Below, one piece after another: positions 1-64,000 of a stretch of DNA of 64,000 nucleotides. The notes beneath the pieces are model-generated. The model did not search any database and was not told the DNA's origin. It saw only the letters and a list, made by a program, of their open reading frames with translations. This DNA comes from Candidatus Borkfalkia excrementavium (GTDB lineage Bacteria; Bacillota; Clostridia; Christensenellales; Borkfalkiaceae). Position 1 is the first letter of the stretch. Each line of letters starts with the position of its first letter. The DNA is taken from assembly GCA_019115945.1 (NCBI GenBank), contig DXCO01000037.1, positions 1 through 64,000 on the forward strand. Direction: 5' to 3'. The position numbers were made by a program, and so were the translations under genes.

Positions 1-71
1 TTCGAACCCCCGGACCCTTGCAGGTCTCCAGTTTTCAAGACTGGTGCCATCGACCTCTCTGCCAACCTTCC
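1..71 (-). tRNA. tRNA-Ser(UGA), 3' end truncated by window edge
   Basis: Reverse complement reads GGAAGGTTGGCAGAGAGGTCGATGGCACCAGTCTTGAAAACTGGAGACC...GGTTCGAA: acceptor 5' strand, D-arm, anticodon loop CTTGAAA (UGA), variable arm, T-loop TTCGAA. Confidence 0.9.
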
Positions 72-345
72 GTGTTAAAATTGCCGAAAAATCGGCAATT
101 TTTTATTCAGTTTTGCGTTTCTACAAGTTTAGACCGCTTGATTTGCAATTTGTAGAAAAGTTTGTAGAATTTACGGTGTTCGCAAATGGTTTGCAGAAAA
201 CTGACTTGCAAATCGACCGCTTTGACAGTAGATATTTTACCACAAGATACAGGGTAAAATCAACAGCTTGCGGAGCAAATCTGCCGAATTTCCGTTTGCA
301 TTGTAGAAACGAGGGACACATTTTGACCGCTTGATTTCAAGCGCA

Positions 346-386
346 TTTCAAGACTGACGCCATCGACCTCTCTGCCAACCTTCCGT
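346..386 (-). repeat. Second copy of the 5' half of the tRNA-Ser gene (direct repeat of 33..73)
   Basis: TTTCAAGACTGACGCCATCGACCTCTCTGCCAACCTTCCGT against 33..73, 39/41 identical; no 3' half of the tRNA is present. Confidence 0.85.
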
Positions 387-505
387 ATTCAAATGAAAAG
401 CAACGCAATAATTTTAACAAACGGAAAGATATTTGTCAAGATTTTTTCTGTCCGTTTCGGCAAACAGGGCGTTCGACCTTTTCTGTTTTTTATCCGGAAA
501 AATTC

Positions 506-535
506 TTGACAAAAACGGGCGTTTTCGTTTATTAT
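506..535 (+). promoter_or_regulatory. Promoter upstream of tyrA
   Basis: TTGACA (506-511), 18 nt spacer, TATTAT (530-535). Confidence 0.5.
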
Positions 536-644
536 TGATTCAAATATAAAGCGAGATATTTTATCGGGTAGGGGCGGCATGTACGGATATGTGCATATGG
601 CCGCTCGTATATTTTTAGAGGAAATATTTTTAAGAGGAGCGGTT

Positions 645-1463
645 ATGAAAATTTTGATCGCGGGGCTGGGGCTGATCGGCGGTTCCATGGCAAAAGCGCT
701 CGTGCGGGCGGGGTATAAAGCGGACGGCTTTGACAGGGATGCCGTCACGGCGGCCGCGCGCAGGGCGGGCGCCGTTGCTTCTATGGCGGGAGATTTCAAA
801 AATTACGATCTCGTCCTGATCGCATTGCCTCCGGACGAAACGATGCGTTTGCTCGACACGGCCGAATTCAAAGACGGGGCGATCGTGGCGGATATCTGCG
901 GCGTCAAAACGGCGGTCGGGCAGATCGTCCGATCAAAAAAGCGCAACTACCGTTATGTCGGCTGCCATCCCATGGCGGGCAAGGAAGTTTCCGGTTTTGC
1001 AAATTCCGACGAAACGCTGTTCGACGGCGCAAGCATGATCATTGTCGAAGACGAGCAGACGGATCGTGCGGCGGCGGATCTGCTGCAGGAATTGTTTTAT
1101 AAAATGGGATTTTCCTTTATCCGCCGATGCAGCGCAGGGTATCATGACAGAAAGATCGCCTATACTTCGCAGTTGGCGCATATCGTCAGCAATGCGTACG
1201 TAAAGAGCGAGACTGCCGACGATTACAGAGGGTTTACGGGCGGCAGTTTTCAGGACATGACGCGGATCGCCGGGGTGGACGAGCGCATCTGGACGCGGCT
1301 GTATTTTCTCAACCGCGACAATATCGCGGGGGAACTGCGAGGGCTGATCTTTGAACTGAACAAATACCTTTGCGCTTTGGAAGAGGGAAAAGAAGACGAT
1401 TTGCGCGATCTTTTGAAAGAAGGGCGCCTCCGCAAAGAAAAATTGGACGGGCAGGCGGATTAA
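645..1463 (+). CDS. tyrA: Prephenate dehydrogenase
   Basis: MKILIAGLGLIGGSMAKAL Rossmann motif, GCHPMAGKE motif; internal ATG at 645 with GAGGAGC upstream preferred to ORF start 579. Confidence 0.88.
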   Translation: MKILIAGLGLIGGSMAKALVRAGYKADGFDRDAVTAAARRAGAVASMAGDFKNYDLVLIALPPDETMRLLDTAEFKDGAIVADICGVKTAVGQIVRSKKRNYRYVGCHPMAGKEVSGFANSDETLFDGASMIIVEDEQTDRAAADLLQELFYKMGFSFIRRCSAGYHDRKIAYTSQLAHIVSNAYVKSETADDYRGFTGGSFQDMTRIAGVDERIWTRLYFLNRDNIAGELRGLIFELNKYLCALEEGKEDDLRDLLKEGRLRKEKLDGQAD

Positions 1464-1505
1464 AAGTTCGTTTTTTGAACAATTTTTAAAATTTTCCGAT
1501 TTTGT

Positions 1506-1534
1506 TTTACAGAATTGCAAAAATATGATATAAT
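1506..1534 (+). promoter_or_regulatory. Promoter for the DUF1934-MBL-rho gene group
   Basis: TTTACA, 17 nt spacer, TATAAT (1529-1534); implies the CDS starts at 1564, not 1534. Confidence 0.55.
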
Positions 1535-1563
1535 TGAAAGAGAAAATTGACTTGGGCAAAACC

Positions 1564-1977
1564 ATGAAAAAGACGAAAATTTGCCTGCGTACGACGGGCC
1601 CGGAGCAGAGCGAAGAGATCATTGCGCAAGCGGATTGCGTTTTTTCGGAAAAGGGGAATGTATACACCTTTGCCGAAGCGGGCGTGCGCTACACGGTAAC
1701 GGTCGGACGGACCGCCTCGATCGCAAGAGAGGGTGAAATATCCTATTTTTTGCTCCTTTCAGAAAAGGGAGAAGTCCCCGCAGAGATGAAAACGCCGTAC
1801 GGCACGATCCCGTTTTTTGTCCGTTCGCACGGGATCGCTCTGTCCGCAAATGCGGCAAGGACGGTTTTTGAAGCGGAATATTCCCTCGTCTTTTCCGGCG
1901 AGGAACGAAGACACAAGATTCTCTTCGAGGCGGACGCGCCTGCCGACGAGAATGCATTTACGGAGAACAGAAAATGA
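1564..1977 (+). CDS. DUF1934 (YwiB-like) beta-barrel protein
   Basis: MKKTKICLRTTGPEQSEEIIAQ... small beta-rich ORF typical of DUF1934. Confidence 0.6.
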   Translation: MKKTKICLRTTGPEQSEEIIAQADCVFSEKGNVYTFAEAGVRYTVTVGRTASIAREGEISYFLLLSEKGEVPAEMKTPYGTIPFFVRSHGIALSANAARTVFEAEYSLVFSGEERRHKILFEADAPADENAFTENRK

Positions 1978-2606
1978 AGATACGATACCTCGGGCATTCC
2001 TGTTTTTTAATGGAAGAAAAATCCCGTTTTGTGACGGATCCCTATACGAAAGTGGGGTATGAAATGCCCCGCGTTTCTGCAGACTTTATAACGTGCAGCC
2101 ACGCCCATTTCGACCACGATTATTTCGCCGGCGTAACGGGCGTCAAAAAGATCATTGACGGCGAAGGTGAATTTGAAGCGGGCGGAGTCCGCATCGCGGG
2201 CAAAAAGTTTTTCCACGACGCTTCGCGGGGAGCCCGCAGGGGAACGACGATCGCCTATTCTTTTTATTTCGGAGATACGCGCGTCTGCCATCTCGGAGAT
2301 CTGGGAGAGCCGTTTTCGCAGGAAAACGCCGCAAAGATCGGCCGCCCCGATATATTGATGATCCCCGTCGGCGGCACGTATACGATCGATGCGGCAGAGG
2401 CGAAAAAATATATCGACGCCATTTCTCCCGATATCGTGATCCCCATGCACTACCGCACGCAGAAATGCACCCTCGATATTGCGCCCCTTTCAGAGTTTTT
2501 GGCGATATCGGGAAGGGAAACGGTCGTTCTCGGCGCGTTGGATACCGCCGATCTCGATAAATACAAAGGAAAAATCATTGTTATGGAGGTGAGGGAAAAT
2601 GAATAG
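1974..2606 (+). CDS. MBL-fold metal-dependent hydrolase
   Basis: SHAHFDHDYF (HxHxDH) motif, MHYRT C-terminal His. Confidence 0.85.
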   Translation: MKIRYLGHSCFLMEEKSRFVTDPYTKVGYEMPRVSADFITCSHAHFDHDYFAGVTGVKKIIDGEGEFEAGGVRIAGKKFFHDASRGARRGTTIAYSFYFGDTRVCHLGDLGEPFSQENAAKIGRPDILMIPVGGTYTIDAAEAKKYIDAISPDIVIPMHYRTQKCTLDIAPLSEFLAISGRETVVLGALDTADLDKYKGKIIVMEVRENE

Positions 2607-4083
2607 AGACGAGCATCTGTTACAGAAATTTGAGCCCGTTTTCAAATTTCTCGACGGACTGAGCGTATATGAAGTGCGCAATATTGCGCGCACGGTGGGC
2701 GTCGTTTCGCCGACGACCGCAAAAAAGGGCGAACTGATCGAAAAGATCGTAAAAGTGGAGGCAGGGCTTTCCGCGCCCGAGCCCAAGCGTTCGAACAAAG
2801 GCGCAAAAACAAAAGCGCCCCCCGTGCCGGAGGGCACGATCGCCGAGATCAGGCGCCTTGTCGGTACGGTGAAATCGCAACTTACTTATCCTGAGGATGC
2901 GGCGGAAAATACGGAGATCGTATTCAAAGACGGCAAAGAAGAGGCGGAATTCGGGTATAAAGACGAGATCCGCTCGGGTGTCCTCGATATCCGCGGGCAG
3001 CAGGGATTCGGGTTTCTGCGCGCGGAAAACTGCGAACCGAGCAACAAAGACGTTTACGTAGCGGGGAATTTTATACGCCAGTATAAACTGCGCACGGGCG
3101 ATTTTATCAGTTGCTATGTGCGCCGCCAAAACCGCGAGAGCGGCTCTCCCGCGCTGGCGGAGATCACCTCCGTCAACGGCGGCTCGGCTGAGAAAATTTT
3201 TGTCCGCCGTGAGTTTGAAGATCTTACGCCCTGTTATCCGGACGAGCGCATCGAACTCGGCAAAACGCCGAAACTTTCTCTCCGCTGCATCGATCTGATG
3301 TGCCCTTTGGGCAAGGGGCAGAGGGGTCTGATCGTGTCTCCGCCGAAAGCGGGCAAAACGACGCTGCTCAAGGACATTGCGGGTTCCATTTCGGATAATT
3401 ATCCGCAGATCCACCTGATCGTATTGCTGATAGACGAGCGCCCCGAAGAGGTGACGGATATCAAAAAGAGCCTGCCGAAGGCGGAAATCGTCTATTCGAC
3501 GTTCGATAAATCATCCGAGCATCACGTCAGCGTATCCGATCTGATCCTGGAAAGGGCGAAGCGCCTTGCGGAAGGGGGGAAAGACGTCGTTCTCCTTCTC
3601 GATTCCATTACCAAACTTGCCCGCGCGCACAACAACAATATCGTGCCCTCGGGCCGGCTGCTTTCGGGCGGGCTGGACGCCGCCGCGCTCTATGCGCCCA
3701 AGCGTTTTTTCGGCTCCGCGCGCAAATTCGAGGAGGGCGGTTCTCTCACCATTCTCGCCACGGCTCTCGTAGATACGGGCAGCCGCATGGACGACGTGAT
3801 ATACGAAGAATTCAAGGGCACGGGCAACATGGAGATCCATCTGTCGCGCGACCTTGCGGAAAAGAGGGTATTCCCCGCGATCGATCTGTACCGTTCTGGT
3901 ACGCGCAAAGAGGAACTTCTGCTGGACGAAAAGGAACTCAACTGTTCGTATAAAGTCCGCAGGATCCTGAGCAGAGAGAACGCGACGGAAGGGCTCTTTG
4001 AAATGATGAAAAAGACGAAAGACAACGACGAATTTATAGCCAAAACGGACGAATGGCTGAAAATCTATAAAAACAGAGGTTAA
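2599..4083 (+). CDS. rho: Transcription termination factor Rho
   Basis: Rho RNA-binding domain (GVLDIRGQQGFGFLRAE), SPPKAGKTTLLKDIA Walker A, LLLDSITKLARAHN, SGGLDAAALYAPKRFFGSARK. Confidence 0.95.
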   Translation: MNRDEHLLQKFEPVFKFLDGLSVYEVRNIARTVGVVSPTTAKKGELIEKIVKVEAGLSAPEPKRSNKGAKTKAPPVPEGTIAEIRRLVGTVKSQLTYPEDAAENTEIVFKDGKEEAEFGYKDEIRSGVLDIRGQQGFGFLRAENCEPSNKDVYVAGNFIRQYKLRTGDFISCYVRRQNRESGSPALAEITSVNGGSAEKIFVRREFEDLTPCYPDERIELGKTPKLSLRCIDLMCPLGKGQRGLIVSPPKAGKTTLLKDIAGSISDNYPQIHLIVLLIDERPEEVTDIKKSLPKAEIVYSTFDKSSEHHVSVSDLILERAKRLAEGGKDVVLLLDSITKLARAHNNNIVPSGRLLSGGLDAAALYAPKRFFGSARKFEEGGSLTILATALVDTGSRMDDVIYEEFKGTGNMEIHLSRDLAEKRVFPAIDLYRSGTRKEELLLDEKELNCSYKVRRILSRENATEGLFEMMKKTKDNDEFIAKTDEWLKIYKNRG

Positions 4084-4087
4084 AAAA

Positions 4088-5047
4088 ATGGCTGAATATT
4101 ACGTAGGGATCGATTTCGGCGGAATGAGCGCAAAGGCGGGGCTCTTCGATGCGAATGCGAAAATGATCGCAAAAGATACGGTCAAGACTTCCCGCGAGGA
4201 CGATTATGCGGCGACGGTGGGCAAGATGGCGGGGCTCGTCAGAAAGATCTGCGCGGACAACGGCGTGGACCTGAACGACGTCCGCCGCGTGGGGCTCGCC
4301 TCTCCCGGCGTCATTGACGGGGTGAACGGCGTCGTCGTGCGCTGGGGAAATTACGACTGGTCGGACAAGCCTTTGGCAAAAGATATGACGGATGCGCTGG
4401 GCGTTACCGTTCTGGTCACCAACGACGCGAACGCCGCCGCATACGGCGAAGCAAAATTCGGCGCGGGCAAAAGTTATGAAGACAGCATTTTCGTCACCCT
4501 CGGCACGGGCGTGGGAAGCGGCATCATCCTCGGCGGCAAACTGTACGAAGGATACTGCGGCGCCGGCGCCGAAGCGGGGCATATGGTCATCGTCGCGGGC
4601 GGGATCCCCTGCGGCTGCGGCAGACGCGGCTGTTTCGAACAGTACGCTTCGGCCAGCGCGCTCGTGCGGGACACGAAAAAGGCGATGTTCGAACATAAAG
4701 ACAGCGTCATGTGGGAACTTTGCGGGGGAGACCCTGAAAATGCGGACGGCAAAACGGCGTTTTCCGCCGCGAAGGCAGGGGACGAAGCGGGTCAGACCGT
4801 CGTCAAAAATTATATCATGTATCTCGGAGAGGGGCTTTTGAACCTCATCAACATCTTCCGTCCGCAGGCGATCATCGTGGGCGGCGGGGTCTGCAACGAA
4901 GGGGAATATCTTCTCGCGCCCCTGCGCAAATATATCGGCGAAAGACTGTATGTCGGATGCGACCGCGTACCCTTCGTGCTCAACCGCGCGCAACTCGGGA
5001 ACGATGCGGGCATATACGGCGCGCTTGCGCTCGCCATGAACCGTTAA
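4088..5047 (+). CDS. ROK family sugar kinase (glucokinase-like)
   Basis: GIDFGGMSAKAGLFD, NDANAAAYGE, GCGRRGCFEQYAS ROK zinc motif. Confidence 0.9.
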   Translation: MAEYYVGIDFGGMSAKAGLFDANAKMIAKDTVKTSREDDYAATVGKMAGLVRKICADNGVDLNDVRRVGLASPGVIDGVNGVVVRWGNYDWSDKPLAKDMTDALGVTVLVTNDANAAAYGEAKFGAGKSYEDSIFVTLGTGVGSGIILGGKLYEGYCGAGAEAGHMVIVAGGIPCGCGRRGCFEQYASASALVRDTKKAMFEHKDSVMWELCGGDPENADGKTAFSAAKAGDEAGQTVVKNYIMYLGEGLLNLINIFRPQAIIVGGGVCNEGEYLLAPLRKYIGERLYVGCDRVPFVLNRAQLGNDAGIYGALALAMNR

Positions 5048-5074
5048 ATATTACGGCTTCGGGGCTATTATTGC

Positions 5075-5839
5075 ATGTTTTCAAAAAAGAAAAAACTCGG
5101 CCTCGCGCTGGGCAGCGGAGGGGCGAAGGGAATGGCCCATATCGGCGCCCTCCGCGCACTCGAAGAGATGGGGCTCCGCTTCTCGGCCGTGGCCGGCACT
5201 TCCATCGGCAGCATCGTCGGCGCGCTGTACGCCAAGGGATATTCTTCCAAAGATATGGCGGAACTGCTTTCCCGTCTGGACTATAAAGGGCTGGCGATGT
5301 CCGTTCTGATAGCGGGGTCCGTCCAGCCCGCCCGCCGCATGCTGGACGACATTCTCGACGAAAGCGAATTTTCAGAACTTAAAATCCCCTTTGCCGCCGT
5401 CGCGACGGATGCGGAGAGCGGGGAAGAGGTGGCCCTGGACAGCGGGAATGTCGCTTCCGCCGTGCTCGCATCGGGCGCGATGCCGCCCTTTTTCAAAGGG
5501 GTGGATTTGGGCGGAAAAACATTGGTGGACGGCGCGTTTGCTAACGCCGTTCCGGGCGACGTAGCAAAAAAACTCGGCGCCGATTTCGTGGTGGGGATCT
5601 CGCTTTCCCCTGCGAAGGATTATGAAAAGACTTTCTTTCTCACCCGATCGGGCGAAAAAAAAGAGATATGCCAAAGGGGGATCGGGCGGTGCGATTTTCT
5701 TCTCGCTCCCGATCTTTCGGCGTATTCCGCGGCGAGCGTTACGGGCGCTGCGGAAATGTACGATATCGGCTACGAATGCGCGATGCGCGCCTGTGACGAT
5801 CTGATGCGTGCGCTCCGCGCAAAAAAGATATCCGTTTGA
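5075..5839 (+). CDS. Patatin-like phospholipase (RssA-type)
   Basis: LALGSGGAKGMAHIG oxyanion motif, GTSIGS nucleophile elbow, DGAF catalytic Asp. Confidence 0.88.
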   Translation: MFSKKKKLGLALGSGGAKGMAHIGALRALEEMGLRFSAVAGTSIGSIVGALYAKGYSSKDMAELLSRLDYKGLAMSVLIAGSVQPARRMLDDILDESEFSELKIPFAAVATDAESGEEVALDSGNVASAVLASGAMPPFFKGVDLGGKTLVDGAFANAVPGDVAKKLGADFVVGISLSPAKDYEKTFFLTRSGEKKEICQRGIGRCDFLLAPDLSAYSAASVTGAAEMYDIGYECAMRACDDLMRALRAKKISV

Positions 5840-5855
5840 TTTTGGTTTTATACAG

Positions 5856-6956
5856 ATGAAAAAGGACGAAACCGCCATAACGAACAAGCCGTCGGGCGGC
5901 GGAAAACAGAAAAACAGGCGCCTCCGTATTGCGGCGGCCGCGCTTGCGGCTGTGCTGTTGGCGGTATGCATTCTGCTCGCCGTCAACGCGTTCGTTTATC
6001 CGCTCCGCTATCTTTGGGTCCTGTTCGGAAAAGTTTCCGTACCGCCGCGCCAAGAGGGAGAATTGCGCGTGCATTTTCTCGACGTGGGGCAGGGCGACTG
6101 CGCCGTCATCGAATTTCCCGACGGAAAGACGATGATCGTAGACGGCGGCGACGAAACGCGCGCATCCAGGCAGACGGTCCTGCGCTATATCCGTGCGCTG
6201 GGCATCGAAAAATTCGATTTTCTTCTTCTGACGCATACCGACGGCGATCATGCGGGCGGGCTGGACGACGTTCTCGCTCTTTACGGCGCAGATACGGCGT
6301 TTGTTCCTTACTGCACGCGCCCGTCTATCAACGATTCTTATTCTGATTTTACGCGGGCGCTTTCCGAAAGCGGAAGCAAGGCCGAAATCTCTCATCTGTA
6401 TACCCATGTGCTTTCGGATACGCCTGAAAATTTTTATTATCTGACCTTCCTTTCTCCGCTGTCGCCGGGTCTGGAAGGAAGTTTTTACGACAAAGCGAAT
6501 GCAGACGGCGCGACAGCGGAGGATATCAACGACGCTTCCGCCGTGTTTTGGCTGGAATATGCGGGCAGAAGCATCCTCTTTACGGGAGACATCACCTCCC
6601 GCGCGGAGGAGTTTCTCCTTTCCGCCTATACCGATCTCGGCGCCGAGGCGTTCGGCCAGACGGTGTCCGCGCCCTGGGGAGAAAAGATACGGCTTGCGCC
6701 CGAACTCGAAGATCTCGATTTTCTCAAAGTCGCGCATCACGGATCCGCGCAGTCCTCTTCGGAAGAATTTTTACGGATGACGGCTCCCGAGGCCGCGTTC
6801 GTCAGCGCGGGCACGGGCAACGGATACGGCCATCCCTCTGCGGAAACGCTTTCCCGTCTTTCGGCGGCGGGCGCGGAAATTTTCAGAACGGACGAATCGG
6901 GAACTATCCTTCTTACGATCGGAAAAGACGGCAGTTACACCGTCGAGTATACATAA
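5856..6956 (+). CDS. Membrane-anchored MBL-fold (ComEC C-terminal-like) hydrolase
   Basis: One N-terminal TM, then VHFLDVGQGDCAVIEFPDGKTMIVDGG, LTHTDGDHAGG, KVAHHGS. Confidence 0.85.
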   Translation: MKKDETAITNKPSGGGKQKNRRLRIAAAALAAVLLAVCILLAVNAFVYPLRYLWVLFGKVSVPPRQEGELRVHFLDVGQGDCAVIEFPDGKTMIVDGGDETRASRQTVLRYIRALGIEKFDFLLLTHTDGDHAGGLDDVLALYGADTAFVPYCTRPSINDSYSDFTRALSESGSKAEISHLYTHVLSDTPENFYYLTFLSPLSPGLEGSFYDKANADGATAEDINDASAVFWLEYAGRSILFTGDITSRAEEFLLSAYTDLGAEAFGQTVSAPWGEKIRLAPELEDLDFLKVAHHGSAQSSSEEFLRMTAPEAAFVSAGTGNGYGHPSAETLSRLSAAGAEIFRTDESGTILLTIGKDGSYTVEYT

Positions 6957-6975
6957 AACAAGTTTGGAGTACGAT

Positions 6976-8106
6976 ATGAAACTGACTACGGCAGGCGAGT
7001 CGCACGGAAGGGCGCTCGTCGCGATCATCGAAGGGCTGCCTTCCAATCTCGAAATCGACGTTGCGGAGATCGATTCGTATCTCTCGCTTCGTCAGAGCGG
7101 GTACGGCAGGGGAGCGCGCCAAAAAATCGAGAGCGATCGCGTGCAGATCCTGACGGGGGTCCGCAACAGGCTCACGCTGGGAAGCCCCGTAACGCTCATG
7201 GTGGAAAACAAAGATTATAAAAACTGGGAAGAATTCATGTCCCCCTACGGTGCGGACGTATCCAAGAGGCGTCTCACGCGCGTCCGGCCGGGGCATGCTG
7301 ATCTTACGGGCCTGTTCAAATACGACCAGACGGACGCGCGCAACATCCTCGAACGCGCTTCCGCGCGCGAGACGGCGGTCCGCGTCGCGGCGGGCACGAT
7401 CGCGCGGCAGTTGCTGCGTGCGCTCGGCGTAGAGGTCACGGGATATGTGCAGAGCATAGAGCAGATCTCCGACGAGCGGCGGTATTCTTTCGATGAGATC
7501 GCGGGGCTGAAAAAATATGACCTGTTCATGCCGGACGAGGGGCTGCGCGCCGCGGCGAGAAAGCGGATCGACGAGATCTCCGAAAGCAAAGATACGGCTG
7601 GCGGGATCCTCGAACTTCGCGTCCGCGGCCTGAAAAGCGGTTTCGGCAGTTGCATGTCCTATTCTGAAAAACTCGATGCCCATCTTGCGTGCGCGCTGAT
7701 GAGCGTGCAGGCGATCAAGGGCGTGGAAGTGGGGCTCGGCTTTGAGGCGGCGCGCCGCGCGGGCAGCCTCGTGCACGACCAGATCTACTATCGCGGCGGC
7801 GCATTCGTGCGCGAAACGAACAATGCCGGCGGTATCGAGGGCGGCATGTCGAACGGGGAAGAGATCGTTTTGCGGGCGGCCATGAAACCCATCCCCACCC
7901 TCATGCGCGGGTTGGATACGGTGGATTTCGACACAAAAGAGGCGTGCCGCGCCGCCACGGAGCGGAGCGATGTCTGTTCCGTCTGCGCATGCGAGATCAT
8001 TCTGGAAAGCGTGCTCTGTTTCGCGCTCGCCGAAAAAGTGCTGTCCCGCCTCGGCGGCGACAATATGCGCGAGGTCAAAGAGCGCTACGACCGTCTGCCC
8101 CGCTGA
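6976..8106 (+). CDS. aroC: Chorismate synthase
   Basis: MKLTTAGESHGRALVAIIEGLP; GGIEGGMSNGE; RPGHADLTG. Confidence 0.95.
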   Translation: MKLTTAGESHGRALVAIIEGLPSNLEIDVAEIDSYLSLRQSGYGRGARQKIESDRVQILTGVRNRLTLGSPVTLMVENKDYKNWEEFMSPYGADVSKRRLTRVRPGHADLTGLFKYDQTDARNILERASARETAVRVAAGTIARQLLRALGVEVTGYVQSIEQISDERRYSFDEIAGLKKYDLFMPDEGLRAAARKRIDEISESKDTAGGILELRVRGLKSGFGSCMSYSEKLDAHLACALMSVQAIKGVEVGLGFEAARRAGSLVHDQIYYRGGAFVRETNNAGGIEGGMSNGEEIVLRAAMKPIPTLMRGLDTVDFDTKEACRAATERSDVCSVCACEIILESVLCFALAEKVLSRLGGDNMREVKERYDRLPR

Positions 8107-8120
8107 TACAGGTGATATCT

Positions 8121-9176
8121 ATGCAGATCATTCACGTAAAAACGAAATCCCGCCCGAGCACCGTTTACTGCGGTGCGGGCGCCGCGGAAAAACTCTCCTC
8201 CGTTTTATCGGGAAAAGACGTCTTCGTCCTGACCGATTCCAATGTTTCCGCACTCTATCGCGACTTTATCGCGGAAAAATTCGCGGGAGCGACCGTCTGC
8301 GTCATCCCCGCGGGGGAGAGATACAAAAACAAAAACACGCTGTTTTTCGCGCTGGAAGCAATGATGCGCGCGCGGCTGAACAGAAAGTCCTGTCTGGTCG
8401 CGCTCGGCGGCGGCGTAACGGGCGATCTCGGCGGCCTTGCGGCGTCGCTGTATATGCGCGGGATCGAAGCGGTGCAGGTGCCGACCACGCTTCTGGCGCA
8501 GGTAGATTCTTCCGTGGGCGGAAAGACGGCGATCGATCACGGCGGCGTGAAAAACGTGATCGGCACCTTCTGGCAGCCGGAATACGTCGTTTGCGACCCG
8601 CTCTTTCTGCGCACCCTGCCTTCGCGGGAGATCAAGTGCGGGCTGGGCGAGATCCTGAAAACGGCGCTTCTCGATCGGGATATTTTCGATAAAATTTTTC
8701 AAAACAAGGGGCGCCTGCGCGATTTTTCTTTTTTGGAAGAGATCACGGCCGACTGTGTCCGTTTCAAGGCGGGCGTGGTCGCCGCGGACGAGACGGAAAA
8801 GAGCGGCGTGCGCAAGAGCCTGAATATGGGGCATACGACGGGGCACGCGCTCGAATTGCATTACGGCAGGCGCTCGCACGGGGAATACGTGCTGATCGGC
8901 ATTTGGGCAGAGAGTTTTATCGCCGAAAGGGAGGGCGTCTGTTCCGCAGAATATGCGGCGCGCGTGCGCGGCCTCGTTTCCCTTGCGGAAAAACGCATCC
9001 CGCATTTCGATGGGGTGCAAGAAGCGGCGAAAGCGGCCCTTCTGGACAAAAAGAACGGCCGGAAAGACAGCGTTTCCATGATATTGCCCAAAGCCGTCGG
9101 AGAATATGCTGAACTTTCCCTTCCGGCGGAAAAATACGCCGCGTATCTGGAAGAAATTTTCGGAGGAAATGCATGA
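8121..9176 (+). CDS. aroB: 3-dehydroquinate synthase
   Basis: ALGGGVTGDLGGLAASLYMRGIEAVQVPTTLLAQVDSSVGGKTAID; internal ATG 8121 chosen. Confidence 0.95.
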   Translation: MQIIHVKTKSRPSTVYCGAGAAEKLSSVLSGKDVFVLTDSNVSALYRDFIAEKFAGATVCVIPAGERYKNKNTLFFALEAMMRARLNRKSCLVALGGGVTGDLGGLAASLYMRGIEAVQVPTTLLAQVDSSVGGKTAIDHGGVKNVIGTFWQPEYVVCDPLFLRTLPSREIKCGLGEILKTALLDRDIFDKIFQNKGRLRDFSFLEEITADCVRFKAGVVAADETEKSGVRKSLNMGHTTGHALELHYGRRSHGEYVLIGIWAESFIAEREGVCSAEYAARVRGLVSLAEKRIPHFDGVQEAAKAALLDKKNGRKDSVSMILPKAVGEYAELSLPAEKYAAYLEEIFGGNA

Positions 9177-10414
9177 AGATCCTGCCCCGAAGCGAATTTT
9201 TCGGTGAATTTGCCGTACCGGGAGATAAATCCATCACACACCGCGCGGTCATGCTCAACGCCGCGGCGGAAGGGGAAGCGCTCATAACGGGGGCGCTCAC
9301 GGGGGAAGACTGTCTTTCCACCGTCTCCTGCATGCGTGCGCTGGGCGCCAAGATCGAAAGGGACGGAGATCGGATCCGCGTCGTCGGCGCGCCCGCCTTT
9401 GCGGACGGGCAGACGCTGTATTGCGGCAACAGCGGCACGACCATGCGCCTGCTTGCGGGACTGCTGGCAGGCAGAAACGTCCGCGCGGTACTCACAGGGG
9501 ATCCTTCTCTTTCCAAACGCCCCATGGAGCGCGTCGCGGCGCCCCTGCGGCTTCTGGGTGCAGAGGTGCGCACGCAAAGCGGATTTGCGCCCATCGAGAT
9601 CGGCCCCGCCGCGCTGAAAGGCTGTGCGATACAGACGGAAGTCGCCAGCGCGCAGGTCAAAAGCGCCGTTATCCTGGCGGCGCTCGGCGCGGAAGGGGAA
9701 ACGGCCGTATCGGAGAAACTGAAAACGCGGGACCACACCGAGCGCATGCTCGGCGCGATGGGCGCGCAGATAGAATTGGACGGAAATACCGTCCGCGTGC
9801 GCAAAAGCCGTTTGCACGCGGCCGACGTCGCCGTTCCGGCCGATATTTCCAGCGCGGCGTACTTTATGGCGTTGGGCGCCCTGCTCGGCGAGACCTTGGT
9901 CAGAAACGTAGGCATCAATCCCACGCGCACGGGCATCTTCACCGTATTCGACCGCATGGGGGTGTCCTATGCGCTCGAAGGGGAGCGCACGGTTTGCGGC
10001 GAACCCGTCGCGGATGTCCGCGTAAAAAAATCAGCGCTCCGCCCGCTCCGCCTTAAAAGGGAAGACATGCCTTCCCTGATCGACGAGATCCCCGTCATCG
10101 CGGTCCTTTGTGCCTTTGCCGACGGGGAAAGCGTCATATCGGGCGCGGAAGAGTTGCGCGTCAAGGAGAGCGACCGCATCGCCACGACCGCAGGGATGCT
10201 TGCCGCCGTCGGCGCATCCGTCACGGCAAAGGAGGACGGTTTTGTCATTCGCGGAAAGAAAAAAATCGCGGGAGGGGACGTGGATCCCCGCCTCGATCAC
10301 CGCATCGCGATGAGCGCCGCAGTCGCACTCTGTGCGAGCGAACGGGGCGGAGAGATCAAAGACGCGGCCTGCGCGGACATATCTTTCCCGAATTTTTACA
10401 GTCTGCTCGGATAA
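9173..10414 (+). CDS. aroA: 3-phosphoshikimate 1-carboxyvinyltransferase (EPSP synthase)
   Basis: PGDKSITHRAVMLNAAA, GNSGTTMRLLAGLLAG, LRVKESDRIA, DHRIAMSAAV. Confidence 0.95.
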   Translation: MKILPRSEFFGEFAVPGDKSITHRAVMLNAAAEGEALITGALTGEDCLSTVSCMRALGAKIERDGDRIRVVGAPAFADGQTLYCGNSGTTMRLLAGLLAGRNVRAVLTGDPSLSKRPMERVAAPLRLLGAEVRTQSGFAPIEIGPAALKGCAIQTEVASAQVKSAVILAALGAEGETAVSEKLKTRDHTERMLGAMGAQIELDGNTVRVRKSRLHAADVAVPADISSAAYFMALGALLGETLVRNVGINPTRTGIFTVFDRMGVSYALEGERTVCGEPVADVRVKKSALRPLRLKREDMPSLIDEIPVIAVLCAFADGESVISGAEELRVKESDRIATTAGMLAAVGASVTAKEDGFVIRGKKKIAGGDVDPRLDHRIAMSAAVALCASERGGEIKDAACADISFPNFYSLLG

Positions 10415-10457
10415 ATTTTTGCTCGCCCTGATCTGGGCGGGAAAAGGAGATAAATCG

Positions 10458-11261
10458 ATGTTGAAACTTGCGGTGATCGGCAAGGACGTTTCCAAGTCGG
10501 ACAGCGGAAAGATGCACACGTTCGACATGCGCGGGCTCGGCTTTCCCTGTTCTTACGACCTCATTTCCTGTGCGGCGGAAAATTTCGACGCTGCGATCAA
10601 GCGCCTGCTTTCCGAATACGATGCTTTTAACGTGACGATCCCCTATAAACTGGACGTCATTCCCTATCTGAAACGGATCGAGGGAGACGCGAAAGTATTC
10701 GGCGCGGTGAACACCGTCAAAGACGGGATCGGCTACAATACGGACGGGGTCGGCTTTTCGCTCATGCTGGAAAACAACGGGATCGATGTGTCGGGCATGC
10801 GCGTTCTCGTGCTCGGAGCAGGGGGCGCGGGCAGAAGCGTCGTCAAAAAACTGCTCGACGCAGGCGCCGAGGTCTGCGTTTACGACGTCAGGAAAGAAAA
10901 TGCCGAGCGCGTATGCGCCGAGTTTGCGGGCGCGCGCTGCCTTGCGGAACTTACGCCCGAAGAATACGGAATGATCGTCAACGTGACGGGCGTGGGCATG
11001 CACAAGACGGAGGGGATCTCTCCCGTCGGCGCGGAGATGCTCGCAAAGACCCGCATCGCCTGCGATCTGATTTATTATCCCCGCAAGAGCGAATTTCTGC
11101 GCATCGCCGAATCGTTGGGCAAGCGTATCCTGAACGGCGAGGGGATGCTCTATTACCAGGCTTATTATTCCGACTGCATCATACTCGGCAGAGAGCCGGA
11201 CGCGCAGGAGGCGAAAGCGCTCTTTGAAGCGTATTGCAAAGCACAGGAGGAAAACAAATGA
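10458..11261 (+). CDS. aroE: Shikimate dehydrogenase
   Basis: AFNVTIPYK, GAVNTV, YNTDG, VLVLGAGGAGRSVV, GEGMLYYQA. Confidence 0.88.
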   Translation: MLKLAVIGKDVSKSDSGKMHTFDMRGLGFPCSYDLISCAAENFDAAIKRLLSEYDAFNVTIPYKLDVIPYLKRIEGDAKVFGAVNTVKDGIGYNTDGVGFSLMLENNGIDVSGMRVLVLGAGGAGRSVVKKLLDAGAEVCVYDVRKENAERVCAEFAGARCLAELTPEEYGMIVNVTGVGMHKTEGISPVGAEMLAKTRIACDLIYYPRKSEFLRIAESLGKRILNGEGMLYYQAYYSDCIILGREPDAQEAKALFEAYCKAQEENK

Positions 11262-11674
11262 AACTTTTGATCCTTAACGGCGTCAATCTGAACATGACCG
11301 GCAGGCGTGAAAAAGGCGTTTACGGCACCCGCACCCTGGAAGAGATCAACGCGGAGATCGAGGCTTTCTGCAAAGCGCGCGGAGCCGAGTGCGAGTTTTT
11401 CCAGAGCAATCTGGAAGGGGAACTCTGCACAAAGATCCAGCAGACGGATGCGGACGGCATCGTTCTGAACGCGGGTGCGTTCACCCATTACAGTTACGCG
11501 CTGCGCGATGCGATCGCCTCGGTGGATACGCCCGTGGTGGAAGTGCATATGTCCAACGTGCACGCGCGCGAAGAATTCCGCCGCCATTCGGTGATCTCCG
11601 AAGTGTGCCGCGGCAGTGTGGTCGGCTTCGGCAAAAACAGTTATATCCTTGCAGCGGAGAGTTTTCTGTTATGA
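11258..11674 (+). CDS. aroQ: Type II 3-dehydroquinate dehydratase
   Basis: LLILNGVNLNMTGRREKGVYG, FFQSNLEGEL, NAGAFTHYSYALRDAI, EVHMSNVHAREEFR. Confidence 0.95.
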   Translation: MKLLILNGVNLNMTGRREKGVYGTRTLEEINAEIEAFCKARGAECEFFQSNLEGELCTKIQQTDADGIVLNAGAFTHYSYALRDAIASVDTPVVEVHMSNVHAREEFRRHSVISEVCRGSVVGFGKNSYILAAESFLL

Positions 11675-12183
11675 ATATCGTACTTTGCGGAATGATGGGA
11701 TCGGGCAAGACGAGCGTCGGCATCAAAATTTCCGAACTCACGGGCATGCGCTGGTATGATACCGACGATCTGATCACCGAAAAATACGGTAAAATTTCCG
11801 ATATATTCGAGTTTTACGGGGAAGAGCGTTTCCGCGGCTACGAGTCCGAAATCGTCAGGCGCGTCGCCTCAGAGGACGGGTGCGTCATCTCTACGGGCGG
11901 CGGCTGCGTCCTGCGCCCCGAAAACGCCGCGGCGCTCAAAGAATTCGGCAAGATCATCTTTCTCAAAGTGGATATCAACGTCCTGTTTGCCCGCACGGGG
12001 CATACGGGGGACGAACGCCCGCTTCTGAAAAATACGAGTTTTGAAAAAATGAAAGCGCTGCTCGACCAGCGCACGCCCATCTATTCGAGTTGCGCAGACT
12101 TTACGATCGATACCGACGGAAAGAATATAGAGGAGGTCGCCCGCGAGATCTGCGCCGTCTGCGGCGTGAAAACGATCGGATGA
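11671..12183 (+). CDS. aroK: Shikimate kinase
   Basis: GMMGSGKTSVG Walker A, DTDDLI, FRGYESE, STGGGCVL. Confidence 0.93.
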   Translation: MNIVLCGMMGSGKTSVGIKISELTGMRWYDTDDLITEKYGKISDIFEFYGEERFRGYESEIVRRVASEDGCVISTGGGCVLRPENAAALKEFGKIIFLKVDINVLFARTGHTGDERPLLKNTSFEKMKALLDQRTPIYSSCADFTIDTDGKNIEEVAREICAVCGVKTIG

Positions 12184-12893
12184 GCACCGTACTCGTTACG
12201 GGCGGCTCGCGCGGGATAGGCAGGGCGATCTGTCTCGCGTTTGTCCGCGAGGGATACGACGTCGCGTTCACGTATGAAAAGTCGGACGCCGCCGCGGAAG
12301 AGACGGCCCGCCTGATCCGCGCAGAGGGGCGGGAACCGCTCGTGTTCCGCTGCGACTCGCGTGACGAACACGCCGTCGAAAAGACGGTGCGCAGCGTTTT
12401 CGGGCTGGAAGTGCTCGTCAACAATGCGGGCATCGCCCTGTATAAGCAGATCCAGGATACCTCTTTGCAGGAATGGGAGGACGTTTTTTCCGTCAACGCG
12501 GCCGGAGCATTCCTCTTCACGAAAGCGGCGCTTCCCAAATTTTTTGCGCGCGGCGGAGGGTGCGTGGTGAATATTTCCTCCGTTTGGGGAGAGACGGGCG
12601 CTTCCTGCGAAGCCGCCTATTCCGCGTCCAAAGCGGCGCTTATCGGCTTTACGAAGGCGGCCGCAAAGGAACTTGCCCCCGCGGGGATCAGGGTCAACTG
12701 CCTGTCTGTGGGGTTTGCGGATACGGACATGAACGCGCGCCTGTCTCAACAGGAAAAGAGGGACTTTTTGTCCGAAGTGCCGTTGGGCAGGGCGTGTACG
12801 CCCGACGAAGCGGCGCAGGCCGTCCTTTTTCTGGCGAAAAGCAAATATATCACGGGAGAAATTTTGCGCCTGAACGGCGGTCTGTTCGTATAA
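12180..12893 (+). CDS. SDR-family oxidoreductase (FabG-like)
   Basis: VLVTGGSRGIGRAI, NNAGIA, YSASKAALIGFTKAAAKELAPAGIRVN. Confidence 0.9.
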   Translation: MSTVLVTGGSRGIGRAICLAFVREGYDVAFTYEKSDAAAEETARLIRAEGREPLVFRCDSRDEHAVEKTVRSVFGLEVLVNNAGIALYKQIQDTSLQEWEDVFSVNAAGAFLFTKAALPKFFARGGGCVVNISSVWGETGASCEAAYSASKAALIGFTKAAAKELAPAGIRVNCLSVGFADTDMNARLSQQEKRDFLSEVPLGRACTPDEAAQAVLFLAKSKYITGEILRLNGGLFV

Positions 12894-13101
12894 AATTCCG
12901 TTTGGTGCGGGCGGGCCGCATCGGCGGAAACGTACGAACGGCCGCCTTTTTTTTCCGTATGCGGCCTGTTTCGGGGCTGAAAATTGCAGATCGGAACTCT
13001 TTTTTGCAAAGATCGCGGAAAAATTTCGAAAAATATGCGATAAAAAAAGGTTTTTCGGGTTTTTCGTCTAATTTATTAAATGACAAACGAGAATGGGACA
13101 A

Positions 13102-13140
13102 GCCGCCGTGCCCGATGCGGGTACGGGCGGCGCGTTTTTT
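13102..13140 (+). terminator. Intrinsic terminator/attenuator-like hairpin just upstream of the dGTPase start
   Basis: GCCGCCGTGCCCG-ATG-CGGGTACGGGCGGC stem-loop followed by TTTTTT; RBS and ATG (13154) follow within 14 nt. Confidence 0.6.
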
Positions 13141-13153
13141 GCGGGAGGGAGGA

Positions 13154-14191
13154 ATGGAAAGTTACGATTCGGCAAAACGCCGCACTTACGAGATGGAAGC
13201 GCAGTTTCTGTCTCCGTTCGCGCAGCGTTCTGAAAATACCAGGGGCCGCCAGCGCCGCGAAACTCCCTGCGATATGCGCACCGATTTTCAGCGCGACCGC
13301 GACAGGATCATTTACAGCAAGGCCTTCCTTCGGCTGAAAAACAAAACGCAGGTCTTTTTTTCGCCGGAAGGGGATCATTTCCGCACCCGCATGACGCACA
13401 CGATCGACGTTTCGCAGATCGCCCGTTCGATCGCGCGCAGCCTCGCTCTGAACGAAGATCTTGCCGAAGCGATCGCGCTCGGGCACGATCTCGGGCATAC
13501 CCCTTTCGGGCATGCGGGCGAACGTGTCCTGAACAGTCTTTCTCCCTTCGGCTTTGCGCATAACGAGCAGTCCCTGCGCGTGGTGGACGTGCTCGAAAAG
13601 GAGGGGAAGGGGCTCAATCTTACCTTCGAAGTGCGCGACGGCATCGTCAACCATAAAAAGAGCGGCAAGCCCGCCACGTTGGAGGGCAAGGCCGTCTCTC
13701 TGGCGGACCGGATCGCTTACGTCAACCACGACATCGAAGACGCGATCAGGGCGGGGCTCTTGCGGGAAGAGGAACTTCCGAAAGAGGAGATCTCCGTTCT
13801 GGGAGCCTCTTCGCGGGACAGGATCAATACGATGATCAAGTCCATTTATAAAAGCAGCGTCGGGAAAAACACTGTGGAAATGGGGGAGCGCGAGGCGAAA
13901 GCGCTGGAAAATCTGCGTTCGTTTATGTTTGAAAGAGTGTATATCACCGATCTTTCGATGAAAGAGGAAGAGCGCGCGCGCAGGATGCTCTCCGCCATGT
14001 ACGATTATTTCAGTAAAAACAAGGACAGGCTGCCCGATTTTTATCTTGCCCTGTCCGAAAAATATCCGCTCGAACAGGTGTTGTGCGATTATCTTTCTTC
14101 CATGACGGACAAGTACGCGATCGCCGTGTTCGAAAATCTGTTCGTTCCGAGAAGTTGGGCGCTTCGTCAGGAGGATATCGAGGAGAATTGA
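13154..14191 (+). CDS. dGTPase / HD-domain deoxynucleotide triphosphohydrolase
   Basis: RDRDRIIYSKAFLRLKNKTQVFFSPEGDHFRTRMTHTIDVSQIAR, GHDLGHTPFGHAGE HD motif; internal ATG with GGGAGGGAGG RBS. Confidence 0.9.
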   Translation: MESYDSAKRRTYEMEAQFLSPFAQRSENTRGRQRRETPCDMRTDFQRDRDRIIYSKAFLRLKNKTQVFFSPEGDHFRTRMTHTIDVSQIARSIARSLALNEDLAEAIALGHDLGHTPFGHAGERVLNSLSPFGFAHNEQSLRVVDVLEKEGKGLNLTFEVRDGIVNHKKSGKPATLEGKAVSLADRIAYVNHDIEDAIRAGLLREEELPKEEISVLGASSRDRINTMIKSIYKSSVGKNTVEMGEREAKALENLRSFMFERVYITDLSMKEEERARRMLSAMYDYFSKNKDRLPDFYLALSEKYPLEQVLCDYLSSMTDKYAIAVFENLFVPRSWALRQEDIEEN

Positions 14192-14218
14192 AAGGTCTGA
14201 TGCTTCGGAGGCTTTGAG

Positions 14219-15997
14219 GTGAAGGGATTCGATACCGAATTTTTGCAACAACTTAAAAGCAAAATCGACATCGTGGACGTCATTTCGTCCTACGTTTCGC
14301 TGGAAAAGAAGGGCATGAATTATTGGGCGTGCTGTCCTTTTCACCATGAAAAGACCCCTTCCTTTTCCGTCAATTCCGTCGATCAGTATTACCACTGTTT
14401 CGGCTGCGGCGCGAGCGGCGACGCGATCACGTTCGTCAGAAAGATGGAGACCGTCGACTTTATGGACGCGGTCAAAATTCTCGCCGAGCGGGCGAAGATA
14501 CCCCTTCCCGATCTGAATTTCGATTCGGAAAAGACGATCGAACAGAAGAGAAAGCGGGACGCGATCCTGAAAATACTGCGCGCGAGCGCGCGGTTTTATC
14601 TGAACAACCTCAATTCGGGGCATGCGGACGCGCATATCGATTATATTCTTTCGAGAAAACTTTCCTCCTCCACCGTCCGGAAGTTCGGGCTAGGCGCGTC
14701 GCTCGATTTCAAAACGCTGCCGCAGTACCTGCTCGATCAGGGCTTCCGCCGCGAGGATATTTTGGACAGCGGCGCCGTGGTCGAATCGGACAGACATGCC
14801 GGCAGGCTGATCGACGCGCAGGGCGGCAGACTGATTTTTCCCATCATCAACGCGCTGGACGACGTGGTCGCTTTCGGCGGCAGGGTGCTGGAAAAGACGG
14901 ATTTTGCGAAATACAAAAATACGCGCGAGACCTCGGTGTTCAATAAGAGCAAAAATCTTTATAACATCAACCTGCTCAAAAAGCAGAAAAAGGCGACGGG
15001 CCTGAAAAACATCATCATGGTCGAGGGGTATATGGACACGATCTCCCTCTACCAGGCGGGCTTTACCAACGTCGTTGCGAGCATGGGTACCGCTCTGACA
15101 AAAGAGCAGGCGCGGCTCGCCAAGCGCTATGCGGACGAGATCCTGATCAGTTACGACGGGGATTTCGCCGGCCAGAAGGGAGCCATACGCGGGTTGGAAA
15201 TTTTGCGCGACGAGGGCGCTTCGGTGCGCGTGGTGTCTCTGCCCGAAGGGCTCGATCCCGACGATGTGGTCAAAAAATACGGCAACGACGGATACCGGAA
15301 ATGTCTCGATTCCGCCATGCCTCTGACCGATTTCAAACTGGAAGTCGCGGGGCGGGGATACGACCTTTCCAAAACGGAGGAAAGGCGCGCCTATATTGCG
15401 GAGGCGCTCCGCATCATTCGCGAAGAAGAGAGCGTAAGCGTGCGCGAAGACCTTTTGAAAACGTTGCGGGACAAGACGGGCGTTACCTACGAATCGCTCA
15501 AACGCGACCTCGACAATCTTCCCGCCGAAACCCCGCCCGCGCAGGACCGCGAGCCCGTGCGCAGGGAGGATGGCGCCGACCGGAATGTGAAGGCCTGCCG
15601 CTTTATCCTCGCTTCCGTGCTGTTCGGTGCAAAATACGCAAAAAATTTCGATCTTTCGAGTGTTCGTTTTGACAATCCTGTGCATAATACTATTGCGGAT
15701 TATATCGCAGACAGGCGAAAGAGGGAGGAAAAAGTCAGGGCGAGCGATCTTTTTGAAATTTTTGACGAAAAGACGCCGGAACTTTCCGAAATTCTCGATC
15801 TGAGCCTCGGGGACAATCTCGAAGGCGAGCGGGCGGCCCGGTATTTTTCCGACTGCGTTAAGACGCTGGGGCGGCAGAAGATCGAAGAGGAACTGAAAAA
15901 ACTGAGCGCCGAATGCGATGCGCAGACGGATCTTGCCGAAAAAAAGCGCATCACGCGGCGCATTCTTGAACTTACCATTCAACTGAAAAACTTTTGA
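14219..15997 (+). CDS. dnaG: DNA primase (GTG start)
   Basis: [34 protein letters not shown] zinc-binding domain; [12 protein letters not shown]. Confidence 0.95.
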
Positions 15998-16023
15998 CAC
16001 TTGCGGAGGATAAAATTCAATTT

Positions 16024-17079
16024 ATGAGCGTATCGGAACAGAAACTGAACGAAATACTCAAACAGATCATCGGCGAATACCGCCAGAAGGGCAGCATTTC
16101 CACCGACGTTTTGTGCGACATACTCGAAAAGATCGATACCGACCCCGATCAGATCGATTTTATCTATAAATCGATCGGCGAGGCCGGCATTCAGATCGTG
16201 GACGAAGACGAGCGCGATAAAGAACTTTTTGAACAGGCACTGCGCGATATCGGGCTGGACGATCCCGTCAAAATGTATCTGAAAGATATCGGCAAAGTGC
16301 CCCTTCTGTCCGCGGACGAAGAGATCGAACTCGCGCAGAAAATGCAAAACGGCGACGAAGCGGCGAAAAAGCGCCTTTCCGAAGCGAACCTCCGCCTTGT
16401 CGTATCCATCGCAAAGCGCTACGTCGGCAGGGGCATGCTCTTTCTCGACCTCATTCAGGAAGGGAACCTCGGTCTGATGAAGGCAGTGGAAAAATTCGAC
16501 TATCAGAAGGGTTTCAAATTTTCCACGTATGCGACCTGGTGGATCAGGCAGGCGATCACCCGCGCCATCGCCGACCAGGCGCGCACCATCCGCATTCCCG
16601 TGCACATGGTCGAAACGATCAACCGCCTCACGCGCGCTTCGCGCATCCTGTTGCAGCAGTTGGGCAGGGAACCCACGCCCGAAGAGATCGCCGAGGAACT
16701 CAACATGCCCGAAGACCGGGTACGCGAGATCCAGAAGATCGCGCAGGATCCCGTCTCTTTGGAAACGCCGATCGGCGAGGAAGAGGATTCTCATCTGGGC
16801 GACTTCATCGAGGACGACCGCGCCACGACGCCCAGCGATTCGGTCGCGTTTACCATGCTGAAAGAACAGTTGCTGGGCGTTCTCGACACGCTTACCCCGC
16901 GCGAAGAGAAAGTGCTTCGCCTGCGTTACGGCATAGACGACGGCAAGCCCAGAACGCTGGAAGAAGTGGGCAAAGAATTCAACGTCACCCGCGAGCGCAT
17001 CCGCCAGATCGAGGCGAAGGCGCTGCGCAAACTGCGCCATCCCAGCCGCAGCAAAAAACTCAAAGATTTTCTCGATTGA
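16024..17079 (+). CDS. rpoD: RNA polymerase primary sigma factor
   Basis: [77 protein letters not shown]. Confidence 0.96.
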
Positions 17080-17768
17080 TGAAATTTTCCGAACGCATCG
17101 AAAAGATCGGCAGCGAATGCGACGCATGCGATCTGTTTGCCGATATAGGCTGCGACCACGGTTACAGCACCGCCTATATGCTCGAAAAAGGGCTGTGCCG
17201 CCGCGCGCAGATCTCCGACATCAGCGCGAAGAGCCTTTCCAAAGCGGAAAAACTTCTGAAAAAGTATGTAGACGAAGGAAGGGTCTCCTCCGTCTGCGCC
17301 GCGGGGATGGAAAAGACCGACCCGTCTGCGGATTTTGTGCTGATCGCCGGCATGGGCGGCGAAGAGATCGTACATATCCTTCAGGCCGGATTTTTGCCCC
17401 CCAAACTGCTCTTGCAGCCGATGAAAAATGCGGACAAAGTGCGCGCGTTCCTTCTTGCGGCCGGTTATTCCGTCTTGCAGGATTACACCTTTCTCTGCGG
17501 CGGCAAATTTTACGATCTCATAAAGGCGGAAAAGGGGATTCCCTCGGACTATACGCAGCGCATGCTCGCCTACGGGAGAGACAATCTCAAAGCCCCGACG
17601 GGCGATTTTGTAAAAAAACTCGAACGGGATATAGCCGACTGCGAAAGATGGCTCGCTTCCGCCCGCACGAGGGGGAGGGAGGCGCTTTCGGCGCGGCTTG
17701 CCGATCTGAAGGAGGTTTACGGTGAAGTTACGGCAGATCTATGCGGCGATCGATGCCGCTTATCCTAA
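17079..17768 (+). CDS. trmK: tRNA (adenine22-N1)-methyltransferase
   Basis: FADIGCDHGYSTAYML SAM motif, AGMGGEEIVHIL; location between rpoD and nif3-like gene. Confidence 0.88.
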   Translation: MKFSERIEKIGSECDACDLFADIGCDHGYSTAYMLEKGLCRRAQISDISAKSLSKAEKLLKKYVDEGRVSSVCAAGMEKTDPSADFVLIAGMGGEEIVHILQAGFLPPKLLLQPMKNADKVRAFLLAAGYSVLQDYTFLCGGKFYDLIKAEKGIPSDYTQRMLAYGRDNLKAPTGDFVKKLERDIADCERWLASARTRGREALSARLADLKEVYGEVTADLCGDRCRLS

Positions 17769-18501
17769 AAAACTGAGCGACGAATACGTGTCCGCTTACG
17801 GCGGGCACGATAACAGCGGCATCCTCGTAGACACGGGAGAAGAGGTCTCCCGCGCCCTGTTTTCCCTCGATCTGTCGCTCGGGGCGATCGCCCGTGCGAA
17901 GGAAAGCGGCTGCCGCCTGATCGTTACGCACCATCCCGCCGTGTTTTATCCCGTTTCAAACATTTTGGCGGACGATCCCGTCGGCAAAAGGCTGATCGCC
18001 TGCATCAGGGAGGGGATCAGCGTGATCTCTATGCATCTCAATCTCGACTGCGCGCCGCATGGCATAGACGATTGGCTTTGCCGGGGGCTCGGCGGCAGGC
18101 AGGAGAAAATTTTTGAACCCCTTTCGTCGGGCGGATACGGACGGGTGTGTTCGATCGCACCCTGTTCCCTGGCAGAATTTTCCGAACGGGTAAAGAAGGA
18201 ATTTTGTACTTCGCGGGCGTTGGTCTACGGAACGGAAGGCGAAATTTCGCGCGCGGCGTCCTTCTGCGGCGCGGGCGTGGACGGCAGTGCGATCGCGCAC
18301 GCAAAACAAGAGGGGGCGGACGTGATCCTTTCGTCCGACGTAAAGCACAATCATATCTGCGACATTCTGGAATCCGGGATGAAATTGGTTTCGATCCCGC
18401 ATTATGCGAGCGAAAATTACGGATTCAAAAAAATATATCAGGATCTGAGCGGCAAACTCGGCGTGTCTTCCGAATATTACGAAGATGCGTTCATGCTCTG
18501 A
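17722..18501 (+). CDS. Nif3-like dinuclear metal center hexameric protein (GTG start)
   Basis: CRLIVTHHPAVFYP, ISVISMHLNLD, SDVKHNHICDILESGMKLVSIPHYASE. Confidence 0.9.
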   Translation: MKLRQIYAAIDAAYPKKLSDEYVSAYGGHDNSGILVDTGEEVSRALFSLDLSLGAIARAKESGCRLIVTHHPAVFYPVSNILADDPVGKRLIACIREGISVISMHLNLDCAPHGIDDWLCRGLGGRQEKIFEPLSSGGYGRVCSIAPCSLAEFSERVKKEFCTSRALVYGTEGEISRAASFCGAGVDGSAIAHAKQEGADVILSSDVKHNHICDILESGMKLVSIPHYASENYGFKKIYQDLSGKLGVSSEYYEDAFML

Positions 18502-18517
18502 TCCGAGGAGGAACATA

Positions 18518-19219
18518 ATGATAGACGAACTTTTGAAATATCAGGAAGCGGACGGAAAACTGCGCGCGATCGAACAGGAGATCGCCTCCACCGACGAGCG
18601 CAAAAAATACATGACCGCAAGAAAATTTTTGGAAAAGGCGCCCGAAAAACTTTCCGCATTGGATGCGCGCGCGACGGAGTTCCGTCACCTTTTCGAGCAG
18701 TTGGAGAAAAAATATTCCGAAATCGCGGATACGATCAAAGATTACGAAAATCTGGACGAAATGGTCGACGAACAGGGAGGAGACATAACCTTTTATAAAA
18801 AGAACGCTTCCCAGATCGCGGACAGTCTTAAAAGCCTGAAAGCGGAGATCAACAAACTGGCCGCACAGATCGAAAAGACCGCATCCGAATATGCGGAGGC
18901 GAAAAAGCAGACGATCGCCATGCAGCGCCAGTACAAGGAGTACAAGGAAAAATACGCAAAGATCAAAGAATCGCGCGCGGCGGACGTTGCGGCGGCGGAA
19001 AAAGAACTGAAAGAACTTGCCGCAGCCGTTCCTGCTGAAACCTTAAAAAAATACGAGGCGAAGCGCAAAGAGAAACTTTTCCCCGTCGTCAGCGAGGTCA
19101 GCGGCAACCGCTGCCCGCAGTGCGGCATGGAATTGTCGCTTGCGGAACGCAGCAAACTCGAAAGCGGTTCGTTTATCGAATGCGACAGTTGTCACAGGAT
19201 CCTTTTCAAGCGGAAATGA
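18518..19219 (+). CDS. Coiled-coil zinc-ribbon protein (C4-type)
   Basis: Long coiled coil then CPQCGM...ECDSCHRILFKRK. Confidence 0.75.
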   Translation: MIDELLKYQEADGKLRAIEQEIASTDERKKYMTARKFLEKAPEKLSALDARATEFRHLFEQLEKKYSEIADTIKDYENLDEMVDEQGGDITFYKKNASQIADSLKSLKAEINKLAAQIEKTASEYAEAKKQTIAMQRQYKEYKEKYAKIKESRAADVAAAEKELKELAAAVPAETLKKYEAKRKEKLFPVVSEVSGNRCPQCGMELSLAERSKLESGSFIECDSCHRILFKRK

Positions 19220-19284
19220 TCCCGCGCCGTCGGCGCAAAGGGGTCGCGCGGCCCGTGTCTGCCTTCAAAGGCGGTCCGGAGCAT

Positions 19285-19337
19285 AAAAAAAGACGCGGCA
19301 GCGGAACAAGGTTGGTTCCGCTGCCGCGTCTTTTTTC
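19285..19337. terminator. Bidirectional intrinsic terminator between convergent genes
   Basis: AAAAAAGACGCGGCAGCGGAAC...GTTCCGCTGCCGCGTCTTTTTT. Confidence 0.9.
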
Positions 19338-19602
19338 ATAAAACTTTTGCCTTCACTTCGCGCGTCTTGTAAGCGTTGATGGCAAGCGAAAGTTGGTCGG
19401 GGCAGGAGGTGTTGTTTCTGCACCGTATGCCTTTCAGCGTTTCGGCGACCTCGTCGATATTTTTGCCCTCCACAAGTCTCGCGATGCCCTGCAGGTTGCC
19501 GCTGCATCCGCCTATAAATTTCACGTTGTGGATCTTGTTTTCCCCGTCCACGTCAAACAAGATCTGGCGCGAGCAGGTGCCCTTTGTATTGTAAGTAAAC
19601 AT
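19336..19602 (-). CDS. TSCPD-domain protein
   Basis: FTYNTKGTCSRQILFDVDG...GGCSGNLQGI...CRNNTSCPDQLSLAI. Confidence 0.85.
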   Translation of the reverse strand: MFTYNTKGTCSRQILFDVDGENKIHNVKFIGGCSGNLQGIARLVEGKNIDEVAETLKGIRCRNNTSCPDQLSLAINAYKTREVKAKVL

Positions 19603-19619
19603 GACTTAAACCTCTTTGG

Positions 19620-20144
19620 TCAATCGACCAGATTTTCATAGATCACGGCGTAAACGTCCGCCGCTTTCAGTTCCCATTTTTTGTAAATATTCTGCGCGGT
19701 CTTTCTGTCCGGAACCACAAATTTCAGTTCCAGGATAGGCTGCGCGGGGGCAAGGATGCGCAGAAACACGGTGTACGTTCCGTCTTTGTTTTGGTAATAG
19801 TCTGATTTGCATTCCTGCCTGTTGCGGTAACGCGCGCTGTTGTTTTTCACGAAAACGGAAATTTCTTCGCGCGTGCTTTTGGGGATATTGATATAAAAAT
19901 TCGCAAGGCAACTTCTGCCGTCGGGGGTGATGGTGTAGAGCGTATCGTCGTTCGTCTCGACGGTGCAGATGAATCCGTCTTCCAGAAGTTGGTTTATGAT
20001 CATTACGCAGTCCATATAATTGATCCAGTCGTTGCTGGTGGAACACATATCGATCAGCGTCTTTTCGGACAGTGCGCTCTCCATTTTGTCAAAGACGAAA
20101 AGCAATATTAACTTGTTTATGAAGGTTTCGCCCTGAATCTGCAT
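19620..20144 (-). CDS. DUF4364-family protein
   Basis: Winged-helix-like N-terminus (INKLILLFVFDKM...YMDCVMIINQLLEDGFI...YTITPDGR). Confidence 0.65.
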   Translation of the reverse strand: MQIQGETFINKLILLFVFDKMESALSEKTLIDMCSTSNDWINYMDCVMIINQLLEDGFICTVETNDDTLYTITPDGRSCLANFYINIPKSTREEISVFVKNNSARYRNRQECKSDYYQNKDGTYTVFLRILAPAQPILELKFVVPDRKTAQNIYKKWELKAADVYAVIYENLVD

Positions 20145-20259
20145 GAATGTGTCCCTGCGTAAAAATCTTTAATCCCTTATGTGCGGACAAAAAATCCGCT
20201 TTTTGAAGAAAAGCGGATCGTCTGTCTGCCCGAAGCCGTATTTTGCAGCCGCCTTAAAC

Positions 20260-20484
20260 TCAAGCGAATTTTTTCAAAGCGGCGAGAAGATCGTCGCAGT
20301 TGTCCGAATGGATCTCGACGATCAGCGGTTTGGAAAGGTCGAGGGAGAAAATTCCGAGAATGGATTTTGCGTCCACGACGTATTTATCGCTTTTCAAATC
20401 GATTTCAAACGGGTAATCCTGCACGATTTTAACGAATTCTTTTACGTTTTGTGCCATCTGAAGAGAAATTTTGACCGATTTCAT
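20260..20484 (-). CDS. HPr-like protein without the catalytic His motif
   Basis: MKSVKISLQMAQNVKEFVKIVQDYPFEIDLKSDKYVVDAKSILGIFSLDLSKPLIVEIHSDN: HPr fold pattern with no GxHARP motif; RBS GGAGGTAACTCAAATG. Confidence 0.65.
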   Translation of the reverse strand: MKSVKISLQMAQNVKEFVKIVQDYPFEIDLKSDKYVVDAKSILGIFSLDLSKPLIVEIHSDNCDDLLAALKKFA

Positions 20485-20642
20485 TTGAGTTACCTCCAAA
20501 ATCATTTTCTATATTATACATAAAAAAAAGCGGAAAATCAAGATATTTCCCGAAAATAAGTTAATAAAAAGAAAATTTTGTGCTATAATGATACCCGAGT
20601 TGAAAAACTTATAAATTTTGCACATAAAAAGGAGAACTCCAT

Positions 20643-21347
20643 ATGGATACGGATATGCGGCAGATCGATGCGTTTTTGCAAAAATGCGATGAAGTCATGC
20701 AGTCGAAATTCATCATCGCCGACACCAAGATCAGCGATCTGCTCAAATCGATCGCCTCGAGCGATCTCCTTTATGCGTTTTTCCGCGAGGCGACGAAAAA
20801 TTTCGATTATCCCGCCGCGCAGAAAAAATATATGAATTATATGCCCGAGGGCACGGCGGGCAAGCGGAAACTTCTGTTTCCCGAAGATCCCGAAGAGCGC
20901 CTTGCGTTCGTGTTCTGCCTTCTGGTCGATTTCGATAACAAGCGGATTGATCTGTCCGATTTTCTTTCGGAATATTTTTACGAAGACGGCAGCGTGTACG
21001 AAAGTTTTTACGCCTTTTGCAATCAGGTGATCAAACCGTTCAAAAATGCGGTCAAGGTCATGTTCAGGGGCTGGCAGGCGCCGCGCGCGGAATCTTCCGC
21101 CTCGGAAAATTTTTCCGACCTCGTCTCCCGCGAGCGGGAAAAAGTTTTTGCCTCCCGCCTGTCCGATCGGGATAAGGTGGACGGAATGCTCATCCTGAAT
21201 GCTTTGGCTGCCGCCGACCGTTCGCAGGAAACGATCGTCGCGGGCCTTTTGGGCGGATATCGCTGTTTTGTCGCAAAAACGCGCTTCCAGAGCGAATCGA
21301 CCCGTCCGCTTCTCGATATCCTTGCAGACCTGGAGGCAAGATTATGA
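20643..21347 (+). CDS. Conserved hypothetical protein
   Basis: Long ORF with upstream extended -10 (TGCTATAAT) and RBS; ATGA overlap with the downstream NUDIX gene. Confidence 0.7.
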   Translation: MDTDMRQIDAFLQKCDEVMQSKFIIADTKISDLLKSIASSDLLYAFFREATKNFDYPAAQKKYMNYMPEGTAGKRKLLFPEDPEERLAFVFCLLVDFDNKRIDLSDFLSEYFYEDGSVYESFYAFCNQVIKPFKNAVKVMFRGWQAPRAESSASENFSDLVSREREKVFASRLSDRDKVDGMLILNALAAADRSQETIVAGLLGGYRCFVAKTRFQSESTRPLLDILADLEARL

Positions 21348-21877
21348 CTTTCGGAGAAAGGACGGTATCGAAAAATTACGTTTACCGCGGAAAGATCCTG
21401 AATGTGCGCTGTGACGACGCGCAACTTCCCGACGGAAAGCCCTGCAAGCGCGAAGTCGTCGAGCACGGGGGCGGTGCGGCCGTGCTGTATGAACAGGACG
21501 GAAAAATTTTGCTCGTCAGGCAGTACCGCTACGCATACGGAGAAGAACTTTTCGAGATCCCTGCCGGCAAACTGGACGCGGGGGAGGACCCCGCCGCCGC
21601 TGCCGCGCGCGAACTGGAGGAAGAAACGGGGTTTTCTCCCGAAAAGACGGAACCGGTCTGCACGGTCTACCCCTCTCCGGGATATACGAACGAAAAGATC
21701 TATATTTTCCGCGCCGTCGGCGCGAAAGAGGGCGCGAGCCATCCGGACGAAGGAGAATTTCTCTCCGCGGGCTTCTATCCGGCGGAGGAAGTGCTCGCGA
21801 TGATCGGCCGCGGCGAGATCAGGGACGCAAAAACGATCATTGCCGTCCAGCATTATTTTCTGACGAAAAAAGCGTAA
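21344..21877 (+). CDS. NUDIX hydrolase (ADP-ribose pyrophosphatase-like)
   Basis: AGKLDAGEDPAAAAARELEEETGF NUDIX box. Confidence 0.93.
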   Translation: MTFGERTVSKNYVYRGKILNVRCDDAQLPDGKPCKREVVEHGGGAAVLYEQDGKILLVRQYRYAYGEELFEIPAGKLDAGEDPAAAAARELEEETGFSPEKTEPVCTVYPSPGYTNEKIYIFRAVGAKEGASHPDEGEFLSAGFYPAEEVLAMIGRGEIRDAKTIIAVQHYFLTKKA

Positions 21878-21889
21878 TATAAATATTAA

Positions 21890-21917
21890 AAAGCCGCCGC
21901 AAAGGGCGGTTTTTTGT
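21890..21917 (+). terminator. Intrinsic terminator
   Basis: AAGCCGCCGCAAAGGGCGGTTTTTTG. Confidence 0.75.
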
Positions 21918-21995
21918 TTACAGGTGAAACGGAGCGGACATTTTCAGGATACGCGAAGGGGCGTTTTTTAAGCCGCGGCGGGCAGGTTTGCGGCA

Positions 21996-22031
21996 TAAAA
22001 AAAGCGCGCGCCCTTTTGCGGGCGCGCGCCG
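21996..22031 (-). terminator. Intrinsic terminator of the Cys-rich small gene
   Basis: Reverse complement GGCGCGCGCCCGCAAAAGGGCGCGCGCTTTTTTT. Confidence 0.8.
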
Positions 22032-22061
22032 ATGTCGGAGTTTTGCGTGAATTTCCGCTAT

Positions 22062-22256
22062 TTATTTGCAGCAGGAACCGAACATATTGCAAAGGCCGCC
22101 CTTTTTGATGACGCAATAAACCGCGGCAAGGATGAGAGGCAGGTAGCAACTATTGCAAATGCTTTCCAGGGTGCCGTTTCCGCAGCAGCAGAGGATCAGC
22201 AATATGATGAGGATCCACAAGCAGGTATTATTACCGAAAGTTCCGAAACAGTTCAT
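22062..22256 (-). CDS. Small Cys-rich hydrophobic protein (64 aa)
   Basis: MNCFGTFGNNTCLWILIILLILCCCGNGTLESICNSCYLPLILAAVYCVIKKGGLCNMFGSCCK; AGGAGG RBS 8 nt upstream of ATG, own terminator. Confidence 0.65.
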   Translation of the reverse strand: MNCFGTFGNNTCLWILIILLILCCCGNGTLESICNSCYLPLILAAVYCVIKKGGLCNMFGSCCK

Positions 22257-22574
22257 TAATTCATTCCTCCTGAAATTGTCTACTGCAGGGCGGATATGTA
22301 AAACGAAAGCCCCTTGCAGTAACCTTATGTTTGCGGCAAAAATCCGCTCGGTGTCAAACGGTCCGTAGGATGGGCGCGGATCTTTAACCGTTATACTCAT
22401 ATTTACGGCGCGGCGCGGAAAAATGTTACAGCCGGTTTCATAACTCTTCCGTAAAACGCATAAAATAAGAGTATTGCAGAGCAATTTTTGCGGCAAAATC
22501 CCGCACGAAGGGGCGCGCCGCGTGTTTTCACTTTCATTTGCTTGCTAAAAGCGACATTTTATGATAAAATAAAG

Positions 22575-22743
22575 GGCGCTCTCAAAAAGGGCGTTGCAAG
22601 GCGCAAACAGGGGGATAGGACAAGCGCGCCTTGCCCGAAAACCGATATGCGCGGGCAGACACCGTGATCGGGCTGACCCGTTATGCGCATAAATACTTAT
22701 TTTTTCACGGATATTCCCGAAGGGAAATCCGATGGAGGTCTTT
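22575..22743 (+). promoter_or_regulatory. Candidate structured 5' leader of the ECF S-component gene
   Basis: GCAAGGCGC (22596-22604) pairs with GCGCCTTGC (22626-22634); further stems CCGAT/ATCGG, TATGCGC/GCGCATA, and CGGATATTCCC-GAA-GGGAAATCCG just before the RBS. Confidence 0.4.
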
Positions 22744-23466
22744 ATGACAAAGAAGCGTTTTTTCACTTCACGGAACATTGCCTTTCTGGCTGTTCTCCTG
22801 GCTCTCGTGATCGTGCTCCAGTTGTGGGGCAGCGCGATCAAGATCGGCACTACCAGCCTGAGCCTCGTGCTCATCCCGATCGTGCTCGGCGCGGTGATGA
22901 TCGGCCCCCTTGCGGGCGCGTTTTTGGGCTTTGCGTTCGGGCTTGTGGTGCTTATCGTCGGTATCACGGGCGTGGATAACTTTACGTTTATCCTGTTCAC
23001 CGACCACCCCGTCCTCACATCCGCGCTCTGCCTTGTCAAAGGCACGGCTGCGGGGTTGGTCGCGGGATTGTTGTTCAGGCTGATCCAGGGCAAAAACCGG
23101 TATGCGGCAGTCATCACGGCCGCGCTCTCCGCTCCCATCGTCAATACGGGGCTGTTTATTCTTGGAGCCCTGCTCATGAGCGGAACGCTGAGCGCCAATT
23201 TTGTAAGCGAGGGATCTTCCGTCATTTACTTTCTCGTGATCGGTTGCGCGGGCGTAAATTTTTTGATCGAATTTGCGGTCAATCTCGTGGCGTCGCCCGC
23301 GATCTATACGGTTGCGGAGGTCGTCAAGCGTTCATTCCGCAGCAAAAAAGGTGCGCCGCGCAAAAAGGATGAATCGGACAAAAACGATGTTTCCGCCGGA
23401 AGCGGCGACGAAAACATCAAGCGGTCGGCTGACCGGAACAATGCGGATAACGGTATAATTTCATGA
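22744..23466 (+). CDS. ECF transporter S component (pantothenate suggested by adjacency to coaX)
   Basis: Polytopic membrane protein MTKKRFFTSRNIAFLAVLLALVIVLQL...LIPIVLGAVMIGPLAGAFLGF; next gene is coaX. Confidence 0.75.
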   Translation: MTKKRFFTSRNIAFLAVLLALVIVLQLWGSAIKIGTTSLSLVLIPIVLGAVMIGPLAGAFLGFAFGLVVLIVGITGVDNFTFILFTDHPVLTSALCLVKGTAAGLVAGLLFRLIQGKNRYAAVITAALSAPIVNTGLFILGALLMSGTLSANFVSEGSSVIYFLVIGCAGVNFLIEFAVNLVASPAIYTVAEVVKRSFRSKKGAPRKKDESDKNDVSAGSGDENIKRSADRNNADNGIIS

Positions 23467-24245
23467 TACTTTGCATAGACGTCGGAAATACGAATATTAA
23501 ATACGGGGTGTTCGAGGGAGACAGGCTCATCGTCAGTTTCCGCGTCGCCACCGATTTGAAGCGCACGAGCGATCAATACGGCACCGCCCTGATCGATATG
23601 TTTGCCGTCAAGGGGATCAAACCCGGCGACATTGCCGGGGCGATCGTATCGTCCGTCGTACCCCCGCTCAACTATACGATCACGCATATGTGCACAGGTT
23701 ATCTGGGCGTCGAGCCTCTCGTCGTCGGCGCGGGGCTGAAAACGGGTCATAATCTTCGGGTGGACGACGCGCGGGAGGTCGGCGCGGACAGGATCGTGAA
23801 CGACGTCGCTGCGATCAAAAAATACGGCGCGCCGCTGATCGTCATCGATTTCGGTACGGCGACGACGTTCAACGTCATCAACGAAAACAAAGAATTTATC
23901 GGCGGAGCCGTCGCGCCCGGTATGCGCGGGTCCATGGATTCCCTCGTATCGGGAACGGCGAAACTGCCGCGCGTCGAGATCGAAACGCCGAAAAGCGTGA
24001 TCGGCAAAAATACGACGACCAATTTGCAGGCGGGGCTGGTTTTCGGTTTCGCGGGGTTGGTCGACTACATCGTCAGAAGGACGAAAAAGGAAATGAAGCG
24101 CCCCGATATGAAGGTGGTCGCCACGGGCGGGTTCAGCGAGATCATCGCCAAAGAAGTGGCCTGCATCGACTACGTGGACAAACTTCTCACGCTCAACGGA
24201 TTAAAGATATTATACGATTTGAATCGTTCGGAGGATAAAAAATGA
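23463..24245 (+). CDS. coaX: Type III pantothenate kinase
   Basis: MILCIDVGNTNIKYGVFEGD, VIDFGTATTFNVI, GGAVAPGM. Confidence 0.95.
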   Translation: MILCIDVGNTNIKYGVFEGDRLIVSFRVATDLKRTSDQYGTALIDMFAVKGIKPGDIAGAIVSSVVPPLNYTITHMCTGYLGVEPLVVGAGLKTGHNLRVDDAREVGADRIVNDVAAIKKYGAPLIVIDFGTATTFNVINENKEFIGGAVAPGMRGSMDSLVSGTAKLPRVEIETPKSVIGKNTTTNLQAGLVFGFAGLVDYIVRRTKKEMKRPDMKVVATGGFSEIIAKEVACIDYVDKLLTLNGLKILYDLNRSEDKK

Positions 24246-25522
24246 AAAACGTCGGGGTAGCCATTCTCGGTTTGGGGGTCGTCGGCAGCGGCACGTACAA
24301 GATCTTGCGCGACCACAGGGAATTCTACAAAGAGACGCAGGGCGTAGACCTGTCCGTAGAGGGCGTATTGGAGATCCGCAAGGAAAAGGCGCTCGCGCTC
24401 GGCATCGAAGAGAGCAAAATTTATGACAACATAGCCGAGATCGTGAGCAATCCGAATGTGGATATCGTCGTCGAGGTCATCGGCGGTGTCGAACCCGCGA
24501 AAAGTTTTGTCCTTGCGGCGCTGCACAGCGGCAAAACGGTCGTCACGTCCAACAAAGAACTGTTCTGCAAATACTGGCACGAGTTAGAAAAGGCGGCCAA
24601 GCGCACGAATGCGGGCCTCTATTTCGAGGCGAGTTGCGTCGGCGGCGTGCCTATCATCCGTACGCTGATCGACGGCATGCAGGCAAACGTGATCAGCAAT
24701 CTGACGGGCATCATCAACGGCACGACCAATTATATCCTGACCAGAATGACGCGCGAGGGCGCAAATTATCAGGACGTTCTGAAAGACGCGCAGAAACTCG
24801 GATACGCCGAGGCAAACCCGTCCGCGGACGTGGAGGGGTACGACGCTGCGTATAAACTTTCCATCCTTTCCAGCCTTGCTTTCCATAAAAAGGTGCCGCT
24901 CGACAAGATCTACCGCGAGGGCATCACCGAGATCCAGTCCTGCGACATCGCTTACGGCGACGAACTCGGCTATACGCTCAAACTTCTGGCGATCGGCAAG
25001 AACGGAGAGAAGGGCATCGAGGTGCGCGTGCACCCCGCGTTCATCCGCAAAGACCATCCGCTCGCGTCCGTGAACGACAGTTTCAACGCGGTGTTCCTGA
25101 AAGGGGACAGCGTGGGGGATATCATGCTTTACGGCAGGGGCGCGGGCGATCTGCCCACCGGCAGCGCGATCGTTTCCGACGTCATTTATGCCGCCACCCA
25201 TTCGGACGTGAAGTATGCAACTTTCAAAAACACGCAGCAGGCGGAGCCGGGCGTTAAATTCGTCAACGATTTCCGCAGCCGCTATTATATCCGTTTTACG
25301 GCAAAAGACAGAGCGGGCGTTCTGGCAAAGGTGGCAGGCATCCTCGCGAAATACAATATCAGCATCAGCGATCTGATCCAGAAAGGGGAGGGGTGCGAAA
25401 ATCTGCCCATCATCCTCATCACGCACGAGACGAACGAGTACTCCGTCCGCCGCGCGCTGGAAAAGATCGGCATGCTCGACGACGTCGTATCCGTAGACGC
25501 GACCATCCGCGTGGAATCTTAA
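24242..25522 (+). CDS. hom: Homoserine dehydrogenase
   Basis: VAILGLGVVGSGTYKIL, GIINGTTNYILTRM, YAEANPSADVEGYDAAYKL; C-terminal ACT domain. Confidence 0.95.
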   Translation: MKNVGVAILGLGVVGSGTYKILRDHREFYKETQGVDLSVEGVLEIRKEKALALGIEESKIYDNIAEIVSNPNVDIVVEVIGGVEPAKSFVLAALHSGKTVVTSNKELFCKYWHELEKAAKRTNAGLYFEASCVGGVPIIRTLIDGMQANVISNLTGIINGTTNYILTRMTREGANYQDVLKDAQKLGYAEANPSADVEGYDAAYKLSILSSLAFHKKVPLDKIYREGITEIQSCDIAYGDELGYTLKLLAIGKNGEKGIEVRVHPAFIRKDHPLASVNDSFNAVFLKGDSVGDIMLYGRGAGDLPTGSAIVSDVIYAATHSDVKYATFKNTQQAEPGVKFVNDFRSRYYIRFTAKDRAGVLAKVAGILAKYNISISDLIQKGEGCENLPIILITHETNEYSVRRALEKIGMLDDVVSVDATIRVES

Positions 25523-25534
25523 ACACAATCGACA

Positions 25535-25577
25535 AAAAGCAGCCTTTCCGTTCGGTCGGAGGGGCTGTTTTATTTTT
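25535..25577 (+). terminator. Intrinsic terminator after hom
   Basis: AGCAGCCTTTCCG-TTCGGT-CGGAGGGGCTGTTTTATTTTT. Confidence 0.75.
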
Positions 25578-25668
25578 ATAAATTCAAAAAAGTTTCGTTA
25601 TTATGCAAGAAACGATTGCCTTTTCGGGCATGAAATGATATTATAAAAGCATATTTTGCATAAATATT

Positions 25669-25715
25669 CGAAAAAGGGTACCCTTTTTCGGACCTTGCGT
25701 CCGAAAAATCGCCTT
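25669..25715 (+). promoter_or_regulatory. 5' leader with a 22-bp palindrome overlapping an alternative hairpin
   Basis: CGAAAAAGGGTACCCTTTTTCG (25669-25690) perfect palindrome; its right arm also pairs in TTTTTCGGAC-CTTGC-GTCCGAAAAA. Confidence 0.5.
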
Positions 25716-25745
25716 AATCGAAAAAAAAGAGAGGTTTCAGTGCTT

Positions 25746-26690
25746 ATGAAAAAGATTTTGGCAGCCGTTGTATCGGTTTTGCTCGTCGCGGCGATGGCGG
25801 TTTCTTTTGCCGCTTGCAGTAAGGGCGATCCCGTAAAAGTGATTGATGTATCCTTATCGGGCGAACCTTACGGATATTGCTATGATAAAGAGAATAAAGA
25901 TATCGAAGATGCTATCAATCAGTTGATTTTCGATCTTTGCGGCAGTCAGGAGTTCAATCCGGAAATTGAAGGATCCGGTTCTGATGCAAAAGGCGTATTG
26001 TACGATTACGACGGGGACGGCACCCCGGAAACGGTAACATTCAAAGATCTTTATGAGTATGAAAACGGAAACAATCCTGTTCGAACGGTATCCGCATTGA
26101 CGGAAGTTCCGAACGGAGAAGAAGATAATTGCCTCGTCGTCGCGACGAATGCGGCATTTCCCCCGTTTGAAGACGTGCAGGGGGATAAATTTTCCGGTAT
26201 CGACATGCAGATCGCGCAGATGCTTGCAAACCGCCTCGGTAAAAAACTCGTTATCAGAAATATGGAGTTTGACGTAATCATCAAAGATGTTGAAACGGGA
26301 AAATCGGATATAGGCATGGCGGGATTTACGATCAGCAAAGGCAGGGAAGAACTGGTTACGTTCTCAAACCCTTATTATCGTACCTCTCAGCGTATTGCTG
26401 TCCTGAAATCGGAAACCGCGTTTGATAACTGTAAGACGGAAGCGGATGTCCGTGCGGTTATCGAAGGGATGGGCAAAGTAAAAGGTGGCGCGGCGGACGG
26501 CCAGACGGGATATTACTACCTTGCCGGAAGCGATGATTTCGGCTTTGAAAAATTTGAAAATGTCGAAATTAAAGGATATTCCGAAATTGCACTTGCTGTC
26601 AAAGATCTTTCCAACGGTAAAGTGAAATTTGTCGTTGGCGACAGAGATACGATTAACGACGCCGTAGACAGCATAAACGATACGTTATAA
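25746..26690 (+). CDS. Amino-acid ABC transporter substrate-binding lipoprotein, apparently circularly permuted
   Basis: Lipobox AVSFAAC; SBP_bac_3 core LVVATNAAFPPFEDVQGDKFSGIDMQIAQMLANRL...DIGMAGFTISKGREE; the segment expected at the C-terminus (KVIDVSLSGEPYGYCYDKENKDIEDAINQLIFDL) is at the N-terminus. Confidence 0.85.
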   Translation: MKKILAAVVSVLLVAAMAVSFAACSKGDPVKVIDVSLSGEPYGYCYDKENKDIEDAINQLIFDLCGSQEFNPEIEGSGSDAKGVLYDYDGDGTPETVTFKDLYEYENGNNPVRTVSALTEVPNGEEDNCLVVATNAAFPPFEDVQGDKFSGIDMQIAQMLANRLGKKLVIRNMEFDVIIKDVETGKSDIGMAGFTISKGREELVTFSNPYYRTSQRIAVLKSETAFDNCKTEADVRAVIEGMGKVKGGAADGQTGYYYLAGSDDFGFEKFENVEIKGYSEIALAVKDLSNGKVKFVVGDRDTINDAVDSINDTL

Positions 26691-26704
26691 AAAGGGAATT
26701 TGCT

Positions 26705-27397
26705 ATGCAGGCAATGTGGGATGTGTTTTACGAACAATTCGTAACACTTGGCGGCTATAAAAATGTCTTGGTAGGGCTTCGCAATACGTTGATCATCGCA
26801 ATTGCTGGTCTGATCATCGGCATCATCATCGGAACAATCGTTGCTTGCGTTCAGGTTGCAGGTAAAAGGAGCCAGATAGCGCGGGGATTTGCCGTGATCG
26901 GCGATATTTACACGGGGATTTTCCGCGGAACGCCGATCATTATTCAGTTGCTCGTGTTTCACTATATTATTTTCGCGACTATTGAAATCGATGGGCTGAT
27001 TGAAGCAATTCTCGTATTTGGGCTGAACAGCGGGGCATATGTTTCTGAAATCATGCGCGGCGGTATTTTGTCCGTCGATATCGGGCAGACGGAAGCGGGC
27101 AGAACGTTGGGGCTTTCCTATACGGCTACGATAATACGGATTGTGTTCCCGCAGGCTATTAAAAATGTAATACCGACGCTGGGTAACGAATTTATTGCGC
27201 TTACAAAAGATACCTCTGTTGCGGGTTATGTCGCAACAATGGATTTGACGCGCGCATTCCGCTTGATCGCAACGGCAAATTATGAGTTTACGATACCGTA
27301 TCTCATGCTTGCGGTTGTATACCTTGTGCTGATTATTATTTTTACGGTCATTGTTCGCCTTGTGGAAAGGAGGATGAGAAAGAGTGAAAAACGCTGA
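26705..27397 (+). CDS. Amino-acid ABC transporter permease (HisM/GlnP type)
   Basis: [76 protein letters not shown]. Confidence 0.92.
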
Positions 27398-28289
27398 AAA
27401 GGCCTCCAAATTTGCCAAGACGGAAAAAACGCCCGTAGAACCTTACGATCCCGCGGCGATGCTCGAAGTGCAGCATCTGACCAAAAAATTCGGAGACCTT
27501 ACCGTGCTCGACGACATCAGCGAAAAGATCGTGCAGGGAGAAAAGGTCGCCGTGATCGGCCCTTCGGGAAGCGGAAAGAGCACGTTTCTGCGTTGTCTTA
27601 ACGTGCTTGAAGACCCTACCGACGGCTACGTATTTTTTGAGGGGAGCAATCTTTGCGACCTGAAAGTGGACATCAATCTTCTGCGCCGCAGGATGGGCAT
27701 GGTTTTCCAGCAATTCAACCTGTTCAACAATATGAACGTGCTGAAAAACATCACGCTTGCCCCCGTGCACGTCGGATTGCAGGATTTAAGAAAGGCAAAG
27801 ACGAAAAATCTGTTTATCCGTATCGCCAATCTTTTCCGCGGAGAGGGGAAGAAAAAACCTCTTATTCCCATAGAAAAGAGCGCAAAAGAGATCAAAGAGG
27901 AAGCGAAGGAAAACGCGATGCGCCTGTTGGAACGCATCGGGCTTGCGGATAAAGCGAACGTATATCCGTCCACGCTTTCGGGCGGACAGCGCCAGCGCAT
28001 CGCGATCGTGCGCGCGCTTGCGATGAATCCGAAAGTCATGCTGTTCGACGAACCTACGAGCGCGCTCGACCCCGAAATGGTGGGCGAAGTGCTCGAACTG
28101 ATCAAAGAACTTGCCGACGAGGGGATGACGATGATCATCGTCACGCACGAAATGGGATTTGCCCGCGAGGTCGCCACCCGCGTCATGTTCATGGACGGCG
28201 GCAAGATCGTCGAGCAGGGCCCGCCCTCCGAAATTTTCGGAAACCCGAAAAACGACAGGCTCAAAGATTTTCTTTCCAAGGTATTATAA
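27384..28289 (+). CDS. Amino-acid ABC transporter ATP-binding protein (GlnQ type)
   Basis: [15 protein letters not shown] Walker [36 protein letters not shown]-loop [10 protein letters not shown]. Confidence 0.95.
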
Positions 28290-28300
28290 AATCGGTTTCG

Positions 28301-28349
28301 TTTCAATAAAAACCCCGAGAGAAATTTTCTCTCGGGGTTTTTATTGAAA
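28301..28349. terminator. Bidirectional intrinsic terminator, perfect 24-bp inverted repeat with 1-nt centre
   Basis: TTTCAATAAAAACCCCGAGAGAAA-T-TTTCTCTCGGGGTTTTTATTGAAA. Confidence 0.92.
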
Positions 28350-28363
28350 TGCTGTTTTTTTAC

Positions 28364-28394
28364 TTGACGATTTTTCTCGGGGGGGGGGTATAAT
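28364..28394 (+). promoter_or_regulatory. Sigma70-like promoter with G10 tract in the spacer
   Basis: TTGACG (28364-28369) ATTTTTCTC G10 TATAAT (28389-28394); spacer 19 nt. Confidence 0.65.
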
Positions 28395-28493
28395 AGGAGG
28401 TGGGTTTTTGTTTCCGCCGCCCCGTTTTATCGTCCGCCGGCAGTTCGGATCAATCAGAAAAGACGGCCGCGCGGCATGCGTTTTTGTTCGTTT

Positions 28494-29444
28494 TCAATTT
28501 TTGATTTTGTCGATATTCGGAAAGGTTTTTGCCAGGTCGAACGGATCAAAATTATAAAAAGAAGTTTTTTCGATCCCCAATTTTTTATAATCGGAAGGAG
28601 AACATCCGTGCTCGGCGCGGAAGTGTTTATACAGGTTGTTTTCCGTACGGAAACCTGTCAGGTTTGCGATCTCGCTGATGGGCAGCCGCGTCGTTGCGAG
28701 CAGATATTCCGTTTGTTTCAGGCGGTAATAGTTGACGATCTTCATGACCGTCATGCCCGTCGCGTTCCGGAAAAGTTTCTGCGTGTAAGACGGGGTGATC
28801 CCGATAAATCGTGCGATATCCTCCACCTCGATGTCTTCCGCATAATGCGAGCCGATATATTCCATTCCGTGATTTATGTAACTGTTCGTCGAAATTTTCA
28901 AATGGTTCGTTCTGCATTTGCAGAGAGAAATAAAAAGTTGTTTGATGGAAATTTCATAATCCATTTCAAAAAATTCGTTTTCCATCCCTTTTTTTCGCGC
29001 GTCAAGAATGTTCAGAAGATAGGTCAGCGTCTGGCGCACGTTGTTCGTGTCCGAAAAAATCATGACGGAATTTTCCGACGACATGATGTGTTTCAGCGAA
29101 GGATAACAGGAAAATTCCGGATTGCCGACGATATAATCGTCCACGGGCAGATTTTCGTTGGGCGTGGCAAGTTCAAGGACCAAAAGTTCTATGTCGTCCG
29201 ATTTTGCCACCAGCCTGTGAAATTTGTTTTTTCTGATCAGCGCGAACTGATTCGGGACGAGGGAAAAGATCCCTCCGTCTTTTTCCGTAATATCCATTTT
29301 GCCCGATACCAGATAGGCTATTTCTATGTTCGCATGCATATGATAGTTCATGGTAAAGGATCTGTTATAAAATATTTTGATATAACTTTTCGGAATGACC
29401 ACCGAACTGAATTCTGTCCATTTCCCGTTAAAAAATGTACTCAT
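28494..29444 (-). CDS. AraC-family transcriptional regulator
   Basis: N-terminal cupin (MNYHMHANIEIAYLVSGKMDI), C-terminal double HTH (EDIARFIGITPSYTQKLFRNATGMTVMKIVNYYRLKQTEYLL...ISEIANLTGFRTENNLYKHFRAEHGCSPSDYKK). Confidence 0.9.
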   Translation of the reverse strand: MSTFFNGKWTEFSSVVIPKSYIKIFYNRSFTMNYHMHANIEIAYLVSGKMDITEKDGGIFSLVPNQFALIRKNKFHRLVAKSDDIELLVLELATPNENLPVDDYIVGNPEFSCYPSLKHIMSSENSVMIFSDTNNVRQTLTYLLNILDARKKGMENEFFEMDYEISIKQLFISLCKCRTNHLKISTNSYINHGMEYIGSHYAEDIEVEDIARFIGITPSYTQKLFRNATGMTVMKIVNYYRLKQTEYLLATTRLPISEIANLTGFRTENNLYKHFRAEHGCSPSDYKKLGIEKTSFYNFDPFDLAKTFPNIDKIKN

Positions 29445-29450
29445 GATTTT

Positions 29451-29479
29451 ATTATACATGCAGATTTCTTATTTGTCAA
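29451..29479 (-). promoter_or_regulatory. Promoter of the AraC-family gene
   Basis: On minus strand TTGACA-17 nt-TATAAT. Confidence 0.7.
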
Positions 29480-29490
29480 TACACCTTTGT

Positions 29491-29524
29491 TCACTATTGG
29501 AACGATTTATGATTCCAATAGTGA
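29491..29524. promoter_or_regulatory. Operator-like inverted repeat between divergent araC-like and alpha-galactosidase genes
   Basis: TCACTATTGGAA-CGATTTATGA-TTCCAATAGTGA, perfect 12-bp arms. Confidence 0.7.
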
Positions 29525-29544
29525 TTTTAATCTCTTTGACCATA

Positions 29545-29573
29545 TTGATTCGGCGCAAAAAGTGTGGTATAAA
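29545..29573 (+). promoter_or_regulatory. Promoter of the alpha-galactosidase gene
   Basis: TTGATT-17 nt-TATAAA. Confidence 0.45.
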
Positions 29574-29603
29574 TGAAATAAGAAAACGCGGGGCCGCCAA
29601 GAT

Positions 29604-31661
29604 ATGGAATTGAATTTTGAATATGAAAACGTTAAACTCGATTTTGAAATAACACAGGACAGGATCGTACGAAAGCCGAGGCAGGATTTTGTCTGTGCGG
29701 ATACAGAACGGGCGCAGTCCCTTGCAGAGATCTGCGAAGTTCAGATCCGGGGAAGGATGACGCGCGGGCATATGGGGGCACGGCATCTGCAAAGTTCCGA
29801 AAGCGGCCGTTTCCGTTACGTTGCGCATGCGATCGAAAAGGGGGAGCGCGGCGCGCTTCTCACCATCACGCAGAGGAGCGATCTTGCCGAACTGAGATCT
29901 TTCTTTTTCGTGCCGAAGGGAACGGGCACTCTCAGAACGTGGCACGAAATCGAAAATATCGGCGCGCAGCCGTTTACTCTGGAATACATAGGCACGTACG
30001 GCGAATTGATGATGACCGAGCCGAAAACGTTCGGCGAGACGGAATTCTGGCTTCCCACCAACGGTTCGTATTGCGAATGCCAGTGGAGCAGGGCGCCTCT
30101 ATCCGTCTACGGCGTATTCGGCGGACACAATATGAAGAGCCAGAAAAAACTGTGCATATCGAATACGGGCGCATGGTCTACAAAGACGTATCTGCCGATG
30201 GGGGCCGTCAAAGACAGAAATGGCGCTTTTACGATGTGGCAGATCGAGGCGAACGGCAGTTGGTCTTACGAATTGAGCGATCTGTACGATTCTCTGACGC
30301 TGCATCTGAACGGCCCGACGTTCGAAGAGCATAACTGGCAGAAAACTTTGAAGCCGGGCGAACGGTTCGAGACGGTAAAGGCCGCCGTCACGCGCGGCAG
30401 AAGTTTCAACGAAGCGGCAGCCAACATGACCGCGTACCGCAGGGCGATCGTTGTAAATAACAGGCTCGCCGCCCCCGTGGTGTTCAATGAATACATGTAT
30501 GCGTCGTGGAATACCCCTTCGGAAAAAACGGCCTACGCGCTGGCGCCCGTAGCAAAGCGGTTCGGGGCGGATTATTACGTGATCGATTGCGGTTGGCACG
30601 ACGAAGAGCCCGATCCTTTTTACTATCTGGGGAGATGGGAAGAATCTGCTTCCCGTTATCCGGGCGGGCTGAAAAAAACGCTGGACTTTATCAGGGCACA
30701 GGGCCTTGTTCCGGGGCTTTGGATGGAACCGGAGGCCGTGGGAGCCAAGGGAGACGCGGCAAAACTGTATGAAGAGGACGCCTATTTCAGCCGCGGCGGT
30801 GCCGTGCTCGGCATTTCCGAACGGTATCAGTTGGATTTCAGGAATGAAAAGGTTTTTTCCCGTTTGGAAAAGATCGTCGGAAAACTTGTCGAAGATTACG
30901 GCGTCGGATATCTGAAACTCGATTACAACATCGAACCCGGCGTCGGCACCGACCGCAACGCGGAAAGTTGCGGCGACGGCCTTCTGGAACACAACAGGGC
31001 GTATCTTCGCTGGGTTTGCCGCCTGAGAGAAAAATATCCGTCTCTCGTGATCGAAAACTGCGCGTCGGGCGGCAACCGGATGGATTATCTCACGCTTGCG
31101 AACTGCGATCTGCAGAGTACGTCCGATCAGATCGATTACCGCGTCTATCCATATATCGCGGCAAACATGTTTTCCGTTCTGCTTCCCGAACAGGCGGCCG
31201 TCTGGGCGTATCCCGCGTCGCATGTGGATGAATCGCAGCCCGACCGCGAATGCGTGATCATGAACATGATCAACGGCCTTGCCGGCAGGATGCACCTAGC
31301 AAGCAGGCTCAACCTGCTCAACGAAGAGAACGGAGCGCTTGTGCGAGAGGCGTGCGAATTTTCCCATGAGATCGACGGTTTCAGAAAAAGAGCCTTGCCG
31401 TGGTTTCATAAAGATCTGCCCGCCGAAATGGACGCGGGGCAGGTCGTATTCGGAATGAGAGAGGGAGGCCGCCTGCTCGTTTTTGCCTACCGCATGCACG
31501 GAGAAGAGAAGATTTGCATAGACGCCGGAAGAGAGATCGGCAGCGCCGCCGTCGTTTATCCGAAAGACTCGCAGATCGGGCTGTCCGTAAACGGCGGCAC
31601 GCTATCCATGAAATTCCCGCAGCCATATATGGCGCGCGTGATAGAAATCAGATTCAAATAA
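29604..31661 (+). CDS. Alpha-galactosidase, GH36-like
   Basis: YVIDCGWHDEEPDPFYYLGRWEESASRYPGGLKKTLDFIRAQGLVPGLWMEPEAV; YLKLDYNIEPG; IENCASGGNRMDYLTL; STSDQIDY. Confidence 0.93.
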   Translation: MELNFEYENVKLDFEITQDRIVRKPRQDFVCADTERAQSLAEICEVQIRGRMTRGHMGARHLQSSESGRFRYVAHAIEKGERGALLTITQRSDLAELRSFFFVPKGTGTLRTWHEIENIGAQPFTLEYIGTYGELMMTEPKTFGETEFWLPTNGSYCECQWSRAPLSVYGVFGGHNMKSQKKLCISNTGAWSTKTYLPMGAVKDRNGAFTMWQIEANGSWSYELSDLYDSLTLHLNGPTFEEHNWQKTLKPGERFETVKAAVTRGRSFNEAAANMTAYRRAIVVNNRLAAPVVFNEYMYASWNTPSEKTAYALAPVAKRFGADYYVIDCGWHDEEPDPFYYLGRWEESASRYPGGLKKTLDFIRAQGLVPGLWMEPEAVGAKGDAAKLYEEDAYFSRGGAVLGISERYQLDFRNEKVFSRLEKIVGKLVEDYGVGYLKLDYNIEPGVGTDRNAESCGDGLLEHNRAYLRWVCRLREKYPSLVIENCASGGNRMDYLTLANCDLQSTSDQIDYRVYPYIAANMFSVLLPEQAAVWAYPASHVDESQPDRECVIMNMINGLAGRMHLASRLNLLNEENGALVREACEFSHEIDGFRKRALPWFHKDLPAEMDAGQVVFGMREGGRLLVFAYRMHGEEKICIDAGREIGSAAVVYPKDSQIGLSVNGGTLSMKFPQPYMARVIEIRFK

Positions 31662-31673
31662 GGGAGGTTTCCA

Positions 31674-33296
31674 ATGAAAAAACTTTTAGGCTTGTTTCTT
31701 TCGGCGATCCTGTGCCTCGGCAGTATCGGGTTTGTCGGCTGTGCGCAGAAAAGCAGCAGCAGCGGCGTCATCATCGACCCGACGAAAGAAGTCATCAACA
31801 TTTCTCTGTTCAGCGCCGGATTCGGTACACAGTGGCTGACGGATCTTCTGAACGATTACAATGCGACGCTGACGGGGAAATATCAGTTCAACCGTATTGC
31901 GGAAAATACCGACAGTATCGATACGATCACCGATCAGATCAACGCAGGGATCCGCAAAGCGGACATCTATTTCAACGATACGTCCGATTTTCAGCGCCTG
32001 ATGCGCATAGACGGGATGCTGTTGGATCTCACCTCTGTCTGGGAGGCGAAACCGGACGGAACGGAAACGACCGTCAGGGACAAAATTCTCGACAGCGAGA
32101 CATTCGAACAGGCATATACATATGACGGAAAGATCTACGGTATTCCTTTTTCGCAGGGGCTGAGCGGCATCATTTACGATCATGACCTTTTTGAAGACGC
32201 GAACCTTTTGGCCAAGGATTCTTCTACCGAAAACGGGCTGACAAAGGGTACGGACGGGATCGAAGGTACTTTCGACGACGGCCTTCCCGAAACGATGGAT
32301 GAATTTATCGAACTGTGCGACACGATCAAGGGAAGAAATTATTGGCCCTTCTTATATACCGATACGGTCGGCGGCGGCATCACCACGCCGGTCATGGAGA
32401 TCATCGTAGGCATGTACGAGGGGTTGGAGAGTTATACGGCCACGATCACTTACGACGGCACGTATACTTCGCCGTCGACGGGGGTGAAGACGCAGATCAT
32501 ACCCTCCGAAGGATATAAGGCGTATCAGATCGGGGAAGGGAGAGTCAAAGCCGTTGAATTCCTGAACGACGTCCTGTTGAATGAAAATTATTACGATTCC
32601 TCGCTGCAGGGGATCAACCACACCGCATCGGAAGAATATTTTCTGTACAGCCACAGCGCGGGCCGCACGCGCGTTGCCATGACACTCAACGGCTGCTGGT
32701 GGGAGAACGAAGCGCGCGACGCGTTCGCGACGGATGCCCGCCGCAACGGTGCGAAGTGGGGATACGGAAAGAGAGATTTCCGCTTTATGCCCATCCCTCA
32801 GATCGAGGGGCAGAGCGAGACCATGAACGGAAAATATGTTTTTTCCACCAATGCGGACGGTTCCGTTTTTGCGCTGCGTTCCTCCGATGAGGAGAAAAAC
32901 CAGGCGATCATTGACTTTTTGACCTATTTCGCTTCCGACGAAGGGCTTTCCTATTTCGCCAGAGAAACGGGGTCGATGCCCGCTTATAAATTTACGCTCG
33001 CCACGGACGATTACAATAATATGACTCCGTTCAGCAGAAATCAGTACGACATTCTCATGAATGCAAACACCGTCATCCTGCGTCCGAACCTGATCGAGCA
33101 ACTTACGCCCATCAACTACCTGACGACCAACGCGCCTACCAGATGGTCCGTCGTGATCAACGGCTTCGAATACGAACTCGCGTACGACGCGATCGTGCGT
33201 ACGTCCGCTTCGCAGTATCTCTCCGCGCTGACCTCGAAGTACGATGCCGACTCCTGGCAGGAAATTTACAGTCAGGTGGAGGATATCCTGCAATGA
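31674..33296 (+). CDS. Extracellular sugar-binding lipoprotein of an ABC transporter (module A)
   Basis: Lipobox GFVGC; KIYGIPFSQGLSGIIYDHDLFED; DDGLPETMDEFIELC; NGCWWENEARD. Confidence 0.88.
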   Translation: MKKLLGLFLSAILCLGSIGFVGCAQKSSSSGVIIDPTKEVINISLFSAGFGTQWLTDLLNDYNATLTGKYQFNRIAENTDSIDTITDQINAGIRKADIYFNDTSDFQRLMRIDGMLLDLTSVWEAKPDGTETTVRDKILDSETFEQAYTYDGKIYGIPFSQGLSGIIYDHDLFEDANLLAKDSSTENGLTKGTDGIEGTFDDGLPETMDEFIELCDTIKGRNYWPFLYTDTVGGGITTPVMEIIVGMYEGLESYTATITYDGTYTSPSTGVKTQIIPSEGYKAYQIGEGRVKAVEFLNDVLLNENYYDSSLQGINHTASEEYFLYSHSAGRTRVAMTLNGCWWENEARDAFATDARRNGAKWGYGKRDFRFMPIPQIEGQSETMNGKYVFSTNADGSVFALRSSDEEKNQAIIDFLTYFASDEGLSYFARETGSMPAYKFTLATDDYNNMTPFSRNQYDILMNANTVILRPNLIEQLTPINYLTTNAPTRWSVVINGFEYELAYDAIVRTSASQYLSALTSKYDADSWQEIYSQVEDILQ

Positions 33297-34216
33297 AAAA
33301 GCAAGGCGGTAAAGTGCTCGGGGCAACTGCCGCGCGCTGGAAAGAGAGGGGGTTTATCGGCGTCGTATTGGCCTATCCGCTGTTGCTGTTCATCGTTTTT
33401 TATGTCGTCGTGAACTTCAATTCCTTTTTGCTCGCGTTTCAGAAAGTGGATGTCAATTACAATCAGGTCTTCAACGGGGTCGATAATTTCAAACAGGTCT
33501 TTTCCGATCTCGTTTCGAAAGACAACCGCATGCTGTCTACGGCATTTATCAATTCTTTTCTGATGTTCATATTCGTTACGGGGATCGGCATGCCGTTCAA
33601 TCTGCTGTTCGGCTATATGATCTACCGCAAATGGAGGGGTACGGGCGCTTTTCGCCTGATCGTCATGCTGCCTAGCATCATTTCCGGCATGCTGATGGCG
33701 CTGATGTTCCAGAAACTGATGTACGCGCTTCCTTCCATGCTGAAAACGATCGGGGTGAATTTCCCGAGCATGATGACGGATCCGGATTACGTTTTCGGAA
33801 TGACGGTGTTTTATTCTCTTTGGACGGGCTTCGGCACCGCGGTGATCATGTACCCGAATATCATGGGCACCATCGACAACGAGATCATCGAAGCGGGCAG
33901 GATAGACGGCTGCAATTCTTTGCAGGAACTGTGGCATATCATCATCCCTCTGATATTCCCGACGATCGCCACGTTTATGGTGACGGGCGTTGCGGGGATC
34001 TTCGGGAACATGGGCCCCAATTATACTTTCTGGGATACGAGCGCGCCGCCCGAAGCGACCAACATCGGGTATCTCATTTACGCTCGGGTGCTCAAAAGCG
34101 GGGCGGCGGAATACGGATATACATCCGCTTTGGGCTTTATCTGTACGCTGATCGCTTTCCCCATCACCCTGTTGGTCAAATATATTTTCGATAAGGCGGA
34201 TCCTGTCAATGACTGA
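33293..34216 (+). CDS. Sugar ABC transporter permease (MalF/UgpA type)
   Basis: Multi-TM; EAGRIDGCNSLQELWHIIIPLIFPT EAA motif; ATG at 33293 overlapping the SBP stop. Confidence 0.92.
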   Translation: MKKQGGKVLGATAARWKERGFIGVVLAYPLLLFIVFYVVVNFNSFLLAFQKVDVNYNQVFNGVDNFKQVFSDLVSKDNRMLSTAFINSFLMFIFVTGIGMPFNLLFGYMIYRKWRGTGAFRLIVMLPSIISGMLMALMFQKLMYALPSMLKTIGVNFPSMMTDPDYVFGMTVFYSLWTGFGTAVIMYPNIMGTIDNEIIEAGRIDGCNSLQELWHIIIPLIFPTIATFMVTGVAGIFGNMGPNYTFWDTSAPPEATNIGYLIYARVLKSGAAEYGYTSALGFICTLIAFPITLLVKYIFDKADPVND

Positions 34217-35117
34217 GAATGAAAAAAAGAGCGGTTTTTTGAAAAAAGCCGCACCGATCGTGGTTTTTTCACTTACGGGTATCATCATGGCAGTCTATGC
34301 GCTCAGCCTTATATATCCTATCGTCTGGGTCCTGCTGTCCTCTTTGAAAGATACATACGATTATACTTTGAACCCGTTTTCGCTGCCGGATATCTGGTAT
34401 TTTGAAAATTATACGACGGCTTGGGAGGCGCTTACCGTCGAGGTATGGAACGCCACGACCAAGACGATGGTCATCTACAGTTACGGCAACATGTTCCTTT
34501 ACAGCGTCATCATCACAACGGTCAATTCCTTTCTGGGCGTGTTCCTTCCCGCGATCACGGCGTATATCGTCAGCAAGTATCGTTTCCGCGGCAGAAACCT
34601 GCTGTATAAGATTGCGCTGTTTACGATGATCATCCCCATCGTCGGATCCCTGTCCAGTTCGCTTTCCGTCCGTCGGGCGTTGGGGATCTATGATAACCTG
34701 ATCCCTTTCCTTCTGACGAACAGCGGCGGATTCGGTTTCAATTTTATTCTGCTTTACGGCGCGTTCAAATCGATCAGTTGGTCGTATGCCGAGGCCGCGT
34801 TTATCGACGGTGCAGGGCATCACACCGTCATGTACCGCATTTTTATGCCCATGATGATGCCCACGCTGTTCGCGCTCTTCGTGCTCGCGTTTGTCGGGGG
34901 CTGGAACGATTATATGACGATCATCACGTATCTTCCGAGTTATCCCAATCTCGCCTACGGCATCTATATGTTCAACGCGCTTTCCACGGTCAACCAGCAT
35001 TCGGACCCCGTGGTCATGGCAGGATTCGTACTGGTCGCGATCCCGACCGTTACGATTTGGTGTATCTCGCAAAAATTCGTGTCCAATAAAGTCGTCGTCG
35101 GCGGCCTGAAAGGATAG
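34209..35117 (+). CDS. Sugar ABC transporter permease (MalG/UgpE type)
   Basis: EAAFIDGAGHHTVMYRIFMPMMMPTLFAL EAA motif; FVSNKVVVGGLKG terminus. Confidence 0.92.
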   Translation: MTENEKKSGFLKKAAPIVVFSLTGIIMAVYALSLIYPIVWVLLSSLKDTYDYTLNPFSLPDIWYFENYTTAWEALTVEVWNATTKTMVIYSYGNMFLYSVIITTVNSFLGVFLPAITAYIVSKYRFRGRNLLYKIALFTMIIPIVGSLSSSLSVRRALGIYDNLIPFLLTNSGGFGFNFILLYGAFKSISWSYAEAAFIDGAGHHTVMYRIFMPMMMPTLFALFVLAFVGGWNDYMTIITYLPSYPNLAYGIYMFNALSTVNQHSDPVVMAGFVLVAIPTVTIWCISQKFVSNKVVVGGLKG

Positions 35118-35147
35118 ATCAATTTCATATGAAAGGAGGAGGAAAAC

Positions 35148-38100
35148 ATGATCAAAAGAAAATACTGTAAAATTTACAGTATTTTGATGTTGGCAGTCAT
35201 CTCGGTTTGTTCGCTGATCCTGGGATTTGTCCTGTTGGGAAATGCGGGCAGCGTATCGGCGGAAGGGCCGGTTTTCGATGACGAAGTAACTTTCCGTGAA
35301 GATTACGGCGTCGGCTATACGCTGACCGTACCCGCGGCTTATTTTACCGCAGACGGAGAATCTCTGCCCGCGTCCGCCGTTTTGACCTATGAGGGAGAGA
35401 CGGTCGCGACGCTGAGTGCGGAGGAGGCTTCTTTCCGTTACAAACTGGAAGAGACAGGGGATTATGCGCTGACATATTTTTGTGACTATAAGGGAGAGAC
35501 CTATACGCAATCTTTCCTGTTTACCGTTTCCGACCGCCCGTATTTCGAAAATTCGCTGAACGCGGTGTATCCGATCGGTTCCGATCTTCCCCTCACGGCG
35601 ACCGCCGTCTGGAAAGGGGAGAGAAAACAGGCCACAGCCAAAGTGAACGGCGAAGATATCGCGGATGCGTATTATCATGCGGCATCGGCCGGGACAGTGA
35701 CGGTCACTTTCTCCGCGCAGTTCAACGGGCAGACGTATGAAGAGACGACGAACGTGACCATAAAGGTGGGGGATCCTTCCGACCTGTTTATCGGCGTTTC
35801 GGGTATCACGTCTATCGAGCCGAATGTGGATGGTGCGGATATTTTCCGTGACGGTAACGGAGTACAACTCATGGCGGGAGCCCCGGGATCCGTTGCGCGT
35901 TATTCCAACGTGATCGATCTCAACAGCCTCGACCAGAAGACGAATCTCATCAGTTTCATCCCGCTTTCGGGAGACGGATACACGCCGATCACCGAGGTTC
36001 TGATCCGTCTCGTGGACGTGCATGATGCATCCAAATCCGTCTATTGGCGTTTTTATTCCGTTTCCTGGGATACAGGCGGATGCACTTCCTATGCGGGATT
36101 CAATTACGACGGCAGGGTCATGGGAAGATTCAACGAGGCGGGCGATCGCTTCGGCGAGGTGCGGACGGACTGGATGGCGCAGATCCCGAACGCAACCTTT
36201 AACGTGAACGAAACGGATAAGACGAATCTGATGTGGTTTGCCGCGCAGACGGATTATAAAAATCGCGCCTTTTACGTGACGACGGAACTTCCCGCAGGGC
36301 AGGATCCCTGGCTGCTTTTGGATGCGGACGACTCCGAACAGGTCGGCGTCGGCAAAGAGTGGAAGGGCTTCACCACGGGCGAAGTCTGGCTGGAGATCGA
36401 AGTTTCCGGGTCGGGCAATACGGGCGTTCTTGTCAAAGAAGTCGCAGGGCAATCGCTTTCGGGTACCGAGATCGTCGATACGACGGCGCCTTACGTGCTC
36501 ACCGATTATATCGACGATGCGAATATGCCCGTCGGAACGGTCAATCAGGCTTATCCCATCCCGCAGGCGCTGCGCGTTCTGGACGCGGTGGAAGGGGAAC
36601 TGGATCCCGCTTCCGTAGAAATCAGTCTTGCCAAGATCAACGGCATCCTTGCGGAAGACTGCAGCGATCTGATCGAAAACGGTGCCTTCGTACCGCAGAG
36701 CGCAGGCAGATACAGGATCGGCTATACTGTTACGGACACGGCGGGCAATCGAAGCGTCCGGTATATCTTTGCGGAAATTTCGGACGAAGCGGCGGAGATC
36801 ACCGTCTCCTGTTCGCTCCCCGAAACCGCATTCGTCGGAGAAACGCTCAATCTGCCCGACGTCACGGTAACGGGCATGACGACGCTTACGACGCGGACGG
36901 TCAGTTATTCCTTTAACGGTACGCCGTTATCGGTCGGAGCGGGAAGCGATTATACCTTTACGGAAGAGGGGACGCTGTCTTTGTACTACGAGTTCGTAGA
37001 CTACGTCAATAACAGCCGCTCGGCCACGCTGGAAACGAAGGTCACGATCAGTCCCGATCCCGTGATTACGGTCAGGGGCGTGCCCTATACGGCGATCAGC
37101 GGCAGAGATCTGTATTTGCCGGACTTTACCGCTTACGATTACAATTATCCGTCCACGGACGCGCGTTTTGAACCGGTCAAATCTTTGACAGTAAACGGAA
37201 AGGCGGTAGATACGGAGGAGCGGATTTACTCCGTAACGGAAAAAGAAGGGCAGACGCTCGAAGTGGTGTTTGCTGCCGGCAACGCGAAGGTCGTCAAGGA
37301 AATTCAGGTCATTTCGCCCACCTATGTATCCGATTATTTTTTGGCAGAATCCTCCTCGGAAGTCACAAAGATCAATGCGGAAAACTACACGGGATTCCGT
37401 TTCAACGGCGATCTGACGCTGAAAACCGCAAATGCAGTGGTCGTAGACAATTATGCGGGATTCGTGAATTCTTTCAATCTGAATGCCGCGTCCGGTACGT
37501 TAGACGTCGTGATGACGGACTATCTCAGGCCGTATAAATCTATCTTTTTCCGCATCGATCTTGCTACGCGCACGCTCACGATCAACGGTACCGGCACGGA
37601 GTATTCTTTGCCGTCGGGCACGACGGAACTTCGCTACCGCGACATCGGCGGCCTGCTTTCGGATTACGGCGTGATCTCATCCTGGACGGACGGAACGGCG
37701 TTCGACGGATTCGAACGCGGGCTCGCCGTGATTGAATGGAAGGCGTCCGTTTCGGGCGAAAACGTTCTCGAATTGTACGAACTCGGCATGACGCGGCTGA
37801 TAACGAAATATGAAAACGGCAGGCCGCAGCCGTTTGAAGACAACGGCGTGCCCTCCATCGTCCTTTCCGCGTCCATTTACGACCAGTCGCCTTCCCTGGG
37901 GCAATCGTTGTTTATCCCCGCGGCGGAAGGGTATCAGGCGCTGTCCGGCAGTTGCGACGTAAAAGTCACCGTTTACAATGCCGCCGGCGATGCCGTTATC
38001 GAAAATGCGCTCGCCAATACCGATTATTATTATACGATCGATTCGTACGGCGTCTGGCTGATCGAATACTGCGTGACCTATGCGGACGGGGCGATCGATA

Positions 38101-38402
38101 TGCGCTCCATGCCCATCACGGTCAGCAGTTCCGTTCCGCCCGTGGTTCAGATTTCGGGAGAGATCCCCGAAACAGCCGAAGCGGGAAGCGAGTTCACGCT
38201 GCCGCAGGCGAGCGTAACAGGCGTAGGGGAGACGGATGTTTACTATTCGCTGACTACGCCGGGCGGTAAAGTTATGGTGTACGAGTGCGGGGATAAAATC
38301 ACCTTTTCGGAAACGGGAAATTATCGTCTGACGCTGATGGCGAGCGACGATTGGAATTATACCGTAAATCACTTCACGATTGAAGTTTCGCAGGAGGGAT
38401 AA
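35148..38402 (+). CDS. Large secreted Ig-like/beta-sandwich multidomain protein (module A, 1084 aa)
   Basis: Signal peptide ILMLAVISVCSLILGFVLLGNAGSVSA; repeated Ig/cadherin-like segments; no C-terminal anchor seen. Confidence 0.85.
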   Translation: MIKRKYCKIYSILMLAVISVCSLILGFVLLGNAGSVSAEGPVFDDEVTFREDYGVGYTLTVPAAYFTADGESLPASAVLTYEGETVATLSAEEASFRYKLEETGDYALTYFCDYKGETYTQSFLFTVSDRPYFENSLNAVYPIGSDLPLTATAVWKGERKQATAKVNGEDIADAYYHAASAGTVTVTFSAQFNGQTYEETTNVTIKVGDPSDLFIGVSGITSIEPNVDGADIFRDGNGVQLMAGAPGSVARYSNVIDLNSLDQKTNLISFIPLSGDGYTPITEVLIRLVDVHDASKSVYWRFYSVSWDTGGCTSYAGFNYDGRVMGRFNEAGDRFGEVRTDWMAQIPNATFNVNETDKTNLMWFAAQTDYKNRAFYVTTELPAGQDPWLLLDADDSEQVGVGKEWKGFTTGEVWLEIEVSGSGNTGVLVKEVAGQSLSGTEIVDTTAPYVLTDYIDDANMPVGTVNQAYPIPQALRVLDAVEGELDPASVEISLAKINGILAEDCSDLIENGAFVPQSAGRYRIGYTVTDTAGNRSVRYIFAEISDEAAEITVSCSLPETAFVGETLNLPDVTVTGMTTLTTRTVSYSFNGTPLSVGAGSDYTFTEEGTLSLYYEFVDYVNNSRSATLETKVTISPDPVITVRGVPYTAISGRDLYLPDFTAYDYNYPSTDARFEPVKSLTVNGKAVDTEERIYSVTEKEGQTLEVVFAAGNAKVVKEIQVISPTYVSDYFLAESSSEVTKINAENYTGFRFNGDLTLKTANAVVVDNYAGFVNSFNLNAASGTLDVVMTDYLRPYKSIFFRIDLATRTLTINGTGTEYSLPSGTTELRYRDIGGLLSDYGVISSWTDGTAFDGFERGLAVIEWKASVSGENVLELYELGMTRLITKYENGRPQPFEDNGVPSIVLSASIYDQSPSLGQSLFIPAAEGYQALSGSCDVKVTVYNAAGDAVIENALANTDYYYTIDSYGVWLIEYCVTYADGAIDMRSMPITVSSSVPPVVQISGEIPETAEAGSEFTLPQASVTGVGETDVYYSLTTPGGKVMVYECGDKITFSETGNYRLTLMASDDWNYTVNHFTIEVSQEG
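35159..35185. repeat. 27-bp perfect palindrome in the first codons of the secreted protein gene
   Basis: AAAATACTGTAAA-A-TTTACAGTATTTT. Confidence 0.9.
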
Positions 38403-38403
38403 T

Positions 38404-40404
38404 ATGAAAATTTTAAGGAGGATCTTGATATTTATGATGTGCATCTGCGCGCTGGTCGGCGCGGTCGGCTGCGGCAAAGATACCGGCACGAAAAAACCTG
38501 ACGGCGGACCGGAGGAGCCCACCCAGACGGGCAATTACATAGCCTACGACGGCTCGAGCGATTATTCTATTTTGCTGCCCGCTTCTGCCCAGCCCGCAGA
38601 AACGACCGCCGCGACCGAACTTTCCTCGATTTTGCGGGAAGTGACGGGCGTTGCGCTGGACGTCGTGGCGGAAAACAGGGTCAAAAATGTGACCACTTCG
38701 GGTTATTTCATTTCAGTCGGAGAAACGGAACTGTATAAGCAGCAGGATTTCCGCGCCGAAGATCTGAACACGGACGGATTTCTCATCAAAACGGTAGATA
38801 ACACCCTCTTTATCATCGGAGAAAACCAGAGGGGGACCCTGTACGGCGTATATGAATTTCTCGAAAGGGAGGCAGGCTGCCGTTTCCTCTCGCCCACGTA
38901 CGATCACATTCCTTCCGTGCAGCGGCTGGGGCTACGCAATCTCGACGTGAAGGAAGTTCCCGTATTTGCAACACGGTCCGACTTTTATTGGCCCATGTCT
39001 TACGATACGCAGTACACGGCAAAAATGCGCTATCTCTCCCAGTTCTCCGGATTTAAAGACTTGTCCGAATCCATCGGTGGTTCCCTCACGACGTACTGGA
39101 ACGAAACGGGGCATTCATTCTATCAGTTCGTGCCGCATACGCAGTATTATGCCGAACATAACGACTGGTTTTCGGGGCCGGATGCAAACAATTCGCAGCC
39201 TTGTTTCAGCAATGGGCTGAACGACGACGGGACGCTGACGGAGGGCGATTCCTTCATGCGAACGCTGATCGAGGCGGTCAAGCAGAAAATACTCGATGAA
39301 CCGATGCTCACGCATATCATGCTCGGGCAGCAGGATAACGACAATGTTTGCCGCTGCGACAGGTGTACGGAACAGATCGCCGCGCTCGGCGGCCAGCGTT
39401 CCGCGCAACTCGTGCTCGTCACGAACGCGGTCGCGCGCGAAGTGAAGGCATGGATGGAGCAGGAGGGGATAGATCGGGACATCGTTTTTCTGACTTTCTC
39501 GTATTGGTGGAGCATGAACGCCCCCACTAAGACGGACGAAAACGGAAACGTCGTCGCTGCGAACGATTACGTGATCCCGAGAGATGACGTGTATATCTTT
39601 TTTGCGCCGATCGGGGCCTGCTACAACCATGCGATCAACGATACGTCCTGTTCGAAAAACGTCGTGGATATCTACGGCCAGTTTGAAAACTGGCGCGCGA
39701 TCACCGATCGTTTCTACGTATGGGATTATGCGGTCAATTTCAACGATTATCTTTCCTGGTATCCAAATCTCGGCGTGCTGAAAGAAAACCTCCTGTATTA
39801 TCGCGAGATCGGCGTGGCGGGCGTCCTTACAGAAGGCGCGATCACGGCGCAGAATTATTACGAGCAGGATCTGACGAGTTGGCTCTTGTCCAAACTGATG
39901 TGGAATCCCGATCAGGACGTCAACGCGCTGCGCGCCGAATATGACCGTTATTATTTCGGAGAGGCGGCCGGCCCGATCATCACGCAGTATGCCGACTTCA
40001 TGAACGCTTATTTCGAGCGCGTTTCAAGGACGCAGGGCAATTCCGTTCTGCACGCCGCGATCTATACCAATCATACGCCCTGGCTCGTCTCCGTCGATAC
40101 GCTGAACGAAAAGATGATCAATACGGCGGACGGCTATCTTGCCCGCGCCAAAGAAGCGATCGAGAATGACGAGGCGCTTACCCAGGAGCAGAAAGATCAG
40201 TATCTTTATAATCTCAAACAGGCGGAAGTGCAGGTCATGTACATGAAATATAAAAACTATGACGCCGTGTTCTATACCACGGACGAGGCGAGATACGAAT
40301 TCATGACCGAATTTTTCGACCTGGCAGAACTTTTGGACGTGAACGCATTGATGGAAAACGGCAAGAGCCTTTCGGAGTTGAGAGCCGAAGCGCTTGACGG
40401 TTGA
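38404..40404 (+). CDS. DUF4838-type lipoprotein (module A)
   Basis: Lipobox VGAVGC; PAETTAATELSSILREVTG...FLIKTVDNTLFIIGENQRGTLYGVYEFLEREAGCRFLSP; ICRCDRC-like motif (VCRCDRCTEQI). Confidence 0.8.
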   Translation: MKILRRILIFMMCICALVGAVGCGKDTGTKKPDGGPEEPTQTGNYIAYDGSSDYSILLPASAQPAETTAATELSSILREVTGVALDVVAENRVKNVTTSGYFISVGETELYKQQDFRAEDLNTDGFLIKTVDNTLFIIGENQRGTLYGVYEFLEREAGCRFLSPTYDHIPSVQRLGLRNLDVKEVPVFATRSDFYWPMSYDTQYTAKMRYLSQFSGFKDLSESIGGSLTTYWNETGHSFYQFVPHTQYYAEHNDWFSGPDANNSQPCFSNGLNDDGTLTEGDSFMRTLIEAVKQKILDEPMLTHIMLGQQDNDNVCRCDRCTEQIAALGGQRSAQLVLVTNAVAREVKAWMEQEGIDRDIVFLTFSYWWSMNAPTKTDENGNVVAANDYVIPRDDVYIFFAPIGACYNHAINDTSCSKNVVDIYGQFENWRAITDRFYVWDYAVNFNDYLSWYPNLGVLKENLLYYREIGVAGVLTEGAITAQNYYEQDLTSWLLSKLMWNPDQDVNALRAEYDRYYFGEAAGPIITQYADFMNAYFERVSRTQGNSVLHAAIYTNHTPWLVSVDTLNEKMINTADGYLARAKEAIENDEALTQEQKDQYLYNLKQAEVQVMYMKYKNYDAVFYTTDEARYEFMTEFFDLAELLDVNALMENGKSLSELRAEALDG

Positions 40405-40423
40405 TTAAAAGGAGGAAGGGAAA

Positions 40424-43400
40424 ATGAAAACAAAGTTGCTTGGAAAAAGGACTGTTGTTGCCGCTCTCTTGGCGGCGGTGTTTCTCGTGAGTGCGGCGTT
40501 TTTTGCCGTATTCGCCTTCCGCGGGAACCGAGTCTTCGCGGAAGGAACCTATTATACGGATGATGTTTCGGCAATGCCCGAGATCGACTTTTCGGAAACG
40601 GGGCTCGTTTCGGATGCGAAATCGGAAACATTCGACAATGCGGGCGTGCTGCAGGAGATCTGGGGCGAAAACGCGCCCGGCATGACGGTGGATACGTCGA
40701 TGACGGCGTCCTTCATGTTCGAATCGGGCGCAAATTCGGGTTACGTTGTCTCTTTCCGCCGCAGCGGATGGAGCGAAGATCTCAAACTGAATTTTTATCC
40801 GGACGGCAAGGTGGAACTGTTTAAGAACAGATCTGAATCCCAGTCTTTCAACGACGGGGCCTTTCAGGCAGAGACCTGGTACTATGTAAAGTACACCGTC
40901 GCAACGCTGTATTCAGACGAGGCGCTCGAAACGCAGGTGGGTTACCGTTCGACGTATACGGTTACGGACAATGCGGAATATACTTTTTCGCACAGCATGG
41001 ATTTCCTGAATGAAGAGATCGGCAACGACGAGTCGGGCAGCGCCATCAAGTACGATACGGGCAACTTCTTTCTTTGGGTATCGACGGAACTTGCGAATCA
41101 CGTACACGTCGCTTCTTATCAATACGATCCGTCAAGCGTTCCCGAAGAACCGACCGATCCCGTAGATCCGGAAGCGTGTTATACAAAGGACATCGCCTCC
41201 CTTTCCGAGATCGATTTTTCCGCGACGGGGCTTGTAATGGATCCGAAAGCGGATACGTACAACGAATCGGGGCTGAAAGAGTTTTACGAAGGGAACGCGC
41301 CCGGTACAACGATCGACACGACGTTCACGGCGGCGATCATGTTCGAAGAGGGCGCGGTCAATACACATCCCATTTCTTTCCGCAGAAGCGGTTGGAGCGA
41401 AAATCTGAAACTGAATATTTATTCCGACGGCAAAGTGGAACTTTATAAAAACAATACGCCTGCGGATTGCGAAACATTCAACGGAACGGCTTTTACTTCC
41501 GGCACGTGGTATTATGTAAAGTATACCGTTGCAAATCTCTATTCTGACGAGGGCCTGAAAAATCAGGTCGGTTACCGTTCCGTGGTCACGATTACCGACA
41601 ATTCGGATTATAACGTGGAATATACTTTAAGTTTTCTGAATGAAGAAACGAACGGGTTGGATTACAATACGGGCAATTTCTTTGTCTGGATGGGAACGGA
41701 GTTGGGAGGAAAGGGATACATCGCGTCCTATCAGTTTGATCCGGACGCGGAAGCGACGACCTACTATCCCGCCGTCGATCTTGAGGATGCGGAAGTGATC
41801 GAGATCAGCGACAAGATCCCTATGAATGCGGCAGGGATCGATATCAGGAGCGATTCGTATTTTTCAAACGACGGATATTATGCAAACTTTACCGGCATTT
41901 ATGAACTGAACAAAACTTTCCGCTTCAGGATTCAGGGCAAGGGGAGTTTTCATACCGCATATACGGGCAACTGGATCTGGGAAAGTTACAAAGCGGATTT
42001 CGAGTACGACACCAACTCGATTATTTTCGGAAGAGGGGGCGACGACAGGGGAGATACGATCAATCCTTCGCCTGCGCTGAGCGAAGATAAGATTTATCTG
42101 GTCGAAATCACGATCATCGAGTATTTGCGCGAGGACAACGACGAAAAGGCTTTCGAAATGTTTGTTTTCCGCCTTTACGAAGACGGCCAGGAGACGCCGA
42201 TCGTCGATAAGCAGATTCAGTATACGGGGCCGATCGCCCTGCCCGAAGACGGCGCGAGGGGGTATTTCGGTATCTACGTAGGGTCTGCGGAGACGAACGA
42301 CCTGACGATCCTGCCCGCCGATTTTTCGAGGGATTATGCGGTCACGCTGATTAACGGAGACAACAGCAATCAGGTAGCCGTTTCTTACGGCGATCCGTAC
42401 GATTTCTCCGATTACGTGCAGCCGAAACAGGGGTATGACTTCGAGGGCTGGGAATATTACGCGGACGGCGTACGCAACACGATCCCGTCTTCCGGCACGT
42501 GGACGGTCGACTTCACGACGCAGAGCGGAGGCGTATACGAAGGCAGCCTGACCGCGGTCTATACTCCGATCGATTATACCGTAAACTATGTCATAACGGG
42601 CGGAACGAATTCCGATCAGAATCCCGCCGCCATCAACGTCGAGGACGGAACCGTCACGCTTTCCGACCCGACGCCGACCAATGCGGGCGAAGTGTTCTTC
42701 GGTTGGTATCTGAATGCCGAATTTACGGGCGATGCGGTCACGCAGATCGAATGCACGTTCGAAGAGATCACCCTCTATGCGAAGATCGCCGAAGGCTGCA
42801 CGCTGACCCTGATCATGCCGGACGGTGAGGAACTGAAAATCTCTGCCGAATTGAATGTGGCGTACGTATTTCCGACCGAAACATCGGAAGGATACGGTCA
42901 GATCACCGGCTGGGAGATGAAAGACGGAGATTCCTGGACGGCCGTGAGCGGAGCGAGCGTCACGCCTACGGCGGATGCGACCTACCGTGCGGTCGCCGAA
43001 CCGATCTCTTATGCCATAACCTATGAGATGGACGGAGGCACCAACAATTCGCAGAATCCCGCTTCTTATACGATCCAAGATACGATCACGCTTCTCAACC
43101 CCGAAAAAGACGGATATTTCTTTATCGGCTGGTACATGAACGATGACGCGGTCAAAGGGATCGTCGCGGGAACGACGGGAAACATCACGCTGGAAGCGCG
43201 TTGGGTGGAGGATACCCTGCCCGAATCGGTACGCTATTCCGTCAGCGAAAACGCAGTATTGCTTCCCGTTCCGAGCGGTTTGCCTGCGGGTTCTCATTAC
43301 AATGTAAACTTGTTTGACGCGCAGAACAATCCTTTGCAGGTCGTATCCAATTCCTATACATTCGCCGAGGAAGGAAGTTATAAACTCGTCTACAACATCA

Positions 43401-43789
43401 CCCTGCCTTCGGGAACGTATACGAGGGAAGTACAGGTCACGGTCGCAGAACTTACCATAAGCGTCAGCGGCGATTATAAGACCTCCTATAAAGCGGGAGA
43501 CGTGATCGATATCTTTGCCGCTACGGCGGGGGATGAAACCGTATCCGTACAAATCACCAAAGACGGCGAGGCCGTAACGCCCGAAAACGGCAAACTGACT
43601 CTCGAAGAGGGAACCTACCGCATCGTATATTCGGCAGACGGCGCGCAGAATGTCGCGTTTGAATTTACGGTAAGCGGCGCAGACGGAACGAACTGGGCGC
43701 TTTGGGGCACGTTGATCGGCGTTGGTGCCGTCGTGGTCATCGGGGCGGTCGTTCTTGTGATCTTCCTGAAACGCAAAAAGAAAGCCTGA
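40424..43789 (+). CDS. Surface protein with duplicated N-terminal domains, InlB-B-like repeats and a C-terminal TM anchor (module A, 1121 aa)
   Basis: Signal peptide; two ~190-aa repeats (FRRSGWSEDLKLNFYPDGKVELFKN / FRRSGWSENLKLNIYSDGKVELYKN); GGTNSDQNPAAI...FFGWYLNAEF; C-terminus TLIGVGAVVVIGAVVLVIFLKRKKKA. Confidence 0.85.
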   Translation: MKTKLLGKRTVVAALLAAVFLVSAAFFAVFAFRGNRVFAEGTYYTDDVSAMPEIDFSETGLVSDAKSETFDNAGVLQEIWGENAPGMTVDTSMTASFMFESGANSGYVVSFRRSGWSEDLKLNFYPDGKVELFKNRSESQSFNDGAFQAETWYYVKYTVATLYSDEALETQVGYRSTYTVTDNAEYTFSHSMDFLNEEIGNDESGSAIKYDTGNFFLWVSTELANHVHVASYQYDPSSVPEEPTDPVDPEACYTKDIASLSEIDFSATGLVMDPKADTYNESGLKEFYEGNAPGTTIDTTFTAAIMFEEGAVNTHPISFRRSGWSENLKLNIYSDGKVELYKNNTPADCETFNGTAFTSGTWYYVKYTVANLYSDEGLKNQVGYRSVVTITDNSDYNVEYTLSFLNEETNGLDYNTGNFFVWMGTELGGKGYIASYQFDPDAEATTYYPAVDLEDAEVIEISDKIPMNAAGIDIRSDSYFSNDGYYANFTGIYELNKTFRFRIQGKGSFHTAYTGNWIWESYKADFEYDTNSIIFGRGGDDRGDTINPSPALSEDKIYLVEITIIEYLREDNDEKAFEMFVFRLYEDGQETPIVDKQIQYTGPIALPEDGARGYFGIYVGSAETNDLTILPADFSRDYAVTLINGDNSNQVAVSYGDPYDFSDYVQPKQGYDFEGWEYYADGVRNTIPSSGTWTVDFTTQSGGVYEGSLTAVYTPIDYTVNYVITGGTNSDQNPAAINVEDGTVTLSDPTPTNAGEVFFGWYLNAEFTGDAVTQIECTFEEITLYAKIAEGCTLTLIMPDGEELKISAELNVAYVFPTETSEGYGQITGWEMKDGDSWTAVSGASVTPTADATYRAVAEPISYAITYEMDGGTNNSQNPASYTIQDTITLLNPEKDGYFFIGWYMNDDAVKGIVAGTTGNITLEARWVEDTLPESVRYSVSENAVLLPVPSGLPAGSHYNVNLFDAQNNPLQVVSNSYTFAEEGSYKLVYNITLPSGTYTREVQVTVAELTISVSGDYKTSYKAGDVIDIFAATAGDETVSVQITKDGEAVTPENGKLTLEEGTYRIVYSADGAQNVAFEFTVSGADGTNWALWGTLIGVGAVVVIGAVVLVIFLKRKKKA

Positions 43790-43828
43790 CGCGATTTTTA
43801 AGGGCTTACGATACTGTAACAATATAGC

Positions 43829-43865
43829 AAAAGAGCGGGGCGGAATTTTTTCGCCCCGCTCTTTT
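43829..43865 (+). terminator. Intrinsic terminator closing module A
   Basis: AAAAGAGCGGGGCG-GAATTTTTT-CGCCCCGCTCTTTT. Confidence 0.9.
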
Positions 43866-43905
43866 GAATTGAATCAAAAAATATAAATGAAATATTTTAT
43901 TAGTT

Positions 43906-43951
43906 TTGCGAAATTTTTTATATTGCATTTTGATCAAATTTTTTTTATAAT
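43906..43951 (+). promoter_or_regulatory. Promoter plus upstream box for the sialidase-like gene
   Basis: Box TTGCGAAATTTT at 43906; TTGCAT (43923-43928)-17 nt-TATAAT (43946-43951). Confidence 0.6.
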
Positions 43952-44029
43952 CAAATAAAAGCATCTATCACAGTTTTCGACAGTAACCTGTAAGCATTCA
44001 TTAAAATTCATGTAAGCGAGGGAAGTGTT

Positions 44030-45361
44030 ATGTATTACAAAACTATGCCGGATTATCACTTCAAACCCTTCATTGTAAAGGGCGGCGGACAGGAAGACAA
44101 GCCGTATATTCTAAGAATGGCGCCGCAGGACGACAGACTGGAGTTTGAATGGATGGACTTGTCCGACAGGAGCAGCCGCACATGCACTGCATATATCAGT
44201 TACGACAATCATAACTTTGAAAAAAGAGAAGTTCAATCAAATCATGTCGTTTTGGAAGTTTTGCCTGAAAGAGACGGCTGGATCTTTCTGGAAACTGCAG
44301 ACGGACGAAAGAGCAACAAAAGGCCTTTCCGCAGCGGTTATTATCCGGGCAAAGTTATCAATTATAATCATCCGGATGATACGCAATACGAATTTTCCGG
44401 CCGATATTTGGGCGATCCGTCCATCTTACGGCTTGCGGACGGCACAATATTGGCGTTCATGGATACTTTTGCCGCGAACATGGGCATGAATCTTGGGTTT
44501 TTGTTTCGCTCCGATGATGACGGAAAAACTTGGAATTATGTGACTGACATTCTGCCCGTTTGTTGGGGAATGCTTTTCGAAAACAAAGGCAACGTCTATA
44601 TCTTGGCCGTCACGAAAGAATGCGGCGATCTGGAATTGCTGGAAAGTTTGGATCAGGGCGAAACCTGGCACGGGATTGTGGTCGGAAGAGGAACGGGACA
44701 ATGTTGGAATATGGGCTATCATAAGGGATTGGGCCCCATTCTTCGGCACAACGGGCGCATTTGGTTCGCGTTGGAATACGGCGGATGGGGAAAGAATAAA
44801 TTTATGCCCGTGATCTATTCCGTCGGCGAAAATGAAGATCTGATGGATATTAACAACTGGAAACATACTGCCTTTTTTACGCTCGACGGGAGCCTCGAAG
44901 GGGCAGAAGTCAGTTGGGGCGCGATCGAAGGGAACCTTGTCGTTACGCCGCAGGGCGAGATCGTCGATATTTTGCGGCATGGCCCCAACAAAGCGGTTGT
45001 CCTTTCCGTGGATAAAAACAATCCGGAAGCGGATCTGAAATTCAAAGAATTCATCGATTTGCCGATTGCCTATTCAAAATTTTATATCCAGCAGCATGAC
45101 GGAATTTATTATGCTATGGGCAATGCTTCTCCTTTCAGAAACGTGCTTGAATTGTATTTTTCCGAAGACCTTCATATATGGAAAAAGAAAAAGACCCTGT
45201 TGGATCTGAGCCGTTATCCCGCGAGGCAGACGGGGATACAGTATCCTACGTTTTTTATCGAGAACAACGAACTCAGGACCGTTTTGCGGGTAGGGTTTAA
45301 CGGTGCCAACAGTTATCATGATTCGAACTGCATAACCTATCACGTTTTTACGATCGATTAA
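44030..45361 (+). CDS. Sialidase/BNR-repeat superfamily exo-glycosidase-like protein
   Basis: Asp-box-like RSDDDGKTWNYV and SLDQGETWHGI; six-bladed propeller pattern; no signal peptide. Confidence 0.75.
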   Translation: MYYKTMPDYHFKPFIVKGGGQEDKPYILRMAPQDDRLEFEWMDLSDRSSRTCTAYISYDNHNFEKREVQSNHVVLEVLPERDGWIFLETADGRKSNKRPFRSGYYPGKVINYNHPDDTQYEFSGRYLGDPSILRLADGTILAFMDTFAANMGMNLGFLFRSDDDGKTWNYVTDILPVCWGMLFENKGNVYILAVTKECGDLELLESLDQGETWHGIVVGRGTGQCWNMGYHKGLGPILRHNGRIWFALEYGGWGKNKFMPVIYSVGENEDLMDINNWKHTAFFTLDGSLEGAEVSWGAIEGNLVVTPQGEIVDILRHGPNKAVVLSVDKNNPEADLKFKEFIDLPIAYSKFYIQQHDGIYYAMGNASPFRNVLELYFSEDLHIWKKKKTLLDLSRYPARQTGIQYPTFFIENNELRTVLRVGFNGANSYHDSNCITYHVFTID

Positions 45362-45392
45362 AGGTTTCCGAAAAATAGGGGGGTTAGAAATA

Positions 45393-46304
45393 ATGCAACG
45401 ATTGAATCAAGGCGTATATCCGACGATGCTGACGCCGTTCCGCAACGGGAAGATCGATTTCAAAGCGGTTGATGAGATCTTGGAATTTTATATAAAATCG
45501 CGCGTAGACGGGGTATTTGCCGTTTGTCAATCGAGCGAAATGTTCCAACTGAGCCTTAAAGAAAAGGTTTCGCTTGCAAAACATATCGTAGAGGTTGCCG
45601 ACGGAAGAATCAATGTCGTCGCGTCGGGTCACACATCAGACGGCATCGAGGCGCAGGCGGAAGAATTGAATGCGATCAACGATTCGGGAGTCGACGCTGT
45701 CGTTTTGGTGAGCAACCGATTGGATCTGGAAAACGCGGGCGACGAAACTTGGATTGAAAACGCCGAAAATCTCGTCGGCAGACTGAACAAAAATATGCGC
45801 CTGGGCCTCTACGAATGTCCGAGGCCTTATAAGCGTCTTTTATCTGAAAAAATTTTAGATTGGTGTATAAAAAAAGGGCGTTTTTCTTTTATCAAAGACA
45901 CATGCTGTTCTCCGGAATTGCTGAAAAAAAGGCTGGAACAATTAAAGGGCAGCCCGATCATGCTGTTCAATGCAAACGCGCAGACGCTGTATTATTCTCT
46001 GAAATTGGGGGCGGCGGGCTATTCCGGAATCATGGCAAACTTTCACCCGAAACTCTACGTATGGCTGACGCATAACACGGACGACGAGAAGGCGCAGACG
46101 ATCGGCGAACTGCTCGAATTTATGTGCATGATCGAAAATGAAGTCTATCCCGTAACGGGGAAATATGCGCTTCAGTTGAACGGTATTTGCGCGACGCTCG
46201 AAACTCGGTCCGCCTGTATACACGGGTTTACGGCTTATCAGAAAAAAATTATAGACGATCTGCATAGCCTGTCCATGAAAATAGAATCTTTTTTGGGTAT
46301 TTAA
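45393..46304 (+). CDS. Dihydrodipicolinate synthase / N-acetylneuraminate lyase family aldolase
   Basis: GVYPTMLTPFRNGKIDFKAVDEILEFYIKSRVDGVFAVCQSSEMFQLSLKEK; LYECPRPYKR; FSFIKDTCCS Schiff-base Lys region. Confidence 0.88.
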   Translation: MQRLNQGVYPTMLTPFRNGKIDFKAVDEILEFYIKSRVDGVFAVCQSSEMFQLSLKEKVSLAKHIVEVADGRINVVASGHTSDGIEAQAEELNAINDSGVDAVVLVSNRLDLENAGDETWIENAENLVGRLNKNMRLGLYECPRPYKRLLSEKILDWCIKKGRFSFIKDTCCSPELLKKRLEQLKGSPIMLFNANAQTLYYSLKLGAAGYSGIMANFHPKLYVWLTHNTDDEKAQTIGELLEFMCMIENEVYPVTGKYALQLNGICATLETRSACIHGFTAYQKKIIDDLHSLSMKIESFLGI

Positions 46305-46326
46305 GAAATCGCTTTAGAAATAAACG

Positions 46327-46358
46327 ACGGCGGCCGCATGCATGCGGCCGCCGTTTTC
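46327..46358. terminator. Bidirectional terminator: 28-bp perfect palindrome between convergent genes
   Basis: ACGGCGGCCGCATGCATGCGGCCGCCGT followed by TTT. Confidence 0.75.
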
Positions 46359-46369
46359 ATATTCGGCAT

Positions 46370-47254
46370 TCAGGTCTTTACGCTGTTGCGGTATTGCGAC
46401 AGCGAAACTTTTGCATATTTTTCGAATGCTGTCGCAAAGTGAGAAGGGGAACTGAAATTGAGCATGTCCGCAAGTTGGGCAAACGTGTACTTGTTTTCGC
46501 GGATAAGTTTTTTCGCTTCCCGTATTTTCAGTTGCGAAAAATACTGAAAGATCGTCAGCCCCGTCTCCTTTTTGAAGCGGGTGCACAAAAAAGTTTTTCC
46601 GTAATTGAAAAAGTGCGAAATGTTTTCCAGATCGATCTTGTTATAGATATTCTGCGAAAGGTAATCTTTGACGGCGTCGACAATGGATTCGTTCGATTTC
46701 GTCTGTACGCCGATCGGCCGTTCAGGAGGGGCGGAAATTTCGTTTTGGGATCGGAGCAGTGTGATCAGCAGCATTTCAAGGTTCAGTTTGATCATCTGCA
46801 TGCCGCCGTACACGGGGCGCGGCAGAAGTTCGAGTTTTTTGTTTTTGGTGTAAAATGTGGGCAGATCGAACGTCTTGTCCGCTTCCGAGATGATGTTGGA
46901 AATATAATGTTTTACGTGAGGGTCGATTTTATATTTTTCCGCATAGTTTCCAAGGCGGTAGAGTGCTTTTGACATGCATACAAAACTGATGACAAACACC
47001 GAACAGGTTTTGCCGTTGGAAGATATTTTATGAAATACGTTCGGCTGATGGATGAGCATTTCTCCGCTTTTGAGTAATACTTCCGTATCGTTTTGCGTTA
47101 CGATGACTTCGTTTCCGTCGCAATAAACGATCTCCCAAAAATTGTGAGACTCGCCCTTGAATTTATAATTGGCGGGAAACTCAAAATAATGAATGGTGAC
47201 GATTTTTTGAATGTTCAGAACATTTTGGATCCTGTGCTGAAAAAATTCTTTCAT
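46370..47254 (-). CDS. AraC-family transcriptional regulator
   Basis: C-terminal HTH: IDLENISHFFNYGKTFLCTRFKKETGLTIFQYFSQLKIREAKKLIRENKYTFAQLADMLNFSSPSHFATAFEKYAKVSLSQYRN. Confidence 0.92.
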   Translation of the reverse strand: MKEFFQHRIQNVLNIQKIVTIHYFEFPANYKFKGESHNFWEIVYCDGNEVIVTQNDTEVLLKSGEMLIHQPNVFHKISSNGKTCSVFVISFVCMSKALYRLGNYAEKYKIDPHVKHYISNIISEADKTFDLPTFYTKNKKLELLPRPVYGGMQMIKLNLEMLLITLLRSQNEISAPPERPIGVQTKSNESIVDAVKDYLSQNIYNKIDLENISHFFNYGKTFLCTRFKKETGLTIFQYFSQLKIREAKKLIRENKYTFAQLADMLNFSSPSHFATAFEKYAKVSLSQYRNSVKT

Positions 47255-47291
47255 TTTTTATTCCATCCTGTCAGTTTTTTTCATAAATCTG

Positions 47292-47323
47292 TTGACAATT
47301 CGGCTCGGGGGGGGGGGTATAAT
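47292..47323 (+). promoter_or_regulatory. Sigma70-like promoter with G11 tract in the spacer
   Basis: TTGACA (47292-47297) ATTCGGCTC G11 TATAAT (47318-47323); spacer 20 nt. Confidence 0.7.
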
Positions 47324-47467
47324 AGAGGAGTGTTTTGTACGAAGAGAGGAGATGTGGGAGGATTTTACTGAGCAAAAAGAGGGTGCTTTTATATTTCGAG
47401 TATCTGCGTTTTTTTCTTCAGTTTTCCTGTAAATAGTATAAATCCAAATGAAAAATTTGTCAATATT

Positions 47468-47533
47468 ATGCGAAAGAATCTGATAGTAATGCGAAATTTT
47501 ATGTATTGTCTTTTGAAAAATCTGACTTATAAT
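47468..47533 (+). promoter_or_regulatory. Promoter with tandem ATGCGAAA boxes upstream of the DUF4091 gene
   Basis: ATGCGAAA at 47468 and 47489 (21 bp apart); TTGTCT (47506-47511)-16 nt-TATAAT (47528-47533). Confidence 0.6.
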
Positions 47534-47558
47534 TAAAGTATAGGAGAATCAAAAGGCT

Positions 47559-49289
47559 ATGAAATGGACAATCATTGACGGTTACACAAAATTCAGAGAA
47601 TATGAGGGTGTCGAATTCTTTTACAAGTTCGAAGAGAACTTCCGCGATAAAACCCCCGCGCTTCTTTCGGCGAAAAACGACGAGATCTGTTTTCAGGTTC
47701 TGATGATCGATGAAGAAGAGTTTGCGTTCACCTGCGGGAAAGAACCGTACTTTACCGTGCAGGGCCTGCTGCCCGTGTACAGGGTGGAGGTGCTTTTGGA
47801 GGACGGCGATGTCACGGCGGAATGTTTTCCCGAGGATTTTATCGACGATGACGACGGCCTCAGATATTCTGACATTCTTTTGAAAACGGAGCAAAAGCAC
47901 TGCGCGAAATACCAGCCGGGAATTCTGTTCGTAAAATTGAACGTCCCCGCAGGGGCAAAGACGGGCAGGCATAGCGGCATGATCAATATCTATTCGCGCG
48001 TCATGACTGACGACGAAAGACTTATAGAGAGCAAGGATTTTTCTTTTGACGTTTACGATTACGTGTTTTCTCCCGCAAGCGAACAAAAATTCTGCCTTGA
48101 CCTTTGGCAGCATTGTTCGAATATTGCAAGATATCACGAGGTGGGGCTGTTTTCGGACGAGCACTTTGCGATCCTGAAAAAATATGTGCAGAGTCTCGCT
48201 CAGTTGGGGCAGAAGGCGATCACCGTAGTGGCGAGCGACGCGCCTTGGTGCTCGCAGCGCGCTTACAACCATATTACGGGACAGTCGGATCTTTTCGAAT
48301 ACGCGATGATGCGTGCCGTTAGGGACAGAAACGGACAATTTGCTTTTGATTTTTCGCCCATGAAGAGGTACATAGATCTTTGTATGGATTGCGGCATCGC
48401 CGAAGAGATCGACGTATTCGGCCTGATCGGTATCTGGCAGGACGATTTCATGAAATTGGGCGACATCGTCGAAGGGGAAAAGGGCGCACCCCGCATCCGC
48501 TATTACGACGAGGCGGAAGGCGCGTTCCGGTACATGCGCAGAAAGGAAGAGGTGGAACTGTATCTGGAAGCGCTGTTCAGATTTTTCTCGGAAGAAGGGT
48601 GGCTGGAAAAAGTAAGAGTTATCGCTGACGAACCGGCAGAATGGGATTCTTATCTCGAAAAAAAGTGTCAGTTGGAAAAACTGCGGCCGAATATCAAATA
48701 TAAGACGGCCATCAACCATGCGGAAGCGCTCAAATACATCGCTCCCGAAAGTACGGATATCGCGCCTTTCATTCTGCTCTTCGGGGAAGATGCCGACGAC
48801 GTGATCGAATATAAGAAAGCCAACGAAAATTCCAAAGTTTATTATTATGTCTGCGGGGGGCCGTTGTTTCCCAACACGTTTATTCTTTCCTCTCTTCTCG
48901 AATGCAGGCTGATCCCGATTCTGGCAGAGTTCATGAATCTGGACGGCTTTCTGCGTTGGAATTATACGGTTTGGCCGAAAGACCCGCGTTCGCAGTTGCA
49001 TTATATGTTCCATTCGGGGGATTTGAACTTTGTCTATCCTTCCCGCGGCGGAGATGTTTTGCTGTCGTTAAGATATTTCGCGCTGAAAGCGGGCATCAAA
49101 GAGTTCGAACTTCTCAAAGAGGTGGGCGAAGAAACGAGACAGAAAGTTTACGATCTTCTGATCAAGGACAAAAAATTCTACATCCAACTCAAACATAAGG
49201 TCGCTTCGGAGTGTTTTTCGTTGGACGCAAAGGATTATGCTGAGGCAAAACGCATATTGCTGCAAGAAGCGGGCAAGAAATCTTTATAA
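47559..49289 (+). CDS. DUF4091-domain (glycoside-hydrolase-like) protein
   Basis: N-terminal beta domain followed by TIM-barrel-like region (CLDLWQHCSNIARYHEVGLFSDEHFAIL...VRVIADEPAEWDSY...FLRWNYTVWPKDP). Confidence 0.7.
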   Translation: MKWTIIDGYTKFREYEGVEFFYKFEENFRDKTPALLSAKNDEICFQVLMIDEEEFAFTCGKEPYFTVQGLLPVYRVEVLLEDGDVTAECFPEDFIDDDDGLRYSDILLKTEQKHCAKYQPGILFVKLNVPAGAKTGRHSGMINIYSRVMTDDERLIESKDFSFDVYDYVFSPASEQKFCLDLWQHCSNIARYHEVGLFSDEHFAILKKYVQSLAQLGQKAITVVASDAPWCSQRAYNHITGQSDLFEYAMMRAVRDRNGQFAFDFSPMKRYIDLCMDCGIAEEIDVFGLIGIWQDDFMKLGDIVEGEKGAPRIRYYDEAEGAFRYMRRKEEVELYLEALFRFFSEEGWLEKVRVIADEPAEWDSYLEKKCQLEKLRPNIKYKTAINHAEALKYIAPESTDIAPFILLFGEDADDVIEYKKANENSKVYYYVCGGPLFPNTFILSSLLECRLIPILAEFMNLDGFLRWNYTVWPKDPRSQLHYMFHSGDLNFVYPSRGGDVLLSLRYFALKAGIKEFELLKEVGEETRQKVYDLLIKDKKFYIQLKHKVASECFSLDAKDYAEAKRILLQEAGKKSL

Positions 49290-49305
49290 AATTCAAAATA
49301 AAATT

Positions 49306-49392
49306 TTTTTACATATGTAAAAAGTGCGCATTATCTCAATAATGCGCAATCCATTAATAGAAATTCCGGCCTGCGGACACAGTCCGCGGCCG
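49306..49392. promoter_or_regulatory. Cluster of three inverted repeats upstream of the module B SBP
   Basis: TTTTTACATATGTAAAAA (49306-49323); TGCGCATTAT-CTCA-ATAATGCGCA (49325-49348); CGGCCTGCGGAC-ACA-GTCCGCGGCCG (49367-49392). Confidence 0.65.
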
Positions 49393-49421
49393 TAAAATAA
49401 AAAAATACGGAGGTAACAACA

Positions 49422-51218
49422 GTGGCAGGGTTCAAAAAAATTGCAAAACTATTGGTAGCCGCCGCGTTGGCGGGAGCGTTCGTATTTTCCGCAGCGGCAT
49501 GTACCGCGCCCACCAACCCCGATTCGGGCTTGGTAGAACCAGTGGACCGGAACAGGACGCAGTTGTACGTAGGGAATTTTAACAGAGGTTACGGTGACGA
49601 ATGGATTCTCACCCTGAAAGAGCGGTTCGAAGAGTTTTATAAGGATAAGGAATTTGAACCGGGCACGGGAAAGAAGGGTGTCCAAATCATGGTGGATAAT
49701 CTCCAGGAAGCGGGAAATACTTACATCAACTCGATGAAAACTTCGAGGAATGCGGTCATCTTTAACGAACTCGTGTATTATAACGACTACGTGAACCAAG
49801 GGCTGGTCGCGCCGATCGACGATGTTGTCAAAGGCGATCTTTCCGTCTACGGGGATACGGGCACGATCGAGGACAAGATGTATGATCAGCACAAGAAATT
49901 TTATAAATCTATAGACGGGCATTATTACGGTATTCCGCACTATTCGTCATTTACGGGCATCATTTACGACGTGGATATGTTCGATAATGCGGGCCTTTAT
50001 TTTGCCTATGATCAAGAAAACAGCATGGATGGGTTTATCATCAATAAATCCGATCGCAGGTCTGCCGGTCCCGACGGAGAATATTGCCAGGTATGTGCCG
50101 CCAACGGATACAATTATTCCGCGCATAACTGTGACGACGGTCTGCCCGCCACGTATGATGAGTATTTTCGCCTCTGCGATTACATAGATGCAATGGGAGA
50201 TATGGCGACCATTTGGACGGGTACTCATCGCGCATATTATTTGGGTTATCTCCTGCGTTCTTTGGCTGTCGACTATGAGGGGATGGACCAAATTCTGCTC
50301 AATTATGATTTTTCCGGTACGGCGACAAATCTGGTGGAGAGCATCGATGCGGACGGTACCGTGCACAAGAGGGCCGCAACGCCCATCCAGAACAGCAACG
50401 GTTACGAACTGTATACTTCCGCCGGCAGATATTATGCGTTGGATTTTCTGCACAGGCTGATCTTCAACGAAGAAGGGAAAAGTTCGGGATACTGGTATCC
50501 GAACAGTTTCACCGGCGGTATGAGCCAGCTCGAGGCGCAGGACCTTTATCTGACGAGCGTGTATGAAAACGAGCGCATCGCAATGCTGTTCGACGGCATT
50601 TGGTGGGAAAACGAGGCGAAGGACACTTTCCGCGACATGTCCGTGGGCGACAGCAGCATGTCCCGTGAAAACCGCAGGTTCGGATTTATGCCTTTCCCCA
50701 AGGCGGAAGCAAAAGATGTAGGCGTCAAGAAAAATACGATGATGGATACCCTGTATTCCATGGCGTTCATCAACGCAAATTGCATGGACGATCCCGTAAC
50801 ATATGATTTGGCCAAAAAGTTCCTGATGTTCGCATATACGCAGGAGTCTTTGGAAGAATTTACTGTTGTTACAAGTGCGCCGAAGAGTCTGAAATATGAA
50901 ATCAGTTCGGAAAATCAGAAAAAGATGTCTTACTTTGGCCGCAGTGTATGGAACAACTATAAAAATTCTGATGTTGTATATCCTATCAGCACCAATTCGC
51001 TTTATCTGAACAACCAAAGTTCTTTTGAATATGCAAGTACTTTCAGAACGGAAGTGAACGATGTCGTCTATACGGATATCGGCTCGGCAATGTATAACAA
51101 CGGTTTCACCGCAAAACAGATGTTTGAAGGAATTGCAGCCGTCAACAGCAAGACAAGTTGGGAAAATGCGTACGAACAGTATTTCGAAAAGGATACAAAA
51201 ACTTCCGTCCTTTCTTAA
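49422..51218 (+). CDS. Extracellular sugar-binding lipoprotein of an ABC transporter (module B)
   Basis: Lipobox FSAAAC; GHYYGIPHYSSFTGIIYDVDMFDNA; DDGLPATYDEYFRLC; DGIWWENEAKD. Confidence 0.88.
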   Translation: MAGFKKIAKLLVAAALAGAFVFSAAACTAPTNPDSGLVEPVDRNRTQLYVGNFNRGYGDEWILTLKERFEEFYKDKEFEPGTGKKGVQIMVDNLQEAGNTYINSMKTSRNAVIFNELVYYNDYVNQGLVAPIDDVVKGDLSVYGDTGTIEDKMYDQHKKFYKSIDGHYYGIPHYSSFTGIIYDVDMFDNAGLYFAYDQENSMDGFIINKSDRRSAGPDGEYCQVCAANGYNYSAHNCDDGLPATYDEYFRLCDYIDAMGDMATIWTGTHRAYYLGYLLRSLAVDYEGMDQILLNYDFSGTATNLVESIDADGTVHKRAATPIQNSNGYELYTSAGRYYALDFLHRLIFNEEGKSSGYWYPNSFTGGMSQLEAQDLYLTSVYENERIAMLFDGIWWENEAKDTFRDMSVGDSSMSRENRRFGFMPFPKAEAKDVGVKKNTMMDTLYSMAFINANCMDDPVTYDLAKKFLMFAYTQESLEEFTVVTSAPKSLKYEISSENQKKMSYFGRSVWNNYKNSDVVYPISTNSLYLNNQSSFEYASTFRTEVNDVVYTDIGSAMYNNGFTAKQMFEGIAAVNSKTSWENAYEQYFEKDTKTSVLS

Positions 51219-51229
51219 AGAGGTGCATT

Positions 51230-52207
51230 ATGCAGGAAAACAATACGGCCGCAGCGGTCGGAGCGGAGCATGCGGAGGGCCCTCAGAAGCCCTCCCCCAA
51301 ACATAAGGGGTTTGCGACCGCAAAGAAAAAAGATCTCATTTTTTATTGTATCCTGAGCGCTTTCCCGATCGCGCAGTTCGCAATCTTTTACGTAGGCGTC
51401 AATTTCAACTCTTTTCTTCTGGCGTTCAAAAGTTACGATGCCGTAACGGGCGTCATGTCGTGGGTCGGGTTCGACAACATAGTGGATGCATTCAAAGCCA
51501 TGACGACCCAGTACGAGTTGACCGTCGCAGCCAAAAATTCGATCATCGCGTATTTATGCGGATTGTTGATAGGCGTGCCTCTGGCTCTGCTGTTCAGTTA
51601 TTACATTTATAAAAAAATGTTCCTGTCCGGATTTTTCAGGGTCGTTCTGTTTCTGCCTTCCATTCTCTCGGCGATCGCGATGTCCGTCATGTTTTATTAT
51701 TTTGCCGAGCGCGCCATTCCCGAATACTTGGAGACTCTGTTCGGCAGCCAGATCAGGGGGCTTCTGTCCAACCCGGATACGGCCTTTGCTACGCTGATAT
51801 TTTATACCAACTGGATCGGGTTCGGCACGAGCACGCTGATGTATTCCGGCGCGATGAACTCCATCTCCGAATCGGTAGTGGAAGCGGCGGAACTGGACGG
51901 GGCGTCGCCGCTCCGCGAGTTTATATCCGTAACTCTTCCGCTCATCTATCCGACGATCGTCACCTTTCTGGTGGTCGGCGTCGCGGGGATCTTCACGCAG
52001 CAACTCAACATCTACAGTATGTACGGTACGGGAGCGGAAACGTATCTGAATACGTTCGGTTATTATCTCTACCGTGAAACGAGTAAAATGCATATGTCCG
52101 ATTATCCGCTTTTGAGCAGCCTCGGCCTGTTGATGACGATCGTCGCCGCGCCGCTCACATTGATCGTAAAATATCTGCTCGAAAAATTCGGGCCGAGCGT
52201 GGATTGA
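51230..52207 (+). CDS. Sugar ABC transporter permease (MalF/UgpA type)
   Basis: EAAELDGASPLREFISVTLPLIYPT EAA motif. Confidence 0.92.
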   Translation: MQENNTAAAVGAEHAEGPQKPSPKHKGFATAKKKDLIFYCILSAFPIAQFAIFYVGVNFNSFLLAFKSYDAVTGVMSWVGFDNIVDAFKAMTTQYELTVAAKNSIIAYLCGLLIGVPLALLFSYYIYKKMFLSGFFRVVLFLPSILSAIAMSVMFYYFAERAIPEYLETLFGSQIRGLLSNPDTAFATLIFYTNWIGFGTSTLMYSGAMNSISESVVEAAELDGASPLREFISVTLPLIYPTIVTFLVVGVAGIFTQQLNIYSMYGTGAETYLNTFGYYLYRETSKMHMSDYPLLSSLGLLMTIVAAPLTLIVKYLLEKFGPSVD

Positions 52208-52217
52208 GGAGGCGGAT

Positions 52218-53123
52218 ATGGAAAAAATTACTTCAAAAAATCGCAGGCACTCTTCCACGAAAATTCTGGGGATCGTTTTGGGGATTATTCTCGCACTATA
52301 TACGCTTTCGCTGTTTTTCATGATCGCATGGGGAATGATGACTTCTGTCAAACACAGGCTCGATTTTATCCGCAACATCATCGGCTTTCCCGGCAACGGC
52401 TACGGCTGGCAGTGGAACAATTACGTTACAGCGTTCAACAGTTTCAGCGTCACGGTCGAGTCTGGAGCAGGGTTCAGGACGGTGCTTTTGGGAGAAATGT
52501 TCCTCAATTCGGTGCTTTATGCGCTGGGCTGTGCGATCGCCTCAACGACGTGTGCCTGTTTTATGTCTTACCTTACGGCACGATTCCCTTACAAATTTTC
52601 GAAAGTCGTGTATGCGGTCGTCGTCGTCGCGATGATCGTGCCCATTGTAGGAAACCTTCCCTCCGAAATACAGATGTCCCGTACGTTCGGTCTTTTCGAT
52701 ACTTTTTACGGCATCTGGATCATGAAGGCGAATTTTCTCGGTATGTATTTTCTCGTATTCTATGCGGTGTTTCGTAGCGTTCCCAAAGATTACGCGGAAG
52801 CGGCAAAAATTGACGGGGCCGGCAATTTTACCGTCCTGTTCAGGATTATGATGCCCATGGTCGCAGGGACCTACTTTACTGTCCTATTGCTCAACTTTAT
52901 AGCGTTTTGGAACGATTATCAGGTCCCGCTCATTTATCTGCCGACGCATCCCCCGGTCGCATTGGGCCTTTATAAGTTCAATTTTGCGTCGTCTGGATCG
53001 CTCAGCAACGTTCCCATGAAGTTGGCGGGCAGTTTTTTGGTCCTATTGCCTGTTTTGGTGGTCTTCCTCGCTTTTCATAAGCGGCTTTTGGGAAAGATCC
53101 ATATGGGTGGGCTGAAAGAGTGA
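52218..53123 (+). CDS. Sugar ABC transporter permease (MalG/UgpE type)
   Basis: EAAKIDGAGNFTVLFRIMMPMVAGTYFTVLLLNFIAFWNDYQVPL; terminal GGLKE. Confidence 0.92.
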   Translation: MEKITSKNRRHSSTKILGIVLGIILALYTLSLFFMIAWGMMTSVKHRLDFIRNIIGFPGNGYGWQWNNYVTAFNSFSVTVESGAGFRTVLLGEMFLNSVLYALGCAIASTTCACFMSYLTARFPYKFSKVVYAVVVVAMIVPIVGNLPSEIQMSRTFGLFDTFYGIWIMKANFLGMYFLVFYAVFRSVPKDYAEAAKIDGAGNFTVLFRIMMPMVAGTYFTVLLLNFIAFWNDYQVPLIYLPTHPPVALGLYKFNFASSGSLSNVPMKLAGSFLVLLPVLVVFLAFHKRLLGKIHMGGLKE

Positions 53124-53184
53124 TATATCGTGCTACACGCATCCAAGTCAATCGATACCGTAAATGAAATAAGGAGGATAAATT

Positions 53185-56100
53185 ATGAAGAATCAATCGC
53201 ACACCGCGCGTTTCTCGGTTAGGGCGTTTTGGCTCGTCCTGCTCTGTGCCGTCCTTGCGCTGACGGCCGCGGCATTCGTGTTTTTGCCCCGCCATACGGC
53301 GAAGGCGGAACTTGTGGGGGCCGATCTCGCCACGGAATACGCATACGGCACCCGCCTTACGGTGCCGCAGGCGACGATGGTCGTAGACGGGAAACAACTT
53401 TCCACCGAAAGCATCGTCAATTTTCCCAGCGGTCTTTCCTATCGGAATACGACCGTCGATCTCAACGAGATGGGGGAATATACCGTCGAATACCGCGCGC
53501 AGGACGGGGCGGCGCAGTACAGGGAATACAAAGAATTTTCCGTGTACCGCAACCTGTTTGATGTAGAAGGCGGCATCGGCGCATCGGCAAGTTATGCGCC
53601 TTCACCGCTCGCGCCCGATACGCAAGGCATCAACGTAAAACTGACGTCGGGCAGCACCTTTTATTATCATCGAGTCATAGACCTCACTGAGTTGGACGGA
53701 AATTCTCCCTTCGTATCCGCGTTCATTTCTCCTGAAAAGCAAGGGGAAATGGATGGATACACTCTGTATTTCCGCCTGACCGATCTGTATGATCCGGATA
53801 ATTACGTAACTTTCCGGTGCAATGGATCGCGCGCGGGCATTCAACATGGTGTCACGTATATTCTTTGCGGCGGCTCGGAACAGTCGCTCACCGGTGTGGA
53901 ATGGGGCTGGGGGCGCGTACATGTCAACAACATCTACGGTTATCCCGTAAACTGTTCGTTTTATGCGCAGGCTCCCTCAGGCACAGCGCCTGAAAACGAT
54001 CTATTAACCCTTTATTTTGATAACGAGTCGATGGCCGCAAAAGGGGATCTGTCCGGATCCATGATCGTGGATTTAGACGATCCGACCTATTTTACCGATC
54101 CGTTTTTGGGCTTTACGACGGGAGAAGTGACGCTTTCGATCTGGGCGGACGATTTTATTAAAAATTCGTTCGGGCTGGAAATTACTTCGATCGCCGGGCA
54201 CGATCTCTCCGCTGAACGGCTGGGCGACATCGAAGGCCCCGAAATCACCGTCGATTTCGGCGATTACGACCAATTCCCCGTCGGCCTTGCCGGATTCGAT
54301 TATCCGCTCTTCAACGCAACTGCGTACGACCTGTATTCGGGAGAGACGGATGTGACCGTAAAGGTGTATCAGAACTACTATGACGAGAAAAAATACGACT
54401 GCTATGTGGAAAACGGCGTGTTTAAACCGGAAGTCCCCGGAACATACACCGTCGAGTACAGTTCAGTCGACAATGTCGGCAATCCTTCAACGGAGATATT
54501 CGACATCGATGTTCTTGCATCAGCGCCCGCTGTCGAGATTTCCGTCGACGAACAGGCGCTGACGAAATCGGGCTTTGTCGGCGCGCGCATCCCGATCGAG
54601 GAAGCGTCCGTTTCCGGCGGCATCGGGCAGACTTCCGTCCGCGTCGAAGTGACGGACGGGCAGGGGAATGCGGTCGAATCGGACGGCACCTTTTTCGTGC
54701 CTGCCGCTGTCGGAACATATAAAGTGAAATATATCGCTTCCGATTTCGTCAATCAGCAGGATCCTTATGAATATACGGTCAGCGTTACTGTCAGCGATAA
54801 GCCGGTGTTTGAAAGTGACCCCGCGCTTCCCGAGGTGTTCTTTACCGATTCGGAATATACGCTCCCCGGTCTGTCCTCTTATACTTATGCAGGCGGCAAA
54901 CGTGAGGTCCCCGTAACGGTCAGCGTGGAAGACGCACAGGGCCTGCGCGAACTCGGTTCCGAACGGACCGTTCAGTTTACCATAGGTTCGGATTCTGACG
55001 AGGTAACGGTCATTTACACCGCAAAGGACGGCAGTGCCGAAACGAACGTATCGTATACGGTGAAATGTATCCGCGCAAAGAATGCGGAAGGTCGCCTTGA
55101 ACTTGTGAACTATTTCGAAACGGAAGGATTTACCGCCTCGGCCGGGAACGATTATACGACTTTTTCTGCCGACGGCAACGCGGAATCTGCCTCCCTTCGT
55201 TTCCGCAATCTTCTGCTCGACGACAATCTCGACGTGAATTTCAGGGTCGACACGGCACAGAACAAGTTTGAATCCGTCACCATCCGCCTTACGGATATTA
55301 CGGGGCAGACGAGCGTTGCCGCCGTACTGACGGCGGAGGGGACTTCCACGCGCCTGAGAGTGGGAACTATGTCCATGCTCATGAACCTGAGTTTCAGCGA
55401 TCCGCTCAGAAGCGAATACCGTTTTGTCTTTGACCAGGCAAATGCAAGGCTGACGGCAGATGGTATCAATTATCTCCCCGTCCTTACAACGGAAGACGGA
55501 TCTCCGTTTACCGGCTTTGAGGGTCATATGGCATATCTCGAGATCGAGATTGCGGGTATCACGGGCGCAAGCGCGCTGCAGATCGTTTCCATCAATTCGC
55601 AGGAAATTTCGAATACTCCGCTCGACATCGTGCGTCCGAGAATTTATATTGAGGGTGTCTACGGCGGCGCGCATGAACTCGGAGAAGAAATCATGCTCAA
55701 CCGTGTATATGCGGCAGACGTCGTCGATCCCAATCCTTCGCTTACAATACGGGTAACGGGGCCCGACGGGCAGGCGCTCGTCAGTACGGACGGCGAAACG
55801 CTCGATAATGTTCCCGTCGTATACGGCCAGACCATCCGACTGGAAAAATACGGCACCTATCAGGTGATCTACACCTCTGCCGACGCTTCGGGCAGGAGCG
55901 AAAGGACGGTCTCATATACCATTTCCGTCATTGACGACGTGGCGCCTGTGATCACGCCGCAGGCAAATATGAAGGAAAACTATACCCTCGGCGAGACGGT
56001 CGTCATACCGAAGATTACGGTTACGGACAACGAAACTGCGGCGGAAAACATTTCCGCCAAAAAATACGTCGTGCTTCCCACCGGCCGTATTGCGGAACTT

Positions 56101-56211
56101 CCGGGCAACTCGTTCATCGCTTCGTATGCAGGCAAATACACGGTGCGCTATGTCGCCTATGACGAAGCGGGCAACCAGGCGCTTTACGAAATTTCGTTCA
56201 TGTGTGCATAA
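53185..56211 (+). CDS. Large secreted Ig-like/beta-sandwich multidomain protein (module B, 1008 aa)
   Basis: Signal peptide AFWLVLLCAVLALTAAAFVFLPRHTAKA; same domain order as the 35148 protein; no C-terminal anchor seen. Confidence 0.85.
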   Translation: MKNQSHTARFSVRAFWLVLLCAVLALTAAAFVFLPRHTAKAELVGADLATEYAYGTRLTVPQATMVVDGKQLSTESIVNFPSGLSYRNTTVDLNEMGEYTVEYRAQDGAAQYREYKEFSVYRNLFDVEGGIGASASYAPSPLAPDTQGINVKLTSGSTFYYHRVIDLTELDGNSPFVSAFISPEKQGEMDGYTLYFRLTDLYDPDNYVTFRCNGSRAGIQHGVTYILCGGSEQSLTGVEWGWGRVHVNNIYGYPVNCSFYAQAPSGTAPENDLLTLYFDNESMAAKGDLSGSMIVDLDDPTYFTDPFLGFTTGEVTLSIWADDFIKNSFGLEITSIAGHDLSAERLGDIEGPEITVDFGDYDQFPVGLAGFDYPLFNATAYDLYSGETDVTVKVYQNYYDEKKYDCYVENGVFKPEVPGTYTVEYSSVDNVGNPSTEIFDIDVLASAPAVEISVDEQALTKSGFVGARIPIEEASVSGGIGQTSVRVEVTDGQGNAVESDGTFFVPAAVGTYKVKYIASDFVNQQDPYEYTVSVTVSDKPVFESDPALPEVFFTDSEYTLPGLSSYTYAGGKREVPVTVSVEDAQGLRELGSERTVQFTIGSDSDEVTVIYTAKDGSAETNVSYTVKCIRAKNAEGRLELVNYFETEGFTASAGNDYTTFSADGNAESASLRFRNLLLDDNLDVNFRVDTAQNKFESVTIRLTDITGQTSVAAVLTAEGTSTRLRVGTMSMLMNLSFSDPLRSEYRFVFDQANARLTADGINYLPVLTTEDGSPFTGFEGHMAYLEIEIAGITGASALQIVSINSQEISNTPLDIVRPRIYIEGVYGGAHELGEEIMLNRVYAADVVDPNPSLTIRVTGPDGQALVSTDGETLDNVPVVYGQTIRLEKYGTYQVIYTSADASGRSERTVSYTISVIDDVAPVITPQANMKENYTLGETVVIPKITVTDNETAAENISAKKYVVLPTGRIAELPGNSFIASYAGKYTVRYVAYDEAGNQALYEISFMCA

Positions 56212-56223
56212 AGGAGGAAGATC

Positions 56224-58179
56224 ATGAAAAAAATCGTTCAAAAAATTGTTCTGTTTCTTCTTGCGGCAACAATGGTCTTCGGGGCGGCGGCTTGCACGAA
56301 AGGCGAGGGAGGGAACTCTTACGTAAGCGATGCGCCCGAACAGACGATCGATCCGGACTTCAACGAATATCAATATCAGGGTACGCACATTTATAATTTT
56401 ACATCTACAGGCAAAAATATCATCGAAAACGGTGCGACCGATTATAAGATTGTATATCCGGCAGAGAGCGGCGATTATATCGATACGGCCGTAAACGAAC
56501 TTATCTTGAATTTGGCAGCCGCGACGAAAGTGCAAATGACCGCCGTGCCGGATACCGGGCTCGTGTTCACATCCGACAGCAAGTATATTTCGCTCGGCAA
56601 TACGACGCTTGCCGCAGACGCGGGCGTGTTCGTAGACAGTGAAAAACTGACCGAAGCGGGCTTCGAGATTCGTACGGTCGGCGACAGTGTGTTTATAATC
56701 GGCGGTTCTGAACTCGGCACGCTCAATGCGATTTACGAATTCTTGTTCCGCACCATCGATTTCCGCGTATACTACAATGACGCCACCCATTATGAAGAGA
56801 AGGATTCCGTAGAACTGTACGATTTTGCCATTATGGATGTTCCCGACTATACGTATAGGATGCGCGATTACGGGGTATACGACACGGATGCACGCTTTGC
56901 ACGCAGGATGCGCATCAACCGAGAAAACGATATTTGGATCCCCGTAGGAAAAAATTATTGGCACAACGTATTCGATTATGTCGATCCCGAGGTATATGGC
57001 GACTCGCATTCTAAATGGTACAGCGCGGACAAAATGCAACTTTGCTTCAACGCGCACGGCGATGAAAAAGAATACGAGGCCATGTACGAAAAGATTTTGG
57101 AAAAAGCGATCGAATGCGTGGATGCATACCCCCATCTTTCCAACATTACCTTTACGCAGAGGGACGGCGCATACTGGTGCGATTGCGATACGTGTCAGGC
57201 AGAATTGGCAAAGTACGGCACGGGCGCTCCCGCCATCATCAGAACGTGCAACCGCCTTGCGGAAGACCTGAACAAACACGTGCAGGGTACGGGCAGAACC
57301 ATCAAGGTTTCTATGTTCGCATACGGCAATTCGAGGAACGCTCCCGCCGTGAAAAATGCAGACGGCACCTTTTCCCCGATCGATGATTCCTGCGTCTGCG
57401 GAGAAAATGTTTATGTATTCTGTGCACCGCAGAGCATCGATTACCGTTATTCGATTTATGATTCTAAGAACAGTGCGGCCAGAGATAATGTAAATGCCTG
57501 GGCGACTTTGACCGAACAGATGTATATCTGGACATACAGCACCAACTTCAATAATTACCTGATGCCATTCAACAGTTTCGATTCCATACAGGGCAACTAT
57601 CAGTTTTTGAAGAGCATCGGCGCGAATTATATCTTCAATCAAAGCCAGTTCAACCAGAGCGCGGCGACGGGCTTCAGTACACTGAAGATGTTTCTCAACA
57701 GTAGGCTTGCTTGGAATGTAAATCTTGACTATGAAGAATTATTGGAAGAGTTTTTTACGTATTTCTATTACGATGCAGCAAAGCCTATGCGCGAAATGTT
57801 CGATATGTTCCGTATGAACCTGCAGTACATCCAGTCTGTTTACAATACCGAAGGCTCCACGAACACGGATATTCTTAAATCAGAGTATTGGCCGAAAGCC
57901 TTCATCGATCAGTTGCTTGCAAAGGCAGACGAGGCGTATGCGGCGATCGCGTACCTTGAAAGAGAAGATCCCGACATGTACGAGATTATTTATGACAGGA
58001 TCTGCTTGGAAACGCTTTGTTTCCGCTATATCGATCTTTCTCTTTATAGCGGGTTAAAGACTTCTCAGGATGAACTTGCAGAGAAAAAGCAATTCCGTGC
58101 GGATGCAGAACGTGTAGGCATTACCCTCTTTAACGAACTGAATTCTATCAGCAATCTTTGGTCGTCATGGGGCGTGTAA
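56224..58179 (+). CDS. DUF4838-type lipoprotein (module B)
   Basis: Lipobox FGAAAC; FEIRTVGDSVFIIGGSELGTLNAIYEFLFRTIDFRVYY; YWCDCDTCQAEL. Confidence 0.8.
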   Translation: MKKIVQKIVLFLLAATMVFGAAACTKGEGGNSYVSDAPEQTIDPDFNEYQYQGTHIYNFTSTGKNIIENGATDYKIVYPAESGDYIDTAVNELILNLAAATKVQMTAVPDTGLVFTSDSKYISLGNTTLAADAGVFVDSEKLTEAGFEIRTVGDSVFIIGGSELGTLNAIYEFLFRTIDFRVYYNDATHYEEKDSVELYDFAIMDVPDYTYRMRDYGVYDTDARFARRMRINRENDIWIPVGKNYWHNVFDYVDPEVYGDSHSKWYSADKMQLCFNAHGDEKEYEAMYEKILEKAIECVDAYPHLSNITFTQRDGAYWCDCDTCQAELAKYGTGAPAIIRTCNRLAEDLNKHVQGTGRTIKVSMFAYGNSRNAPAVKNADGTFSPIDDSCVCGENVYVFCAPQSIDYRYSIYDSKNSAARDNVNAWATLTEQMYIWTYSTNFNNYLMPFNSFDSIQGNYQFLKSIGANYIFNQSQFNQSAATGFSTLKMFLNSRLAWNVNLDYEELLEEFFTYFYYDAAKPMREMFDMFRMNLQYIQSVYNTEGSTNTDILKSEYWPKAFIDQLLAKADEAYAAIAYLEREDPDMYEIIYDRICLETLCFRYIDLSLYSGLKTSQDELAEKKQFRADAERVGITLFNELNSISNLWSSWGV

Positions 58180-58205
58180 GTCCGCGGACTATAAGGAGAA
58201 ATGAA

Positions 58206-60158
58206 ATGAAAAGTAAGAAATTTAGTATCGTATTGGCGGTATTGTTGATGTTTGCGACCGTCCTGTATGTATTTGCGGGATGTTCGGGTAAGGAGCAGAC
58301 GGAAGGCAAAGCGACGTTGACGCTCAGCGCGGCGACGCTTGAACTCGACGTGTTGGAAAAATCGACTCTTACGGCAACGGTTTCCGGAACGGAAGCGGCG
58401 GTGAAGTGGACCTCTTCCGACACGACGGTTGCGGAAGTGAACGAGGGCGAGATCTTCGCCCTCAAAGCGGGGAACGCTACGATCACCGCCAGCGCCGGCG
58501 GGGCAAGCGCGACTTGTTCTTTGACCGTCTACGATTCGGGCGCATACCCTTCGATGACGCTCGACAAATCCTCTGTAAACATGAAAGAGGGCAAAAAGGT
58601 ATCTATAAATCCCACGATGAAGTACAAAAACCAGGTTGTGGAAGCTGCATATACCTACGTTTCGTCTGACGAGGATGTCGTTACGGTCGACGGCGGCGTG
58701 ATGACGGGCGCGGGGCTCGGCAATGCGGTCGTTTCCGTAACGGGCACATACGGCAACGCGAGCGTTACGAAAGACGTTTCCGTCACCGTAACGGAAAACG
58801 TGACCTTCATGCTGGACAAAAGTTCCGTGGAACTCGCCTTGAGCGATGTTGGCGAATATCACAACACGGCTACGATCGTTCCCACCGTATACGAGGGGGA
58901 CGAACCGGTCGAATCGCCCGCGATCACGTGGACGTCGGCTTCTTCCGAAGTAACGGTGAAAGACGGCGTGATCACTGCCGCGGCTAAGACAGATGCACCC
59001 GTCAAAGTGACGGCGACCTATCGTTCGGAAAGCGGAAACGATTACGTCTGCAACGTAAACGTCAGCGTGGTGCTGCCCGAAATTTCGGTTGATTTTTCAG
59101 TTGATGCCGAACTCAATTCCGACGTTTCGGGCGACTATATTGATATAGATTTTTCTGATTCCGGCCTGAATATTGGCGGCGTTGTGGCGGTCACCGACCT
59201 CGGCCATTCCGCCGATATCGGCTTCACGCAGCAGGGGAGTATCGTCAGCCTGAAAAAGAGCGATCTGTATTCGGGTATCAACGTATACGCTGTCGAAACA
59301 GAGAGCATCCTTTACCGTATGCAGATCAAAACGGTCACGCGTTACATGAAGTCGTATACCGACCTTACGAAACTGGAGGAATACTGTCTTACGGACAGAG
59401 AGACGCAAGAGGTTACGTTTACTTCTGGCACGGCGACCGCAGAGGGCTATCGCTACGGCGGATATTTTGAAATGACCTCGGACATCGACTGCGAGGATCA
59501 GAATCTTCCCGATTGGGGCGGTAAAGCGCAATTCGGCAACAACAGTCCCGCTGAGGACGGAGAGCGATTTGGTTTCCAGGGCACGTTCGATGGCAACGGG
59601 TATACCATCCGCAATTTCACGGTAGAGAGAGCGGAATCGGGCGACCGTTTCTTCAGTGGTATATTCGGCACGCTCGGCAAAGAGGGCATCGTGCGCAACC
59701 TTGCGCTTGAAAACGCAGGTGTCGGCTATTGCGGGGGCGCATTGGCGGGCATTTTGGGCGGCACGGTCGAAAACGTATCCATTATCGGCAAGTTCAATCG
59801 TCTCAACTGGGCGGCTAACTGGATGTACAGCGGCCTTTGCGCGGCGCGCGTTACGAGCACGGCACAGGTCAGAAACCTGTTTGTCAATGTTACGAGCGCA
59901 GAAAATACCACATTGAACACTGCTTCAGCGTTCGGCACAATCGACGACGGTGCCGTGTTTGAAAACGTGATCGGCGTTGGGCTGGAAGACGCATACGTTA
60001 CGGGCAGGCGCTACGGTCAGGCGGCAACGCACAGCGGCGCCGGTATTTCCGCATACGAAACGCTCGAAGCTCTCAAAAATGCAGATCTTTCCTTTGCCGA
60101 CTGGGACGAGATCTGGGATGTTTCCGGCGATTATCCCGTTTTGAAACCGCAGGGCTGA
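58206..60158 (+). CDS. Lipoprotein with Big_2 Ig-like domains and a GLUG-like C-terminal region
   Basis: Lipobox YVFAGC; TAAVKWTSSDTTVAEVNEGEIFALKAGNATITASAGG; FQGTFDGNGYTIRNFTVE...GGALAGILGGTVENVSIIG. Confidence 0.8.
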   Translation: MKSKKFSIVLAVLLMFATVLYVFAGCSGKEQTEGKATLTLSAATLELDVLEKSTLTATVSGTEAAVKWTSSDTTVAEVNEGEIFALKAGNATITASAGGASATCSLTVYDSGAYPSMTLDKSSVNMKEGKKVSINPTMKYKNQVVEAAYTYVSSDEDVVTVDGGVMTGAGLGNAVVSVTGTYGNASVTKDVSVTVTENVTFMLDKSSVELALSDVGEYHNTATIVPTVYEGDEPVESPAITWTSASSEVTVKDGVITAAAKTDAPVKVTATYRSESGNDYVCNVNVSVVLPEISVDFSVDAELNSDVSGDYIDIDFSDSGLNIGGVVAVTDLGHSADIGFTQQGSIVSLKKSDLYSGINVYAVETESILYRMQIKTVTRYMKSYTDLTKLEEYCLTDRETQEVTFTSGTATAEGYRYGGYFEMTSDIDCEDQNLPDWGGKAQFGNNSPAEDGERFGFQGTFDGNGYTIRNFTVERAESGDRFFSGIFGTLGKEGIVRNLALENAGVGYCGGALAGILGGTVENVSIIGKFNRLNWAANWMYSGLCAARVTSTAQVRNLFVNVTSAENTTLNTASAFGTIDDGAVFENVIGVGLEDAYVTGRRYGQAATHSGAGISAYETLEALKNADLSFADWDEIWDVSGDYPVLKPQG

Positions 60159-60199
60159 AAATTAGCGGCGGAAAAACAATGTAGCAGTAAAAACGGCTT

Positions 60200-60228
60200 G
60201 CCGCAAAGGAAAACTTTTCCTTTGCGGC
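60200..60228. repeat. 29-nt inverted repeat between the Big_2 and TM-anchored genes
   Basis: GCCGCAAAGGAAAA-C-TTTTCCTTTGCGGC, no T-run follows. Confidence 0.85.
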
Positions 60229-60352
60229 GGCAAAACCAGCCTGCATGGAGCAGGTTTCGGCTGCCGCACGGTGTACGCGCGGCGCAATGAGAGAAGAAAT
60301 GATTTGTCTGCCGAAATATCGGCCGACTGAAAAAAGAAAAAGGAGGAAAAAA

Positions 60353-62380
60353 ATGAGTAAGTTATTCGCAAGAAGGCTTATCGGCACGTTGGTTTGCGCG
60401 GCAATTTTGTTCGCAAGCCTGGTAGGTTTCATTTTTACCCGCCCCGCGGTCTCCGCGGAAGCAGACAGTTCTCTTTTGACCGACTGGACGGTCGAAGAGA
60501 ATGCAGACACCCCAATGGTGGACGGGCTTGTTCTGCAGCCACATCCGAGTAAACAAGCAACGACGTATGATGTTGCGGACGGAGCGGTCAAACAGGTCGC
60601 GCTTGATTCACGCACGGGCGTCAAACTCGTTTCCAAAAACACGGGCGCGGATGCAGCGGGTAGCGACTTCTATTTTGCCGGAGAAGACGGTTATTACAGC
60701 GGCAATTTCGAAGTGGATTTCCGCATCGTATCCCAGCATACGGCTGTGGGGAATTTTCAGAACGGCGGAGATTCTCAAAATAATACTGTGACCCTCGATA
60801 ATATGGCCGCGCAGTTGAACCCGTATGCCGACGTTGTAAAAGTTACCTTCACCTTCAAAGACGCCAATTCCGGTAAAGAGGTGAACGTACATCTGCTTTC
60901 TGCGCAGAGGGGCAGGATCGCAACGGTCAGCGCATATGTCACTACGGACACGATGACGATTTTCCGTGCGACCAGAAACAGTGATGACAATGCACTGAAC
61001 AGAACGGCCATGTCTGTCGGTGACAGGATTAATGATCACTATTATTATAATAGTACTTTATGGAAAACTTCGTTTTCCAATGCATACAGTTATTGGAATA
61101 CCTGCGGCAATGACAGCGTTCTGCCCAGCATCATCGGTTTTGATCCCGTCGAAATGCAGATATATGGTGTGGCCAAACAGTCTTGGACGCCGTCTCATGG
61201 CACTGCGAAAATTGTGATTCTCGATCTCGATGATCCCGATCAGATGGGCGGCTGGGAAGATCAGTTTTCCGATACCGATTTCCAGGGGGATTATACGGTA
61301 AAATTCAGTGTCGACAGGATGACCCCCAACGATACGGAAGTGGAATACAACGGCGAGAACATTTCTTACGACCGCCATGCGACCATGATGCTGTACGAGA
61401 TCAACGGCGAAACAGCGACCGCTGCCAGCCTGTCCGAATATCCTCCCGTGGAACTCAACCTCAGGCTCGACGAGACGGAAGCGGATGCCGAACTGTACGA
61501 GCCCTTTACCATCCCCACGCCCGAAGTTACGCTCAACGGGGTGGCCGATTCCTTTGAAGGCGGCACCATCACCGTGACGGGGCCCGATTCGCAATCTGTT
61601 ACCTATGACGAAGATACGTTGCAGTTCACGCCCGATCAGAAGGGCGAATACAGAATCGCCTACACGCTTACAAAGCAGGGCGCAACGTCTACGGCGACCC
61701 TTGTCCTGACCGCGGCGGACACCACCGTGCCCCAGATCACAATCAACAGCGGTGTCGTCAACGACTATGCGTGGAAATCCGATCTGAGCGTGACCTTCAG
61801 CGCGGCCGACGTGACCGCGACGGACGGTTCCGGTACGCCGGAAGTGACGGTTTCCGCCGTCGATTCCGCGAACAGGCCGGTAACTTCTCCGCTGAGCGAC
61901 ATCGGCAGATATACCATCACCTATACCGCGACCGACGCGAACGGACTGACTTCAAAAATTTCGAGGACGATCACCATCTCCGATCAGACGGATCCCGTCA
62001 TCTCCGAAAGTTTCGAGTTTGCGGAAAAGATCACTCTGGGCGAAGAGATCACTCTGCCTTCCGTCACCGCGACGGATGACATCTCGCAGAATCTGACCGT
62101 CAGCCTGAAGATCACGCTCGACGGGCAGGAAGTTGCCTATACGGGCACCGCGTTCAAACCCGAACAGGCGGGTACCTACACCTTCGAGTGGACGGTTTCC
62201 GACGCGGCGGGCAATTCTGATAAAGTCACAAAAACGCTCGTCGTCAGCGAACCTGAGGACAACAACAATACCTGGATCTGGATCGTCGTCGGCGTTGTTG
62301 CCGCCGTCGTCGTGATCGGCGCCGTGGTTGCGGTCGTTGTCGTTAAAAAGAAAAAGAACAATAACAACACGCGGGCATAA
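60353..62380 (+). CDS. Surface protein with Ig-like domains and a C-terminal TM anchor (module B)
   Basis: Signal peptide ICAAILFASLVGFIFTRPAVSA-like; Ig-like repeats (TYTFEWTVSDAAGNSDKVTKTLVV); C-terminus WIWIVVGVVAAVVVIGAVVAVVVVKKKKNNNNTRA; RBS AGGAGG. Confidence 0.82.
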   Translation: MSKLFARRLIGTLVCAAILFASLVGFIFTRPAVSAEADSSLLTDWTVEENADTPMVDGLVLQPHPSKQATTYDVADGAVKQVALDSRTGVKLVSKNTGADAAGSDFYFAGEDGYYSGNFEVDFRIVSQHTAVGNFQNGGDSQNNTVTLDNMAAQLNPYADVVKVTFTFKDANSGKEVNVHLLSAQRGRIATVSAYVTTDTMTIFRATRNSDDNALNRTAMSVGDRINDHYYYNSTLWKTSFSNAYSYWNTCGNDSVLPSIIGFDPVEMQIYGVAKQSWTPSHGTAKIVILDLDDPDQMGGWEDQFSDTDFQGDYTVKFSVDRMTPNDTEVEYNGENISYDRHATMMLYEINGETATAASLSEYPPVELNLRLDETEADAELYEPFTIPTPEVTLNGVADSFEGGTITVTGPDSQSVTYDEDTLQFTPDQKGEYRIAYTLTKQGATSTATLVLTAADTTVPQITINSGVVNDYAWKSDLSVTFSAADVTATDGSGTPEVTVSAVDSANRPVTSPLSDIGRYTITYTATDANGLTSKISRTITISDQTDPVISESFEFAEKITLGEEITLPSVTATDDISQNLTVSLKITLDGQEVAYTGTAFKPEQAGTYTFEWTVSDAAGNSDKVTKTLVVSEPEDNNNTWIWIVVGVVAAVVVIGAVVAVVVVKKKKNNNNTRA

Positions 62381-62403
62381 AAAACCTGATTAGAACTGTC
62401 CGA

Positions 62404-62431
62404 AGGGGCGGCGCGGTTTCGCGCCGCCTTT
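62404..62431 (+). terminator. Stem-loop, weak terminator-like, after module B
   Basis: GGCGGCGCG-GTTT-CGCGCCGCC-TTTC. Confidence 0.5.
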
Positions 62432-62459
62432 CGCAGGGCAGACATGCGGAGGATCGATT

Positions 62460-63263
62460 ATGTACAGGCTCAGGCTGGGAAGCAGCATCAAATTTTCCGA
62501 TACTGATTTTTACGAAAAACTTGCCGAAGCAAAAACGCTCGGCTTTGACGCGGTCGATTTCGATATCGCGGGCTTTTGCGACGAGCGCGAAAAAGAGATC
62601 GAAAACTACAAACACCTTGCCGAGGGGCTTGCGGCTGTCAAAAACAGCGGTCTGTTCCTCAACGGCGTGCACCTTTCTTTCGGCGTAGACTGGAATTTTG
62701 CCAATCCCGACGACGGGATACGCCTTGCGGCCGTCGCGCGCGCAAAGGAAGTGTTCGACGTCGTCGACCCCTTTTCGCCCTTCTGCTATATTTTTCACGG
62801 GAGCCTCGAACCCATTCCCGACGAGCAGAGGGTGCTTTTTCTCGGCGCTCTGAAAAAGTCGCTCAAAGATCTCAGGCCGCTCACGAAAACGCGCCTCTGT
62901 ATCGAAAATCTGCCCCGCACCTGTCTTCTGAATACCGCGAAAGAGGCGTGCGAGGTCGTAGACGGGGCGCAGGGCATCGATATTTGTGCAGACGTCAATC
63001 ATTTTTTGCAGGAAAAGACGGAGGATGCGCTTTTAGTTATGGGCGCGCGCGTCAAAACGCTGCATATCTCCGATTGCGACTACGTGAACGAGCGGCACTG
63101 GATGCCGCTGAAAGGCAAAATCGATTGGATGAAAGTGATCGGCTCGCTGGAAAAGATCGGGTACGGCGGCGTTTTCAATTACGAAACGGTCGGCGCATCC
63201 CTGCGCGAGATCAAAGAAAATTACGAAAAACTTTTCGCCATGTACAACGCCGCGCAAAACTGA
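62460..63263 (+). CDS. Sugar phosphate isomerase/epimerase (xylose-isomerase-like TIM barrel)
   Basis: LCIENLP, DICADVNHFL, VKTLHISDCD metal-ligand motifs. Confidence 0.85.
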   Translation: MYRLRLGSSIKFSDTDFYEKLAEAKTLGFDAVDFDIAGFCDEREKEIENYKHLAEGLAAVKNSGLFLNGVHLSFGVDWNFANPDDGIRLAAVARAKEVFDVVDPFSPFCYIFHGSLEPIPDEQRVLFLGALKKSLKDLRPLTKTRLCIENLPRTCLLNTAKEACEVVDGAQGIDICADVNHFLQEKTEDALLVMGARVKTLHISDCDYVNERHWMPLKGKIDWMKVIGSLEKIGYGGVFNYETVGASLREIKENYEKLFAMYNAAQN

Positions 63264-63280
63264 CGGCGGCAGAGCGGACA

Positions 63281-63322
63281 AAAAGCGGGAGCAGGGCACA
63301 AAAATACCTTGCTCCCGCTTTT
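63281..63322 (+). terminator. Intrinsic terminator
   Basis: AAAAGCGGGAGCAGGG...CCTTGCTCCCGCTTTT. Confidence 0.8.
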
Positions 63323-63433
63323 GCCTTCTGTCATTACTCGCTGCCCCGTTCCCGCTTTTGCGTATGCAAATCCGTTTTTAACAAGCGGCGCGCAGGATCC
63401 GCCAAAAAAGCCGTATTTTGTGTGCAAAAAAAC

Positions 63434-63460
63434 TTGACGGGGGGGGGTATGGTTTATAAT
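63434..63460 (+). promoter_or_regulatory. Promoter-like sequence with G9 tract in the spacer
   Basis: TTGACG (63434-63439), G9 tract 63439-63447, TATGGTT, TATAAT (63455-63460); spacer 15 nt. Confidence 0.5.
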
Positions 63461-63575
63461 GGATCTGTTCGGTCGGCGCAGGCAGAAAAATCCCGCTTGC
63501 GCCGCACGAACGCTTGACAGCGCGCCCGCCGATAGATTATGATAGACGGCGGAAATCATTCGGTTAAGGAGTATT

Positions 63576-64000
63576 ATGCAGGACATTATCCGCGCGGAAA
63601 ACGTGCGCAAGACGTTCAACCTGTCGCGAAAACAGCAAAAGATAGAAAAGAGCCCCGCGAACAAAAAAGTCGCGCTCGACGGGCTTTCCTTTACCGCAAG
63701 GGAAGGGGAGATCTACGGGCTTTTGGGGCCCAACGGTGCGGGCAAAACGACGATGCTCCGCATTCTTGCCACGCTCATCAAGGCGGATGCGGGCGATGCG
63801 TTCGTAGCCGGGCACTCCGTTTCGAAAGAGCCGGACAAAGTGCGCGCCTCCATCGGCTTTCTCACGAGCGAACTCAAACTGGAAGACTTTTTTACGCCCG
63901 CCTATCTTTTCGGCTTTTTCGGCCGGCTGCACGGGCTGTCGGACGAGGCGATCCGTCGGCGGCAGGACGATCTTTTCGGAAAATTCGGCATAGACCGCTT
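63576..64000 (+). CDS. ABC transporter ATP-binding protein (NatA-like), truncated by window end
   Basis: MQDIIRAENVRKTFNL...LDGLSFTAREGEIYGLLGPNGAGKTTMLRILATLIKADAG; absent from the ORF track because it runs off the end. Confidence 0.88.
   Translation, partial: MQDIIRAENVRKTFNLSRKQQKIEKSPANKKVALDGLSFTAREGEIYGLLGPNGAGKTTMLRILATLIKADAGDAFVAGHSVSKEPDKVRASIGFLTSELKLEDFFTPAYLFGFFGRLHGLSDEAIRRRQDDLFGKFGIDR

Follow-up and report, generated by a model that had tools for sequence, protein, structure and literature searches.

We identified a promoter with a poly-G spacer at 47292..47323 (+ strand) of the window, the whole 64,000-nt stretch of DNA that was analysed. The element is probably a sigma-A-type promoter in which a slippable G tract determines the distance between the −35 and −10 boxes, and which serves as a switchable second, distal promoter of a GH123-ABC sugar-uptake operon. 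The poly-G promoter motif in the window is confirmed as real and beyond chance: its pattern occurred three times in the 64 kb and not once in 100 dinucleotide-preserving shuffles of the window. The three promoter tracts (at 47307, 28 kb and 63 kb) are the window's only runs of at least 7 G on either strand.

The poly-G promoter at 47 kb and its locus

A sequence-only reading of this DNA had described the element as TTGACA...G11-TATAAT with a spacer of 20 nt, and this proved correct to the single base. On the + strand, TTGACA-ATTCGGCTC-G11-TATAAT comprises the −35 box TTGACA (47292-47297), a fixed 9-nt segment ATTCGGCTC (47298-47306), the G11 tract (47307-47317) and the −10 box TATAAT (47318-47323). 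As in promoters of the porA type, the tract lies wholly between recognisable −35 and −10 boxes, and a spacing of 16-18 nt is reachable by one to three G changes; the spacer is 20 nt at G11, 18 nt at G9 and 17 nt at G8. The same design had been reported from the letters at 28.36 kb, and we found it there as TTGACG-ATTTTTCTC-G10-TATAAT (28364..28394, + strand; spacer 19 nt). Because the fixed part is 9 nt in each, both sites reach 17 nt at G8. Their flanks are unlike, again as first described, and gave no mutual blastn match at E 1e-3. A third poly-G promoter, which the sequence-only reading did not include, is TTGAC-G9-TATGGTT-TATAAT (63434..63460, + strand), and it precedes an ABC exporter ATPase gene (63576). 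Given the tract architecture, invertible-promoter phase variation is not needed to account for the finding.

The position given for the 47 kb promoter, between a divergent AraC gene and a DUF4091-type gene, also held. The AraC-family regulator gene is at 46370..47254 on the − strand (Pfam HTH_18 E 4e-14, HTH_AraC E 3e-11), and the first gene downstream is a GH123 catalytic-domain gene of the DUF4091 type (47559..49289, + strand; Pfam GH123_cat E 1e-74), with the −10 box ending 235 nt before its ATG (47559). Three further genes follow on the + strand: a lipoprotein resembling a sugar ABC substrate-binding protein (49422..51218; lipobox in the translation, only a sub-cutoff NCBIfam match), an ABC permease (51230..52207; Pfam BPD_transp_1 E 4e-15 on the ORF 51158-52207, the start at 51230 being the ATG taken after the end of the preceding gene) and a second sugar-type ABC permease (52218..53123; sub-cutoff NCBIfam matches to sugar permeases). 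The 47292 promoter would feed GH123, the binding-protein-like lipoprotein and the two sugar-type permeases. The GH123 product has no evident signal peptide, and the second gene of the operon encodes the lipoprotein. In the 61 genomes searched for orthologs of the GH123 locus, only distant homologs were found, and GH123 is not a conserved gene of the genus. A large secreted protein is encoded after the permeases in the same direction (53185-56211), with an OmpL47-type domain match just above the cutoff. A riboswitch or other RNA element in the 235-nt leader was considered and rejected (fold z −0.58; no Rfam family above the cutoff).

Both flanking genes have predicted promoters of their own. 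The best araC candidate, TTGACA-17-TATACT (47435..47463, − strand; 11/12 consensus matches), is farther out than the poly-G promoter and faces it at about 110 bp; the poly-G promoter begins 38 bp upstream of the araC start codon (gene 46370-47254), and the G tract lies inside the presumed araC leader. The presumed proximal promoter of the GH123 operon is TTGTCT-16-TATAAT (47506..47533, + strand; 10/12 consensus matches). The two promoter-like sites therefore suggest an ordinary divergent AraC-regulated pair to which the poly-G promoter was added within the araC leader. As the GH123 operon has its own predicted proximal promoter (47506-47533), the poly-G promoter probably acts as an additional input. 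The sequence-only reading had instead proposed independent ON/OFF switching of glycan genes, a classical switch in which the poly-G promoter would be the main GH123-ABC promoter and alone decide expression. The promoter does face the operon, its boxes are near consensus, and a scan of the local layout found no terminator between it and the GH123 gene; however, a promoter-like site adjoins the GH123 gene and, with the araC promoter next to it, forms the arrangement usual for divergent genes, and the leader would be about 230 nt long, whereas at other poly-G sites a median of about 44 nt separates the −10 box from the start codon. We consider this proposal unlikely.

Recurrence of the motif and variation of tract length

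The genome from which the window comes (1.55 Mb in 42 contigs) contains 11 runs of at least 8 G. Seven of these are inside a promoter spacer; of the remaining four, one is by a contig edge, one closely follows a −10-like box and two are in other contexts. The idea that all long G tracts are promoters was rejected: it fits most tracts in this genome (7/11), but many tracts in relatives lie elsewhere. A G10 tract on another contig (L032, G000:C13:25823) is located in a long open frame, 733 codons from stop to stop in the fetched stretch, and could possibly be a coding-frame switch or a chance open frame.

A motif search of the genome and its relatives, which had been named as a check on the first reading, found recurrence. 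With one genome sampled per species, the strict motif was present in 28 of 101 genomes, namely that of the window, 18 of 39 congeners (Candidatus Borkfalkia), 5 of 21 genomes from elsewhere in the family and 4 of 40 from the rest of the order. Over these 101 genomes the motif gave 50 matches and the reversed control pattern gave 0. In other Bacillota, drawn evenly from the phylum, 7 of 298 genomes had the strict motif, with two control matches. A GTDB scan extended the range; among the matches listed were many gut Clostridia and Bacilli, and also Anaeroplasmataceae, Saccharibacteria, Streptobacillus, Spirochaetaceae and a Helicobacter.

Tract length differed between otherwise similar promoters. 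Two genomes of closely related species (G009 and G012) share a poly-G promoter downstream of an apparent EF-Tu gene and upstream of a lipoprotein gene, in an alignment of 97% identity over 531 bp; in about 235 aligned bp around the promoter, the only internal difference is G10 vs G9. The core TTGACAAAGTGCC is identical at three sites in three different gut genera, with G9 (L049), G10 (L009) and G11 (L074), and the first and last of these are 78.5% alike over 214 bp. All recorded tract-length differences are between species, and assembled homopolymer lengths may be off by one.

Homopolymer lengths are error-prone in short-read assemblies, and one tract of the genome is 23 bases away from the end of a contig, which might point to chance or to a sequencing or assembly artefact. 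The shuffles and the reversed controls over the 101 genomes gave zero matches, and assemblies made independently have the same architecture, flanked by real sequence on either side. For the motif itself, as distinct from exact lengths, chance and artefact are already refuted, and this explanation is extremely improbable. A G13 run on contig 32 of the same genome (L038, G000:C32:23-31) is 17 bases short of the contig end, where the assembly may have broken because of mixed tract lengths. Breakage at tracts with mixed lengths was rejected as a general signal: 2 of 31 sites were less than 50 bp from a contig end against 0.17 expected, too few.

Among the matches listed, the spacers of 153 distinct sites ranged from 14 to 20 nt. 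A 17-nt spacer was found in only 14 of the 150 sites of 14-19 nt (9%), vs 21 of 42 ordinary promoters (p 4e-8); the latter were TTGACA-TATAAT promoters in the same loci (n=42), whose spacers peak at 17-18 nt, and the GTDB scan pattern itself was limited to spacers of at most 19 nt, so the top of the spacer range is clipped. Such scatter would be expected of alleles taken as snapshots of a wandering tract. The part of the first reading that concerns a slippable promoter spacer was thus well supported by comparison, given the motif across species, the internal difference in length only and the spacers scattered around the optimum.

Genes downstream of the poly-G promoters (starts within 350 nt) began with a secreted or lipoprotein signal in 86 of 118 cases, vs 180 of 567 background ORFs (p 2e-16; signal sequence or lipobox called by a simple, crude rule, the sites not all being independent). 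The usual targets across relatives therefore seem to be mostly genes for lipoproteins and secreted proteins rather than glycan genes in particular.

Proposed switching and comparison with known systems

In the mechanism that we propose, replication slippage would add or remove single Gs; we infer this step, the observed length changes being those between species. Promoter strength would follow the spacer, 9 + n nt, and be best at about 17-18 nt. With this optimum, n = 8 or 9 would be ON and the assembled G11 (20 nt) weak or OFF, an assignment that derives from the spacer lengths seen at ordinary promoters of these loci. The ON state would supply GH123-ABC transcription independent of AraC, and in a population a minority of cells would express the uptake system in advance. 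The genome contains MutS and MutL genes; slippage would therefore be damped, and switching may proceed at moderate rates. Because these genes are present, loss of mismatch repair was rejected as the cause of instability.

The closest known counterpart is porA of Neisseria meningitidis. Its poly-G tract separates the −10 and −35 boxes, and 17 is the optimal spacing (PMC7864442, PMC2791445; citing van der Ende et al. 1995). The 47292 promoter resembles porA, as described there, in that poly-G is strictly between the boxes and its length sets the spacer, with an optimum of about 17 nt. It differs in its setting: porA encodes an outer-membrane porin of a Gram-negative pathogen, whereas here the promoter would be the second one of a Bacillota sugar operon and opposes an AraC gene. 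On its architecture, we provisionally assign the 47292 promoter to the porA-type spacer phase-variable promoters. The Neisseria genes opc and fetA also have a homopolymer in the core promoter (poly-C for opc) and length-dependent expression. The opc tract is placed over the −35 by PMC7864442 and between −10 and −35 by PMC2791445. Unlike it, the 47292 tract is poly-G and clear of both boxes. In the pili switch of Bifidobacterium breve, the tract is reportedly in the coding sequence, whereas the 47292 tract is in a promoter. That switch resembles the proposed one in being a replication-slippage ON/OFF of surface structures in a Gram-positive gut commensal, and differs in that the host is an actinomycete and the targets are pilus clusters (PMC9187656). 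In tprL of Treponema pallidum, poly-G is likewise in the promoter and its length alters reporter activity, but the tract overlaps the −10 and the authors exclude a spacing mechanism (PMC7864442). The nadA gene of N. meningitidis has a classical regulator and is modulated by repeat length as well, but the TAAA tract is upstream of the promoter and shifts operator spacing, not the core spacer (PMC2791445).

Spacer-length phase variation is described for Neisseria in the cited sources, and the same architecture occurs in roughly every second Borkfalkia species sampled and is scattered in other gut Bacillota. A survey of prokaryote homopolymers treated coding genes, in which poly-G was generally not over-represented (PMC2831843). 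A search of published open-licence papers found no account of promoters of this kind in Borkfalkia or other gut Bacillota, which is weak evidence of absence. The wider set of porA-like promoters in gut Bacillota is apparently undescribed; the kind is known, and what looks new is the host group, together with the positioning against AraC regulators. Tools that seek invertible promoters would miss poly-G spacer promoters. Because deep metagenomes that already exist allow tract lengths to be read, switching at the population level is directly testable in uncultured gut bacteria.

Placement against AraC genes and the 28 kb and 63 kb sites

The sister promoter at 28364 is preceded by a strong terminator with a 20-bp stem. 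It points antisense across an entire AraC-like gene (28494..29459, − strand; an ORF with AraC-type C-terminal sequence) toward a glycosidase gene at 29604, and no gene start is directly faced. The AraC-like gene (28494-29459), antisense to the expected transcript, has its own predicted promoter, TTGACA-17-TATAAT, at 29479-29451. Orthologs of the 28 kb glycosidase in the genus had at most 42% identity. This antisense course through an AraC gene, together with the promoter-like site of the GH123 gene itself, left the earlier claim of independent ON/OFF switching of glycan genes only partly supported.

At 47 kb, the poly-G promoter may hinder araC by colliding transcription or antisense RNA because it faces the presumed araC promoter about 110 bp away; the facing layout is observed, and the effect is what it would suggest. 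One slippage could then both lower the AraC regulator and switch on the sugar operon in the absence of inducer, so that a gut commensal would choose its glycan diet stochastically. This reading is tentative and somewhat doubtful; it draws on placement, against the araC leader at 47 kb and against the whole AraC-like gene at 28 kb. Among the loci examined, the AraC-facing topology of poly-G promoters was found only at these two window loci, and AraC antisense topology as a general rule was rejected since other loci did not have it.

The location of the tract within the presumed araC leader could also fit a mainly regulatory or structural role, as a protein site or G-rich DNA acting on araC whose length is unimportant. 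This is very unlikely: in many unrelated loci the tracts lie between near-consensus boxes at 14-20 nt, always in promoter direction with zero reversed controls, and most poly-G loci have no AraC gene like those of the window nearby.

A proximal promoter-like site is also present at the exporter gene (63576), and most of its orthologs inspected have a proximal TTGACA-TATAAT-like promoter. A poly-G promoter was found at this gene in four genomes: that of the window, G011, G026 and G049, the last from another genus. In the window, G011 and G026 it is additional and distal. The tract is G9 in G026 vs an interrupted GGGAGGGGGG in the recognisably similar promoter of G013, indicating that such promoters can freeze. 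The 47 kb promoter might accordingly be a relic, fixed at poor spacing with no switching and no effect, in line with the spacer lengths of 19 and 20 nt that the assembly gives for the window; however, the tract is pure and both boxes are intact in the window, and several loci and species retain the motif, which makes a relic quite unlikely. A slippable, switchable spacer remains the preferred reading. In G026 (B. stercoripullorum), the amino-acid ABC ATPase and exporter genes are adjacent, and the poly-G promoter lies in the gap. The window has those two genes separated by about 35 kb of glycan genes (27384-64346), with a poly-G promoter at each end. The glycan stretch at 27384-64346 looks like an inserted island, the short form being seen in only one relative.
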